From the NCBI GenBank assembly GCA_943736015.1, contig OX031059.1, forward strand, positions 44,775,159 to 44,839,158: DNA of 64,000 bases, read 5' to 3'. This document shows, piece after piece, positions 1 through 64,000 of the stretch. The translations under genes were made by a program, and so were the position numbers. Source of the stretch: Tridacna crocea (taxonomy: Eukaryota; Mollusca; Bivalvia; Cardiida; Cardiidae). Position 1 is the stretch's first letter. Each line of letters opens with the position of its first letter. Below the pieces are notes generated by a model. It had not been told where the DNA came from. It saw only the letters and a program-made list of their open reading frames with translations, and searched no databases.

Positions 1-138
1 CACGCCTGGCAAATTGCAGACTTGAAAATCCCTCCAGCAATATATTATGTTGTGCATGAATACATTTGTACAGAATGATTATGTCCCAAAAGACGAATAT
101 ATGCCTACTGCAATCAAACTTGACCAAACGATTGAAAG

Positions 139-245
139 TTTTAACAGTCCAGGGGAAAGAGCCTTTTGAAAATGCTTCGGCAAAAGGAGAAAATGTTGGT
201 AACCAGCATTTTCTCGTTTTTCCTCTTGGTTTTCTAGCCTTTGAG
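139..245 (+). mobile_element. Family A TTAA-MITE, degenerate partial
   Basis: Left arm (gagccttttgaaaatg) and centre (ttggtaaccagcattttc) remain; the right arm is lost just before the B element that follows. Confidence 0.6.
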
Positions 246-275
246 GGGCAAATAAGATCATGTGAACCCTTTATC

Positions 276-466
276 AGAGCTACAGATAGAGGGAGTGATT
301 TTGATTTAAAAATTGAATATAATAATAGTTCTCAACTAAACCCTAAATTGTTGGTACTCATTAGAATCATCTCATCGAGACGATTCTAATGAGTACCCAC
401 AACATAGGGTTCGGAAGAGAAATAATGGATTTAGAATATCATCACTTCTTCTTATCTGGAGCTCTG
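276..466. mobile_element. Palindromic element B, copy 1
   Basis: Ends are inverted (cagagctacagatagaggga / atctggagctctg). The centre is a hairpin at 353-396 with arms ggtactcattagaatc / gattctaatgagtacc. Related copies lie at 31310 and 42443. No coding capacity; a MITE-like non-autonomous element. Confidence 0.8.
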
Positions 467-1140
467 CCTATATTATGTAATTTGGTCTGCAAAACATTTT
501 CAAGGTGTGGAAGTCTCGAAATTTGTTATTTTGGTAAAGGGTTAATGAGATCTGCAACAGCTGCTCTTTCAAGGAGAGGAGAAAAAACTATGGAATCTGT
601 TTAAGGCCATTATGGAGTCTGTTAAAGACCAACCTGATGATGAAAATAAAGACGGGTTAGAACAGAAGACAGGACGATTGTCCCAGTGCTAAGAAACAGT
701 GTACGGCTATTGTCCCAAAGCAATTATATTGTTGTTGGGCAAACTGTTGAATAACTCGCTCAAAATTGCTGAATCTTGGATGCTTTTTGTATTCCATTGA
801 CATTGTGATCTGGTCGCAAAGGTATAACAATGAGATTGGCAATTAAAAAAGAAAAAGGCATAGATAGATAACGGGAGTTGCTCTTAAGTCCATTTAAAGG
901 TTTATACTGCATGTTGAATGCACATTTATCTTACTGCATGTTCTGTGCACTTTTATATTGGAAGTCTTACCATAAAGTCTTTTTGTGTCACTTGAAATTG
1001 GCACAACATGAAACAAGCATTGAAACTGTTACATGTCAAAATTTTAGTCTTTAATTACAAAGATAATCACCTCCCTTATTTGGCATCTATAGGTTGCCTT
1101 GAATTCTTGTGCATATGAACCCATACAAAAGGGCAAAATG
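467..1140. other. Unannotated AT-rich stretch
   Basis: No gene, splice-site pair or recognisable repeat seen. Confidence 0.5.
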
Positions 1141-1148
1141 TTAGACTT

Positions 1149-1248
1149 CTCCACATTGAAAGCATTTGAGACGTAGCGAATTTGTCTCAAATAGACCTCA
1201 CCGGATTGAAAGCATTTGATCAGTATTGAATTTGTCTCAAATCTGAAA
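1149..1248. repeat. 50-bp tandem duplication
   Basis: Two units with exact 50-base spacing, each carrying attgaaagcatttga and gaatttgtctcaaat. The first motif is the inner part of a family A arm, so this looks like a duplicated A remnant. Confidence 0.7.
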
Positions 1249-1330
1249 TCATCTTTGAATGAGTAGGAAACCTTAAGTGGGTAAGGAGAAAATGTTGATT
1301 TATTAGCTTTTTCTCCTTTTCACATTTTTT

Positions 1331-1566
1331 TTAACTCGTTACCAAGTGACAAAATTTTGGACCAGTCCAAATTGAAAGCATTTGCAAAAAACAAAATAAA
1401 AGTGTATGAAAATTTGAATTTCGTATTGTGAAGGTTGAAAAACATTTTGGGAAAAGGAGAAAATGCTGGTTGCCAGCATTTTCTAATGCTGGCAACCAGC
1501 ATTTTCTCCTTTTCCCACAATGTTTTCAAAAGGCCCATTTCTCTGGATTGTGTCGTAAAGGGTTAA
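1331..1566 (-). mobile_element. Family A copy with expanded centre
   Basis: Ends in TTAA on both sides. The central palindrome is enlarged: the aatgctgg/ccagcatt core occurs twice in mirror order (about 1459-1505). A further solo A end follows at 1567-1616, and a centre fragment precedes it at 1282-1325. Confidence 0.9.
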
Positions 1567-1920
1567 AAAGTCTTCTCAAACAAGTGTCATTAAAACATGG
1601 GATTGTGTGGTAAAGGGTTGAAATTATCATCAGATGTTTATGCTAATGTATCATTTAGATGCTTTTGCCATAATAAGGTGATAATCTACAGAATATAAAA
1701 TTTACTTTAAAGTTAAAGCATGCATAATGTACAAACCTCTATGCACCAAAAGTAGGTACAGTTCTGATTTCTGAAATTATGTTTCATGATTTATGGCCTT
1801 TCGATCTTCACATTCTTTGAATTTCTTTTATAATTACCTTGAAAACAAATATGTGGTAGACAAAATGGAAAAAATAAGCCAGTAAAATTTGGATTGTTAA
1901 CCCAAATTAAACCTATAAAA

Positions 1921-2134
1921 ACACCTTACCACATGTTTTAACTATCCTTTTGAGAGCTTTTGAAAACCTTGTAGGTATATGATAGAAAAGGGTGGTAACC
2001 AGTATCTTTACCTTTTTCTAAAACATTTTCTAACTTTTCAAAGACAAAATCAATCACATGAGCAACATCGATTTTATTGTCTGCAGATGTTCTCAACTTA
2101 GATAAGTCTAAGATTTTCTTGTCGGGGTAAAGAG
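1921..2134 (+). mobile_element. Family A, old diverged copy
   Basis: All parts are recognisable in order (ccttaccacatg, gagagcttttgaaaacc, ggtggtaaccag, tgtctgcagatg, ggggtaaagag) but heavily mutated. Confidence 0.65.
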
Positions 2135-2184
2135 TCGAGGATTGAAATATTCAGATGAAAATTATTGATGTACATGTGATAAAG

Positions 2185-2524
2185 TTAACTCTGTAAAGAC
2201 AAAATTTGGCCTTTACCAAATTAATAACATTTGCAGACGACAAATTAAATGTAACTCAGAATTTAAAGTTTGTTTGCCATAGAGTCAAAAACATTGTGGG
2301 AAAAGGAGAAAATGCTGGTTACCAGCATTACCAAATTAAAAGCATTTGTAGACAACAAATTAAATGCAACTCAGAATTTGAAGTTTTCTGCCATAGAGTC
2401 AAAAGCTTTGTGGGAAATGGAGAAAATGCTGGTTACCAGCATTTTCTCCGTTTCCAACAGTGTTTTCTAAAGGCTTCTTCCTCTGAGGGTCTTTAAAACT
2501 GGTGAATGTGTGGTAAAGGGCTAA
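2185..2524 (-). mobile_element. Family A copy with duplicated left half
   Basis: The arm plus half palindrome (2216-2328) is followed directly by a second version of the same stretch (from 2329), so two half-centres occur before a single right end. The right TTAA has decayed to CTAA. Confidence 0.85.
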
Positions 2525-2845
2525 TAAGCATTTTTTACTTTTGCTACAACATTTCAAATGTAGTCTGCCCACATATCTACAGGTTGGAATGAGGTAAAAA
2601 ATGTGCAATGAAAACTTTGATCTTTGTCTCGGAAAGTGTTAACTGCTTTCCGACTTGGCATAGGAGAGAAGTGAATAATTTAAATGAGTTTTACAGTGCT
2701 GGTTCACAGGTTTTGTTTTTTTGCTGCAGGATATGTGAGGGAGAGCATTGATAATAGATGAATAATTCTGTCTAGTACAGTTTGTTTGCATTCTGAGATG
2801 TCTGGAGTCAATGTTTGCCATTCTTGTGCATGTCATTTGTGCTTA
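2525..2845. other. Unannotated stretch
   Basis: AT-rich. A strong 3' splice-site look-alike ends at 2729, but the following sequence is open for only about nine codons and nothing supports an exon. Confidence 0.5.
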
Positions 2846-2847
2846 TA

Positions 2848-4040
2848 CAGTAAAACTCCTCTATTAGGACCACTCACGGTACTTAAAAAAATTGGTCTTA
2901 TTAGTGGGGTGGTCTGATTTCCGGGTTTCACACGCCTACATTTAGATATAAACCCAGGCTCTGAGTAGACTTGTGCAGCGCTAAATGAAGCGAGTAGTAA
3001 ATGCATTTGACGTAGGGAAGTATACAAATGAAAATGACAACAAATTTTCATGTTCACTGAAAAGTATTATTTTTCCTTAAATTTGTGAAATAAATCCACC
3101 TGTAAAAGCATGTCAATTCATAATTGCCTATTTAAAACAATAAAAACCAGGTATGTACATTAACTAAATGCATCTGAAGACTAAAGGATCTTATGTTAGA
3201 TAGAATTTATGCTTTTTCACTTCGTGTATTCTTAAAAAACTCATACTCCAACTGCCGAATTTCATTCTAAAATAAGATTTTCGAATACCGGCCGATCTTT
3301 GAACGATTAACGTATACGGACTCCCCACCCCTCTATTTTTTCATCCGAGTTGAAAATTCGAACAGGCCTGCTAATCGTCGCTCTTACTGTCTTCGTGTTC
3401 ACTTGTTAACAATCGCATATTCGTTACGGTATAATTACAGTATGTAAAGTTGCAAATTCAAAATGATAATCCCATCTCGATCACCGCTAAACCCAAATTT
3501 CGTAAATTACATCAGTCTAAACAATAAACCTGGTCACCCGGATGTAGACATGTTTGTTATCCGGGTCAGAGACGTGTGATAAACGCTTGATTGCCGTGTG
3601 AAAGCCAAATCGATGGTTTAAACATATCCATTCACAGGTCATTTGATTATGTTACGTAACATCCTGATTAATTAACACAATCACGATACACCCAATTGTC
3701 AGTGGACAAACAACAGACCGATAATTGATTGTCATTTCCATCGGACCCAAGAATATTCGTACATGTGGCACAGTCTATGGTTCGCGATTACGGACGCGTG
3801 AAAATTAGCTGCTTGTAAAGATGTTACGGAAATCGAGCGGTCGTTTCTCGGGGTGAAAATCCACAGGTAAATTCATATTGGTACTGAAAATGGTGGTCGT
3901 AATTTCGGAATAGCGGGTTTTCGTATTTCCGGGGTTATGATCATTGATCTTGAAGAAGGAAAAAATCCGTTCTGGCAAAAATCGTTCTTAATAGTGGGTT
4001 GCTCGTACTGTCGGGGTGGTCGGGAGGAGAGGTTTTACTG
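2848..4040. mobile_element. TA-flanked TIR DNA transposon (CAGTAAAAC ends), non-autonomous
   Basis: The left end CAGTAAAACTCCTCT and right end GGAGAGGTTTTACTG are imperfect inverted repeats. Each is flanked by TA (2846-2847, 4041-4042), the target duplication expected for Tc1/mariner/pogo-class elements. The 1.19-kb interior has more CpG than its surroundings and no credible ORF, so it is a deleted, non-autonomous copy. Superfamily placement is inferred from the ends only. Confidence 0.75.
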
Positions 4041-4134
4041 TACCTATAAAAAATATCTATGCTTAGAGTTTCCCAACCCTACCTAGAAAATGTTTCTGAC
4101 CCTAAACTTTTTATGCTGCGATTAAAAAACAGAA

Positions 4135-4484
4135 ATTTATTTCATGCTTTCCGGTATGATATCGAGAAATAGCAGTGAAAATATTTTTCGATCTTACACT
4201 GGTACCACCAGTGAATATACCGATTTTCATGTTCTTGTTGCCCAGGTTAATTGCACATGCCGGACAACCAGATGGGAAATGTGACGTCATTTACCTTACA
4301 TTTCTCGCGCTTGACATAATATTGTAATGCGTTGCTATGCGGGAGGGGTATGCCATGGGGAATAACAGAAAAGAACTGTACTAGATTTTGATACAGCTCC
4401 TCCCAGATTTGCCACTTGTGAAAATATTGGTGTCCACTCAATGAAATAAATTTCAATCTTTCACGGAAAAAAACAAATATCCTA
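4135..4484. mobile_element. Repeat family C, copy 1
   Basis: Shares long blocks with 32066-32467 and 39176-39569 (tttcatgctttccggta, aataccgattttcatgttc, taatattgtaatgcgttgct, atttatttcatcgagtgaac-like end). A short segment is missing relative to the other two. No ORF; class unknown. Confidence 0.75.
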
Positions 4485-4699
4485 ATTGTATTGGATGTGA
4501 TTTCAGTACATGGGCCATGTAAAACGTTTCTGGAAAAAAAACATCCCAACCTACAGCATCTTGGACCAAAACCCTGAACACTGGGATACTTTTTTATTAG
4601 GCCTTAGTTGACAGAGAACAAGATGAAGGCATGGGTGTTCACTCTAACTTACGGCACTGCTAATTTTTGCTAATTTTTGGTGCAGGGCATTTAGAGTTC

Positions 4700-4916
4700 T
4701 TAACTCTTTACTAAACAACGAAGTTTTAGACTGGTCCAAATGGAAAGGATGTGCAGATGACAAAATTTTTAATGTGGATTTGTCTGGGAAAAGTTAAAAC
4801 ATTGTGGGGTAAAAAAAGAAAATCCTGGTTACCTGCATTTTTTTCTCCCAATAATATTTTCAAAAGGCTTTCTTCCCAGAGTCGTAAAAACTCAAGATTG
4901 TTTGGTAAAGATTTAA
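4700..4916 (-). mobile_element. Family A copy
   Basis: TTAA at both ends; arms readable; the centre has decayed (cctggttacctgc) and lost perfect symmetry. Confidence 0.85.
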
Positions 4917-5335
4917 GCAAACATAGCAGAGCCTAGGCCTTGTATTTCGGAACAGTAGGAAAGTCATGTGTAAGAAATTTCTGCCAATTAATCCCCAGAG
5001 TGCCAAGTAAACTTAACGGATATTTACAGCTTAGAAATATATCTGAAACAAGTACAATTTCAAGGTTAGTACATTTCTGTTAGATTGTCCTGGGAATACA
5101 CATTGTAGATTAAAGACCAGATGCACCTTCTGTGCAATCTGATCTTGACGTATAATGAAGGCAGGGGCAATAAAAATATATGAAGAGTAAATTATGACTA
5201 AATTAAATTCAGAAAATTTAAGCTGTGTTATGACACTGAACAGTTGACTCAGTGTTATGGCCAAAGCAAAAGAAATGAATACAGAATATTATATGTAAGG
5301 GAGGGTTTGAGTTCAGTGTGATTCTTCATCTAAGC

Positions 5336-5570
5336 TTAACTCTTTATCAAACCACAAAATTTTGGACTTGCCCAAATTGAAAGGACTAGCAGATGAGAAA
5401 ATGAATGTGACTGAAAAATTGAAATTAGGTTTGGGAAGGGTAGAAAACATTGTGGGGAAAAAGAGAAAAATTAATGATGGTTACCAGCATTTTCTCCTTT
5501 TCCCTTAATGTTTTCAAAGGCTTTCTTTCTCAGAGTCGTTAAGAGTTGGGATCGTGTGGTAAAGAGTTAA
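5336..5570 (-). mobile_element. Family A copy
   Basis: TTAA to TTAA. The left half of the palindrome has small insertions (aagagaaaaattaatgatgg); the right half is intact. Confidence 0.9.
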
Positions 5571-5863
5571 AGAAACAGATCTAAGAAAACATTTATTGAA
5601 AATGTGGAAAGCCTGTAATATGCTCTTCAAGATGTCTTTCAATTGCTGTGTTTGAGATAAATTGCTATATTGTATTGATGATGATACAATGATACAATAC
5701 AAGGGGTGATTACTGTCAGTAAATAGCCCAAGTTTGGCCTTGACATTAGATTCCTTCTATATGCAGATACCTAGCAGAAATTTGTTTTTATAACACAGCT
5801 CATTCTTCTCTAAAACCTGAATTGTGGGTACTAGGTTGGAATAATCTAAAGTGTTACTAAGAC

Positions 5864-6879
5864 CAGGCGTCCACTAGGGCCAGGACAATACGTGGATAGC
5901 ATGCGGACAACAAATTTAATGTTCGGCAAAGCTTCTGCATGTTCCTGATGGCTTCTTATTGTTGTCCTAGATGCTTCAGCCCGATTCGGAGCCTTCCGGA
6001 TCGGCAATTTTGTCTGCGTCGAAATTTTGATCGAGAGCAAAATTTGGACGCGGAAATGAATTTCCTTACACCTTCGCCATCTTGTCCGCGTTGTCGTCAG
6101 GACGTCGTCAGGACATCGTCAGGACATCCTGAGTCTTCCGCATATATTCCAGAAGGCTTCAGCAACGCGGACAGCTTGCGGACACTAGGAGGAATCGATA
6201 CAGAAGGTTCGCGGAACCTTTCCTGAACGTTCAGAGCGGTCGCGGTATGCTTTCTGAACAATGAATGGAAAATGTCGCATGACTTTCGTATCTAGGCAAC
6301 CTACTCCCTTAACATATCAAAATCAGTGCTCTGTCACTTGCAGTTTGACTTTACACAGGGCTGACGTGTTTTTAATCTCTCCTGCACACAATATGCCGAG
6401 ATAAAAAAGAAAAAAAGTCGACCATGGAAAAAAACAGTCGACTGGAGTTTGTGGTACTTTTAATCCTTGTTTGTCTAGAGCGACGTTATTTTCTCTGATT
6501 CACTGCTAATTTGTCGATGTCAGTCTATGGAACGAGAGATCCAAGCACTCTAACATAAACTATGAATGCAACCTCTGCATTTCCATACCGTCTCCGTCTA
6601 GTGTCGTGCACTGAAACTGGTTGTCCCAAATGTTTCCTGGTGTAATCTGAAACGTGTCCGCGTTGTCCTGAAACGATCCGCTTTCACACCTGAACTTTCG
6701 GAACTATTCCGGATTGTTTACGCGGACAATCCTAGCATGCTAGCAAGAAGTCCGCGGACAGTCCGAGGATAAATACATTTCTGTACGGAATCGATGTTTT
6801 CTCACAGGAAGGTATGCCGAAATCAATTTATTTTTACCGCGAAGCTTCCTTGTCCCCTCCGCGTCCTAGTGGACGCCAG
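5864..6879. mobile_element. TIR element with CAGGCGTCCACTAGG ends
   Basis: Inverted ends CAGGCGTCCACTAGG / CCTAGTGGACGCCAG bound a CpG-rich 1-kb block unlike its surroundings. The block contains a triple motif gtcaggac[g/a]tc (about 6098-6130). A 95-codon open frame inside has no recognisable domain and is probably chance. No clean target duplication was found; hAT-like by size and ends, but unproven. Confidence 0.6.
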
Positions 6880-7417
6880 GCATAACAAGGTTTATAAAAA
6901 AAAATTAACTCTAGACAACAACACTTGAGGTATAGATTGTGAGGGTTTTATTCAGAAATAGTTAACAACACATCCCTACTCGGTTAACATCTGTTTCTCC
7001 TATTTTCTCCCTTTCAAATCTTCCTTGTCCTACATACTTTGTTGTTATTAATCATAATGCTATGAGTATGTAAATATTTAACACAATAAAGATATGTATG
7101 TATGTATGTTTGCCGAGGACAGATCAGTATGGGTCAAGTGATGAGAATAGTCTATAAAGCTATTAAGCATTTCAAAAAATATGTCATCTGCTGAAAGCAA
7201 ACATTGCAACACTGTGAGTAATATGAGACAACTGAAAGCAAGCATGTGATCATTGAAGGAACTTTAAAAATTAATTTGTCACAAATTGTTATTCTTTGTC
7301 ATGAATTGTTAGCCATAGATATCCTGAATTCTAATTCTGAAGTGCATTTATGTATAAATTTCTGCTAGAGGTATAAAGAAGTTTGAAAAGCCCCAGTACT
7401 AATTATAGGTTGATGGT
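6880..7417. other. Unannotated stretch with a short TATG microsatellite
   Basis: (TATG)n at about 7093-7110; otherwise nothing seen. Confidence 0.6.
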
Positions 7418-7645
7418 TTAACTCTTTGCCAAACAACAAAATTGTAGACCAGTTCAACTAGAAGCATTTGCAGACGACAATGAAAGTATAGCTCAAAAGG
7501 TGAAAATTGTCTTAAAAAGAGTAGAAAACATTGTAGGAAAAGGAGAAAATGCTGGTTTCCAGCATTTTCTCCTTTTCCTACAATGTTTTCAGAAGGCTTC
7601 TCTCCTAGGGTTGTTAAAAGTCAGGATTGTGTGGTAAAGGGTTAA
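7418..7645 (-). mobile_element. Family A copy, intact
   Basis: TTAA ends and a nearly perfect centre, with tttcc in place of ttacc at the axis. Confidence 0.92.
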
Positions 7646-7837
7646 ATATATGTCTGGCTTCCTAGGAAGACATGTAATGATGGGTTGATGTTAGGGTTCC
7701 AAAAGGCTGAGACATGTCTGGTAATGTTTTATAATGTATCTTGTTTGTATCTCTCAGAAACTCTGGAGTCCTCAGCATTAATGTTTGTTCTTGAACCGGC
7801 AGTTGGCAACAATGAGTTAGATTGAGAAAAGTGTAGT

Positions 7838-7877
7838 TCCAGATCAGACTATAGAATATTTGTAGTCTGATCTTGGA
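7838..7877. repeat. Short palindrome family E
   Basis: ccagatcagact ... agtctgatcttgg, a hairpin of the recurring 'cagtctgatcttgatcta' family. Confidence 0.65.
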
Positions 7878-8064
7878 TGGATATTGTCTAATATCTATCA
7901 GGACATCTTGCTAAAAGTTTTAAAATGAAATCATTTGGGTATATGGCTCTAAATAAAAAGAAATTGTCCATTTTAAATGTAGAACATCACAACTTTATAA
8001 AATGCTCTTTTAGATAGTTCAGTCCTTTTACAGCTGAAGTTACTCCTTTAAGATTCTGCTAAAC

Positions 8065-8105
8065 AAGATCAGACTGCACAGTTTATGCAAGCTGAACTAA
8101 GATTT
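8065..8105. repeat. Family E fragment
   Basis: Contains caagatcagactgcacagtt, one arm of the family E palindrome. Confidence 0.5.
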
Positions 8106-8172
8106 ACCATGCTGTTATTTGTTATTTTACATACTTTGTCAAAAGCAGCTTAAAAAATAAGTTATTTGTAAT

Positions 8173-8188
8173 CCCCCCCCCCCCCCCC
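8173..8188. repeat. Poly-C run
   Basis: Sixteen consecutive C residues, a probable polymorphic homopolymer just outside the CpG-rich block at 8242. Confidence 0.95.
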
Positions 8189-8241
8189 TGACGATAAAAG
8201 GTGTCGGTTCTTTTTTGGTGCTGTATAGGGTAACCTCTTTA

Positions 8242-8633
8242 GCATCTTCGGGAGCCAAGTTTACAATCACCACGTGTATCTTACCTTGGCTGATTGAGCC
8301 CGATTTCGAGATTCCTGTGATGCGCCTTCTATTGGATGCTGGTTATTACCCCCCATCATATTTCTAAAAACAAATGAAATATCGTTGTGTGAATACACAT
8401 GAAGTGATAAGCAGACATCCACGTGAGTTTCTATGTTTACCTTCAGTCTATTCGAAAGGTAGTGACCTTGTTCTATTTTTATCAAAGATGAAATGCTATG
8501 AGCGATTTCATTCGTTGCAGCTAGAGCTGGCTGCATCCAATGAAAAAGCGTATCGGGTGAATGTAAAAATCAAGCTTGATCCGCCAAGGGTAGAGTAACG
8601 TAGTGAATCGTCGGCTTTGGCTTGCGAAGATGC
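8242..8633. other. CpG-rich block with inverted ends
   Basis: Ends gcatcttcgggagccaa and ttggcttgcgaagatgc are inverted repeats (15 of 17). CpG is much denser than in the neighbourhood. It may be a short TIR element, or a gene 5' region, since it contains a plausible minus-strand exon (separate entry). The two readings conflict and I cannot decide between them. Confidence 0.45.
8285..8363 (-). CDS. Candidate exon, unknown protein
   Basis: On the minus strand a pyrimidine-rich acceptor (catttgtttttag) precedes 79 bp that end in a consensus donor (AAG|GTAAGA). One frame is open through the exon and includes tandem ATGs followed by GGNNQHPIEGASQESRNRAQ. If the exon supplies the start codon, its upstream phase does not matter. 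I do not recognise the peptide and found no partner exon between here and position 1. It could be the first coding exon of a gene running off the left edge, or a chance pair of splice sites inside a TIR element. Confidence 0.35.
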
Positions 8634-8836
8634 CTTTTCAGTGACCTTAGGATAAACAACTTCTAGAATAGACCTGTTTTTCCATGGAAATTCTTTGACC
8701 TAACATTCTTGATAATACATCGATGTTGAGATAAAGATGGTGGAATTTACTAATTATATCAAGAGATTTGATTATGATTATCCTGCTTGTTTGATGCTGA
8801 TGAATTTGGGAATTGAATTGGTGGATTTGAGATAGA

Positions 8837-8956
8837 TTAATTCTTTATTACATGATCCTTGAGATAGTAGGCTTTTGAAAACACTGTAAGCAAAGAAGAA
8901 AATGCTGGTAACCAGCATTTTTTCCTTTGCCAACAGTGTTTTCTAGCATTTCAAAC
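8837..8956 (+). mobile_element. Family A, left half only
   Basis: Left TTAA, left arm and complete palindrome are present; the right arm is truncated 14 bases before the next A copy. Confidence 0.8.
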
Positions 8957-8969
8957 AAAGAAATGTTTT

Positions 8970-9194
8970 TTAACTCTTTACCACACAATCCAGAGTTTTA
9001 ACGGCCCTTAGGAAGAAGTCTTTTGAAGAAATTGTAGGAAAAGGAGAAAAACCAGAATTTTCTCCTTTTCCCACAATGATTTCCTACCCTATCACATAGA
9101 GAAATCATCAATTTAGCTACACTCATCATTACGTCATCTGCAAATGCTTTAAATTTGGTCTAGTCCAGAATTTGGCTTCTTTTTAAAGGGTTAA
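8970..9194 (+). mobile_element. Family A copy with shortened centre
   Basis: TTAA to TTAA; the axis region is reduced to gagaaaaaccagaattttc. Confidence 0.9.
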
Positions 9195-9895
9195 ATAAGC
9201 TTTATTTCCCTCTGGCAAATATTTCCTTATGGACAAATCTAAAATTGTGTTATGATAAAGAGTCAATTTTTACCCCATGAAGGAAGACTTCAGTTACTTT
9301 GCCATAGTGTAGAATAAGATAAAAATTGAGAGAAATAACCAAAATTATTTATTAGGGTTACATTTTCAGACCCAGAAGAGTAGAATATTGACTCTGTTAT
9401 CCCTGTACCATCCCTTGTTTCAATGAACCTGGGGAAGATGGTTTTTGAACATATTCTAGGAAAATGTAAACACTGGTAAATTCTCCCTAAACTTTTAATA
9501 CTGCTTCAGAGACCATATCAGTATTTCAAATTCATGTAATAGTTTAAATTTCATCTACCTCCACTTTGAATTGTCTGAAATTTTTTATGTGGTAACAAAT
9601 TAAGCAGTGGAAGAAGAAATCTATCCTAGATCAAGTTTATGAGATGTTGGGACAAACCAGGCGGAAACCATCAGAGGATGCCTCATATGAAGCTGTTTTC
9701 AGATAACCAGAAATAAATTGCCCCCAGATTAGTTTATTACCATGACTGACCGGAAAGTCTGTAGTGAAATGCCATGGACCTTCTCTTTGATTGGATAACC
9801 TATGGCTACATGGAAATGATTGTATTGTGGTAATTGACTGCGTAGATCAGGAAGTAGTCAATTTACAGTAAAAATACTGTGCCAAAGTAAGCTAG
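9195..9895. other. Family A end fragment, then unannotated DNA
   Basis: A solo right end (ggacaaatctaaaattgtg ... aaagag) lies at about 9230-9272 and a very decayed centre at about 9430-9510. Nothing else seen. Confidence 0.5.
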
Positions 9896-9902
9896 GGAAA
9901 AA

Positions 9903-9970
9903 GTTCAAACCTTCGACCACCAACCTTGGGCTTTTAGGCCATCAGAAAAGCCTGTGCTAATTACACCATC
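9903..9970 (-). repeat. tRNA-derived SINE fragment
   Basis: The reverse strand reads like a tRNA: an A-box-like ggtgtaattagcacagg, an anticodon-arm-like stem ggctttt/aaaagcc, and a B-box-like ggtttgaac. Acceptor pairing is lost, so it is a SINE or tRNA pseudogene, not a functional tRNA. Confidence 0.5.
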
Positions 9971-10743
9971 TGTAAACTGCTGTTTCCAAAATCCTTTTGA
10001 ATCAGGTTCATACAAACACAGGACTGTTCTGTAAAAGTTTATGTCTTTATATTTAGAAATTCAATTAGTTAGATGAGAGACCTGTTATTGTCATTGACTC
10101 TTGTATGAGCATAATCCAGATGACTTATTCAGGAATAGAAAGGCTAAAAATGGAGAAGCATCTGGTTCTAAAAACAATTCATAGAAAATGACATTAGCTT
10201 CATTGGTTAGGTCCACTGTTGCATGACATGGAAAGATCTCATGAATTAGTGAATTAAGTCTCTCCCAGTGGAATGCCCATGCATGCTTCCTGTGTGATAG
10301 ATTTACCTTTTATGGGAGACTGGGGATAAATCATAAACCTGTAAGAGCAATCCTCATCACCAAGGATATTTTTTATTCAGCAAGAGCTGTTCTAAAATAA
10401 ATGTATTCTGGGCCAAAGCCTGAAACCTGAATCCCATTTGCAGACAGTGTAGATCAAGATCAGACTGCACAGTACACTGAAATAGCTTTGAAATTGTGTA
10501 TGTTGTTCTAATTTTGAGTGTTGGTCACATTTCTGCCATTTAAGGGTAGCTTAATACATGAAAAGTATTGGTCCAGATCAGCCTGCACAGTCCATGCAGG
10601 CAGACCTGGGTAGAAATTTACTGCTTTTGGTAAAATTTCTGCTTGTCCAAGGACTATTTTACATCATGTTTTAGTCTGTTTTCAAATATAAGGGATTGTG
10701 GGATTGACAACCTGCTCAGTGTTTTGTGCATCACAGAGATGCA
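9971..10743. repeat. Scattered family E arms in otherwise empty DNA
   Basis: Arms at about 10447-10475 (gtagatcaagatcagactgc) and 10565-10600 (agatcagcctgcacag). No gene seen. Confidence 0.5.
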
Positions 10744-10971
10744 TTAACCCTTTAACGCTCATGCAGACTTTTGACACCCTTGGAAAAGAAGCCTTTGCAT
10801 ACAACAATTTCAGTGTGGCTCAAATGGTGTAATTTTTCTCCGTTACAGTAGAAAACAATGTGGGAAAAGGAGAAAATGCTGTTTACCAGCATTTTCTCCT
10901 TTTCCCACAATGTTTTCAAAAGGCTTCTTTCTCAGGATTGCAAAAGTAGGGATTGTGTGGTAATGGGTTAA
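10744..10971 (-). mobile_element. Family A chimera with matching outer ends
   Basis: Both termini derive from the same (agaagcc-type) arm: the left begins like a '+' copy (gacacccttggaaaagaagcc), then switches to the '-' inner arm at gcatacaacaatttcagtg. TTAA on both sides. Suggests recombination between copies. Confidence 0.85.
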
Positions 10972-11026
10972 TATGGCCTGCTACATGCAAAAGGGACATT
11001 CCGATATTTGCATAAAGTTTCGTATT

Positions 11027-11180
11027 GGATCAGCCTGCACAGTCTGCACTAGCTAATCCGAAACTTTATGTTTTCATGTAATTTTCTGTTTTCTGCAAGT
11101 GTACTGTAGCACAGAATCTAATAAAAGTTGCAAAGTGCCATATATGATTAGCCTGCAAAGACTTTTGCAGTCTGATCTGA
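11027..11180. repeat. Family E palindrome fragments
   Basis: Two arms (ggatcagcctgcacagtc at 11030; tgcagtctgatctgag near 11175). Confidence 0.5.
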
Positions 11181-11312
11181 GACGTGAATTTTCGCAAACG
11201 TCTGAATTCCCCTTTTAGCGTGTTGCAAGCCAAAGGTTTCTGTTCTAAATGCAAAGTATTTAGAAATCAGGAATCATACTTTGTCAATTTAACACCTTGA
11301 GAATGAAGGCAT

Positions 11313-11541
11313 TTAACCCATTACTACACAATCCCTACTTTTGAAGACCCTGAAAGAGACGTCTTTAGAAAACACTGAGGGAAAAGGAGAAAATGCTGGT
11401 AATTAGCACTTTCTCCTTTTCCCACAATGCTTTCTACCCTTCACAAAGCAAATTTCACAGTTTCTGTTACTTTTATTTTGTCATTTGCAAATTCTTTTTA
11501 TTTCGACAAACCTAAAATTTTGCTGTTTGGTAATGAGTTAA
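11313..11541 (+). mobile_element. Family A copy
   Basis: TTAA both sides, full length; the centre reads ggtaattagc. Confidence 0.92.
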
Positions 11542-11550
11542 AAACCATAT

Positions 11551-11620
11551 AAGAGAATGAGAAAATGTGGTTAGCAAGCATTATCACATTTTCCTCACAA
11601 TGTTTCTTACCCTCTCAGCC
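11551..11620 (+). mobile_element. Family A centre fragment
   Basis: Only the decayed palindrome remains (gagaaaatgtggttagcaag ... cctcacaatg). Confidence 0.55.
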
Positions 11621-11807
11621 TATCTAATTAATTAGTGGTCTATAAAATTAAGTTCTCAACTATGAAAAGAATGTTAAATTTTTATCAACATGTAATGAGT
11701 GAATGATAAGTGCTATCTCTGGGTGCAAACTATCTTTGTAAAAAGCTGAAAAAGACCTAGATAATGTGATTTTGATATACTCTGTAGCTGATATTGTCAG
11801 AATTTTT

Positions 11808-12030
11808 TTAAATTCCCAAACAACAAACTTCAGAACTTTTCAAGCTTCAAGTTCTAGCAGAGGATAATTTGATTGTAGCTCAAATAGTATTATTTTTCTC
11901 TGTATGGTTGGAAAACATGGGAAAATGAAAAACTTCTGGATACCTGTATTTTCTGTTTTTTTTTCTCTCAATGTTTTCAAATGCATTTCTTTCTTAGGGT
12001 CATCAACATTTTTGGTTCTATGGTGAAGTA
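11808..12030 (-). mobile_element. Family A, old copy
   Basis: TTAA at the left; arms and centre identifiable but the palindrome is no longer symmetric; the right end has decayed. Confidence 0.65.
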
Positions 12031-12161
12031 GAAAACATTATAGATCTAAGATTTTGCTACACAATTGTAATCTGATCTTGATTTTCTATTTTAAAAAAAA
12101 AACATAAAGGTATATCTACATCAGATGTGATGGGCAGTGAACAGGTAATGGATCCCATGTC

Positions 12162-12361
12162 TTAACCCATGAAGAAAATGGTCTTTGAAAATATTGTCGA
12201 CTAGGATAAGAATCCTGGTAGCCAGCATTTTTTCTTTTTCCCACAATATTTTCTGTTCTGTTAAAGACTAAAACCTATTCATTTTAGCTACATTTCATTT
12301 TTTTCTGCAAATGCTTTCAGATTGGACAATTCTAATATTTTGTTGCTTGGTAAAGAGTTAA
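12162..12361 (+). mobile_element. Family A copy with left deletion
   Basis: TTAA ends; about 25 bases of the left arm are missing (cttaacccatgaagaaaatg). Confidence 0.85.
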
Positions 12362-13516
12362 CAGGATGGTACATGAGTGAAATGGGTTGTTCAGTTTTCC
12401 CAATTATTCAAGATATAATGGCTTTGGGTTTTAATAGACTTGGACCGGGTTCATCATGAACTATTCATTAATGGGGTATTGATTTTTCCTGGCTTTTGTC
12501 AACAGAATTTATCAATAATTCAACTAATTGTTAATGCTTTTATGGCTTTTTTTTTTTCAAGCTCCTCATATGATAATGGTTTTTATGCATGATAGGTTTA
12601 TATTTTGAATCAAGGATGGGTGTTTAGTGCATTCAGCTTTTAACTTTTTCGACTTGTTTATTCTTGTTCCTTTTTTCAGTGTTCTTTTTTGGATATCCTT
12701 TCATTGTATCACAAACACTTCAATTGCAGAGATGTCATAATACCCTTGGTCTGCTAAAAGGTCAAACACTTAAATAATGAAGATGAAATTAACATATCAT
12801 TTGGATAAAGGCTAAATTATTGTAATTTCAAAACTAATTGTTTGGGAGAATATTGAAATAGTGTATCCCATGTAGATCTATATTCATACTGCAAAAACTT
12901 TGTTTTATTTGTGATTGTGCAGTGAGTGACAGGTAAACGTGGCTAATGCAATGATTGTGATATTAAAGGCTATTTGAGATATATATTTTATGATAGGAAA
13001 GTAAGGATTGGTTATTGCTTATTTTTCCCATGATTCATTTGACTAAAAGCTCTTGTGGTGAGCTTTATAAAGGTTCATTTCAAGCATGGGATTTATCGAA
13101 CAGGCAATAAATTAAACACAAAGGGGTTTTACTAACAAGAGAAAAGAAAGCTTTTAATTCAGGAGTAAATGATATATACCCAGTATATCTCTAAGCAATT
13201 TGCTTTATTTTTTACCTGTTAATGCAACTGCAGCTTGAATAGAAATGAAATAAAAAATATTGATGTTGATTTTAGATTATAGCTATGTAATGGACAAAAA
13301 TACTGACATTGACTTAAGATTGCGGTCTAATTTGCCTTTAGTTATAATTGTAGGGGTTTTTTTTGTACCGTACCCATGCAGCTTTTAATGTAACATTAAC
13401 TATTAGAGTTTTGCCCTTGGAGGTAGATTAGAACAAAATAAACTCACAGAACACTATATACTGCATAGTCCTGGCATCTGAATACCACTTTAATTTGAAT
13501 ATCCAAATTATAATTA
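12362..13516. other. Unannotated AT-rich stretch
   Basis: More than 1.1 kb without A copies, splice pairs or repeats that I can identify; some poly-T runs. Confidence 0.5.
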
Positions 13517-14095
13517 TTGGAGAGGTCATCAGACCTCTCCAACAGTGTTGAGTTTAAAAGGCAGACTGCCTCAGGAATTGCTGTCTAAATCCAATCTTTG
13601 TAGGGGAATTGTTCCGATACACAGTCTGTTTCGTCATGATTTTATAAAGAAATCGAAGTCTAAAAACTGAAATAGGAAATAGACGTGGTTTGTTTCTATA
13701 TCAAGAATTTCAACAAAATTGTAAGGATTTAATTACATATTCCCTTTCCAACAATTTTAATTTTGTATTACAATCTTAAATCTTAACAAAAAGAAGAAAA
13801 AGAAAAAAGAATTTCGTTAAAAATAGAAACGGACACAGCAGAAAAAATCACGTGACCTTAAAACGCGGGAAGAAGGTCGTGTGACTTACATAAATTACAA
13901 GGACGGATGAATACGGAATCCTGTTTTTGCCATCCACTTTGATGAATGTATATTTACAACTGAACAGATTTCAACTACCCGTTTATTGTCTTGCTTGTTT
14001 CTTTACATGTACCTAGATATATTTAACCTAAAAGCATAAAAAGTATTAGAAAAAAATGATGTCGACCTCTCCTGGCTTCTTTTTTAAAGAAGCCA
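13517..14095. mobile_element. Hairpin-bounded non-autonomous element (candidate)
   Basis: Begins with a perfect 11-bp hairpin (TTGGAGAGGTC/GACCTCTCCAA, 13517-13542) and ends near gacctctcc followed by a second hairpin GGCTTCTTT/AAAGAAGCC (14074-14094). The interior is non-coding and includes an inverted CpG-containing motif (tcacgtgacctt ... aaggtcgtgtga, 13849-13883). The hairpin head resembles four other elements in the window; Helentron-like by analogy only. Confidence 0.4.
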
Positions 14096-14159
14096 CTTGT
14101 ATAGTCTGAATCCTGTTATGCCTATGTCATGTGAATGCAGGAAATGCCTCTGACAACTG

Positions 14160-14605
14160 AATGCAAAAATACCAATGTCATCTGCTGTAGAAAAAGACTA
14201 TAATATGGTTGTACGATACCAAAATACCAATTTCATCTGAACACCAGAATATCCATCATCTTAATTCTTTACCATATGACATAACATTAGACTAATCCAA
14301 ATTGAAAGCAAGTGCAGATGAAAAACTTCAGGTGACTCAGAAATTGAAATTTGTTTTTGGAAGGGTAGAAATCATTGTGGAAAAAGGAGAAAATGCTGGT
14401 CAGAAGCCTTCTTTCTCAGAGTTGTGACAACGGGGGATTGTTTGGTAAAGAATTAATGCCAAAAACACACTGTAGTCTGAATTAAGAAAAAGAGCCACAT
14501 AGAATACCAAAACATCCATATAAAAAGACCTAGTTTTTTGAATACAAAAAATACCAAACCATCTGAAGTCCGTCTTTTAAATATCAAAATACCATTTAGC
14601 ATCTT
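14160..14605. repeat. Dispersed 'aataccaa..catctga' motif cluster
   Basis: About five loose copies of aaaataccaa[t/a]..catctg occur at about 14166, 14219, 14501, 14548 and 14584, with a family A copy inserted among them. Confidence 0.5.
14271..14456 (-). mobile_element. Family A copy with half palindrome deleted
   Basis: TTAA ends. Sequence jumps from gagaaaatgctggt straight to cagaagcc, so the whole second half of the palindrome is missing. Confidence 0.88.
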
Positions 14606-14689
14606 TAGCCATGTCGAGTAAAACTTGGATTGTGAATTATAGAATGGTACCTATCTTTCGTTATAAAACATCCTTATATTTCTACAGCC

Positions 14690-14987
14690 TTGGCAATGAA
14701 GGCTTTTTAAATCATTGCAGAAAAAGAAAATGTTGGGAACCAGATTATCATTCAGCCCTACGTTGTTTTTGCCTGAAAGATAAAATATGGGTATTTTTGC
14801 AATGTTTTAACCACATGGAACAGAAAGACTTCTGTAAGGGTTTTGGGAAAATGTTGGTAACCAGAATTTTCTAACCTTTCAGAGGCAATTCTATTTCCAC
14901 CATTTCAGACACATAGTCTTCTGCACCAGGTCTTGCTTTGAATTAGGACAAGTCTAAAATATTTTTGTCATAGTTACAAGAGTTAAT
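14690..14987 (+). mobile_element. Family A, degenerate composite
   Basis: Two decayed centres (ttgggaaccagattatc; ttggtaaccagaattttc) precede one right arm ending in agagttaa. Confidence 0.55.
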
Positions 14988-15401
14988 GATACCCAGCATG
15001 TTTTAGCACTTTTGTAGAATGGTCCCATTTCAGCTTGTCGAATAAAGTTTCTTGTATTTCAAATGCACAGGGAAAAAATTGCATAAATCATTCTTTAGTA
15101 TTGTCAGAAAATAGATTTCCTGCTAGCCAAGCTGTCAAAAGCTATAAGTATCAGAAGAATTGCTCTGGCAGGGAAAATTTTTCCGGCAGGGAAGATGAGA
15201 TTGTTTTTGAAAGTTCTGCTCATTTATTTCTATCAGCATGGTCTAAAATATGTTCTTTTTTCTGAACATGCCTGATAAAAGTTCCATTTAACTTGCATTA
15301 TTTCTGGATATATAACCTTTGTTTTTTGCTCAATCAAAACAAAGGCTGTTTATTTGTGACTTAGTCAATGGTTGTGATCTCAATAGACTGGAATCAGTCC
15401 G
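14988..15401. other. Unannotated stretch
   Basis: Nothing recognisable apart from a short doublet (ggcagggaa) near 15168 and 15186. Confidence 0.5.
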
Positions 15402-15630
15402 TTAACCCATTACCAAACAATCCCTGGTTTTTACGACCCTAAGATAGAAGCCTTTTGAAAACATTGTTGGGAAAGGAGAAAATGCTGGTAACCAGCATTT
15501 TCTCCTTTTCCAACAATGTTTTCTACCCTGCTTGAAACAAATTGCAATTTTTGAGTTATGTTTATTTTGCAGTCTGCAGGTGCTTTCAATTTGGACCAGT
15601 CTAAAATTCCGTTGTTTGGTAAAGGGTTAA
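15402..15630 (+). mobile_element. Family A copy, intact
   Basis: 229 bp, TTAA both sides, complete symmetric centre. Confidence 0.95.
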
Positions 15631-15980
15631 ATAGAGTTTTTTCAGTAAAAAAAAGACCATCAAATAAAACTGCACAACAAATTAATACTTTAACATTTTG
15701 GGCAAAATTAATAACAACTCCTATTTCTGTGAGTTTATGTGGTTGTAAACCTTGTTTAGGAGAATGACTCAAATGTAGGGCCCGATTGCCAGGCTATGGT
15801 CTCACTTGCAACACTTGTATTGGAGTATCCATTGGCAAGACTGCAGAACCATAGCCCAGAAATAGTGAAACCGGTGAAAAAGATAACAAATGGAGGTTAT
15901 AAAGGTTCTTCTTACAGAAAAAGATCAGATTTAGACTTTAAAAAAAAATACTAAAAGAAAAGACCCTTTAATTTGTTGAA

Positions 15981-16127
15981 ATAAACTCTTTACTAGAACT
16001 GAAAAGTTTGGACTCGTCAAAATTGAATGCATTTGCAGACAACAAATTGAATGCCACTCAAAAAAATGGAATGTGTCTCTTAAAAAAATAGGAAATGTGG
16101 TTGGTATTGGAGAAATTCCTATTGACC
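15981..16127 (-). mobile_element. Family A copy truncated by element D
   Basis: The left arm and approach to the centre are present, then D begins. No continuation was found on the far side of D. Confidence 0.7.
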
Positions 16128-16128
16128 T

Positions 16129-16326
16129 GGGTCTGTATTCACCAATTATTCTTAAGAACATTCTTTGTCTAATTCTTCAACATTTTTTGACAGTGAAAGT
16201 AACAGAACTTCTGATTGGCTAAACCAAATGGTTTAGCCAATCAGAAGTTCTGTTACTTTCACACTGATAAAAATCTGAAGAATAAGACTAAGAATATTCT
16301 TAAGAATGGTTGGTGAATATGGACCC
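16129..16326. mobile_element. Palindromic element D
   Basis: Outer inverted repeats (gggtctgtattcacca / tggtgaatatggaccc) and a perfect inner hairpin at 16193-16262 (gtgaaagtaacagaacttct / agaagttctgttactttcac). About 198 bp, no ORF. A broken relative lies at 52793-52848. Confidence 0.8.
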
Positions 16327-16773
16327 TGATGTTCTGCCCTACCATTTTGGAAAATATAGCTTGTACTGGAAATGAATATGATGTTAGTGTAATTATACAC
16401 TTGTATTATGTAGATTGCATGTTCAGATTACATAGTTCTCACAGCAGTTTATGTTTGATACTAGGTATGGTATTTCAGCAAATGTATTCTAAAACAGCTA
16501 ATTAGTTGCTGGTAGCATGTTGTGACTTGTAATTACAGGCCTATTTTCTAGGTTAGCCATGTTTTATGTGGAGAATTTTCTCTATGCTTAATGATTCAGA
16601 TTGTTCATATTGATAGCTTTAATATTCCAGATCTATTAATAATAGATATGGATAGAAAGCAATATCTCTCTATAAACAAGTAACTAAAGTCCGTGACATT
16701 TTCCTGTGTGTATCCCATAGGGCCTCATAGTGTATAGAATGTTTTTTACAAGTTCTGTCATGCTCAGGTTCTA

Positions 16774-16991
16774 TCAATTCATTACCAAACGACACAATTT
16801 TAGGTTTGTCCAAGTTGAAAGCATTTGCAGACAACAAAATGAAAGTGACTGAAAATGTGAATGTGAAGGGTAGAAAACATTGTGGGAAAAGGAGAAAATG
16901 CTGGTTACCAGCATCTCCTTTTCCCACAATGTTTTTAAGAGGCTTCTTTCTCAGGGTCATCAAAAGTTTGGATTGTGTTTTAATGGGTTAG
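16774..16991 (-). mobile_element. Family A copy
   Basis: Full length, with terminal TTAA mutated to TCAA and TTAG. The second half-palindrome lacks 'atttt' (ccagcatctcc). Confidence 0.9.
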
Positions 16992-17273
16992 TTATAGTCA
17001 TACATGTAGACTTGCTTTGTTTTCCTTCCTCTGTTCTGGTATTCTGCTTTGTTTTCATTAATAAAATGGAGAGACTTTTTCAAGCCTTTTTTTCCCTTCA
17101 ATGATTTCAACAGCTGTCTGCTTTAGAGTTCTTTGAAGACTGAATATAGATAGAAAAGAGAAAGTCTGATTGAAGTGTTGTTGATGACAAAATGTTGTAC
17201 CAGCTAGAAAAACAGTGCATACTGATTAATACATTAAATTGACAGGGCTGCAAATCCTTTTTTCTGGTTGAAA

Positions 17274-17325
17274 GGGGGTAAGGGGTGGAGGGGGGAGATT
17301 TGGGAAAGGGGGTGGGGGGGGGGGG
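17274..17325 (+). repeat. G-rich tract, potential G-quadruplex
   Basis: Runs of 5, 4, 6, 3, 5 and 12 G separated by short loops on the plus strand. Would lie in the sense strand of the inferred host transcript. Confidence 0.8.
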
Positions 17326-17465
17326 CTGAGATTTATGGTTCTTGGATTTGTGGAATGCCTGTGATATGGATGAGTTAAGATATTGAATATGAAGCAACAT
17401 TTGTAGATAAATGCCAGAACTCTCCATGGGAAGGACCAGACCGAGGACCCCAGGTTTGAAAGTTG

Positions 17466-17600
17466 ACACTGAGCTAAATGTGACTCAAGTGCTACAATTT
17501 GTTGTTGCAAGAGGAGGGGGGAACTTTGTGGGAATAGGAGAAAATGCATAATTTTGGCCTTATGGTTGTTAGAATGTGGCGTTATGTCGTAAAAGGTCAA
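17466..17600 (-). mobile_element. Family A, degenerate
   Basis: Retains ctaaatgtgactcaa, gtgggaataggagaaaatgc and a decayed right end (atgtcgtaaaagg). Confidence 0.5.
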
Positions 17601-17855
17601 TTTAGCACACAAAGCAGAATCTCATGAAGATATCATGTTCAAAGAGTTGTTCTGCTGGAAACTGTTTACAGCTCTGTTCAGAAATGTTTATGAAAGTGCC
17701 AATTCTGTTTACTTTTGCCTGTTGCCTTGGAGATCAGTTACTACCCATTAAACTTCTCAACCTGGGTCTGGGAGCTTTGGCCCTGTGAATTCCTTGTACA
17801 GATTATTCAACCCTTAGGCTGCTAAGTGTGACTCAAAGATTTTTAGAATATATTA

Positions 17856-17891
17856 TAGATTAAGATCAGACTGCTGTCTGATCTTAATCTA
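17856..17891. repeat. Family E perfect palindrome
   Basis: 16-bp arms (tagattaagatcagac / gtctgatcttaatcta) around a tgct loop. Confidence 0.9.
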
Positions 17892-18027
17892 CACTGTCCA
17901 ATTGGAAGATATTTCTTCAAAAAGAAAAGTTTGAAATAATATTATTTAGGGTTTTTCTATTGGATTTCAAGTTTTATTTGATTTATTTGGCAGGACAAGG
18001 GTTAAAATTACTTACAGTGACATTTTT

Positions 18028-18257
18028 TTAACTCTTTACCACACAATCCCTACTTTTAACGACCCTGAGAAAGAAGCCTTTTGAAAACATTGTGGGAAAA
18101 GGAGAAAATGCTGGTTACCAGCATTTTCTCCTTTTCCCAAAATGTTTTGTACCCTTCTCAAAACAAATTTCAATTTTTGAGCCACGTTTTATTTTGTCGT
18201 CTGCAAATGCTTTCAATTTGGACAAGTCTACAATTTTACCGTTTGGTAAAGAGTTAA
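18028..18257 (+). mobile_element. Family A reference copy
   Basis: Good example of the family. TTAA at each end is read as target duplication. Terminal inverted repeats start CTCTTTACCACACAA and end in GGTAAAGAG. The left arm has cctgagaaagaagccttttg. A 67-bp near-perfect palindrome runs from gaaaacattgtgggaaaagg to its complement about a single axis base. The right arm has tttgtcgtctgcaaatgctt and caatttggacaagtct. No ORF. TTAA specificity and CC[C/T]-type ends resemble piggyBac MITEs, so mobilisation by a piggyBac-like transposase elsewhere is inferred. Confidence 0.95.
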
Positions 18258-18976
18258 TACATTCGGGGGGGAAAACAAGAAAATGCTGGTAACCAACGTC
18301 TTATTTTGTAGGTGTTGGCCAGGAAATTTCACAGAGATTCAATCTTGAATTGCATGCATCAAGCATTTTGATCTTTAATATGCATTTCTTAATGGCAGGA
18401 CATGAAGGTTGTATCATTTATTTAATTTTAATTTTTCAAAGATTGCCAGGAAAGGGTCTGGTCATTGTTGATAAAATTTGTAAATGGTTTGGTTTCAAAC
18501 AGCTTCCTCATAACCACTGCTCAATGTTTGTTTAGGCAGGTGAGGGCATTTTGTTATACTAATGCCTGTTATCTGTTAGCTGTTGCTTTCATATACAATT
18601 AATTTTGGACCTTTCTCTGTTCTGGGCCAGTCACACAATCAGAACATTTTTATACTCCGCAAAATATGACTGTGTTTTTTAACTTCAGAGTAGTCCTCTG
18701 CAGAGTTTTAACTAAAGATTTAATTCCATTAAAAAAAACCCTGTCTTGTCATGGTAATAAAACTGAAAAATATTATAAATATCTTTTTTCCAAAGCAGCC
18801 TGTTGGCTTTCTGTACAAATTGGTATTGAAATTTTTCAGTGGTGGACCTATTGAGGGAGATAATCACACTACACTGTAGAATATTTGATATTTAAGTTAT
18901 TTAAAGTTGAGCTATTAAAATGTTGCTTGTTGGTCAAAACTTAACCAATAAGCCATACAAATACAGCTGTGGAAAT
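18258..18976. other. Mostly unannotated; one A centre fragment
   Basis: A fragment (gaaaatgctggtaaccaacg) lies at 18278-18297. Otherwise nothing seen. Confidence 0.5.
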
Positions 18977-18981
18977 CTGTT

Positions 18982-19118
18982 CAGGGTCCAAAATATCCAC
19001 TCGTCCATATTAGTAAAAATTTGGTGAGGGCAGGTGGATTATCGTTCTTTATTGAACTGTAGGACATGTGCAAAATGGCAGGAGGACAAGTAAGAATTCT
19101 GAAATATTTCGGACCCTG
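18982..19118. mobile_element. 137-bp TIR MITE
   Basis: Ends CAGGGTCCAAAATAT / ATATTTCGGACCCTG (14 of 15), flanked by a direct ctgtt at 18977-18981 and 19119-19123. The CAGGG end is hAT-like, but hAT duplications are normally 8 bp, so class is unsure. Confidence 0.6.
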
Positions 19119-19123
19119 CTGTT

Positions 19124-19739
19124 GGTTGAGCCCTTTTTGTCAGAGTTCCTTGATATTTGGTATGAACCATATTTCAGCGTTAAATTGTGTGCCTAAGATT
19201 TTATTGATTCTATGGGATTCAGAGTCCCATTTTGTTTCTTTTAAATCCATTTTAGTCTGCATAAATCACACTTCTGTCTGTCAGATGATACACTTTTGAT
19301 AGATCACAATTGTGTATATTGCCTTGAACCATGATTGCTTTTAAACTTAAAAGTAAATAAATCACAGAAGAGATTTAACTCAGAGACTAAACCAGGTCAT
19401 GTCAATGGAACTTCATACAAAGGGAGGATTAATTTCCCTTAGAAACAAATCTTTATAAGCTTGATCTTTCAACCATTTTGGTCTTGGAGCCAGAATGATA
19501 CCGATTGTTTTATTTTGACGGAAACCATCTTCAGCCTCAGCATTGAGTGTACCACTCCTTCGGTGTAAATCTTTGTTACTGCTTTCTTCCACTAATGAAG
19601 TAGAATTACAATATTTCTCAGGGTACAGATTGCAGGAACAAACTTGTGGCCTAGAATATGTCTGATAAGAGCAATTTCTCCCATTTCCTCTGTAAATTTA
19701 AAGCGATCTCCAGCAGTATGATAGAAACATCTAGGAAGG
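19124..19739. other. Unannotated stretch
   Basis: No gene or repeat recognised. Confidence 0.5.
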
Positions 19740-19967
19740 TTAACACTTAACCACACAGTGACGACTTCTAACAACCCTTAGGAAGAAGCCTTTTGAAAAC
19801 ATTGTGGGAAAAGGAGAAAATGCTGGTGACCAGCATTTTCTCCTTTTCCTACAAAGTTTTCAGCCCTATCAGAGTAAACTGTATCATTTGAGCCACTTTG
19901 AAATTGTTGTCTGCAAATGCACTCAATTTGGATAGGTCTAAAATTTTGCTGTGTGGTTAGGGGTTCA
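19740..19967 (+). mobile_element. Family A copy
   Basis: Full length; the right TTAA is mutated to TTCA. Confidence 0.93.
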
Positions 19968-20504
19968 AAGCGAGTTAAACCATGGTTATAAATACAAGCT
20001 CACCATAAACCAGGCTGTTTTGTGTGTGTATTTATCTTGTAATGTTGACGTAGAACACAAAACTTACTATAAATTATCAGAAATTTAAAAGAAAACAAAA
20101 AAAAAAGATCCTTGGAAAATGATTCTAAACACTTAGTTTGATTTTTCTGACAATTATTGGTTAAAATTACATGCAGTAAAATTCTGTTATAAATGCAAGT
20201 TAATGTCTAATTCAGATATAGAAGATGCTTTATGTTCAAATTTTGTATGTTTGGTGCAAAAACAGGATGCACCCTAATATAAACAGCAGTGTTATGTGAT
20301 GGGTCAGCTAAAGTAATTTTTTGCTGACAGAATGTAGGATTATTTGCGTGGGTTGGTGTCTGTTTTTGAACATATCTTTAATAGACAATGCATTCTGTGA
20401 ACTCATAAAATTTGTTTTTCTTTGAAGTGTTGCTGCAACTCACTCAGCATTACTGACATAATTTACCCTACGATCTCCTCTTTCATTGACCTCAAAGAAT
20501 GTGC
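19968..20504. other. Unannotated stretch
   Basis: AT-rich, poly-A runs, nothing else seen. Confidence 0.5.
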
Positions 20505-20655
20505 CCTGGTTACTAGTATTTTCTCCTTTTCCCACAATGTTTTTACTTTTCATATACGAAAACTATCATTTGTTCCAATCACTGATTTGTTGTCTTTACT
20601 TCAGTACTTTCAATCTAGACTGATCTAAAACTTTGATTCTGGTCAAGAGATAATC
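20505..20655 (+). mobile_element. Family A, right half only
   Basis: Starts at the palindrome axis (ctggttactagtattttctc) and continues through a mutated right arm. Confidence 0.7.
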
Positions 20656-20716
20656 ATTTGAAAAAGATCATCAAAGACTGTGATCATCTGAAGAAATGTT
20701 ACATAGTTTTTTTGGT

Positions 20717-20945
20717 TTAACTCTTTACCTCACGACAACATTTTAGACTGGTTCAAAATGAAAGCATTTGCAGACGACAATATAAAGGTGACTGAAAAAT
20801 TGAAATTGGTTCTGGGAAGGGTAGAAAACACTGTGGGAAAAGGAGAAAATGCTGGTTACCAGCATTTTCTCCTTTTCCCAAAATGTTTTCAAAAGGCTTC
20901 CTTTTCAGGGGCGTCAAAAGTAGGGATTGTGTGGTAATGAGTTAA
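20717..20945 (-). mobile_element. Family A copy, intact
   Basis: 229 bp, TTAA ends, symmetric centre. Confidence 0.95.
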
Positions 20946-21742
20946 GTAAGTTAGGTTTGAATAATTTGTTCTTTTGCTTTTATTCTTTCCACCTGAAAGA
21001 TTTATAATGCAGCTGCAGTTAAAGTCAGAAAATAGTGTATTTTGAAGCAGAGAGAAATGACTGGACCAGTTACATAATTTTAATTTTTTTTTCCCAAAAT
21101 ATCATACAAAATATATCACTACATTTTAGACCAGCCAAATCATTGCAACCAGTGTGATCTGTATCTGTTATATCTGTATTAGTAAGTCTAAGGTTTCGCC
21201 AATGTTTTCAGATTTAAATTTTGCTATTGTGTGCAGCTCTGTTACAAGTTTTTCACCATCTGATCTAGATGCAAAAGTCGCATCATAACAAATGATTTTG
21301 TGTGTGTTTCTTTGATGTCTGTGATTGTTGGATGGCGGGCTGTTGGAAGAATTGCCCAATTCCAATTTGATTTGAATTATCAGTTTACTTTCAAAGAAAG
21401 AATTAATTTGCTTGCTGAGAGATATTGCTTCCCAATCTCTTTGTGTAAATTGTATTACATTCAATTCCCTTCAGAACCTAATTAAATCTTTAAAGGCATG
21501 ATTTGTAAGGAATTGTTGCAGATTAAACTTTTACCTCATATTCATGTTTTGAATGAACAAAATTTGAAAAGAGACTTTTGAAACATTGTCAGCTAATTAA
21601 GACAGACTGTGTACGTGAGCCAGTTTCCATTTCAGAATCACCAAACAACATTACCACATGATTGATACCTATTTGTATCCAATTTCTCATTTTGGTACAA
21701 GAAATTAGTTTAAGAATTTTTTTTTTTACATCTTGTCATCAA
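20946..21742. other. Unannotated stretch
   Basis: Short open frames only; nothing supported. Confidence 0.5.
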
Positions 21743-21841
21743 TTGTTAAGATTCTCTATGTAGTGTCATTAATTTTTAAGATTCTCTAATAGTATGTAGT
21801 GTCATTAATTTTTAAGATTCTCTATGAAGTGCCATTAATTT
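21743..21841. repeat. Tandem repeat interrupted by the next element
   Basis: Three units of ttaagattctctatg...gt[g/c][t/c]cattaattttt. The next unit resumes at 23508, after the inserted element, which fixes the insertion point exactly. Confidence 0.85.
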
Positions 21842-21844
21842 TTA

Positions 21845-23507
21845 GCTCCACTGGCCGAAGGCCAGCGGGCTTATGTCATGGCCCGTTGTCCGTCGTGCGT
21901 CCGTCCGTGCGTCCGTCCGTCCGTCCGTGCGTTAACTTTTTCTTTAAACATCTTCTTCTCTGAAACTACCTATCCAATTTTGATGAAACTTCACAGAAAT
22001 CATCCTGCCATGGTCCTCTTCAGAATTTCTTGAAAGAATTTAATTCCTTCAAAAACTCTGGTTGCCATGGCAACAAAACTGAAAAATTTTGAAAATCTTT
22101 GAAAATCTTCTTGTCTGAAACCGTAAGACCTAGAGCTACCAAATTTGGCATGTAGCTTTATCTAGTGGACCTCTACCAAGTTTCTTCAAATTATAGCCCT
22201 GGGGTCAAAATTGGCCCCGCCCCGGGGGTCACAAGTTTTACATGGGCTTATTTAGGGAGAACTTTAAAACTCCTCTTCTACCTAGGCATAGGGCCTAGGG
22301 CTACTGAATTTGGGATGTGGTTTTATTTAGTGGACCTCTACCAAGTCTAAATTATAGCCCTGGGGTCAAAATTGGCCCCGCCCCGGGGGTAACAAGTTTT
22401 ACATGGGCTTATATAGGGAGAACTTCAAAATTCTTCTTCCACCTAGCCATAGGGCCTAGGGCTACTAAATTTGGCATTTAGCTTTATCTAGTGGACCTCT
22501 ACCAAGGGTTTCCAACTTATAGCCCAGGGGTCTAATTTGGCCCCGCCCCCGGGGGGTAACAAATTTTACATGGGCTTATATAGGGAAAACTTTCAAAATC
22601 TTGTTGCACCTAGCTATAAGGACTAGGGCTATCAAATTTTGCATGTAGCTTTATCTAGGGGGTCTCTACCAAGGGTGCCCAAAAGTATAGCCCTGGGGTT
22701 GAATTTAGCCCCTGTCACAGGGGATCACAAGTTTTGCATTGGCATATATAGGGAAACTTTAATAATCTACTTGTACATAGCCATAAGGCCTAGGGCTACC
22801 AAATTTTGCATGTAGCTTTATCTAATTGGCTTCTACCAAGAGGGCCAAAATTTTAACTTAGGGGGTCAAGCTTGACCCCATCCCAGGGGTCACAAGTTTT
22901 ACATTGGCTTTATAAACCTGTCTCATGAGTCACATATTTTACAGGGCCTTTTATTGAGCAAACTTGTTTTACAGGGCTTTTTATTGGGCAAGATTAAAAA
23001 ATCTTCGTGTTTATAACCACACATTCTAGTTTCATATTGTAGGTCTGGGGTCAAAATTGGCTCCATCCAGGGATCACAAGTTTAACATGGGCCTCAAGAT
23101 ATAGTCACTTTGATTTATACATTAATCAAGGGAAATAACTCTTTTTATGAAAGATAAAGTTTGGTACTATTTACCTCCCTTGATTATCAAACTGCATTGA
23201 TACATGATTGATGCTAGACATTAAGTTTTTTGATAGAAAATATTCTGTTTTCAAGTGTTATTCATTTTTTTGATGCTAATAGTTATGCTCACATAAGGTG
23301 AACAATAAATTCAGAGTAAGGTTTCTATCATTCAGCTTATTTTTCCAAGGATTTTACCTTTCATGCTAATGAATGAACCTGCTTGTACTGCCTGACAGCA
23401 TTCATTGTTTTTGAAGGCCCTCTTTTTCAAGGTCATGAACACTTCAATTTGTGTGGTAAAGGGTTAAAAAGCCAGTGGAGCGATACAGGGCCATCATGGC
23501 CCTCTTG
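21845..23507 (+). mobile_element. Pearl/Helentron-like element with 165-bp core repeats
   Basis: Inserted into the tandem repeat above, with TTA on both sides (21842-21844, 23508-23510). In order: hairpin head ctggcc-gaa-ggccag (21851-21865) and a second hairpin cgggc/gcccg; a CCGT/GCGT microsatellite (21889-21931); a degenerate leader; then five core units spaced 161-167 bp (near 22141, 22306, 22467, 22634, 22801) with atagccctggggtc and ttacatgggcttatatag; ending gccagtggagcgatac...catggccctcttg. The layout matches the pearl family of bivalves, considered non-autonomous Helentron relatives; assignment is by architecture. No ORF. Confidence 0.75.
23408..23467 (-). mobile_element. Family A right end inside the pearl-like element
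   Basis: ggccctctttttcaaggtca...gtgtggtaaagggttaa sits just before the element's own 3' end, either nested or captured. Confidence 0.6.
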
Positions 23508-23524
23508 TTAAGATTCTCTATGTA

Positions 23525-24513
23525 CCGTAATTTGCGTATGTTTTGGGACACCCAAAAAATTCGGACACCATCAAAAATCTCGAAAATAATTATTTTTCAT
23601 GACCCAAAGATTTGGGACATATTAAAAATTGCAAAGAATTGGGACAGTGAATATCTATTTAGAGAAAAAGAAAATCTTTCAATCCGTCTGAAAATGTCTG
23701 TTTGCAAATATTTATTTCGACTTTCGCGTAGTTTTATTTCTCCACACGTAACGTCGTAAGCATGCTTCCCTACCCTCACGATTTCAATGGGAGTTACCTG
23801 ATTCAAGACAAAAAATCGATCACCTGACAGTGACGGTCTAGTTTAAATCCTAAATCAAAAAGAAATCCGACGTAAGTGTAAAAAGGGTGTGATAAACTTC
23901 TATCCAAGATCCATAACGTGTGTACATCTGAAGCTGACAGAGTTGACACGTGTGTAATTCATGGTCAATCGAGTTCAATGTTTATAAATAGAAATCAAGG
24001 TACACAGTTTTACCCAAGGTTTATGGATCGAAGATCGACGAACCAATCAAATTTGAGATCGGTCCGAGCAGGTACTTGTCAGAGTGGAATTAACGTCACC
24101 TCGCGTACATGTAAGGAGGTAAGATATGTTGTGAATTAATCTACAAACGCGCAATAACATCTTCATCGTGATCCAAAGACGCAGACAATAATGAGTGACA
24201 TGTTAATTATCAACAAAAATAATGAGAAAAAGTGAAGTTTTAAACTCTTAATGCTCAAATTTATCGGTGGAGTTCCAATCTGTCTAAAAATAGATTACCT
24301 TGCAAACCTGACATCAGTGACGTTCCAATATTTCAACGTTGGCAATTTATTCGACGGGTTAGCGGCGAGTGACTTTTTCAGTATGGCAGATAGTCTTGTT
24401 TGACCATAAGTTTTGGGACAGCTGACAAATTAATTATTTTTTGTAGACGAAAGTATTGGGACAAGAAAAAAAATAATTATTTTTTACTGTCCCAAAATTT
24501 AAGCAAATTATGG
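23525..24513. mobile_element. TA-flanked TIR transposon (CCGTAATTTGC ends)
   Basis: Ends CCGTAATTTGCGTATG / taagcaaattatgg are inverted and flanked by TA (23523-23524, 24514-24515). Subterminal ttgggaca occurs several times at each end (for example 23543, 23611, 23640; 24413, 24458), as transposase-binding repeats often do. The 989-bp interior is CpG-richer than its surroundings and has no recognisable protein, so it is probably non-autonomous. Confidence 0.75.
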
Positions 24514-24667
24514 TAGTTAACAAGTTGTGTGTGAAAACTTGTGAGAAAAAATGATAGGGATGTATAGTGTTTGATGGAAAAAGTTTTGAATTGTGCATGA
24601 TTTTTCAGCAATTTGGCTCTGTTTTAAAAAGATCAAATTTATTCAGGAACCTGTTATGACCATGCAC

Positions 24668-24895
24668 TTAATCCTTTACCAAATGACAAAATTTTGCACT
24701 TGTCCAAATCAAAGCATTTGCAGACAACAAAATAAACGTGACTGAAAAATTGAAATTAATTTTGTGAAGAGTAGAAAACATTGTGGGAAAAGGAGAAAAT
24801 GCTGGTTACCAGCATTTTCTTATTTTCCCACAATGTTTTCAAGTGGCTTCTTTCTCAGGGTTGTTAAAAGTCAGGATTGTGTGGTAATGAGTTAA
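24668..24895 (-). mobile_element. Family A copy (left of a head-to-tail pair)
   Basis: Full length. Its right TTAA (24892-24895) is also the left TTAA of the next copy. Confidence 0.95.
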
Positions 24896-25107
24896 TCCTT
24901 TACCTTACAACAAAATTTTGAACTTTTCTAATTGAAAGCATTTGCAGATGACAATATCAGTGTGGCAAAAATGATGCATTTTTCTACGATAAGATGCAAA
25001 ATATTGTGGGAAAAGGAGAAAAATGCTGATTAGCAGCATTTTCTCCTGTTCTCAAAAGACTTCTTCCACAGGGTCGTTAAAAGTCGGCATTTTGTGGTAA
25101 AGGGTAA
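24892..25107 (-). mobile_element. Family A copy (right of the pair)
   Basis: Shares TTAA with the previous copy. Part of the second half-palindrome is deleted (ctcctgttctcaaaagac); the right end has decayed to GTAA. Confidence 0.92.
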
Positions 25108-25147
25108 AAGGGATTGGATTATTACTTATGATGCATCACAGCTTGGA

Positions 25148-25441
25148 TTTTTTCCTCAGCTTGTTGGAATCCAGCAGTTCTGGTAAGCTACTACAGGATT
25201 TTTAGGAGGTGGGATTGACTCACACCAACATGCATCCTTACAGACACTGCCTATTGATGTGAAGATATATTCTTACCTGATATGACTGACTACCCTCTCC
25301 AGTATGCTTTTAAGACTTAGTTGGGCCTGTAAATGGTAATTTGGTCTCGCAGTGGGCTTTAAAAAGCTGCTATTGCAGGGGATCCCAATTTGGACATAGT
25401 AGCTAACCAGAACTGCTGGATTGCACCAAGCTGAGAAAAAA
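25148..25441. mobile_element. Long-TIR MITE
   Basis: About 46-bp imperfect inverted repeats at 25148-25193 and 25396-25441, sharing ccagcagttctgg and tagctacta. No ORF. It lies against a family A fragment (25443-25490, cttctttcttagggttgtta). Confidence 0.75.
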
Positions 25442-25490
25442 ATACTTCTTTCTTAGGGTTGTTAAAATTAGGTTAATCTTTGATAACGGA

Positions 25491-26002
25491 TAAGTGCTAA
25501 ATGGGTAAAGAATTATTGAAAGATTCTATAGGGTATCGGTGGCTTAGGTCACAATCATGTGAGGACTGGTAATGTGGTGATAAAGGATAATAATCATAAA
25601 AGGATGCTTGGAGGAAATTTATAAGCTGTTTAACCCTTATCCTGCTAAATAACTAAAATATAATTTTCAGTTAGCAGTGCAGTCTGATCTTGATCTACTC
25701 TGTACGCAAAAGGTCAGTGAGTCGCTCTTAGCTTCATAAAAGGTTAAGGTCATCAGTGTATTTCTCTTACAAGGAAAATTGATGATGAAATTAGTGCCTC
25801 CCATGGATCTACAGCTATTAATAGATCTTGTCGGTCTTGTCAACAGATTAGTGGAAAATTAAATTTCTCAAGCCCATCTGAAATTACTCTGATAAGAACA
25901 CTGACGTAGATAATAGCTTTTGAAGAAAGAGGTATTGCGCAATTCTGTGAAATGCTTCAGGGTATGTGTGATGATCAAACACTTCCAGGCTGATTATACA
26001 TC
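25491..26002. repeat. Mostly unannotated; one family E arm
   Basis: gtgcagtctgatcttgatct at 25677-25696, followed by the frequent companion ggtcagtgagtcgct. Nothing else seen. Confidence 0.5.
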
Positions 26003-26212
26003 TTAACTCTTAACCACACAATCCCGACTTTTAAAGACTTTGAGAGAGAAAGCTTTTGAAAACATTGCAGGAAAAGGAGAAAATGCTGGTAACTGGCATT
26101 TACTCCTTTTCCCACAATGTTTTCCAACCTTTCACAGATAAAAACCTATTATTGCCGACATGTTTGTTATGCTATCGGACCCAAAAAGTTTTGTCGTTTG
26201 GTAAAGAGTTAA
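26003..26212 (+). mobile_element. Family A copy (left of a convergent pair)
   Basis: TTAA at the left; its right TTAA (26209-26212) is shared with the next, oppositely oriented copy. The right arm is shortened. Confidence 0.92.
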
Positions 26213-26430
26213 CTCTTTACAAAACAACAGAATTTAAGACTAGTCCAAATTGAAAGCATTATTTTGCAGATGACAATGAGAGCTAAAAATCGAAATTCGA
26301 TATGGAAGGGTAGAAAACATTGTGGAAAATAGAGAAAATGCTGGTCACCAGCATTTTCTCCATTTCCCACAGTGTTTTAAAAATGTTTCTTTCTCAGGTC
26401 TGTTTATAGTCGGGATTGTGCAGTAGAGTG
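26209..26430 (-). mobile_element. Family A copy (right of the pair)
   Basis: Full centre (ctggtcaccag); the right end has decayed (gtgcagtagagtga). Confidence 0.88.
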
Positions 26431-27065
26431 AAACTCTCCCTGTTATCCTGAACTACTGTTGGAAAATGGTAATTTAGCTTTGTGGGCTTTGTTGGCGTAT
26501 GTTTGTTCCAGAAAACAATCATGTCAACATTTTTAGCTTGTTTGATGGCAAAGAAAACTTGGAAGACATTGTGATAGGTCTGTCTGTCATCTGTGTATTA
26601 GTCTTCCCATTGTGCCAAAACTTTTTTCGAAATCTCTGCCATTATTATAGATATTTTTGTTCAAACTTTGTCTAACTCTTCACTTTACAAAGGGAAACCC
26701 TACCAATTGTGCAAGATAATCCTTAGATAGATTGTTACAGAGTTATGCCCCAGCTAGACTTGCATTAGTAAATGAATCGTGCCCGATAGATATCTAAAAG
26801 TGGCTGCAGCCAAGCATTGCCATAAGCATACAGTGCTCTTGTTTCCCTACAACCCTAAGTGCACTCAATAACCCAAACAGACATTTTCATTCTAAAGATT
26901 TGACACTTTAGGGTTGGTATTGTCTCAAGGTACTGTAGATCAAAGGTCAGAATGCAGTTTTGAGCAGTCCTGTCCTACACTGGGGGGCAAAAGTTATTAA
27001 AGTAGTAAAAGGTGCTTCAAGGATAAGTTATACCACTATCAGGGCCTGACACACACTTATGAGCA
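26431..27065. other. Unannotated stretch
   Basis: Only a family E-like arm (gtagatcaaaggtcagaatg) near 26936. Confidence 0.5.
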
Positions 27066-27340
27066 GGCAATGATTGGTTGATTGTATGTTGTTTAATACC
27101 CTCTTCAACATTATTTCAGTAATATCTTGGCAGCCAGTGCACCTATTTATGTTTTTCAGGTATTCTTTTGTTTTACCATTACTCTGCATAATACTCTTCC
27201 AATACACTTGCTGCTTTCCCACATTACCATCGTCAAAGCATTTGCCAGCGGACAGAGGAATTAGTGTTGTGGTAAGGACTATCATCAATCCTTGAAAGGA
27301 AATTGGCTGAGCTGGGTAGGAAAGGTGTACCACAGTCATT
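27066..27340. repeat. Diverged mollusc interspersed repeat
   Basis: gattggttgattgtatgttg followed by tttaataccctcttcaacat and tatttcagtaatat resembles the common mollusc 'gattgttgtttaacgtc..ctcaacaatatttcag' repeat. Recognised from memory, so moderate confidence. Confidence 0.4.
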
Positions 27341-27345
27341 GAGTC

Positions 27346-27368
27346 GCCTGTTTGCGTAGCAAACAGGC
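27346..27368. repeat. Hairpin head of a possible Helentron-like element
   Basis: Perfect 10-bp stem GCCTGTTTGC-gta-GCAAACAGGC, marking the left edge of a 1.2-kb CpG-richer block (to about 28590) that contains no family A copies. Confidence 0.65.
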
Positions 27369-27889
27369 TCTCATTGTTATCGTCCTGATCTATGGGGTGA
27401 CGTAAGCATACCTCCGGCCTTGTACTGCTTCCTGTCCCAAGTTCCGGTTTATGAGATAAAACATAGTTTTCTTATTATTCGGTGAACAACCCAGTTTTTT
27501 TGTGTTGTAAATAATTTACAAGTGCGCCTTTGTGATAATGAATATGTCTATAAAGACTGAGCTGTTTAACGGTTCAAACCTTCGAAACAATCATTTCGTC
27601 CGCAAGGGTACACACTAGCCTGATGTCTGTGTAAGACATCATCTCTAAAAATAGCGCATTACGTATTTGTAAAAATAGCTGCCGTGAACTAAACAAGTTA
27701 GCGGACACACTGAGAAATTTTCAACTACAAGCATCTTTTCTGCTTCTATTTGAGGACAATTCTCAGTGAAAATTGTTTGATAATTACCTATTAGAAGTAC
27801 ACTCTAACTCTTACAATCCTAACTGCAAGCCTTATTTCAATTCAACGCTCAAGCTATGATTGGACAGAGAAAGGCGATGCCGAGTTAAC

Positions 27890-27922
27890 ATGGAAGCTTT
27901 CAATTGCTTTTTTTTCTCAAAG
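27890..27922 (+). CDS. Candidate first coding exon of PTBP
   Basis: ATG in a good initiation context (A at -3, G at +4) opens 11 codons, MEAFNCFFFSK, ending exactly at a donor (AAG|GTAGGC). Phase is 0 and the last residue is Lys, so joining to the exon at 48789 gives ...SK|RGSEEL and restores the K-R-G-S motif of PTB proteins. An inverted CCAAT box (attgg) lies about 30 bp upstream of the ATG. Vertebrate PTBP1 starts with a different leader, so this would be an alternative or clam-specific start. The implied intron is 20.9 kb. Chance is possible: the exon is tiny and lies in a block that may be a mobile element. Confidence 0.3.
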
Positions 27923-28168
27923 GTAGGCTATTTTTTTTTACAAATTTATAACGACTTGGAATGGTTGCATTGCCTTCTTAGACATTCTTACACGTTGCTT
28001 CTTCCCAGCTTTTTAATCTAGACTTTAGATACTTTGCACACCCATATTCTAGGTGCACCAGAGATCGTACATAGCGTATGCAAAGCACACGGGTCTAGGC
28101 TGTACCAAGTCATCGCTTTGCTGGTGTTCTCTGGAATGTAGCTTTGCGACAAATATAGATCTTGTAAT

Positions 28169-28188
28169 CACGTGACGTATAAACGTCA
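28169..28188. promoter_or_regulatory. E-box plus inverted CRE half-sites
   Basis: CACGTG overlaps TGACGT-ataa-ACGTCA, two ATF/CREB half-sites in inverted orientation. It lies in the CpG-richer block, which suggests a regulatory role; unproven. Confidence 0.35.
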
Positions 28189-28595
28189 TTTGCACCACGG
28201 AAATCTATGAATTTACATATTTATGAATCAGTCGCTGAACCGGCCTCTGTAGAGAGTGTGCTTTGAAGTTTACTGTATTTGAATAGTTTTCGTTCATAAA
28301 TACGGCCAAATTTGTTAAAGCCTGCTGTTTTTTTTCAAAGAGCGATTAACCTAGATCTAGTATTTATTAAACTACAATTTATTAGTGCGGGTGATAGAAC
28401 GCAAGGTGCTTTTGTAACTGCCAAAATCTGAATTTACACTACGCAGTTCTAACAACGTTACCAGCAATCTGAGAAATTGACTTTTTACTCCGCTATAATT
28501 CAAATATAATAGAACAGATCAGTGTTTACCCGCTCGAACAACAAGTTCTTTATTGGAGTGTTTGTAATCTTGTGGAGGTTTTTTGTAAAGGGTAA

Positions 28596-28840
28596 TAGAA
28601 CAGAACAGAACAGAAGTTTATTTCCAGTGACTTGAACAATGTTCATCGTCATTACAAAGCTAATTCAAATATAAGAATATCATGTACATACATGTAACAA
28701 TAGCTGACATTGAATAAATAAGACACAGTACATTACATTTGCGGAAATCACGCTTAATAAAGCAATCGCAAACATTTAATTTACACCAAAGCAATATACA
28801 TGTAGACAATTTTCGATTGGTGTGGAAGCACTATAATCCC
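28596..28840 (-). mobile_element. 3' end of a truncated non-LTR retrotransposon
   Basis: On the minus strand the sequence ends in an (ttctg)n tail (28596-28615) preceded by ggaaataaac, typical of LINE 3' tails that end in short microsatellites. The 5' part is missing, as expected of 5'-truncated insertions. The inner boundary is uncertain and no reverse transcriptase is present. Confidence 0.5.
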
Positions 28841-28848
28841 TGGGACGT

Positions 28849-28994
28849 TATAAAACGCAGACAAATATTAAAGGCTGATGATCATGCTGTTGGGTTATAG
28901 ATTTTTAGTTGTAGCAGCCACATTCATAGAGTCCATTGCTGGTCAAAACCTCAACCTGGACAACAACAAAAACAAATTACTTCCAAAGGACAGG
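28849..28994 (+). other. TATA box with a short signal-peptide-like ORF
   Basis: TATAAAA at 28849-28855 and ATTGG at 28815 precede an ATG at 28884 that opens 37 codons with a hydrophobic N-terminus (LVVAATF) and a possible cleavage site (IAG-Q). The frame stops at TAG, overlapping a weak donor (cag|gtagat). Could be the first exon of a secreted protein; it does not splice in frame to the PTBP exon. Weak. Confidence 0.22.
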
Positions 28995-29754
28995 TAGATC
29001 ACTGGGTCAAATACATTTGTTTGTGCTCCAAGGGCTACAGTTCAGTCCAATGATAATGAAATTGCCCGCCTGTTTGTCTCAATAGTATTTTTGACAAAAC
29101 TGAATATAGGTCACCTGGGGTTAAAAGAAAAAACCTAAAGGTTGTCATTAGGTCAAATTAGGCGAAACCGTAATAGAGTTGTAGAATCCATTTATGTTCA
29201 GTCTAATACTTATGAAACTTTGTCAGACTGCTAAGATTAGATATGAGCGAGTTGCAAAAGGGCATTTTTGGTCTAAAAGTATGTCACTAGAGCCTATACT
29301 AGAAGATAATCTGGTCTTTATTTGTAAAGGGTTGTTGTCTGTGAGTAAAGAACGTTGAACTTATTAAAGCTGGTCCTGGTGCCTAAATTTTAATTTCCAC
29401 CACATTTTTTTAAATGTAAATTTTAATACGGATATTTTGGATTTTAGGATGACAACTCAGAAATATGCTTGCATATAATACTATCTTGTGTTTAAGTTAT
29501 TTTGTATCTTGAATGCTTTTAATAGATTTGAACAAAAAGGGTGAAAACTTCTGACCCATTACCCTACAGGCGACTCTCAGGACTATCAGTCCTTCGATTA
29601 TCTTAGTAAAACTAATTAACTCTTTAAAGTACTAATCTCAGGTGTCCCTTCCAAAGTTTTGCTGTTTTGTAGATTCCAGGGGTGGGGATTACTGTGGTCA
29701 AGCTTTTGAAATGTATTTTGTTTTTACCCATTCCATATTGTACAAAGCATTACT
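28995..29754. other. Unannotated stretch
   Basis: Possible decayed A end near 29612-29672; no gene seen. Confidence 0.5.
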
Positions 29755-29981
29755 TTTACTCTTTACCCAAAAACAAAATGTTAAACTTGTCCAGATTGAA
29801 AACATTAATTTTGCTGAAGACAAACAAGACTTAATCATTGAAACTTGACTTTAGAAGAGTTGAAAACATTGTGGGAAAAGGAGAAAATGCTGGTTACCAG
29901 CATTTTCTTCTTTTTCCAGTGTTTACAGAAGGCTTTTTCCTGTGGGTCATAAAAACCCGGAGATTGTTTGGTAGAAGTTAA
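29755..29981 (-). mobile_element. Family A copy
   Basis: Left TTAA mutated to TTTA, right TTAA intact; centre symmetric except tttctt. Confidence 0.9.
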
Positions 29982-30234
29982 TAAAGGTACCAGTAAATGA
30001 TTATACTTTGTCTTCACAATATTACTCATAAGTTTGCTATTTCTAACATGACATGATCATCATCATTTATTTTATTATTTCGCCAGAATGTATCTGTAAG
30101 GCAAAAGATGAAGGTGATAATGGCTAAAATGATTTATGAACACTGGGCATAAAAAAGGGTCGACAAAAACTTACATGAGCAGAGCAACAAGCAGGAAATA
30201 GAAAAATAAAAACTGATTAGTATGGAAAAGTCTT
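29982..30234. other. Unannotated spacer
   Basis: Nothing seen. Confidence 0.5.
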
Positions 30235-30464
30235 TTAACCCATTACCACACAATCCCTTAACTTTTGACGCCCCTGAGAAAGAAGCCTTTTGAAAACACT
30301 GTAGGAAAGGAGAAAATGCTGGTAACCAGCATTTTCTCCTTTTCCCACAGTGTTTTCTACCCTTCCCAGAACAACTTTAGATTTTTCAGTGACTTTTATT
30401 TTGTCGTCTGCAAATGCGTTCAATTTGAACCAGTCTAAAATTTTGTTGTGTGGTAAAGATTTAA
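30235..30464 (+). mobile_element. Family A copy, intact
   Basis: TTAA ends. Young-looking variant with acgcccctgag and cactg/cagtg in the palindrome, shared with 30777, 33151, 37204 and 53044. Confidence 0.95.
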
Positions 30465-30776
30465 ATGGAACAATTGCTAATAACTAACAGTAACTATTGC
30501 TCTTTCTTCTAATAATAAGTTTCTAAAACCTGTGAACTGAAGGAAAGTGATGATGGTAAAGAGCTGAAGTACATGCAAAGAACAAAAAATATGAAAGCCA
30601 AACTACATGCACAAGAAAAAATGCTTGTGAGATTTTTTATGATAAAACCAGATATTATGTGAGAATGCAGACGAGACAGCAGTTTTACTGAGGTTTCTTT
30701 TGTAACCATTTGGCTCTTCAGTCAAACAATGTGCAATTTTGCCTACAAAGCTGAATGAGGATGGGCTAATTGTATC

Positions 30777-31005
30777 TTAACCCATTACCACTCAATCCCT
30801 ACTTTTGACGCCCCTGAGAAAGAAGCCTTTTGAAAACTCTGTGGGAAAAGGAGAAAATGCTGGTAACCAGCATTTTTTCCTTTTCCCCCAGTGTTTTCTA
30901 CCCTTTCCAGAACAAATTTCTATTTTTCAGTCACCTTTATTTTGTCGTCTGTAAATGCTTTCAATTTGGACCAGTCTAAAATTTTCTCGTGTGGTAAAGA
31001 GTTAA
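30777..31005 (+). mobile_element. Family A copy, intact
   Basis: 229 bp, TTAA ends, acgcccctgag subtype. Confidence 0.95.
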
Positions 31006-31214
31006 TATTTTTCTCATTCTTGGGTCACAAATGAATGAATGGATTGGTTAAGTTAGTGTGTCTTGGCCAACAAGATTGCCTGTGTTGAGGAATTCATAGT
31101 TAAAAAAAATCTAAGATATCATGGCTATTGTATACTTAGCCTGCTACACTTAAAGTTCCAAAGCTGTTTGACTTGAGACGATATACACAAATATTTGAGC
31201 AGTGCTGTGGTTTT

Positions 31215-31550
31215 TACATTGCTGAGCGACTGGTAATCAGTATTTTCTCCTTTTCCTATGTGTATTCTCCTTTTTCCTTTGACAAAAATTACCATTTACG
31301 TTACTTTCCAGAGCTCTGAGGACCAGCTAGAGGGGGTAATTTTGATTTCAAAAGTTAAAATGTGAATTGTTTTCCACAAAACCCTATAATGGATACTCAT
31401 TACAGTCGTCTCCTTGAGAGGATTCTAATGAGTACCCACAGCATAGGATTTAGAACAGAACATAATAGAAAACCATCAAATCATTTTGTTGTATGCGGAT
31501 GCTTTCAATTTGGATAAGCCTGAAATATTGTCATTTGGTAATTATTTCAC
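31215..31550 (+). mobile_element. Family A copy split by element B
   Basis: The centre and start of the right arm run to about 31309. The remainder (gtatgcggatgctttcaatt ... catttggtaat) resumes after B, so B inserted into this copy. Confidence 0.75.
31310..31469. mobile_element. Palindromic element B, copy 2, nested
   Basis: Matches B at 276 and 42443 (gagctctgaggaccagctag, gtactcattag-type hairpin, gagtacccacagcatagg); the right end is truncated. Confidence 0.8.
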
Positions 31551-31632
31551 CAACTGGATGATCAACAAAGCCATCTAAAAACAAATTAACAGTCAATTAA
31601 ATATAGAGTATAGCATTATTATTAACAGTCAT

Positions 31633-31863
31633 TCAACTTTTACCTCACATTCTTGGAGTTTAAATGACTCATAGAAGGAAGCCTTTTGAAAACATTGTGG
31701 GAAATGGCGAAAATGCTGGTAACTTAAGCATTTTCTCCTTTTTCCCCCACAGTGTATTCTAACCTGTCACAGACAGTATCTGCTATTGTAGCAACATTTA
31801 ATTTGTTTCCAAATGCTTTCAATTTAGGCAAGTCCATAACTTTGTTATTCGATAAAAGGTTTA
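31633..31863 (+). mobile_element. Family A, old copy
   Basis: All parts recognisable; ends decayed (TCAA, TTAG). The axis has an insertion (ggtaacttaagcatt). Confidence 0.8.
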
Positions 31864-32065
31864 GGCAAATATGTATACAAGTGAACATTCATTTTTATAT
31901 GAGAGGTTACATGGCTGTTTTCAGAAATTCCTCATTTAATCAAATCAGTAATGTAACATGTGTTTGTATTCAATAAATAATCCATCATTATGGTCCCCCC
32001 TGGTTAGAATCAAAACTGTTTTAGATCAGAATGGTGTTACGGAAAAAAGTTACTGATACAGGGTT

Positions 32066-32467
32066 ATTAGTTCATGCTTTCCGGTAGGGTATTGAGAAAT
32101 AGCAGTAAAAATATTTTTTGATATTCCACGGGTATGACCAGTGAAAATACCGATTTTTATATTCTAGTTACCTAGGTAAATTATGCGTGACTCACAACTG
32201 AGATGGAAATATGACATCATTTCCTTATATTTCCAGCCCTCGATGTAATATTGTAATGCGTTGCTTTGTGGAGGGGGTACGCCATGGGGAATAATTGAAA
32301 AGAACTGTAGTAGATTTTGATAAAGCACATCCCAGAAAGGGCTAAAAGCATGAAATAATAGAATTTGCTTTTTTCGGTGGAAGATCAAAATTTATTCCAT
32401 CTCATGAACACCTTCAATAATATTTTCACTCAATGAAATAAATTTCGATCTTTCACCAAATATCCTC
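32066..32467. mobile_element. Repeat family C, copy 2
   Basis: Aligns throughout with 39176-39569, including the inner aagcatgaaataatag that 4135-4484 lacks. Confidence 0.8.
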
Positions 32468-32604
32468 TATTTATTGTCATTTCCCTTCTGTTTAGTCTTG
32501 GAGTGCCACATAAAGCTATCAGACATATTCACACTAGAAAAACATACCAAATACTTCCAATTTCATGGTTTCTGATGTCTATTGTATTTTAGCAAAGCAA
32601 ACAT

Positions 32605-32665
32605 GTTTCATGCAGCCTGATCTTGATCTACACTGGTCGCAAAGTCGTGACACACTTTTTGTGTG
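32605..32665. repeat. Family E arm
   Basis: tgcagcctgatcttgatcta, followed by the usual companion ggtcgcaaag. Confidence 0.55.
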
Positions 32666-32769
32666 AACTTGCTCAACCAAAACACACCATTACATGCATA
32701 CACAAGTTTGCACTTTTAAGATTAATTAAAGCAGTAGTGATTTGCAAAAAGTCCCCCATTCCTTTTATT

Positions 32770-33057
32770 TACAGCCCTTTCGAAGGCTTTTGAAAACATG
32801 GGAAAGGGAGGAAATGCTGGTTAGCAGCATACTTTTCTTTACCCACAATGTCTTGTACCCTGTAAAAGACAAGTCATATTGTCAGTGTACTTCCAAAACC
32901 TCATAACTACAGCTTGTTACAAGCTGTAGTTACGAGGTTTTGGAAGTACACTGACAATATCATAAAAGGTGACAGTCAATTTATTATCAGCACCTACACT
33001 GTATTTTCTACATTGACAAGTCTAAAATGTTTCATGTTCTGTGAACAAGGGGGTTAA
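32770..33057 (+). mobile_element. Family A copy with nested palindrome I
   Basis: The left end is lost; centre and arms are clear. Element I (32876-32960) interrupts the right arm; the right TTAA is intact. Confidence 0.8.
32876..32960. mobile_element. Near-perfect palindrome I, copy 1
   Basis: 42-bp arms (one mismatch) about a single axis base, from atattgtcagtgtacttcc to its complement. The core agctgtagttac is shared with the copy at 34021. Confidence 0.9.
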
Positions 33058-33150
33058 AAAACGGACCCAGCTTGTGTAGGCTGATATTGGACAATACTTT
33101 TTTGCTCCAAATAGATTTTCTGCATGTCAAAAAACCATTTTACCTAATAG

Positions 33151-33376
33151 TTAACCCATTACCACACAATCCCTACTTTTGACGCCCCTGAGGAAGAAGC
33201 CTTTTGAAAACACTGTGGGAAAAGGAGAAAATGCTGGTAACCAGCATTTTCTCCTTTTCCCACAGTGTTTTCTACCCTTCCCAGAACAAATTTCAATTCT
33301 TCAGTCACCTTTATTTTGTCGTCTGCAAATGCTTTCAATTTGGACCAGTCTAAAATTTTCTTGTGTGGTAAAGACT
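33151..33376 (+). mobile_element. Family A copy
   Basis: Left TTAA intact, right end mutated (gtaaagactga); acgcccctgag subtype; perfect centre. Confidence 0.95.
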
Positions 33377-33581
33377 GAAGTTTGTTGCGAGACAAATTAG
33401 CTCTGATGGATCTATAATTATGTGACAGCTTGCCTGATATACTGTATCATGGAGATATTTTTAACCCACTTTTCACAAAGCATAGCTTAAGAATCCAAAG
33501 TAGATAGAATTTCTTGGTATTTTGTTTTTCATTATCAAGGGAACAATGATGAATTAATCGCTTACTGCATGAATCAATCCT

Positions 33582-33806
33582 TTAACTCTCTACCAAACAA
33601 CAAAATTTTGGATTAGTCCAAATTGAAAGCATTTGCATTCAATAAAATAACTGTGAATCAAAAATTCAACATTTTTTGGGAAAGGGTAGAAAACATTGTG
33701 GGAAAAGGAGAAAATCCTGATTACCAGGATTTTCTCCTTCTCTCGCAATGTTTTCAAATGCTTTCTCAGGGTCGTCAAAAGTTGTGACTGTGTGGTAATG
33801 GGTTAA
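33582..33806 (-). mobile_element. Family A copy (left of a convergent-arm pair)
   Basis: The axis is compensated: cctgattaccagg keeps the stem through paired changes. The right TTAA is shared with the next copy. Confidence 0.92.
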
Positions 33807-34002
33807 CATGCACCCTAAAAAAGTTGTCTTTTGAAAGTATTGGGGGAAAGTAGAAAATTCTGGTAACAAATTTCATCTATACCCACATTTTTTTCTATCC
33901 CATCAAAGATAAATTTATTCAGTTTTGCCATGTTTAAATTATTATTTAAAAATGCTTTCATTTCGGGCAAGTCCTCAATTTTGCTGTATAGTAAAGAATA
34001 AT
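33803..34002 (+). mobile_element. Family A, decayed, sharing TTAA
   Basis: Starts at the shared TTAA; the second half-palindrome has decayed; the right end reads tagtaaagaataa. Confidence 0.75.
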
Positions 34003-34020
34003 TGGAAGACCCTGAGTGCA

Positions 34021-34103
34021 TATCGTCAGTTTGCTTCCAAAACCTCGTAACTACAGCTTGAAACAAGCTGTAGTTACTAGGTTTTGGAAGCAAACCGACA
34101 ATA
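34021..34103. mobile_element. Near-perfect palindrome I, copy 2
   Basis: Same core as 32876 with a 3-base loop (aaa). Like copy 1 it lies in or against a family A copy. Confidence 0.88.
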
Positions 34104-34333
34104 TTTTGATTGGCTCTTAAAATATGATGAAGCTAAAAAAAAGAATGAAAAACAAACAGAAAAACAAAGTTAAGAAAGCGCACAATTTAAAGATTGTGTA
34201 GACTGATTTTTAAGTCTGCTTATTTCAATGCTAAAGTGAAAGCATGTTGAATTGGCTTTCATCTACAAATTTACTCTGTAATGTTTGAGGTTAGGATAAA
34301 AACTGATCACAAAAACCAAAGTTTGAATAACCC

Positions 34334-34567
34334 TTAACTCATTACCAAAGGACAAAATATTAGACTAGTCAAAATTGAAAGCACTTGCAGATGACAAATT
34401 AAAAATAACCCAAAAATTGACAATAATCTGGTTTCCAGCAGGAAAAAAAAACATTGTTGGAAAAGGAGAAAATGATTGTTACCAGCATTTTCTCCTTTTC
34501 CTGCAATATTTTCAAAAGCCTTCCATTTCAGGGTTTAAAAACCAAACAATGTTTGGTGAAGGGTTCA
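34334..34567 (-). mobile_element. Family A copy
   Basis: Left TTAA, right TTCA; centre gattgttaccagc. A decayed second centre follows at about 34580-34676. Confidence 0.88.
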
Positions 34568-34676
34568 TTAGACGCATTTGAAAACATTGTAGGTTGGATT
34601 ATTATGATTGTCACAATATTTCTTTGACAGGGTAAAAACTTTGTGGAAAAGGGAGAAAATGATGGTTCAACATAGT

Positions 34677-34899
34677 TTAACCCTTTCCCAAACAACAAAT
34701 TTTGGACCCTTCCGAAAGAGTTTGCAGATGACAATTTTTGATATGGAGAAAATGGCAGAAAGTTCTCAAATAGGGTAGAAAACACTGTGGGAAAAGAAGA
34801 AATTGCTCATTATGAGCAATTTCTCCTTTTCTCACAGTGTTTTCAAGAGACTTCTACTGCAGACATGTAAAAACCAGGGCTTGTTTGGGAAAGGGTTAA
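34677..34899 (-). mobile_element. Family A variant with different palindrome and ends
   Basis: TTAA ends, but the TIR is CCCTTTCCCAAAC rather than C[C/T]C[A/T]TTACCA. The axis reads gaaattgctcattatgagca, a different symmetric core. Confidence 0.9.
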
Positions 34900-35141
34900 G
34901 GTTGTGAAGGTATTTGAGAGAAACAATGTGCATTGTTATAAACAGGTTGTCATGTAAAACATGTCATCAGCACTTGTCATAGTCCCTACAATTGTCATTT
35001 CTCATGTCTCGGTGACTTGGTCTGCATACATGTACCTGTACTGACCTCCTGACCTTTCACCCATATTTCAGTGCTCTGCAAAATATATGTCTAGATAATA
35101 AAAGTTCAGTAATGGTCAGCTCTTATAGCGGACTTATGATG
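34900..35141. other. Unannotated spacer
   Basis: Nothing seen. Confidence 0.5.
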
Positions 35142-35143
35142 TA

Positions 35144-36702
35144 CCGTATTTATTCCAATAAAGGCCCGGGCGTTTATTAGAATGATGATCAATGATGACG
35201 TTGGGGATGAGCGATTATTAGAATCATGATCAATGACGAAGTTTGGGGTGGGCGGTTATTACAAGTTAATTGACTTTGCATCGCAGGGAATAGATCTAAA
35301 GTGACCAATTCAACCCTCAAAAAGACGTAAATACCATGTTTTAATCAGCATCTACGTAATATCGTCATTCATATAGCCATTTTTCACTCTATAACTGCGT
35401 ACAATCATTGTTTACATCGGAAATACGGAAGAAGTGCAAAAATAGACTGTCCTGTCGTCCGTGCTTGTTCGTCACAACGCCAGTTCGTCCATGGGCTTGG
35501 TCGTCCCTGGGCCTAGTTGGCCAAATCCTTATTTGAAAAAGATAAATTACTCCAAGCGAACAAATCTTTCCTTCTGAAGATTCTTCCATCGGGTTAGTAA
35601 TGTCCGATCTTAAATTCTTGGAATTGCCAGCAAATGGCGCCAAGACTGGGGCCATAAACACCCCATAAACACCCCTTACAAGATACGCGCTCGATTTACC
35701 ATTGGGAACACCTTGTTCAATTCTACGAATCAAGCCTCGGATGTATGCCGACAGACTACTTCCAGAAGGAACAACAACACCCCCATAACAAGAAATACAA
35801 TGTCATTATCGCGCAAAAGTTTGGAAAATTTCGGCCAATCTTTCGATCTAGCCCATTTTTTCAAGTGCGTAATCAATGCAAATCCTAAATTAAGCCATTT
35901 ATGCTGCTACAGCTAGACTTACCGTCATTCTACAGGATTTGTTGCCATTCGAAATGGTTACTAGTTGACATCATTTGGAACATCCCGAGAACTATGTAGT
36001 AGGGAGTATCTGTCGAATAACCGAGGTGTTCCGAATGTCGATTTACATGTATCACTCCCGCGAAAAGCTGACGTAATATATATTTCGATTGTGTCACTTG
36101 TGACTCACTGTTGTGAGAATCAATGTGTTAACCCCGTAATTTTAGATATGGTTGTAACAATAATGGCAACTTGTATGTTAGTGTCTGTGAAATCTGCTGT
36201 TAAAGGATATCATGTATACAGAAACGAATTTTCTAAAGGGACAATTTTAGAATGCTTACAAGAACCAGAAAACGAATACAGTGAATCAGCAATTATCGTG
36301 AAAAAAGGTGAAATAGTTATTGGGCACGTGCCCGAAGGACTTTGTCAATTATTTACAAAACTTTTCAATGATGGCCTTGTCGTCAACATTTCGGCTGAAA
36401 TAACGGGACCTCCTCGGCCGTCCTCGAATGGAATCTTTGTGAAGGGTGGCGGCATAGAAGTGCCATGTTCATGCAAACTGTACAGATCTGGTGAGAGGAA
36501 AGCTGAAGTGCGATTATTTTTAAAGAAGGAAATACTGAAAATTACTGCATAGACCGTAAGTCGAAATATTTTGACTCGGTGGTGGGCGTTTAATAGAATC
36601 ACCAACTTTTCAGTAAAATCTACCACTTTACGGCCGATTTTATGCGCTTTTTTGGGGACTGGGCGTTTATTAGAATAAGGGCGATTATTAGAATAAATAC
36701 GG
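35144..36702 (+). mobile_element. TA-flanked TIR transposon carrying a HIRAN gene
   Basis: Perfect 12-bp ends CCGTATTTATTC / GAATAAATACGG, flanked by TA (35142-35143, 36703-36704). Inside each end lie three copies of gggcgtttattagaat or near variants (35167, 35208, 35250; 36584, 36661, 36679), all in the same direction rather than inverted. The 1.56-kb body is CpG-richer than its surroundings and encodes one clear protein (36148-36552). The left half has open frames on both strands with no recognisable domain. No DDE transposase is visible, so the element is non-autonomous or uses an unrecognised enzyme. Confidence 0.85.
36148..36552 (+). CDS. Stand-alone HIRAN-domain protein inside a transposon
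   Basis: 134 codons from the first in-frame ATG to TAG (alternative ATGs at 36163 and 36175); the frame is open upstream to about 35965 but has no earlier ATG. HIRAN signature from about residue 18: VKGYHVYRNEF, then EPENEYSESAIIV, then VIGHVPEGL, and a C-terminal GGGIEVPCSCKLY. HIRAN domains in HLTF/Rad5 bind 3' ends of single-stranded DNA; here the domain is almost the whole protein, with no helicase or nuclease attached. Location inside TIRs makes it element-encoded. A role in binding transposon ends or cut DNA is my inference. Frame intact, no internal stop. Confidence 0.7.
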   Translation: MVVTIMATCMLVSVKSAVKGYHVYRNEFSKGTILECLQEPENEYSESAIIVKKGEIVIGHVPEGLCQLFTKLFNDGLVVNISAEITGPPRPSSNGIFVKGGGIEVPCSCKLYRSGERKAEVRLFLKKEILKITA

Positions 36703-36748
36703 TATTTTCCCTTTTACCAATATCTTTCTTATCAAGCAATCCTGTGTT

Positions 36749-37150
36749 TTAAGTCTTTACCACACAATGACGACTTTTAACGACCTGAGGAAGAAGCCTT
36801 CCAAAAAAACTGTGGAAAAAGGAAAAAAATGCTGGTAACCATCATTTTCTCCTTTTTCCACGAAGTTTTCTACCCTATCAGAGACAGACTTTTGGACTGG
36901 ACCAAATTCAAAGCATTTGCAGACAAAAAATTTAATCTTGATGAAATGATGATTTCTTACTTCGATTGGGTAGAAAATATTGTGGGAAAAAAAGAAAATA
37001 CTGGTAACCAGCATTTTCTCCTTTTTCAACAAAGTTTTTTACCCCATCAATGAAAAATTGGGACATTTGAGCCACTATTAAATTGTTGCCTGCAAAAGCT
37101 TTCAATTTGGATGGTTCTAAACTTTAGTCATGTCATAATAAACGGGTTGA
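36749..37150. mobile_element. Family A composite (three segments)
   Basis: A '+' left half (36749 to about 36886) continues directly into a '-' left arm and centre (to about 37030), then a '+' right arm (to about 37150). Looks like A inserted into or recombined with A. Confidence 0.8.
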
Positions 37151-37203
37151 CCACTGAACCACACCACAAGTCAATGATGTAAAATTTTGGTGCAGAGTGC
37201 TTA

Positions 37204-37405
37204 TTAACCCATTATCAAACCATCCCTACTTTTGACGCCCCTAAGAAGCCTTTTGAAAAATGGTCACCAGCATTTTCTCCTTTTCCCACAGTGTTTTCTA
37301 CCCTTTCCAGAACAAATTTCTGTTTTTTAGTCACCTTTATTTTGTCGTCTGCAAATGCTTTCAGTTTGGACCAGTCTAAAATTTTCTTGTGTGGTAAAGA
37401 GTTAA
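37204..37405 (+). mobile_element. Family A copy, left half-palindrome deleted
   Basis: TTAA ends. gaagccttttgaaaa jumps to atggtcaccagcattttctc, losing the first half of the palindrome. Confidence 0.92.
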
Positions 37406-37649
37406 AGCAAGGAAGACAATCAATGCAATGGCTTTTTTGAATGTGAGCAAAATGCTCGAATGCCACCAAAGGCGGGTATAAAGAATATTTTCGATAAAGC
37501 TGCAAGGTAAAAAATGCATGAGATAGAACACATGCAGTAGTCTGTCCCATTAGAAGGATTTATTGAAAAATTTTGTTTGTGCATGCAGAGGATTTTGTCC
37601 TTTTTTGAACCCTTCAAAATTCCATTACACCTAGTCTGGATCTAGCATT

Positions 37650-37875
37650 TTAACCCTTTACCCCATAAGGCATTTCTATGGTATCTCTAATTGACCCTAT
37701 ATAACAGCAAGGATGAAGCCGTTTCTTATGTGTATATGACACCGTTTGATAGTGTAGAAAACGTGGTAAAAGGTGAAATTGCTCGTCACAAGCAATTTCA
37801 CCTTTTGCCACAATGTTTTCCTAAGGCTCCTACAACCAATGCATAGAAATGAGTATCTATTGAGTAAAGGGTTAA
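37650..37875 (-). mobile_element. Divergent A-related TTAA element
   Basis: TTAA ends, ccctttacc/gtaaaggg TIRs and gtagaaaac...caatgttttc shared with A, but the core is ggtgaaattgctcgtcacaa and the left arm is unrelated. A sister family. Confidence 0.8.
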
Positions 37876-38074
37876 GCTATGTTGTTTTCTATACCTTTTT
37901 TACATGTTTATCAAAATCATTTTGTTCACATTATACCAAAGATGTGAGGGAGACACTTTTTATCCATTTGTCAAAATGTCAGAGACCTGCCTCTGTAATT
38001 TGAGTGCTCTTCAGAGTGAGAGGAGCAGCTAAGATGAGACTGGGCAGCTAAGATGGGTCAGGGTACTTAGAATC
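37876..38074. other. Unannotated spacer
   Basis: Nothing seen. Confidence 0.5.
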
Positions 38075-38303
38075 TTAACCCTTTCCCAAACGGCAAACTT
38101 TTGGACTAGATCAAATTGAAAGCATATGCAGACGACAATTCAATTCTTGCTGAAAAGATGATTTCTGTCTATGACAGGGTAGAAAACATTGTGGGAAAAG
38201 GAGAAAATGCTGGTTACCAACATTTTCTCCTTTTCCCACAATGTTTTCAAAAGGCTACTATTCTAGACCCATAAAAACCAGGGATTGTTTGGGAAAGGGT
38301 TAA
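38075..38303 (-). mobile_element. Family A, CCCTTTCCCAAAC subtype
   Basis: 229 bp, TTAA ends, standard ctggttacca core with the alternative TIR also seen at 34677. Confidence 0.94.
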
Positions 38304-38525
38304 ACTGTAAATTTCATCCAAGATATATTACAAAGGAGTAGCCTGGCCCTTCTTGGCACTGTTGGGAAGTGCAGGATTTGCCCTCAAAGGTTGAATCCTT
38401 AGTGTAGACACTTGGCTTGTTATTGGAGTGTTGTTGGGTAAGATGGATTAGAACCTTGGTTGTGGTGATAGCCACAAGACACAATGAGAAAGTGAGATCT
38501 TATTACAACCAGAATGGAATAATGT
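38304..38525. other. Unannotated spacer
   Basis: Nothing seen. Confidence 0.5.
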
Positions 38526-38729
38526 TTAACTCAGTCCAAATTGAAAGCATTTGCAGACAAGAAAATAAATGTGAATTAAGAATTGAATTTTGATTTTGGA
38601 ATGGTAGAAAACATTGTGGGAAAAGGGGAAAATGCCGGTTACCAGTATTTTCTCCCTTTCCCTCAATGTTTTCAAAAGGCTTTTTTCCCAGGGTCATGAA
38701 AAGTGGGGATTGTGTAGTTATGGGGGAAA
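38526..38729 (-). mobile_element. Family A copy with left-end deletion
   Basis: TTAAC then directly tcagtccaaattgaaagc; the right end has decayed (tagttatggggg). Confidence 0.85.
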
Positions 38730-39175
38730 GCTGATGAGGTGCATAAAGGAACATAAAACACCATTCAATTAGTTTCAGAATGAATAAACGAAACTTGGCA
38801 ATTTGAAATGCATTTTATGGACATGTAACATCCATTAATGTTTTTGACATGCATTCAAATTAACCTCCCTCAAGACCGTGATTTATTTCGACCTACATGC
38901 AAGTTGTCTCATTAGTAAAATTGTCAGGTGTGTTTTTGTATTACAAATTAATTTGAAAACATGCATGGAAATATTTGTGGTAATTGTTGATATAATTTAT
39001 CAACTTAACATTGATGTTTTCCGTGCATGCTGATCAACGATAACCTTTAAAATGAGGGATTATTACTGAATTCAACTGACTTTCTATAAAAGTTTATCCC
39101 ATCGCACTTTGGAAAGACAATGTAAATCAGAAAATGCATAGAACTTAGTCTCATCTTTGCTTACCCAATAGTATC
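38730..39175. other. Unannotated AT-rich stretch
   Basis: Nothing seen. Confidence 0.5.
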
Positions 39176-39569
39176 TTTTATTTCATGCTTTCAGGTAGGA
39201 TATCGAGAAACGGCATTGAAAATATTTTTCGATATTACGACCAGTGAAAATACCGATTTTCATGTTCTTGTTGCCTAGCTAAATTGCGAGTGCCTCACAA
39301 CTAGGCGAAAATATGACATCATTTACCTTAGATTTCTCGCGCTTTACGTAATATTGTAATGCATTGCTCTGTGGGAGGGGTATGCTACGGTGAATAATGG
39401 AAAAAATTGTTCTAGATTTTAATACAGCTCCTCCCAGAAAGGGTTACAAGCATGAAATAAATAGAATATTTGTTTTTTTCGGTGAAAGATCGAAATTTAT
39501 TTCATCGAGTGAACACCATCAGTAATATTTTCATGAGTGGTGCACACCGAAAAATGCAGATATCCTCTA
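39176..39569. mobile_element. Repeat family C, copy 3
   Basis: Most complete copy. The sub-block 39178-39460 is bounded by inverted tatttcatgctt / aagcatgaaata. No ORF. Confidence 0.8.
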
Positions 39570-39664
39570 CATGACAAAATTAATGGTCACAACAAAAAGA
39601 CTAATCAAGAAACAACAGCCAAACCAAACAGCCATCTGTAACAACCTGGCAGAAAAGACCACTA

Positions 39665-39855
39665 AATTGTGCAAATATTTTAAGTCCAACATTTCAGATG
39701 ACGATTTAAATGTGGATCAAATGATGGATTTTTTCTTTGACAGGGTAGAAAACATTGTGGGAAAAGGAGAAAATGCTGGTACCAGCATTTTCTCCTTTTC
39801 TCACAATGTTTTCAAGAGTGTTCTTTCTCCCGGCAATTAGAACCAGAGATTGTTA
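39665..39855 (-). mobile_element. Family A copy lacking its left end
   Basis: The arm from about tttaagtccaac and a full centre (ctggtaccag, one axis base lost); the right end has decayed. Confidence 0.8.
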
Positions 39856-40470
39856 TGTGTATATAAGCATGAGACCAAAGGATTATTGAGATGGAAAAAA
39901 GCCATGAATTTGTGTATGGCTGAGAAACTTATTGAAAAGTTTGTGCATGAATAATTTATGTTGGGTATCAACTGAGAGTTTTAATCCATAGAGCATGGAA
40001 TAAACCTTGAACACTGACACTAGAATTTATACTAGAATGCAGTTGTAAGGTTGCTCTTGTTCAGAATGTTTCAATTTTGAGGCCAATGTATGTAAGATAA
40101 GAGTGCATATGTGCAGTCTGATCTTCATCTACAATGGCTGCATAAAAGCAATATTATGTCATTGTGAAAGCCGCTTGAAGGGGTAAGTCAGATGGAATAG
40201 GAGAATGTTACATAGTTCCTGGGGTCTTTGTGTTGGAGTTTTAAAAAAAAGTCATATTTGGCTCTTTACATTGGAATTCGTTCTTTGGAATGTGGACCGT
40301 TTCATCAGTGAATGATTTTTTTTTTCAACTAAGTAGACAATTCTCAAATATGGTTTAAGTAGACGATACTCAAATATAGTTGATTGATCTCTCAACTGCT
40401 AAAATTCAAAGAAATAATTGTCATATGATTGTGATGGCTTGCTTCTAATGTCTTTACCAACGAAACAAAA
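39856..40470. other. Unannotated; one family E arm near 40113
   Basis: gtgcagtctgatcttcatct; no gene seen. Confidence 0.5.
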
Positions 40471-40472
40471 GG

Positions 40473-40532
40473 ACAGTCTAGATTCAAGATCAGACTGCAT
40501 GTTCTCTGCAGTGTGATCTTAATCTCTGTTGT
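40473..40532. repeat. Family E palindrome
   Basis: tctagattcaagatcagact...ctgcagtgtgatcttaat forms an imperfect hairpin. Confidence 0.75.
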
Positions 40533-40626
40533 CAGCGAAAGCACAGTTTTTTCCCATGGCATGATAGGGATCATTATACTTAGACAAGGTTACTCTCATA
40601 ATTCAGTCCTATTTAGACAAAAATAT

Positions 40627-40825
40627 ACTTTATAGATCTATACTAATTGTGACAACCTGCTTCAAAAAACAACAAAATTATATTTTATAGATCTATACTA
40701 ATTGTGACAACCTGCTTTAAAAAACAACAAAATATATTTTATAGATCTATACTAATTGTGACAACCTGCTTTAAAAAACAACAAAATATATTTTATAGAT
40801 CTATACTAATTGTGACAACCTGCTT
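40627..40825. repeat. 54-55-bp tandem array, about 3.6 units
   Basis: Units starting tatagatctatactaattg at 40631, 40686, 40740 and 40794, almost identical, so recently amplified. Confidence 0.95.
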
Positions 40826-41290
40826 CAATGGTATCATATGGTGACTGTGAGCCTCTTTTTACCAGGAGTGCTATGGCTCAAGACTTAGATTAATTGTTTG
40901 AAACTGTAAATTATTCTGATATTGCAACAATAGTCATAGACCTTCCTAATTTAAGCTCCGCAATTAATTCTTCAAAACTGCTGTGGGAAGAAACTGAGAA
41001 TGGAAAGCATCGTGGAAAACCTTTGCTTGATGACAATCTAGTATTTCGGTAAAAGGTCTGAACTGAAGCTGGTTCCACACTTGAGCAGTTCATTTGTCCA
41101 CTTGAACTTTTTCCGGTATGGACAAGTCCATAAACCATGTTTAAAGAGTTATTTTTCAATGGACAAGAACTGTGCATAGGACTAAAGCAAGCCTGGGGAC
41201 ACCCAGGGGAATGATTATGAACACAGAGGACATGAATAATGTAGAATCAAATCTAGGTCTCTAGGGACATCAGTCATTGTGATGGATGCA
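40826..41290. other. Unannotated stretch
   Basis: Nothing seen. Confidence 0.5.
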
Positions 41291-41519
41291 TTAACCCATT
41301 ACCAAACGACAATATTTTAGACTGGTCCAAATTGAAAGCATTTGCAGACGACAAAAGAAATGTAACTTAAAAATTGAAATTTGTTTTGTGAAGGGTAGAA
41401 AACATTGTGGGAAAAGGAGAAAATGCTGGTTACCAGCATTTTCTCCTTTTCCCACAATGTTTTCTAAAGGCTTCTTTCTCAGGTGCGTCAAAAGTAGGGA
41501 TTGTGTGGTAATGGGTTAA
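41291..41519 (-). mobile_element. Family A copy, intact
   Basis: 229 bp with TTAA ends; clean '-' orientation representative. Confidence 0.96.
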
Positions 41520-41556
41520 ACTGTCTCCAATACAGACATTTGCTGAGCCTTACTAG

Positions 41557-41784
41557 TTAACACTTTACCCAACAATCCCTGGTTTTCACGAATCTGAGAA
41601 AGAAACCTTTTTGAAAACATTGTGGGAAAAGGAGAAAATTGGGAACCAGCATTTTCTCCTTTACCAACGATGCTTTCTACCCTTCCCAAAACAAACTTTA
41701 TTTCTGGAGTCATACTAATTTTGCTGTCTGCAAATGCTTTGAATTTGGACATGTCTAATATTTTGTTGTTTGGTAAGGAGTTAA
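41557..41784 (+). mobile_element. Family A copy
   Basis: TTAA ends; a small deletion at the axis (gaaaattgggaaccagc). Confidence 0.93.
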
Positions 41785-41931
41785 TCAGTGTTGGGATTGG
41801 TGTTAGAAAGCCAGGAAACACATCGTTGCCTCACTGACAGCCATGATATGATGAGAGCTGTTAAGATGGCGTTAAACTCCAATATAGACAGACCAGTTAA
41901 TCCTTTCCTTTGTTGTATGTCTTTATGATGC

Positions 41932-42167
41932 TTTAAACCTTTGCCAAACAGTTTGGTGTTAAAATGACTCACAGGATGAAAGCTTATGGAACCATTGTTG
42001 GGAAAGGAGAAACTGATGGTTAACGTCATTTTCTACAGTTTTGCCATTTCGTCCAGTGCGGTCCATGTTATTAAAGACTATACCATTTTTCTTAGCCACA
42101 TGAAAATTATTGTCTGAAAAGGCTTTTTATATGAACAATTCTTAAATTTTGCTCTGTAGTAAAAGGT
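41932..42167 (+). mobile_element. Family A, old copy
   Basis: Decayed throughout (gaaactgatggttaacgtca); ends unrecognisable as TTAA except ttaaacc at the left. Confidence 0.6.
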
Positions 42168-42442
42168 AGTCTGTCTCAAAGACAGACATTTGGTGACCAC
42201 AATGGCCTAACATTGTACTTTACAGTTAACCTTGTGTTACCAGAATTAGCTTTCATGATTCCTTTGTGGTTCTTTGGTTAATGCTTGTATTGAGGAAATC
42301 TTTGATTTTCCTCAGTCTTTGGTGGATGTGTTGGGAGTTTTCTTATGCTTGACACTGCAAAGTCTGAAATCATTTCTGACTCAGTTATGAGCAGTTTTTT
42401 GAGAAATCAATAAAGATGATGAAAAAGATAGAATGTCACAAT

Positions 42443-42634
42443 CAGAGCTCCAGATAGAGGGAGTGATTTTGATTTCAATTTTGAAAATATTAATTATTCT
42501 CTACTGAACCCTATGTTACGGTTACTCATTAGAGTCGTCTCATTGAGACGATTCTAATGAGTACCCACGACAGAGGGTTTGGAAGAGAAATAATGGATTT
42601 AGAATATTATCACTCCCTCTCATCTAGAGCTCTG
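42443..42634. mobile_element. Palindromic element B, copy 3, best preserved
   Basis: agagctccagatagagggag / ctccctctcatctagagctc ends and a central hairpin gttactcattagagtcgtct / gattctaatgagtac. Confidence 0.85.
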
Positions 42635-43800
42635 CACGATGTTATTCCTGAAGTTCAGTTAAAAAGCAGTATAATCATTTTATTTGAACAGGCCTATTTC
42701 TTTTAATTTTTTCTGTCATTATGATGTTAAATCAATGATGCCATTAATGGGGCATACGGCACATAATGGATGGAGCATATTTGTGCATCTATAGTGCTTT
42801 CAGCTGTCTCCTTTAATAGACAAGAGGACTAAATTGATAAAGCTCAAGTAAATTTTAAGCAATAATAGAAAAGAATAGCAAATTCTGATAGATCAGTTGA
42901 TTGCTGACAAGTTTGTTACAGAAATTAAAATTAAAATACTCTATTGAGATTAAGTACAAAGGGAAGTCTTCGAAAAACCAGCCTGTAACCCACCTTTGTC
43001 ATCTGCACTTTTCTTTCAGTTAGACTTGTCTTAAACTTTGTCATTTGGTAAATAGTTAAGAATCAATTGCCACAAACCACAGTGTGAATCGTAATGTGCA
43101 GGTCGGAACTAAGTAACCACAATTACAGTTTTGATGATAAGCTTCAGAATTATGAGAATTTTTTCATGAAAAATCTGCTGGCAATGGGTCAGCTGTTAGA
43201 AAGAAAGTTTGGTCTCAAATGGAAGTGAAGAGAAACAAGAAGAAATAGATGACAATTACATTTACTATGTTTATGGAGTAAGGGTTACATTTATGGCTCA
43301 TTTCTGTCTCCATTATTAGCAGTTTTCTGGAAAAATTGGGCGAGATTTATGCAATTCTGGGCACATCATTTCAGACACTAATTAAATAAGCTGCACCAGA
43401 AAGGGAAATCTGATTACCAATGTATAAATTGGTTTGTATTGCGTCATTGCTTTTAGTCCTGGACATGGCATTTTTCAGCTTTCTATTGCTTAGTTTCCTG
43501 TAGACAAATTTTTCTTCCTTTTTGTGCTGGTCTTTTCCTACTTGAACAAAGAGTCTAGGGTAGTGATGCAGCGTACAATTCAATTCCAGGGTACAAGTAG
43601 TTTGATTCTTACTTGAGGCACTATGGCTTTTTCCTTGGAATGTCAATTGGACAGGACTCTTTGAAGCCATAGCACTAGTAACACCAAAGACATACATGTA
43701 TGTGTTGGCTTTCATCATAATTTATCTAAAATAATGTTGAAAGTGGCATAAAACACTTTTACATCAATTTAGCCTTAACCATGTTCCAACTTTTGACAAC
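42635..43800. other. Mostly unannotated
   Basis: A solo family A right end lies at about 42998-43059 (gttagacttgtcttaaactt ... ggtaaatagttaa). A 115-codon minus-strand open frame (43371-43718) shows no domain and no splice support. Confidence 0.5.
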
Positions 43801-43805
43801 CTTGA

Positions 43806-44033
43806 TGTCTTTCCCAAACAACAAAATTTTATACTTTTCCAAATTGAAAGCAATTGCAGAAGACAGGATAAACATTACTCAAAAACTTATAAACTTGACT
43901 TCAGAAGAGTAAAAAACATTGTGGGAAAAAGAGAAAATGCTGATTACCAGCATTTTCTCTCTTTTCCACCATGTTTTCAGAAGGCTTCTATCTCAGGGAG
44001 GTAAAAACCAGGGATTGTTCGGTAAAGGGTTAA
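43806..44033 (-). mobile_element. Family A copy
   Basis: ctttcccaaac-type left end; the right TTAA (44030-44033) begins the next fragment. Confidence 0.88.
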
Positions 44034-44178
44034 ATGCTTTTGAAAACCTTATTGGAAAAAGAGAAAATGCTGATAATGAGCAAGTTGTATGTCCAAAAAT
44101 ACTGGTTTTCACAATGTTTTCAAAGTTTTCTTTCCCATTGTCAATTTAAGTTGGGATTATGTGGAGAAAGATCTTTAA
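44030..44178 (-). mobile_element. Family A fragment sharing TTAA
   Basis: The left arm is missing; a decayed centre (gaaaatgctgataatgagca) and right end remain. Confidence 0.6.
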
Positions 44179-44707
44179 GACAAATCCAAGGATGCTGGTT
44201 GAATATATCTTGACAAATTGTAAATGGAGATGATAATCATTTTCCTGTTTGTATCAGTGCTCTTTGAAATTCTGTAAAATGTCTGGAATGCAAATGTGAT
44301 CTTAGTCTTCGGGTTCAGTGGAGGATTATGACTGATTTGGGTAGAATTGAAAACTTGGTGAAACGGCCTTTGTAGTAAAATATAATTTGTTTAACATTCA
44401 GTTATTTGTTATGGATGGCCAGTCAACTAATGGAAATCCCATTTCAATGTTATGACCTTCATTTCACCCTGGATGCCTTCTGCACAATTGTACCAGCTCC
44501 TGTGTACGATATGGATGAAGATTAGAGTGCAACTTGATCTGTAATGTACACTGTAAGATGGTCAGCACTTCTGTAAAGATGTTCTTACCAAAAAAAAATA
44601 AAAACTTGCCACAATCTACTAAGGTTATGTCAGTAACAATATGCCAAAAAAAATTCTTCCATACTGTACTGAAATATTACATTTCATCAATGTCTTGCCT
44701 TCAAGGG
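44179..44707. other. Unannotated stretch
   Basis: Nothing supported. Confidence 0.5.
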
Positions 44708-44919
44708 GTAACCCTTTACCACATCATAATGACACTTAGGAAGAAACGTTTGAAAATATTGTAGGAAAAGGAAAAAATGCTGGTAACCAGCATTTTCTCC
44801 TTTTTCCACAATGTTTTCTACCCTTTTTAAGGCAAAGTTTATCATTTGAGTCACATTTGTTATCTGCAAATGCTTTGAATTTTGACTTGTCCACAATTTT
44901 GTTGTGTGGTAAAGTGTAA
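44708..44919 (+). mobile_element. Family A copy
   Basis: Ends mutated to GTAA; a short left-arm deletion (cacatcataatgacactta); perfect centre. Confidence 0.9.
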
Positions 44920-44958
44920 TCTATTTTACTGTAAAACATTTTTTCAACCCATTAGCAT

Positions 44959-46127
44959 TAGGGCTCCGTACCGGTACTCGATATATATCGAAAACCGGTA
45001 TTTTACGTTCGATAGATATATCGGATCGAACGTTTCTGTATCGAACAAAATATCGATCATCAAAAGAAAATAAAAGTAAAGCATATAAATACCCAGTTTA
45101 GTTGTTTTTAATGGCGAAATTCATTACGAGTTTACTTTAGGTAATCTCTAAAGTCGAGTAGTCGTAGAGGTAGGTGTGGCTACCTGGGAAACTTACAACC
45201 AATCGTAATGCGTCATTCTTTATTACTCGCCCTGTACCCGTTACACAATGGATGACAATTAGCTAATACCCCTATTCTCGTTCCCCCGTCATGTTGTTTG
45301 AAATCTGCAAATTATGCATCAATCAGCAGATTGCAGACAAATTTACGCTGATAATTGGTCAATATAGTTGATTAAAGAAAGGTAATGAACATCTCGTGAT
45401 GTGATCGAGAGGTAGCGATGGAAATAATTGAAGCCATGACCTTTCAACCTTCCTAAGATTTTATTTGGTCGATCTTTTAATATTGCCGAAAAATGTGGCT
45501 CGAAAATCAAATCTCTTTTTCCATCAGATTATCTGAAATCAGTGTTCCGACTCGCGTAAATTATTGTGTAAATCATTTTATAGACTTGAAATTTGCATAA
45601 CAAATATTAATCACACGCGAGACCTCACGTAAGAAAAAACATGGACAAAAAAGGCCATTATCTGTTTATCGTGAGTAAAATAACAGGTTTTGATGCTAGT
45701 TTTAATCCTTATTGAGAAATCTATGTCGAATCATGCGAACATACCTATCCAGAAATTAACACGCATGAAAAATTGTTCGGTGAAAAAAAAACACGGAAAC
45801 CCATGACACAACAAAATGTGTCCTTGACATTGTCCGATCAGAGTCCTCTTAGACTGTCTTTTCAGCTTTTTAATGAGTAGTAAATGTAGATCTAGTTAGA
45901 ATTCATATTAACTTAGGCCTACATAATTATGAAATTTCAATACAATCTAGAAGTGTTAAATTTGCGGTATTTTGTTTTTCAGGTATGCTGAAAAAAGAAC
46001 AAACACAATTTTCGCATTTTTTTCTTTCTTTTCTTGAAAATTGAAATATCATATGATATATCGAATATCGATCATTTTGTATCGATACAAATATCGTATC
46101 GATCAAACTGACCGATACGGAGCCCTA
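44959..46127. mobile_element. hAT-like DNA transposon, non-autonomous
   Basis: Perfect 12-bp ends TAGGGCTCCGTA / TACGGAGCCCTA and an exact 8-bp target duplication attagcat (44951-44958, 46128-46135). 8-bp duplications and ends of the form YARNG define hAT elements. Both subterminal regions are packed with tatcgat-type motifs (cgatatatatcg, tatcgatcat, tatcgatacaaatatcg), likely transposase sites. The 1.17-kb body has no transposase ORF. Confidence 0.9.
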
Positions 46128-46288
46128 ATTAGCATACAAATTCAGAACAACACACTCCTACAGTAATGGCAGTGTGACCAGGATTTCATTTTTACCACAT
46201 CCGCTGATGCCATAAAATGTGAATACCATTGAAAGCACTGTTAACCAGTTTTAATAATTTATGTAAGATTGCTTTCAGAAAATTATGA

Positions 46289-46850
46289 CCCTAAATGAAA
46301 AAGGCTTTTGAAAGCAACATTTAAAAAAGAAGTGGTGGTGGTAAGCAGCATTTGTCACCTTTACACACAATGATTTCTCCATTTTCAGAGACATCTCGTT
46401 TCAGCCTCATTTGTCAGTATTTTGCTGATGCTACATCCTCGGATACCCAAGGGTCTCCCTATTTGCTACGCTACATCGACCCCTGGGACAATTAATTGAA
46501 TTTCCCTCGCTTTACCGCTGGCCGAATGCTGGCTTTTCATTGGTTCCATCATCATTTTGTGATAGGCGAGTGGACTGTACGCTATGTTTCGTATCGATTT
46601 TCAGCGGCTCGCTTTACCGCTGGCCGAATGCTGCCTTTTCATTTGTTCCATCGTCATTTTGTGATGGGGTGAGTGGACTGTACGCTATGACGTTTCGTAT
46701 CGATTTTTGGCGGCTGACTCAAAGTTTTATTAGTCAATTGTCCCAGGGTCGATGTAGCGTAGCAAATAGGGAGACCCCGGGGTATCCGAGGATGCTGATG
46801 CTATGTATTCAGACAGAATTTTGTAAAGTGAAAGTGTTGATGTAAAAGTT
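46289..46850 (+). mobile_element. Family A, old copy split by the 9-bp-TSD element
   Basis: Left arm (gaccctaaatgaaaaaggct) and centre lie before the insertion; right-arm remnants (tatgtattcagacagaattt) follow it. Confidence 0.65.
46434..46794. mobile_element. Long-TIR element with 9-bp duplication (Mutator-like)
   Basis: About 65-bp nearly perfect inverted ends beginning CATCCTCGGATACCC, flanked by an exact 9-bp ctgatgcta (46425-46433, 46795-46803). Long TIRs with 9-bp duplications are typical of Mutator-like MITEs. The interior is two direct copies of a roughly 110-bp unit (tcgctttaccgctggccgaa...). No ORF. Confidence 0.88.
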
Positions 46851-47884
46851 TCAGTTGAAAATAGTTACCTGTTAAAATTTGCAAGAAAAGCAAACAATAT
46901 ATGTACCAAAGTTTACACAAGTCTTTCATTGCCATCTGATCTTAATCTGCACTCTCTGCTTTGGTAATTTGAATTCACTACCAGACCTGAAAGAGTTTAT
47001 ATTTACAGATTGATTGTGCAAACGATTTTCTATGTTTATATAGATGAAAATGATTTCAATACTCAATAATATACTTGTTGACTTTTAATGTGTCTTGCCA
47101 AACTCAGAAGGTGAGCCAATTACAACTGAACATGTTTTATCCATGTACTGGCGGAAGGTGGTTTTAAGTGTATTTCTGATGCATCCTACTAACTAAAATT
47201 ATTTTCATACGATTAAGGATCCGTGAAGTCCTTTTTGTCTAACAGTTGGCTGAATCAAGAGAGAAAGTTCATTTGAAATGTAGAAAGTTGACCATTACCG
47301 AATTTTTGGACCCGGGTCAACAACCTACGCTGACCGGGCAGGCTGACATGTTTGCCACTTGCAGTTACATTAAACTTACTTTCAATAGATAACAGCTCCG
47401 TTATTGTGGCGCCACTTGAGCGGCGGCACTATATTTCTATTCGGTTTTGTAAAGTGCCAATATGGCAGCCATATTGAACTGGTTCCATGCTTTGTTTTAA
47501 CATCCATCTATATCTATTGATTATCAGATCGGGGTCCATACTGAACTTTTTTATTTATTTGTGGGATTTTTTTAATATATAATATATTGTACTTTCATTG
47601 TTAGATGGATAAAAACCCGAATCATAGACATGTCAACATTTTCCTTTAGAAAAATAATAAAGATGCATTTCGAGAAGTCACTCGATAAAAGATTATCTGT
47701 CACAAATTTTCGAAGCCGCCATTTTAAATATCTTATGCTGGAAAAGGTTAGAGGTATTTTCAAACTCTTTGACCTAGAGCACCCTATGTGGTACTTGTGA
47801 CATTAGTTATATTTTTGTTCTAGTGTTGTATGGATTGTAGAAATATTGTTTTCCTTTCGCGATCCTGTTTTTAAGACCAGCTAA
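46851..47884. other. No gene found; CpG-containing patch
   Basis: Family E arm near 46938. 47320-47740 is richer in CpG and contains gccgccatttt at 47715-47725 (YY1-like on the minus strand) and the palindrome aatatggcagccatatt near 47459. No splice or ORF support for a gene. Confidence 0.45.
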
Positions 47885-48012
47885 CTGTAACTAGGTCATT
47901 GATAGAGCGCCTGACATGAATGGTATCATACCAGCCCTCTAGTCTATATAGATATAATAAGAACTTCATTCAAGTCTTTATTATATCTATAAAGAGGGAT
48001 TGTAGGATACCA
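47885..48012 (+). repeat. tRNA-derived SINE-like segment with palindrome
   Basis: ggtcattgatagagcgcctg resembles a tRNA D-arm/A box, and ggtatcataccagccc a degenerate B box. A hairpin follows (tatagatataataaga / tctttattatatctata, 47948-47994) and ggtatc/gatacc bounds it. Confidence 0.45.
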
Positions 48013-48780
48013 GTCATATATGTTTGAGTGTCGGATTTAGCACAATCCTATAGACCTTTTCTTTCGTTAATGTATGGTAATTCATTGCCGACAAATGTTT
48101 GTTTGTGTAGACAAAATCTTACAAGGGCGACAAATTTCTCCACATATGCAAATATTGGATGTTAAACATGACAAAATGAGTCACATGATCAACAATGTGA
48201 TTCCTGCTGAGCTTTTAAACGATCATGTGATTTTCATAAACCGTTTAACATGGCCCAATGTATTGTGCCCTGTTACAGAAATAAGTGGTTTGCGGCGCCA
48301 TTGATGTTCAGCATCAATATTTTCTTGTTGGAGTATTTGTGTAATGTAACTTTGAAGTGTGACTGAAAATGTGGAATTTGGTTTCGGAAAGCTAGAAAAT
48401 ATTGTGTGTTATTATTGTTGAGCAAATAAGTATAACATGGTTTTGTACCTCTGTTATGCATGGGGTTGTAAGCAGTGGGCTGAGGGAAGGTCATTGAATA
48501 TGCACATTGTCTCGGTTTAATTCAGTGGAACAATAGTGCCATAGCCATGTTACTGTCTGTATTGTTATTGTTGAGCAAATGCTTTTTGAGTTTTTCAGTA
48601 TCTAATTTTATCAAAACTTTATCAAAACTGGACTAGATTTCACAATTTGTAAGCTATTTCACAAGGGCAGATATCCCTCAAAATATCTTACACCCATTAT
48701 GCTAGTCTTATCTGAAAAAGCCAGCGGCCTGCTTTGGTCCTTTAGACTGGAGAATTAATAAGAATGATGTATTTTTTGCT
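48013..48780. other. Intronic DNA upstream of the PTBP exon
   Basis: No recognisable repeat. ttatcaaaact is directly repeated near 48607. Confidence 0.5.
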
Positions 48781-48788
48781 CATTTCAG

Positions 48789-48884
48789 AGAGGTTCAGAA
48801 GAACTCATGTCGCACAGTCCGATGGTAACAACAAATGGAACAGGGCTCAGTCCCTCCCAGAACGAAGTCAATGATGCAAAAAAG
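48789..48884 (+). CDS. PTBP1: PTBP (polypyrimidine tract-binding protein) N-terminal exon
   Basis: A 96-bp internal exon between a clear acceptor (tgctcatttcag|) and a consensus donor (AAG|GTAAGT), open in phase 0 for 32 codons. It reads RGSEELMSHSPMVTTNGTG and then LSPSQNEVNDAKK. This matches the leader before RRM1 in PTBP1/2, which runs KRGSDEL... through a Ser/Asn-rich spacer to ...NDSKKFK. Conserved points: the RGS serine (Ser16 of human PTBP1, a PKA site; codon 48795-48797), the acidic EEL, and the terminal KK, second half of the bipartite nuclear-localisation signal. PTBP is a nuclear splicing repressor binding pyrimidine-rich RNA. The next exon (FK..., then RRM1) is not seen before 64000, so the downstream intron exceeds 15 kb. 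The exact vertebrate paralogue cannot be assigned; invertebrates usually have a single gene. Confidence 0.8.
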
Positions 48885-48924
48885 GTAAGTGATGCTCTCA
48901 ATAATCTTTGGTTATAAAGTCTTA

Positions 48925-49103
48925 TGATTGAATGACCCTTGCTAAGAGGCTTCAGAAAACATTTAACAAAAAGAGAGAATTCTGGTAATGAACCTTTTTT
49001 TGAGAACATCCTAATTCCTAAGATTATTTCAATCACATTTGTTGTTCGCAAGTGCTTGCATTATGGACATGTCTTAGCTTTGTTGTCAGTTAAAAGAGTA
49101 AAC
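48925..49103 (+). mobile_element. Family A, degenerate
   Basis: Begins 40 bases after the PTBP donor; gaggcttcagaaaacattta, gagaattctggtaatgaacc and a right arm (gttgttcgcaagtgcttgca) are recognisable. Confidence 0.6.
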
Positions 49104-49560
49104 ATTGCCATCAATAGAGATCTGTTCCTTTTTGACAGCATGCTGTTTAAGTTCCACTGGTTACAGGCCTACAAGTTCATGTTAAAGCCAAAATGTTCTT
49201 TATGCATCATTGGGGGCTCTTCTTGGAAATTGAATAATCTCCCTTGCCAGAAAAACACTAAAGGTATCCAAGGAAGAGATTGGTCCTTGGTTTTCTTGGG
49301 GATGTTGCCATAAATATAGCAATGATTAATCATGTTTATGTAAGGCTGGTATGTAATTCAATTCAAATTCTGTTCTATAATCATCAGGAACTACTCATAC
49401 ATTAATTTGTAAAACAATCTTACTAGATGTACTTGCAATATTATCTCAGGAACATAGATGTTCAGTACAAGAAAATCAAGGATAAAATCCAAGTAATCCT
49501 CTTATCAGGACCAATGTAGTTCTGGGGAAGAATCAAGGGAAATACCTGAAGAATGACCCT
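49104..49560. other. Intronic, unannotated
   Basis: Nothing seen. Confidence 0.5.
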
Positions 49561-49619
49561 CATTGTACATAATGCACATCAAGTTGAATTTCAAACACTG
49601 CATGCATGTGTTGCATGTG

Positions 49620-49770
49620 GTGTAACATGTCAGTGGATAACCGCTGTCCTGGGCAGGGATTAAAACCGCAGCGTCCTGGTCCATAAAGACATAACTTTAC
49701 GTGGTCACTACAAAAGCTAGCTTTGCAGGAAGACCATATAAGCACCAGCTTATCCACACCTGGGTATATC
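49620..49770 (-). repeat. tRNA-derived SINE copy 1
   Basis: The reverse strand has gtgaccacgtaaag, ggaccaggacgctg and a B-box-like ggttttaatccctgccc. Aligns with 49930-50090. Confidence 0.55.
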
Positions 49771-49929
49771 TTGAGAATATTCTTAGTGTTATAATAAAAA
49801 AATTCACAGTATGAAAGTAACACAAATTAAGACTTAAAAATGGTTGGTAAATAAGATACGTCCTCAAATTTCGCAGAAATCAAGATCGATATGAAATGAT
49901 GCATTTTATAGCAACACGGCACAGCCCTA

Positions 49930-50090
49930 CATTGGATGCCAAGTGTAACAGGTTGGTAATTAACCTGCCTAGAGCAGGTATTGTTCCAACAACCTCCTGG
50001 TACACAAACAAACATTCTACCATGTCACAAGAAAAGCGAGTCCTGTAGCAAGGTAGTATATGTGCCAAGTTGCGCTACACCTGGCTACAT
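49930..50090 (-). repeat. tRNA-derived SINE copy 2
   Basis: Same family, same orientation: gtgacatggtagaatg, gtaccaggaggttgttgg, aacaatacctgctctaggc. Two diverged copies in tandem. Confidence 0.55.
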
Positions 50091-50353
50091 AATAATTATA
50101 TACCAGAACTGCTGAAACAGATTTTTATAAGATGCAGGAATCAGAGAACAAGATACAAAAAAAAGTGACAGGCCTTTTCTCATATTTCTATGAAGCCTGT
50201 CTGTATTGAATGTGCCTGCTAAGTCTAGTTTAATTAGTCGTGCTTATTTACTACTTTATTCATATCTGTAGTGAAAGGCTGTCTCTGACAGACAAGATGA
50301 TTGATTTTAGCAAAGACATTTTCTTTCTGGAGCCTCCCTTATTTCTAGAGTAA

Positions 50354-51989
50354 TTAACCCTTTGCCATTCAGTCCTGAGTTTTAATATGTAGAAAGAGGG
50401 CTTTTGGAAACGTTGATGGAGAAGAAGAAAATTCTGGTAACCAGCATTTTCTCCATTTCCCATTATGTTTTCTACTCTTTTTTTCGCCTCAAAAAACCCT
50501 TAATTTATCAATTACATTTATTTTTATACCCCCCAAAACTCTGTTTGGGGGGTATATAGGAGTCAGCTTGTCGGTCGGTCGGTCGGTCGGTCCGTCGGTC
50601 GGTCCGTCCGTCGGTCGGTCGGTCGGTCGGTCGGTCGGTCGGTCTGTAGCTTTTTGTCCGCTCTATTTCTCATAAACTACTAGACGAATTTTATTCAAAC
50701 TTCACAGGTAAACTCAGTATCAAGCAGAGATGTGCATATGAAATGTTGGTTATGGTTCATTGATTTTTCACTGAGTTATGGCCCTTTCATGAAATTTCTT
50801 GTCCGCTCTTTTTCTCATCAACTATTGGACAGATTTGGTTCAAACTACACAAATAGACTCAGTATAAAGCAGAGATGTGCATATCCTATTTTGGTTATGG
50901 TTTATTTAGGTTTCATGGAGTTATGGCCCTTTGATGATTCTGGACAAATTTCTTTTTCATACTTGAATTTTGTCCGGAGCATATCTCCAAAACTGTACTA
51001 GCTAGGGTTATGAAATTTCATGGGTGGATAGATCTTATCGAGGGGGAGTGCAGTGCACAGCAATCATAACTCTTGCTAGCTTAATATTTGAGTTATTGCC
51101 CTTTGTTGATTTTTTATACTTGAATTTTGTCCGGAGCGTATCTCCAAAACTATACTAGCTAGGGTTATGAAATTTCACGGGTGGATAGATCTCACCAAGG
51201 GGGAGTGCATTGCACAGGAATTATAACTCTTGCTTGCTTAATTTTTGAGTTATTGACCTTTGTTGCTTTTAATACTTGAATTTGGTCCGGAGCGTATCTC
51301 CAAAACTATGCTAGCTAGGGTTATGAAATTTCATGGCTGGATAGATCTCACCAAGGGGGAGTGCAGTGCACAGGAATCATGACTCCTGCTCGCTTAATTT
51401 TTTAGTTATTGCCCTTTGTCGTTTTTAATACTTGAATTTGGTCCGGTGAATATCTCCAAAACTATACTAGCTAGGGTTATGACATTTCATGGGTGGATAG
51501 ATCTCATCAAGGGGAGGGGGGGGGGTGCAGTGCATAGGAATCATAATTCCTGCTCCCTTAATTTTTGAGTTATTGCCCTTTGTTTTTTTTTTTCATACTT
51601 GAATTTTGTCTGGAGCGTATCTCCAAAACTATACTATCTAGGGTTTTGAAATTTAATGGATGGATAGATCTCATCAAGGGGGAGTGCAGTGCACAGAAAT
51701 CATAACTCTTGCTCGCTTAATTTTTGAGTTATTGCCCTTTGTCGTTTTTCATACTTGAATTTGGTCCCGTGTATGCCCCAGCTTAACAACTTGGGGTAAG
51801 ACGGGCATATCTTGGGACAATTTGCCGCTCATGTTCAACTCTTACTTTTGTACTCAACCATTCTGCATTCTGTGACAAAGACCTGTTTAGTGGCAAGGAG
51901 CTGGTGGGGGGTATGATCACGTTGAGTGATAGCTCTAGTTTTGTCTGGAAATGCCTTTTATTTGACTTGTCCAAAATGTAAAAGGTTAA
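50354..51989 (+). mobile_element. Family A copy split by a pearl-like element
   Basis: TTAA (50354), arm and full centre run to ttacatttattttt (50525). After 1.4 kb the copy resumes at ttttgtctggaaatgcc (about 51939) and ends gtaaaaggttaa (51989). The join restores ...ttattttgtctg... of the consensus, so the insertion is younger than this A copy. Confidence 0.88.
50526..51934 (+). mobile_element. Pearl/Helentron-like element with 156-bp core repeats
   Basis: Hairpin head ATACCCCCCAAA-actctg-TTTGGGGGGTAT (50526-50555), then a GGTC/CCGT microsatellite (50571-50645), a leader (gtccgctctatttctcataa), then five core units with gtccggagc starts at 50972, 51129, 51285, 51441 and 51608 (51763 partial) containing tctccaaaactatactagct and tggatagatctca. 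It ends near ggggggtatgatcacg...gatagctctag. T-rich insertion site. Same architecture as 21845-23507 with unrelated sequence. No ORF. Confidence 0.78.
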
Positions 51990-52044
51990 TGCTATACTTT
52001 TTGCACATCATTTTTACACATTCATGAGTGTTTATAATTATTGT

Positions 52045-52276
52045 TTAACTCATTACCTGACAAATTTTCTTTTTAGACTAGTCCAAATCAAAAGCATTTG
52101 CAGAGGACATAATAAAAGTGACTGAAATTTTAAAATTTGTTTTTTGAAGGATAGAAAACTTTGTGGTAAAAGGAGAATATATGCTGGTTACCAGCATTTT
52201 CTCCTTTTCCCACATTGTTTTCAAAAGGCTTCTTTTCCAGGAGCATCAAAAGTAGGGATTGTGTGGTAATGGGTAA
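52045..52276 (-). mobile_element. Family A copy
   Basis: Left TTAA, right GTAA; the centre has a short insertion (gagaatatatgctgg). Confidence 0.9.
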
Positions 52277-52792
52277 ACAGTACCAAGCCGTCCTGTGTTT
52301 TACATATTTAGAAGAAAAAGGCATTTTTTCATTTTTCAGACTGTTTTGTGTACTTTACAAATGAGACCACTTTTGTTATGTGATATGTTGTCTACAAAAT
52401 GTTTTCATTCAGACAAGTTTGACTTTCTGTTGTTGTTAGCAAAAGGAAGAAAATTAAAGAATTGTTTATCAGTTAGATTCTCCAAAACCTAGTTAATATG
52501 TTAATTTATTATACCAGAGTGATAATTTTTTTCCTCTTATTCATATCTAGGTTTAGAATATGATACATCAGGTTCAGAATATAAAATAGTTACTATTTAC
52601 CAGAGAAATTCATTTACGGTGACAAACAAAGGGAGGACATAGTTTGTTTCAGATTCCAAGAATATTATATCTTATCACATGTGAAGTAACACTATGGCTG
52701 AAAGAAACCTTTGAAATAGAAAAAGGAAAGAAAAAAAAAACCATCAGGATCAGTGGAAAACACAGAAGTCCTCTTACTTACAAATGTAGAAA
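52277..52792. other. Intronic, unannotated
   Basis: Possible decayed A right-arm piece near 52385-52450; nothing else seen. Confidence 0.45.
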
Positions 52793-52848
52793 ATTCTGGA
52801 GAATAAGGCAAAGAATGTTCTTAAGAATGGTTGGTGAATAGAGGTCCA
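52793..52848. mobile_element. Element D fragment
   Basis: aaagaatgttcttaagaatg then gttggtgaatagaggtcc matches the right third of D at 16129. Confidence 0.7.
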
Positions 52849-53002
52849 GATCATTTTGTTAGCAGGGCGAGGCATGATGCATCAATCAGACAAGTTCTGT
52901 TAACATAGAAGATCTAATGTTGGAACAACACTGAACAACAGTGTTAACATTCCAGGTTTAACTTTCGATACCCATGACAATTTGGATAGCTTTTGTAGAT
53001 GG

Positions 53003-53034
53003 TATAGATCAAGATCAGACTGCACAGATTAGTA
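53003..53034. repeat. Family E arm
   Basis: tatagatcaagatcagactg. Confidence 0.55.
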
Positions 53035-53043
53035 GCAAAAGAG

Positions 53044-53272
53044 TTAACCAATTACCTCTCAATCCCTACTTTTGACGCCCCTGAGAAAGAAGCCTTTTGA
53101 AAACACTGTGGGAAAAGGAGAAAATGCTGGTAACCAGCATTTTCTCCTTTTCCCACAGTGTTTTCTACACGTACCAGAACAAATTCCTATTTTTGAGTCA
53201 CCTTTATTTTGTCATCTGCAAATGCTTCCAATTTGGACCAGTCTAAAATTTTCTCGTGTGGTAATGAGTTAA
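53044..53272 (+). mobile_element. Family A copy, intact
   Basis: 229 bp, TTAA ends, acgcccctgag subtype with perfect palindrome; probably among the youngest. Confidence 0.96.
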
Positions 53273-54226
53273 TGAGTGATTGTTTGACCAAGAACTCTCC
53301 ATGTTTCTGATGCTGTCGGTGGAAATTTGTTCCTTTTGAGTTGCAGAATTTCAATTGTTCTCTACACAGTAAAGATTAGGATTAGACCAAACAATGAACC
53401 TGTTCATTTTGTATAATTTTGCAGTCTAAGGGTTAACCCTTTTAACAAAAAGTAATGTAACCCTGATAACAGGAATTTTCTTCTTTATACGTCCTAAAGG
53501 TCATATTATGTTGTGGCTGCGGTTTTTCATCTGTCTGTCAGCAATTTCTTGTGTTCACAACTGCTACAGTTTTCATTGGAATAATGAATCTCTGATCAGT
53601 AGTGGCTTAAAATTCGGATATCTGCATTCATTCTAGATTTTAACTCATTTCACTGACGAATTCCCATGGGGTGTATATGCACTTTGTGAGGTACTTGCTT
53701 CCAACAACTTTTTCTATGCTTTTAAATGCAAATCACAAAAATCAAGCTACTTTTAGTGTGATGTCTGCAAATGCTTGCAATATGAAAATGTATCAATTTC
53801 TCTTGTCTGCTTCTTCAGGTATTAATTAGAGGAATGCTGCATAAAGACAATCCTTTTCTGTGGATAGATGCCTAATTATTACTATTTTAAGACTGTTGTG
53901 GCCAGAATGTCTGGCAAGGTATTATTTAAGGTAGATGTAATACCAGAATTTAGCTTTTTGAAACGTCAGATTGCACACTGTCTGCAAATACATATACCAG
54001 TAGAGCTTTTTCCTGATGATTTATCCCAAGACAACCTAATGATGCGTAGGAGTATTGAGCTGGGTTCTTGCAAAGGGGGGTTCGACTTTTGACGACCTAC
54101 GGAAAATATGAATTGGAGAACATGTTGGGAAATGGAAATAATGCCTAGTTATTTTAATTTTTTCTGTCCAAAATTATGATTATAATACCATTTCCTTCAT
54201 ATCCCAACAAGATGTTGAGTACTCAA
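53273..54226. other. Intronic, mostly unannotated
   Basis: Possible A remnants near 53435-53500 and 53758-53790 (atgtctgcaaatgcttgcaa). No gene. Confidence 0.45.
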
Positions 54227-54462
54227 TTAACTCTTTACCAACTCTTTTCCAAACGACAAAATTTTAGACCGGTCCAAATTGAAAACATTAGCAGACGACA
54301 AAATAAATGTGATTGAGAATTTTAAATTTGTTGTGGGAAGGGTAGAAAACATTGTGGGAAAAGGAGAAAATGCTGGTTACCAGCATTTTCTCCTTTTCCC
54401 ACAATGTTTATATTTTATTCCTCAGGGTCGTTTAAAGTCAGGATTGTTCGGTAAAGAGGTAA
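54227..54462 (-). mobile_element. Family A copy
   Basis: The left end carries a small duplication (ctctttaccaactcttttcc); perfect centre; right GTAA. Confidence 0.92.
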
Positions 54463-54589
54463 TGAATATTCATTTCAGCAGAAATTTCAAGGATCATTAC
54501 AAGTATTCTAGAATATTTCCTGAGAGTGGTGGATAGAAGAGATGCAAGATCAGAATGGTTTATGTATTTTTGTGAAGTATTGGTCTGTT

Positions 54590-54706
54590 TTCTGTGGCTT
54601 CTTTCTCAGGGTTGTTAAAAAGTCAGGATTGTGTGGTATAGGGTTAAGACTTTCTCAAACATACCCTGGTTTTCACGGCCCTCAAAAAGAAGCCCGAAAT
54701 GGTTTA
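54590..54706. mobile_element. Two facing family A ends sharing TTAA
   Basis: A '-' right end (ttctttctcagggttgtta...gttaa, to 54649) abuts a '+' left end (ttaagactttctcaaacata...aaaaagaagcc). Confidence 0.75.
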
Positions 54707-54753
54707 GTGAAATAGACTTTCAGGAAGGTTCTGGCCCAACATGATATTGCATT

Positions 54754-54987
54754 TTAACTCTTTACCAAACAACAAATTTTTAGTCTGGTCCAAATTGAAA
54801 GCATTTGCAGACAACAAAATGAAAGTGACTTAATAATCGACATTTGATTTGGAAAATGTTAGAAAACATTTTGGAAAAGGAAATTATGCTGGTTAACCAG
54901 CATTTTCTCCTTTTCTCACAATGTTTTCAAAAGGCTTCTACCTCAGGGTTGATTCTCAAAAGTTTTCATTTTGTGGTAAATGCTTAA
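54754..54987 (-). mobile_element. Family A copy
   Basis: TTAA ends; the axis has one extra base (ctggttaaccag). Confidence 0.93.
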
Positions 54988-55502
54988 ATGATGTTTTGGC
55001 AAATACGTTAGGGAAATGTGCATATTTAGATCAAAAATAGGACAGCATGTTGTCTGTAGTCTGATCGTAATCTTAAGATTCAACAAAAGCTATTAGATAG
55101 GTATTTTGCACAAAAGACTCAATGGTTAAGATAGCAATATCTTTGGACATTTTATTCTAGTATGATATCTGCATATGGGGTAGTTGTTTTGATGTACCGC
55201 TGTATGTTTTCATAATCAGTTTTTAAAATATGAGTGAGGGAGTCAGGTGCTCTACACAGACCAGCTTCCTGCAAAATAAATTCCAGAACGAGTCTGTTGG
55301 TTAGATGGGAAAAAAATCAAGTGAATATGTTTTTTTTCATGATCATTACTAAGTGGCATCATTTTAGAGACTTTTGAAGAACTGGAGAGAAAAATTCTAG
55401 ACGTTTGTTTATTTCATCTTTTCGTTATAAAACCCCAAAATTTTAAGCCAAGTAAATTTTTGAAACTCTGAGAAATTGATTGACGTTTTTGATGACTAGT
55501 GC
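54988..55502. other. Intronic, unannotated
   Basis: A family E-like arm near 55052 (tgtagtctgatcgtaatctt); nothing else seen. Confidence 0.5.
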
Positions 55503-55701
55503 ATAACCCATTACCACGCATTCCCTGCTTTTGATGACCCTGAAAAAGAAGCCTTTAGAAAACCATCATTTTCTCCTTTTCCCACTATGTTTTCTACCCT
55601 TCACAAAACAAATTTCAAATTTTCAGTCACTTTTGTTTTGTCGTCTGCAAATGCTTTCAATTTGGACAAGCATAAAATATTGTGGTTTGGTAGTGAGTTA
55701 A
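55503..55701 (+). mobile_element. Family A copy, left half-palindrome deleted
   Basis: gcctttagaaaacc jumps to atcattttctccttttcc; shares its right TTAA (55698-55701). Confidence 0.9.
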
Positions 55702-55922
55702 CCCTTTACCAAGCGACAAAATTTTAGAATGATCCGAATTTAAAGCACTTGCAGACAACAAAATGAATGTAACTCATAAATTCAAATTTGTTTCCGGCAG
55801 GGAAGAAAATATTGTTGGAAAAGAGAAAATGCTGGTTACCAGCATTTTCTCCTTTTGCCACGTTTTCGAAAGGCTTTTATCTCTGGGTCGTAAAAACCAG
55901 GGATTGTTTGGTAATGAGTTAA
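55698..55922 (-). mobile_element. Family A copy sharing TTAA
   Basis: Full length with TTAA ends. An orphan '+' right arm (55955-56045) follows. Confidence 0.93.
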
Positions 55923-56167
55923 CCAAAGTTTGTTTGTACCTTGTCGTTGTCTTCTTCCCCCTTTCACTGTTACAAATTTCATTATCTGAGCCACATTTGA
56001 TTTGTCATCCCTAAAAGCTTTGAACTTGGACAAGTCGGCTTGTTTCTTAAAATTTGAGGACATTTTATGAATGTTTAATGTGGATGGTGTTACACTCCAT
56101 TTTCAGTTGTATTTTTGTAACATAATGACAAAAGTGAACGTGAGCACTTGCATTTTTCCTTACTCCT

Positions 56168-56216
56168 TTTATGTAAGTGCTGGCCACTGGGATCAAACCC
56201 AGACCCATTGTAACCA
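56168..56216 (-). repeat. tRNA-like SINE fragment
   Basis: Reverse strand: caatgggtctgggtttgatc then ccagtggcc, a B box (ggtttgatcc) in a T-arm-like stem (ctggg/cccag). Confidence 0.5.
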
Positions 56217-56395
56217 AGAAATATGGAGAGAATTTATGTCAAAGAAATCCCTGCACAGATAGACGAAGATTGGGAATTATGGAAGAATCATTAGATTAAA
56301 TTTTCTTTTCAGTTACAATTACTTTAATAATCATGAATTTGTATAGGTAGCCCTATAGACAAGTTCACCCAGGACTACTTAATCATATCTTTTAT

Positions 56396-56575
56396 TGTGA
56401 CTTCGAGGAAAAAGTCTTCCGAAAACAGTGAGAGAAAAGGAGTTACTAAACTCTACATGCTTGTCACAAGCATTTTATCCTTTTACCACAATTTTTGATA
56501 TCCTTCTAAATATTCCAAATTTTAGCCACATACTGCAAATACTTCCAATCTAGAAAGTTTGAATTGTGGTTTAGT
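56396..56575 (+). mobile_element. Divergent A-related copy
   Basis: Core tgcttgtcacaagcattt resembles the sister family at 37650; the arms are A-like (gccacatactgcaaatac). Confidence 0.6.
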
Positions 56576-56618
56576 CCAAGAATTTGAAATTCAGAAGCAG
56601 TTACCATGGGACCCTTTG

Positions 56619-56700
56619 TAAATCAGTCTGATAACATTGTAAGAAAAGGAAAACATGGTGGTAACCAGCATTTTCTCCCTTTCCTACAATGTTATGACCT
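56619..56700 (+). mobile_element. Family A centre fragment
   Basis: gtaagaaaaggaaaacatgg then tggtaaccagcattttctcc with decayed flanks. Confidence 0.65.
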
Positions 56701-56750
56701 TTTGTAAATCACACCTAAGGTTCATCCAAAAAGAAGAAACACAACAGACA

Positions 56751-56985
56751 ATAGCTCTTTACAACACAGTCCCGACCTTTAATGACACTGAGGAAGAAGC
56801 TTCTTGCAAATATTCTGAGAAAAGGAAAAAAAATGGTGGTAACCAGCATTTTCTCCCTTTCCCATAATGTTATTCTCTATCTTGGAAAAAAATTGTGTCA
56901 TTTTAGCCAACTAGCTTTAGTTTGTCGTCTGCAGTTGCTTACAATTTGGACAAGTCCAAACGTTTGTTGTTTGGTAATGATTTAA
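56751..56985 (+). mobile_element. Family A copy
   Basis: The left end has decayed (atagctctttacaacaca), right TTAA intact; core atggtggtaaccag shared with 56619. Confidence 0.85.
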
Positions 56986-57167
56986 ATCATTTTCTATTTA
57001 TGTCTTGTCTGATAGGGTTTTAAGGAAAAATCTGACAAATATTTTTTCCTCATATTATTTGAAGATGAAATCTTTGGGGATGTTGAGGTGTGCCAAGATT
57101 TTCCTATTCTCACATCACAACCCTTCTTTATTTACCAGATAACAGAACTGTAGACTTTGTCAACAAT

Positions 57168-57543
57168 TTAACCCATTACCACACAATCCTGACTTTTGGC
57201 GACCCTTCCAAAGAAGCCATTTAAAAATATTGTAGGAAAAGGAGAAAATGCTGGTAACCAGCATTTTCTTCATTTCCCACAATGTGTTCTACCCTTCCGA
57301 GAAAGTCAAAAGAAAACAATTACCGAACAACAATATTTTAGGCTTGTCCAAACCGAAAGCATTTGCAGACGACAAAATAAAAGTGACTAAGAATTTGAAA
57401 TTTGTTTTGTGAAGAGTAGAAAATTTTGTTGGAAATGGAGAAAATGCTGGTTTCCAGCATTTTCTCCTTTTTCCACAATGTTTTCAAAAGGCTTCTACCT
57501 CAGGGTTGTCAAAAATAGGGATGATGCCTCAGTAATGGGTTAA
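57168..57543. mobile_element. Family A composite, '+' left half fused to '-' copy
   Basis: TTAA, '+' left arm and centre to about 57305, then a '-' copy lacking only its first bases (gaacaacaatattttaggct) to TTAA at 57543. Confidence 0.88.
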
Positions 57544-57577
57544 CTTAATCCACATACCCATTTTCTCTTGGCTCATA

Positions 57578-57804
57578 CTAAACCCATTACCACACAATCC
57601 CTACTTTTGACGACCCTGAGAAAGAAGCTTTTAGAAAACATTGTGGGAAAAGGAGAAAATGCTGGTAACCAGCATTTTCTCCTTTTCCCACAACGTTTTC
57701 TACCTGTTTCGAAAACAAATTTCAATTATTCAGTCACATTTAATTTGTCATCTGCAAATGCTTTCGATATGGAGAAACCTAAAATTTTGTCGTTTGGTAT
57801 TGAA
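57578..57804 (+). mobile_element. Family A copy
   Basis: Ends decayed (CTAA; ttgaaa), otherwise complete with perfect centre. Confidence 0.93.
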
Positions 57805-58035
57805 ATAAAATGATCTTTTCATTTATTCAGCCTGTTGATTTACAGTTATGACCTTATAATGTTGCTGCGTAGAACAGTTCAGGTATTGCAGGAACCTAAA
57901 TTTTGGTTTCAAAGACAATAGACAGCTTTCAATCAGCCTCCAGGAAATGTTGAACAAGTGCTCATTGTATAATATATTAGATTGCCTTTTCAAAAGCTGT
58001 TTTCCTTCAGATGATCTTAACTCCGGATGCTTTGA

Positions 58036-58272
58036 TAATTCTTTGCCAAGCAACACAATTTTAGACTTCTTGAAATTGAAAGCATTTGCAGATAACAAAA
58101 GAAAAATAATGTGGTTGAAAAATTGAAATTTGTAGTTGGGAGAGTAGAAAACACTGTGGGAAAAGGAGAAAGTGCTTGTCATCAGCATTATCTCCTTTTT
58201 CCGACAATGTTTTCTAAAGGCTTCTTTCATAGGGTTGTTAAATTTGGGATTGTTTGGTTATTAAAGTGTTTA
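58036..58272 (-). mobile_element. Family A copy
   Basis: The left end has decayed, the right has TTAA after a short duplication (ggttattaaagtgtttaa); core gtgcttgtcatcagc. Confidence 0.88.
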
Positions 58273-58468
58273 AGGGAGGAAGTGGTCAGGAAGAAATGGA
58301 TGAGATGATCAGACATACCCATGTGACAATAGTGTTATGTGATCTGTTCTGATATGAAGGCTTTCAAAGACAGCCAACTCTTGGGATTTTTTTCCCCCCA
58401 ACTCCGAGAGGAAACTTTTCACCCTTTGACTCACAGAGATATTAGAGTGCTGCAGACAATTACCTACT

Positions 58469-58610
58469 TTAACTCTTAACCAAAGGACAAAATTTTAGCC
58501 TTGTCAAAATTGAAAGCATTTGCAGACAGTATTTTCAATGTGGCCAAAAAGGTGCAATTTTCTTTTGGTAGGGTAGAAAACATTGTGGAAAAAGGAGAAA
58601 ATGCTGGTAA
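58469..58610 (-). mobile_element. Family A, cut at the palindrome axis
   Basis: TTAA and the whole left half to aaaatgctggtaat; nothing of the right half follows. Confidence 0.85.
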
Positions 58611-58811
58611 TGAAAATAGAGTGGCCTAGATTTATAAATGATAATTCTTAGATGGAAAAAGTGGCTCTGTCAAAGTAGTACAATAATACTCATTTTCAAT
58701 CATAGCAACTTTTTAAGGATAATATTAAAGTGGAAATAGCTGTTTTCTATTAGAATGGTACCACCTTAAATATTTAAGTCATTGAATTCTTCCTTGAACT
58801 TCTTAGAGACA

Positions 58812-59030
58812 GCAACTTCATGAATTGTTCAAGAATAATCAGTTCATGAACTGATGTCTGGGCCTATTTCATGAACTGTTAGTAATAGTTCATGAATATG
58901 GAGTTCATGAACCACCAATTCACGAACTACCTCATGACATTTCAAGAATTTGTCTACCATTTCTTGGATAGTTCATGAACACTTCATGAACTGAAAACAT
59001 ATACCGTGAACTATTTATGAACTCAAGAAC
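58812..59030. repeat. TTCATGAA palindrome cluster
   Basis: Seven exact TTCATGAA at 58817, 58843, 58868, 58889, 58904, 58972 and 58983, plus ttcacgaa at 58919 and gtgaact/atgaact half-motifs near 59006 and 59018. Several extend to the 12-base palindrome agttcatgaact. Flanks between motifs are not repeated, so this is not a simple tandem array. Confidence 0.85.
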
Positions 59031-59081
59031 TACTTTTTGCAGGGGTGGATTATTGCAGCCTGTTATACAGCGAGATGAAAG

Positions 59082-59277
59082 ATAAACACTTTACCAGACA
59101 ATGAATTGTAGCTTTGTCAAAATTGAAAGCATTTGCAGACAACAATTTCATTGTGGCTTAAATGGTAGGAAAAAGAAAAAAATGAGGTTTACCAGCATTT
59201 TCTCCTTTTCTCTGCATGTTTTCAAAAGTCTTTTTTCCAAGAGGTGTTAAAAGTCGGCATTGTTCGGTAAAGGGTTG
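59082..59277 (-). mobile_element. Family A copy with internal deletion
   Basis: Arms clear; the first half-palindrome is shortened (aaaaagaaaaaaatgaggtt); ends decayed. Confidence 0.82.
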
Positions 59278-59439
59278 AGGTGAGGTTTTGTGGAAAGTAC
59301 TAATTATGGGAATATATAGTGGTGTAATCAGACAGTGTCTTTGTTAAAGTTACATTGGAGTTGTTCATAATAATAATACAACAAACAGACAATGGAATGT
59401 GTAAGTTTTACTATTGCTAAAGATCTGTGCATTAACGCA

Positions 59440-59664
59440 TTAACTTTTTACCACACACTCCCAACTTTAAATGACCCCGAGAAAGAAGCCCTAAATAGAA
59501 AACATTTTGGGAAAAGAAGAAAATGCTGGTAACCAGCATTTTCTCCTTTTCCCACAATGTTTTCTACCCTTCCCAAACCGAAATTCAATTTTTCTATTAC
59601 ATATATTTTGTCTTCTGCAAATGCTTTCAAGTTGGACCAGTCTACAATCTGTTAAAAGAGTTCA
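59440..59664 (+). mobile_element. Family A copy
   Basis: Left TTAA, right TTCA; perfect centre. Confidence 0.93.
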
Positions 59665-59744
59665 TGCATGGTTATTTTTATGCCAAAGTCTTTGTCAAGC
59701 TGTACTGAAAAAGTTCAGTTAACCTTTTGTCAATTTTGAGGTTA

Positions 59745-59835
59745 AAGGATGCTAGGGAAACCACTTTGGAAAATATTGTGGGAAGAGGAGGAAACATTGA
59801 TAACCAGCATGTTCTGCTTTTACCATTTGAAAGAT
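59745..59835 (+). mobile_element. Family A fragment
   Basis: ggaaaatattgtgggaagag then gataaccagcatgttctgc. Confidence 0.55.
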
Positions 59836-60349
59836 TGATTGCTCTTTGGATTTAAGTTGTGGTTGGTAGTGATGAAATGTTACCTTTCTAAATTTGGGCA
59901 TGTAATTGCATTTTGTATGATTTTCTGTTAGATCTTTGGATAAACACTCTGTGCCCAAGGCTATTATTTGCCCTATCCAGAAAGATGTAAACAAATACAA
60001 TGCAGCAGAAGAATAATTGATAATGACATCTTGAATTTGATACCCAAGTTCGATTATGGAAAGGACTGCAGCTATCTGCCAAGAAAAATCTCATCTAGAG
60101 AAAGATTTTTTAAGATGATGAGATGATGTGATGATGTGGAGGGCGTATGTTACTGTTTTTGCCAGCTGGCCCCAGAGGGATATTTTTTTATGAGAATGTG
60201 GTGAGGATTATGATTGATTCGAAAATATTATATTGTTGTCAGTAACAGTTTTCTGTAATGACATCATTTGTGGACCCTTCCCAAACTATGAGGTTTTTGA
60301 TCTGATGGACAAAGGCTTTCAACACGGTACCAAATTACAAAATTTGAGA
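59836..60349. other. Intronic, unannotated
   Basis: A short gatgat-rich simple sequence near 60110-60140. Confidence 0.5.
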
Positions 60350-60465
60350 ATTGTTGAGGGTTTTTGAAAACATTGTGGGAAAATGGGGGAAATGCTGGTT
60401 ATCAGCAAAAACATTTTATGATTTAAGTTTTCTGCAAAATGCTTTTAAGTTGGATAAGGTTAGAG
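60350..60465 (+). mobile_element. Family A, decayed
   Basis: tttttgaaaacattgtggga, gctggttatcagc and a right arm (tctgcaaaatgcttttaag). Confidence 0.65.
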
Positions 60466-60539
60466 TGGTCAAAAAGGTAGCGTGAAAAGTACAAAGTAAA
60501 AAGCTGATGTGCTTGCTGCCTAGCCCTCTATCACACTCA

Positions 60540-60740
60540 CCTGTTCTAAAACAAGCCTAGGAAAAAGGGCTTTTGAAAACATGGGAATTGCAGAAAACGC
60601 TTGTAACCAGCATTTTCTTTTTTCCCACAATGTTTACTTCCAAATGAAATAAAGATTACATGGTTTAACTAGCATTTATGTTTTTGTCTGCAAATGCTAA
60701 TTAGACGGGTCTAGAATTTTGTCCTTTGGTAAAGAGTTGG
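60540..60740 (+). mobile_element. Family A copy
   Basis: Left end lost; gcttgtaaccagcattttc centre; right arm to ggtaaagagttgg. Confidence 0.82.
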
Positions 60741-60941
60741 ACAAGTAATACCACCATTTAGTAGACAGGATCACAAGACTTGCCATATTGAATTTTTCAA
60801 GTTGCTTTACAGTTTTTATAAAAGGATGATCTTGTTAAACTGGCAGTTGTTTTCAGTGTTGCTATAGCAACAGATGGATTAAACATCGCAGTTGGTTTAT
60901 TTTATGTACATGATAGTGCACATTTCTAGTGCTTCACTTTC

Positions 60942-61164
60942 GTAACCTTTTATCAGACAATCCCTATTTAGGACCGTGAGTATGAAAGTTTTTGAAAACA
61001 TTGTAAGAAAAGGAGAAAATGATGGTCACCAACGTTTTCCTCTTTTCCAACAGTGTTTACTACTCTTTTTACAGCCAAGTTTCATAATTACAGCTACGTT
61101 GAAATTGTCGCCTATTGTTGTGAATTTAGAAAAGTACAAAACTTTGTTGTTGTTAAAGAGTTAA
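60942..61164 (+). mobile_element. Family A copy
   Basis: Left GTAA, right TTAA; axis atggtcaccaacgt. Confidence 0.88.
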
Positions 61165-61555
61165 CCATTCCTCACACATTCTGTCTTTTGATGCCTAGAC
61201 AGTTAGAGAAGCCATATCAGCATAAGATTAACACTGTCTTTTCATTTGTCATAATATTTTCTTGACTTTTAAGACATAAAAATCGAGTTTGCACAACAAT
61301 TATATTCTTCATTTTGTTGCAATGCACATATTTTCAGAGACATGCCATTGTTTTCCCTAAATTTTCTTGTGACAAACCACCCATATTTCTAGTTAGACTT
61401 GTAGGTATAGCCAATATTTGATCAAGTTTCCACTTTCCATTTGGTTCAAATTACCTATCAACTTGAATTATATAGCTTGCTGTAAAACAAACAGCAAAAG
61501 AGAAATCGGTAGCACTCTTTCAAGTATTCAGTTCTAATATGTTGCTGCAAGATTG
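61165..61555. other. Intronic, unannotated
   Basis: Nothing seen. Confidence 0.5.
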
Positions 61556-61725
61556 CTCAATCCTTTCTCAATGATCCAGGGTTTTAACAACCCCGTAAAA
61601 GGTAAGTTTTGGAAGACATTCTAGGAAAGGAGAGAACATATGATAACCAGCATTTCTTCCTTTCCAGTTTTTGAGTTGATATTTTGATTCATCTTTTGAA
61701 CAGTTTCCAATTGGACAAGATTAAT
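61556..61725 (+). mobile_element. Family A, decayed
   Basis: tcctttctcaatgatccagg, gataaccagcatttc and aattggacaag remain. Confidence 0.6.
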
Positions 61726-61829
61726 CACATCCAGCTAAATAACTGAAAAAAATTTTTCACTTTGACAGTAAGAATAAAAATATTGATATTTCACAGTTTC
61801 ATTTAGAGGAATAATATCTCCATGTTGGA

Positions 61830-61886
61830 CAGTGTAGATCAAGGTCAGACTGCATGTTCTGTGCAGTCTGATCTTGATCTACATTG
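61830..61886. repeat. Family E palindrome, best preserved
   Basis: Arms agtgtagatcaaggtcagac and gtctgatcttgatctacatt around tgcatgttctgtgca, then the companion ggtcagtgagtcgcac. Confidence 0.88.
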
Positions 61887-62429
61887 TCCGCAAAAGGTCA
61901 GTGAGTCGCACTTAGCAGCCCAAGGGTTAAAATTTGTTGCATGGTAAAAGGTCGGATTTTGGTGCAAAAATATACAGATGGATTTTGAATGATATAGAAA
62001 ATTGCAGTGTTCTTAAGATCTAAAGCAAAGATAAGAGTGCCATCCATTTCAAATATCTAAAGCAATTAGATTTATTTAGATCTGTCTGTTTTCCTGCATA
62101 ATTTCATAGGGTGTAATTCAATTTGAGAAATTGCTTGATGAATATTTTATACACCCAAATATTTTGCTATTAGGAAACAATTCCAGGCTGTTTACAATCC
62201 ATTATTATCCAGGAAAATATGGAATGGAAAATGAGAATTTCCTTTCTGTAATTTGAGACTTGAATTTTTTCTTTAAATGTCATAACAGTGTTACTGCTCA
62301 CACAAAATTCATCTTTAATAGGTTTTGGTTGATTATGTACCAGACAACAAAATTTAAAAAATATTCCATTTGAAAGTATAGCAGTGGCAGACACCACCTT
62401 TTATGAAGATCAAATTTTGGTACTGTCTT
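61887..62429. other. Intronic, mostly unannotated
   Basis: Possible A left-arm scrap at about 62335-62400. Confidence 0.45.
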
Positions 62430-62562
62430 TTAACTCTTTACCTCACAAAAAAAATAGAAATCAGGTCCAAATTGAAAGCATTTGCAGACTACATTAGAAA
62501 TATTACCCAAAAAATGAAATTTTGTATTTGGAAGAGTAGAAAACACTGTGGGAAAAGGAGAG
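62430..62562 (-). mobile_element. Family A, cut inside the palindrome
   Basis: TTAA and left half to gtgggaaaaggagag, then unrelated DNA. Confidence 0.85.
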
Positions 62563-62649
62563 GCCGGAAACCCATGGATAGGTTCCTTTGCGTTTTGAGA
62601 CATTACTGGTTATGTTGAAAATGGCACCACGTCACTCACTGTTTCACTA

Positions 62650-62878
62650 TTAACCCATTACCACACAATCCCTACTTTTATTGGCCCTGAGAAAGAAGCC
62701 TTTAGAAAACATTGTGGGAAAAGGAGAAAATGCTGGTAACCAGCTTTTTCTCCTTTTCCCACAATGTTTTCTACCTTTCACAAAACAAATTTCAAATTTT
62801 TGGTCACTTTTATTTTGTCATCTGCAAATGCTTTTGATTTGGACAAACCTAAAATTTTGTCATTTGGTAATGAGTTAA
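62650..62878 (+). mobile_element. Family A copy, intact
   Basis: 229 bp, TTAA ends; one axis-side change (ccagctttttct). Confidence 0.95.
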
Positions 62879-63356
62879 TAAATTGAATTTACTAAATTGC
62901 GACAAATTTAGCTCCAAGATCAAGACACACTTTTTTTTATTCATAATGTAAAACAAAAGCAGTGGATAGTAGAGATCAGAGATCAGACAGCATATTTTGG
63001 TTGGACAAAGTTATATGAGTGGTATTGAAAAAGCTAATGGTAAAAATAGATTTCCCTTGAAAGTGCTCACATAATGAATATTAGTTTTACCACGTAATGA
63101 GATTTTTAGAAATGATACATGCAGACATTTATTAAAAACGAATAATGCCTTTTATGATTAAGTCTGGGAAGATACCTGTTAAATATTGATCTAAAACTGT
63201 GAATAAGAAAATCAATGAGAAGTGGAAAAAGTACATGGACTGAGAGAGAAAATGAGAATAAATGTGGGTTATTTTATTGTAAAATGACTTAAATGGGAGT
63301 GGCGTTTGTGCATCAATGAGACACAGGATTGATTGGATGAAAGTCAATTTGGTTAT
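62879..63356. other. Intronic, unannotated
   Basis: A family E-like arm near 62970 (gatcagagatcagacagc). Confidence 0.45.
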
Positions 63357-63383
63357 TAGTCGCCGCGCAGAAGCGCGCGACTA
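63357..63383. repeat. Hairpin head of an element running off the right edge
   Basis: TAGTCGcCGCGC-agaa-GCGCGCGACTA stem-loop followed by tatatttttaatagttttt. Starts a CpG-bearing block free of family A copies to the window end. Confidence 0.6.
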
Positions 63384-63660
63384 TATTTTTAATAGTTTTT
63401 CGAGTTAGGACATGGATAGTGGGAATTTCGTTTTTATAGGGGTGTTAGGTTAACAAGGAATCTTTCTAACTTTACTTCGCCTTTAACTGGCTTTTTAATT
63501 CATTCTTAAACTACGAAATTGCAATACGATACTATTTTTGTTCTATTAATACTTACAACATCAAAAAAACGCCTAATTATTTCTTTTATTGTCGCTATTC
63601 GTGAGAAATGGACTCGTCCACATAAATGCCTTGTTTCCATTGGTCAAGGCTGTGCAGGTT

Positions 63661-63790
63661 TCCAGTCATTTCGTATCTTGTTAATTTCGTACCTAGGTCA
63701 TTTGGTACGATTTTGGTCATTTCTTACCTACTTATATTTTCAATTTTGGTCATTTCGTACCCAGTTGGTCGTTTCGTACAACCTTCGTAC
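63661..63790. repeat. Degenerate 'ggtcatttcgtacc' repeats
   Basis: About six variants of [g]gtcatttcgtac in 130 bases, irregularly spaced, inside the block that follows the 63357 hairpin. Confidence 0.65.
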
Positions 63791-64000
63791 ACAGGTTTAA
63801 TAATCATTTTGATTATTTTGTTGATAGTTTTTCCTACTATTTGTGTGTTTTTTGTTGAATGACCACTGCTAAAATTGTGCATTGCTGAAATTGTGCTAAA
63901 TTCCGCCGAAGAACGGGTATGATGGTTATGATTGTATCTGACCATTATTGGTTACTTATTTCTAAGTTTAGTTTTTACAACAAAGATAGTTTAGAACTCC

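What the first reader, a model, noticed from the sequence alone, without database searches (positions are those of the whole stretch)
35144..36702. A DNA transposon that encodes a stand-alone HIRAN protein
Seen: perfect 12-bp TIRs with TA flanks enclosing an intact 134-codon ORF with a HIRAN-like signature (EPENEYSESAIIV ... VIGHVPEGL). Known: HIRAN in HLTF/Rad5 grips 3'-OH DNA ends. Inferred: the element carries a DNA-end-binding accessory or cargo protein with no helicase or recognisable transposase, a possible undescribed transposition or end-protection strategy.
Basis: partly seen in the sequence, partly recalled or inferred. Interest (0 to 1): 0.85.

Follow-up and report, generated by a model that had tools for sequence, protein, structure and literature searches.

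The report
Jumping gene carrying a HIRAN gene

Summary

Two of 39 elements are long; the intact one (3,135 bp) encodes, divergently from HIRAN, a 423-aa pogo-superfamily transposase (DDE_1, HTH_Tnp_Tc5). The window copy is a deletion derivative that lost the transposase and kept HIRAN: a two-gene pogo-type transposon plus a swarm of HIRAN-only derivatives.

HIRAN relatives (54-70% identical, 125-140 aa) occur outside this genome; another relative (79%) ends in what reads as the translated right-end repeats. The protein's role is untested; most likely it binds transposon 3' ends, and a published dominant-negative effect of isolated HLTF HIRAN suggests end protection. Purifying selection in recent copies is weak, so passive retention is a live rival.

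The parts
35142..35143 (.). left copy of the TA target-site duplication
   Evidence: empty sites of two other copies show a single TA
35144..36702 (+). whole element, 1,559 bp, subfamily A, non-autonomous, with a 78-bp deletion near window 36023 relative to the common 1,637-bp form
35144..35167 (+). left terminal inverted repeat (first 12 bp perfect)
36679..36702 (-). right terminal inverted repeat (last 12 bp perfect)
35163..35183 (+). left subterminal direct repeat 1 (GGGCGTTTATTAGAAT type); candidate transposase-binding unit
   Evidence: same units in the long copy; binding role inferred
35204..35224 (+). left subterminal direct repeat 2
35245..35265 (+). left subterminal direct repeat 3
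36148..36552 (+). HIRAN ORF, 134 codons from the first in-frame ATG (likely start at codon 6 or 10)
36579..36599 (+). right subterminal direct repeat 1
36656..36676 (+). right subterminal direct repeat 2
36674..36694 (+). right subterminal direct repeat 3, running into the right TIR
36703..36704 (.). right copy of the TA target-site duplication

Best explanation
The window copy is a non-autonomous deletion derivative of a two-gene pogo-superfamily DNA transposon. The full element (3,135 bp; one intact copy found) encodes a DDxD transposase and, divergently, from start codons 398 bp apart, a 129-134-aa stand-alone HIRAN protein. The transposase acts in trans on the shared ends (TIRs plus subterminal repeats) and pastes copies into TA, doubling it (anatomy, copy number and empty sites shown; catalysis inferred from the family). 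One ancestral deletion removed the transposase but kept the HIRAN gene, and that derivative multiplied (inferred from shared breakpoints and copy number). The HIRAN protein most likely acts as an accessory DNA-end-binding factor that sits on 3'-terminated strands of cut ends and keeps host end-processing or remodelling factors of the HLTF type off the transposition complex (inferred; not shown). Identity of the element I hold at about 0.9; the HIRAN role at about 0.4 to 0.45.
For: Family anatomy: 39 of 39 two-ended copies carry HIRAN (38 of 38 paired by script, plus one spanning 8.1 kb with HIRAN pieces near both ends); TA on both sides in 21 of 21 copies bounded by BLAST without asking for TA; paralogous empty sites with one TA for two insertions. 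Transposase: the long copy on C7 has DDE_1 E 9.6e-25 and HTH_Tnp_Tc5 1.1e-10, D172/D275/D316 present, and named relatives are pogo elements; only two family copies were found to have it, both with HIRAN between the same ends. HIRAN; the residue aligned with HLTF N91 (N42) is invariant in 30 of 30 aligned relatives. Persistence: relatives at 54-70% identity are full length; in 3,000 neutral simulations without indels the frame was open in 4.6% at 60% and 2.7% at 54% identity. Linkage elsewhere: P0007 ends in ...GTGPLLEYGRLLE, which I read as the translated right-end repeats. Precedent: isolated HLTF HIRAN binds Cas9 post-cleavage complexes best where a 3' overhang is exposed, and inhibits HLTF-driven Cas9 removal and end resection (PMC11237066, passages).
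Against: No DNA binding was tested. Of the HLTF residues that border the dinucleotide pocket (Y72 and Y93; PMC4666394, one passage), Y72 aligns with V23, invariant in 30 of 30, and Y93 with Y44, which is H in many relatives; N90 aligns with E41. Within this genome the ORF shows little constraint: pooled N:S 20:13, P 0.057; in subfamily A the ORF varies as much per site as the non-coding part (0.0641 against 0.0642). Subfamilies A and B appear to share one deletion, so HIRAN retention is one event. The Pfam score is at the cut-off (25.1 against 24.7), and the long copy scores 24.6. The nearest other pogo element for which I could see both ends has no HIRAN. Linkage outside this genome rests on one protein; comparing by eye the contig lengths shown for HIRAN hits and for the 120 of 273 listed transposase hits gave no equal pair.
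Confidence: 0.45

Rival explanations
1. Passenger: the HIRAN gene was captured by, or is dispensable to, the element. It persists in the short copies only because a single deletion spared the right end and the copies are young.
For: A and B share the same breakpoints and internal stretch; the ORF lies near the right end (element 1098-1487 of 1637); A and B copies match the reference copy at about 95-100%; ORF and non-coding variation are equal in A; the nearest other pogo element with both ends seen lacks HIRAN.
Against: The gene is also in both transposase-bearing copies and is kept full length at 54-70% identity outside this genome, with several clusters of many members, hard to expect of a neutral passenger, although a protein database lists only open frames and the search admits only proteins of similar length.
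Confidence: 0.3
2. Dominant-negative decoy: the HIRAN-only derivatives supply an end-binding domain that blocks the host HLTF-type translocase from dismantling the transposase-DNA post-cleavage complex, so short copies gain from expressing it.
For: HLTF HIRAN alone is dominant negative in Cas9 removal and end resection (PMC11237066, passages); the ORF is stand-alone with no motor; 34 of 42 matches are uninterrupted near-full-length ORFs.
Against: HLTF is not shown to act on transposase complexes; pocket residue Y72 is not conserved; weak selection in the copies; no expression data.
Confidence: 0.2
3. Repressor: the HIRAN protein binds the subterminal repeats or the transposase and limits transposition.
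For: Direct subterminal repeats at both ends; divergent arrangement with a 398-bp region between the start codons; short copies keep HIRAN and lose the transposase.
Against: HIRAN binding described in the passages read is to DNA 3' ends, not to sequence motifs (PMC11237066); no test here.
Confidence: 0.1
4. Host gene hit by a transposon: the ORF is an ordinary host HIRAN gene that happens to lie inside element ends.
For: The host has other HIRAN-coding sequences.
Against: 39 of 39 two-ended copies on many contigs carry it with the same ends; the three other HIRAN loci that I read are divergent and exon-like.
Confidence: 0.01

Closest known systems
pogo superfamily DNA transposons, Passer family in particular
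   Same: DDE_1 catalytic domain, HTH_Tnp_Tc5 DNA-binding domain, TA target duplication, short TIRs, total length within 1.6-4.0 kb, transposase of about 420 aa (PMC9976928 and PMC7386202, passages). Named relatives include POGK-like and pogo entries.
   Different: A second, divergent HIRAN gene, where Passer is described with a single ORF; catalytic spacing DD40D where almost all Passer are DD35D; HIRAN-only derivatives. 'HIRAN' occurs 0 times in the main text of three pogo papers searched (PMC7325037, PMC7386202, PMC9976928).
DNA transposons with accessory proteins: ISL2EU (YqaJ), Kolobok lineages (lambda-exonuclease-like, RecQ, DnaQ, His-Me, KolX)
   Same: A DDE transposase plus a second protein, often DNA-processing (PMC4482050; PMC9587614; passages).
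   Different: Other superfamilies; ISL2EU duplicates AT, not TA; the accessories named in these passages do not include HIRAN.
HLTF / Rad5 HIRAN domain
   Different: Stand-alone, no SWI/SNF motor, no RING; pocket tyrosine Y72 aligns with V; an extra segment before the PC motif stands against a gap in HLTF.
Stand-alone HIRAN proteins of phages and giant viruses
   Same: Small HIRAN proteins on mobile DNA (structural matches such as Gp253 of Bacillus phage G and the HIRAN protein of ChoanoV1).
   Different: Virus genes, 10-21% identical in the top 15 rows; no tie to transposon ends was seen.

Membership tests
HIRAN domain (PF08797) | Pfam profile score at or above the curated cut-off | tested here: met
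   25.1 bits against 24.7; the long copy is just under, 24.6; of ten relatives scanned, five are above (up to 39.5) and five below
HIRAN domain (PF08797) | HIRAN fold | tested here: met
HIRAN domain (PF08797) | Binding of 3'-terminated ssDNA through the N90-N91 and Y72/Y93 pocket | tested here: inconclusive
   Sequence only: N91 kept, N90 and Y72 not, Y93 variable; no binding assay
pogo superfamily | DDE_1 domain with DDD triad, spacing within the reported range | tested here: met
   long copy: E 9.6e-25, D172 D275 D316, DD40D; range DD29-56D, up to DD59D, from PMC7386202
pogo superfamily | HTH_Tnp_Tc5 / CENP-B-like DNA-binding domain | tested here: met
   E 1.1e-10, 41.8 bits against 22.2
pogo superfamily | TA target duplication and TIRs | tested here: met
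   21 of 21 copies; empty sites for two insertions
Passer family | DD35D spacing (almost all members) | tested here: not met
   DD40D; relatives L047 and L048 are DD35D
Passer family | single ORF | tested here: not met
   two genes; Passer described with one ORF
Passer family | BrkDBD plus HTH_Tnp_Tc5, or HTH_Tnp_Tc5 alone | tested here: met
   HTH_Tnp_Tc5 above cut-off; BrkDBD only 13.4 bits against 23.4; feature
Passer family | clustering with Passer transposases in a tree | not tested
   no tree was built; hence filed at superfamily level only
ISL2EU | AT target duplication, THAP transposase, YqaJ partner | tested here: not met
   TA duplication; DDE_1/HTH_Tnp_Tc5 transposase; HIRAN partner

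The most novel reading that the evidence does not exclude
A pogo-type transposon lineage has recruited a motor-less HIRAN domain as an end-protection or dominant-negative factor: the protein caps 3' transposon ends in the post-cleavage complex and blocks host HLTF-type removal and resection. Because it works in trans, HIRAN-only derivatives that lost the transposase can spread as helper-carrying satellites rather than as mute MITEs.
Probability: 0.18. Interest if true: 0.85.

Novelty: new variant of a known kind. Interest (0 to 1): 0.62.

Why it matters
Accessory genes are known in other DNA transposon superfamilies, but the Passer relatives are described as single-ORF elements. A HIRAN partner would link transposition directly to the end-recognition module of fork-remodelling enzymes and offers a small, testable, motor-less HIRAN protein. 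If it shields 3' ends it would show how a transposon guards its cut ends from host repair. The satellite pattern (accessory gene kept, transposase lost) is also unusual and can be tested.

Tried and rejected
Related DNA outside the genome: viral-contig scans with A1 and A3 and genome-contig scans with A3 and P0118 found no relative; alignment A2 was too diverse to scan. Comparing by eye the contig lengths shown for HIRAN hits with those of the listed transposase hits (120 of 273 shown, longest contig of each cluster only) as a sign of shared contigs gave no equal pair: inconclusive. PDB phmmer with the single ORF gave nothing; the wider profile did. A literature search for the end sequence brought 11 papers, none about a transposon by title. 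The 3.3-kb insert of L016 was first taken for a full-length form and rejected: it has 449-bp inverted repeats of its own. A pogo-like hit 4 kb from a host-type HIRAN at C15:29.2 Mb was looked at in part (L054, 2 kb) and not counted: the HIRAN there is divergent and I saw no element ends. Element ends were sought by script in seven pogo-like loci and found in one, L047. Phage and giant-virus HIRAN matches were set aside as distant.

Selection: the pooled N:S test did not reach 0.05, so I do not claim purifying selection within this genome. That count used 27 of 39 elements (21 A, 6 B): L016 and L028 were left out for inserts, the two long copies were treated apart, and eight elements were not fetched in full.

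Full report

Genome census. The window lies in a 1.05-Gb genome of 31 contigs. tblastn with the ORF gives 42 matches (43 of 43 candidates scored); 36 cover at least 132 of 134 residues, 34 of these have no stop, and 8, the window's own included, are identical. The end pattern at up to 2 mismatches has 119 matches, control 0; 100 were listed. I used the 81 whose ends belong to this family and dropped 19 listed ones with other end sequences (mostly TACCGTATTTCT... or TACCATATTT..., related end families); 19 more were not listed. Of 40 left and 40 right ends 38 pair within 8 kb, and 38 of 38 contain HIRAN. A 39th element on C18 spans 8.1 kb, with the first 90 residues of HIRAN near one end and residues 87-134 near the other, as an insertion inside the ORF would leave. 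Two further orphan ends are short remnants (75 and 183 bp alike; L035, L036), and the last of the 81 rows is a degraded copy on C11. So 39 of 39 two-ended copies carry HIRAN sequence, and I found no HIRAN-less MITE with these ends; more diverged ones are not excluded.

Mobility. In 21 of 21 copies bounded by BLAST the outer 25 bases are the same and TA flanks both sides. Not all are independent insertions: three copies lie in one unit of at least 9.3 kb, at least 99.9% identical on three contigs, and two others share flanks. Joined flanks of 30 copies gave 12 junction-spanning matches to sequence without the element; I looked at eight of the 12. L028 against L027 (84% over 324 bp) and L023 against L051 and twice against L015 show one TA at the junction. 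In L023 against L016 the bases at the junction read TAA, and three rows (L014, L019, L042) align too poorly to judge.

The long form. Two elements are longer and hold a transposase: C7:17290000-17293139 and C2:18458961-18462821. C7 (3,135 bp, L043) has an intact 423-aa ORF on the minus strand and the HIRAN ORF on the plus strand, start codons 398 bp apart, divergent. The 423-aa protein has DDE_1 (87.6 bits, cut-off 22) and HTH_Tnp_Tc5 (41.8 bits, cut-off 22.2), with D172, D275 and D316 (DD40D). In C2 it is broken by indels. No other copy of this transposase was seen among the 99 of 259 candidates scored; the next long match is 42% identical, and short pieces reach 54% over 35 residues. The 42% relative, L047, is a 3,606-bp element with CCGTATTGCTTC ends, TA flanks and a transposase ORF but no HIRAN. 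Of 273 database relatives 120 are listed; named ones include pogo and POGK-like entries. The family is therefore pogo-superfamily. I do not file it as Passer, because the DD35D spacing and single ORF described for Passer (PMC7386202, PMC9976928; passages) are not met and no tree was made.

The short forms. Subfamily A (1,637 bp) aligns to the long form at element 1-376, at part of the intergenic region, and from about 110 bp upstream of the HIRAN start to the right end; the transposase is missing, and A has a 423-bp stretch that the long form lacks, bordered by inverted repeats. B (1,519-1,539 bp in six copies) aligns to A over 1-924 and 1020-1637, so A and B share the same breakpoints and most likely descend from one deletion. 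HIRAN retention in the short copies is then one event, not many.

Selection. Counting each segregating change once, A (21 copies) has 14 non-synonymous or stop and 11 synonymous changes against an expected 2.9:1 (one-sided P 0.034), B (6 copies) 6:2 (P 0.65), pooled 20:13 (P 0.057). Per-site variation of the ORF equals the non-coding part in A (0.0641, 0.0642) and is lower in B (0.0205, 0.0450). Between C7 and C2 HIRAN has 3 N and 1 S, the transposase 9 N and 2 S. Between subfamily majority sequences N and S are 6:1 (A-B), 5:2 (A-C) and 1:3 (B-C). So recent copies show at most weak constraint. Over longer times the gene is kept: ten aligned sequences at 53-87% identity to the window's span the protein with 35 invariant columns; in 3,000 neutral simulations without indels the frame was open in 19%, 8.4%, 4.6% and 2.7% at 80, 70, 60 and 54% identity. 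A protein database lists mostly open frames, so this is supporting, not decisive.

Relatives. The alignment search gave 99 proteins at E up to 0.01; clusters hold up to 101 members. I read 50 of 99. The search admits only proteins of 0.55 to 1.75 times the query length, so larger HIRAN proteins would not show, and 'stand-alone' is partly by construction. Many share the motif VKGYHVYR. P0007, 79% identical and so apparently not from this genome, ends in GTGPLLEYGRLLE, which I read as the right-end repeat pair in translation. This is the only evidence of linkage outside this genome. Of five other HIRAN matches in the host I read three; they are divergent (VGMHH or VAMHH in place of the element's KGYHV), with splice-acceptor-like starts by eye in two, unlike the element's gene.

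Mechanism. Shown: a multicopy family with the same ends, TA target, a transposase gene in the long form, a HIRAN gene in the copies. Inferred: that the transposase moves the short copies in trans (identical ends); that the subterminal repeats are binding sites; that HIRAN binds ends. In HLTF the pocket is bordered by Y72 and Y93 (PMC4666394, one passage), and N90A-N91A disrupts its function (PMC11237066, passages). From the alignment (residue numbers fitted by the 21-residue distance between the two tyrosines) N91 corresponds to N42, invariant in 30 of 30, but N90 is E41, Y72 is V23 and Y93 is Y44. So end binding is plausible, not assured. The same paper reports that isolated HLTF HIRAN inhibits HLTF-driven removal of Cas9 from cut DNA and end resection; a motor-less HIRAN made by a transposon could do this for its own post-cleavage complex. 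That pogo-type transposases leave 3'-OH ends is recalled, not looked up.

Novelty. Searches of the held library: HIRAN with DNA transposon, 0 papers; HIRAN domain with transposable element, 1 paper, on viral elements; HIRAN with transposase, 7 papers, seen as titles and abstract starts only; others (30 of 1,678 shown, mostly matches to longer words by my guess; 12 of 449 shown) brought no such paper in the rows shown. 'HIRAN' occurs 0 times in the main text of three pogo papers asked (PMC7325037, PMC7386202, PMC9976928). Repbase and Dfam were not searched, and subscription papers are largely absent, so the family may be catalogued there. Accessory genes in DNA transposons are a known kind (ISL2EU and Kolobok; passages); a HIRAN accessory in a pogo element is a new variant as far as these searches go.

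Noticed in passing
window 1-64000: A roughly 230-bp repeat with a palindromic core (GGAGAAAATGCTGGTTACCAGCATTTTCTCC) recurs about 50 times in 64 kb in both orientations.
   Followed up: no
L016:1172-4510: A different 3.3-kb element with 449-bp inverted repeats (97%) is nested in a HIRAN element at C10:43.8 Mb.
   Followed up: partly
L010, L011, L013: A unit of at least 9.3 kb, at least 99.9% identical, lies on three contigs (C4, C5, C8) and carries one HIRAN element inside; it contains internal repeats. Nature unknown.
   Followed up: partly
L047:554-4159: A related single-gene pogo element with TA-flanked CCGTATTGCTTC ends and an intact 474-aa transposase ORF.
   Followed up: partly
G000:C5:61388785, C6:21336313, C12:2008157, C1:17234983: Other repeats with related ends TACCGTATTTCTTCTAATAAAAGC and no HIRAN match nearby; the follow-up search did not complete.
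   Followed up: no
L054, L055, L056: Host HIRAN-coding sequences of a separate type, exon-like, outside the transposon family; a weak pogo-like hit lies 4 kb from the L054 locus.
   Followed up: partly
window 35702-36046 and the matching part of other A and B copies: A and B copies carry a 423-bp stretch absent from the long form, bordered by about 58-bp inverted repeats (81%), upstream of the HIRAN gene: perhaps an old nested MITE; the window copy lost 78 bp of it.
   Followed up: partly
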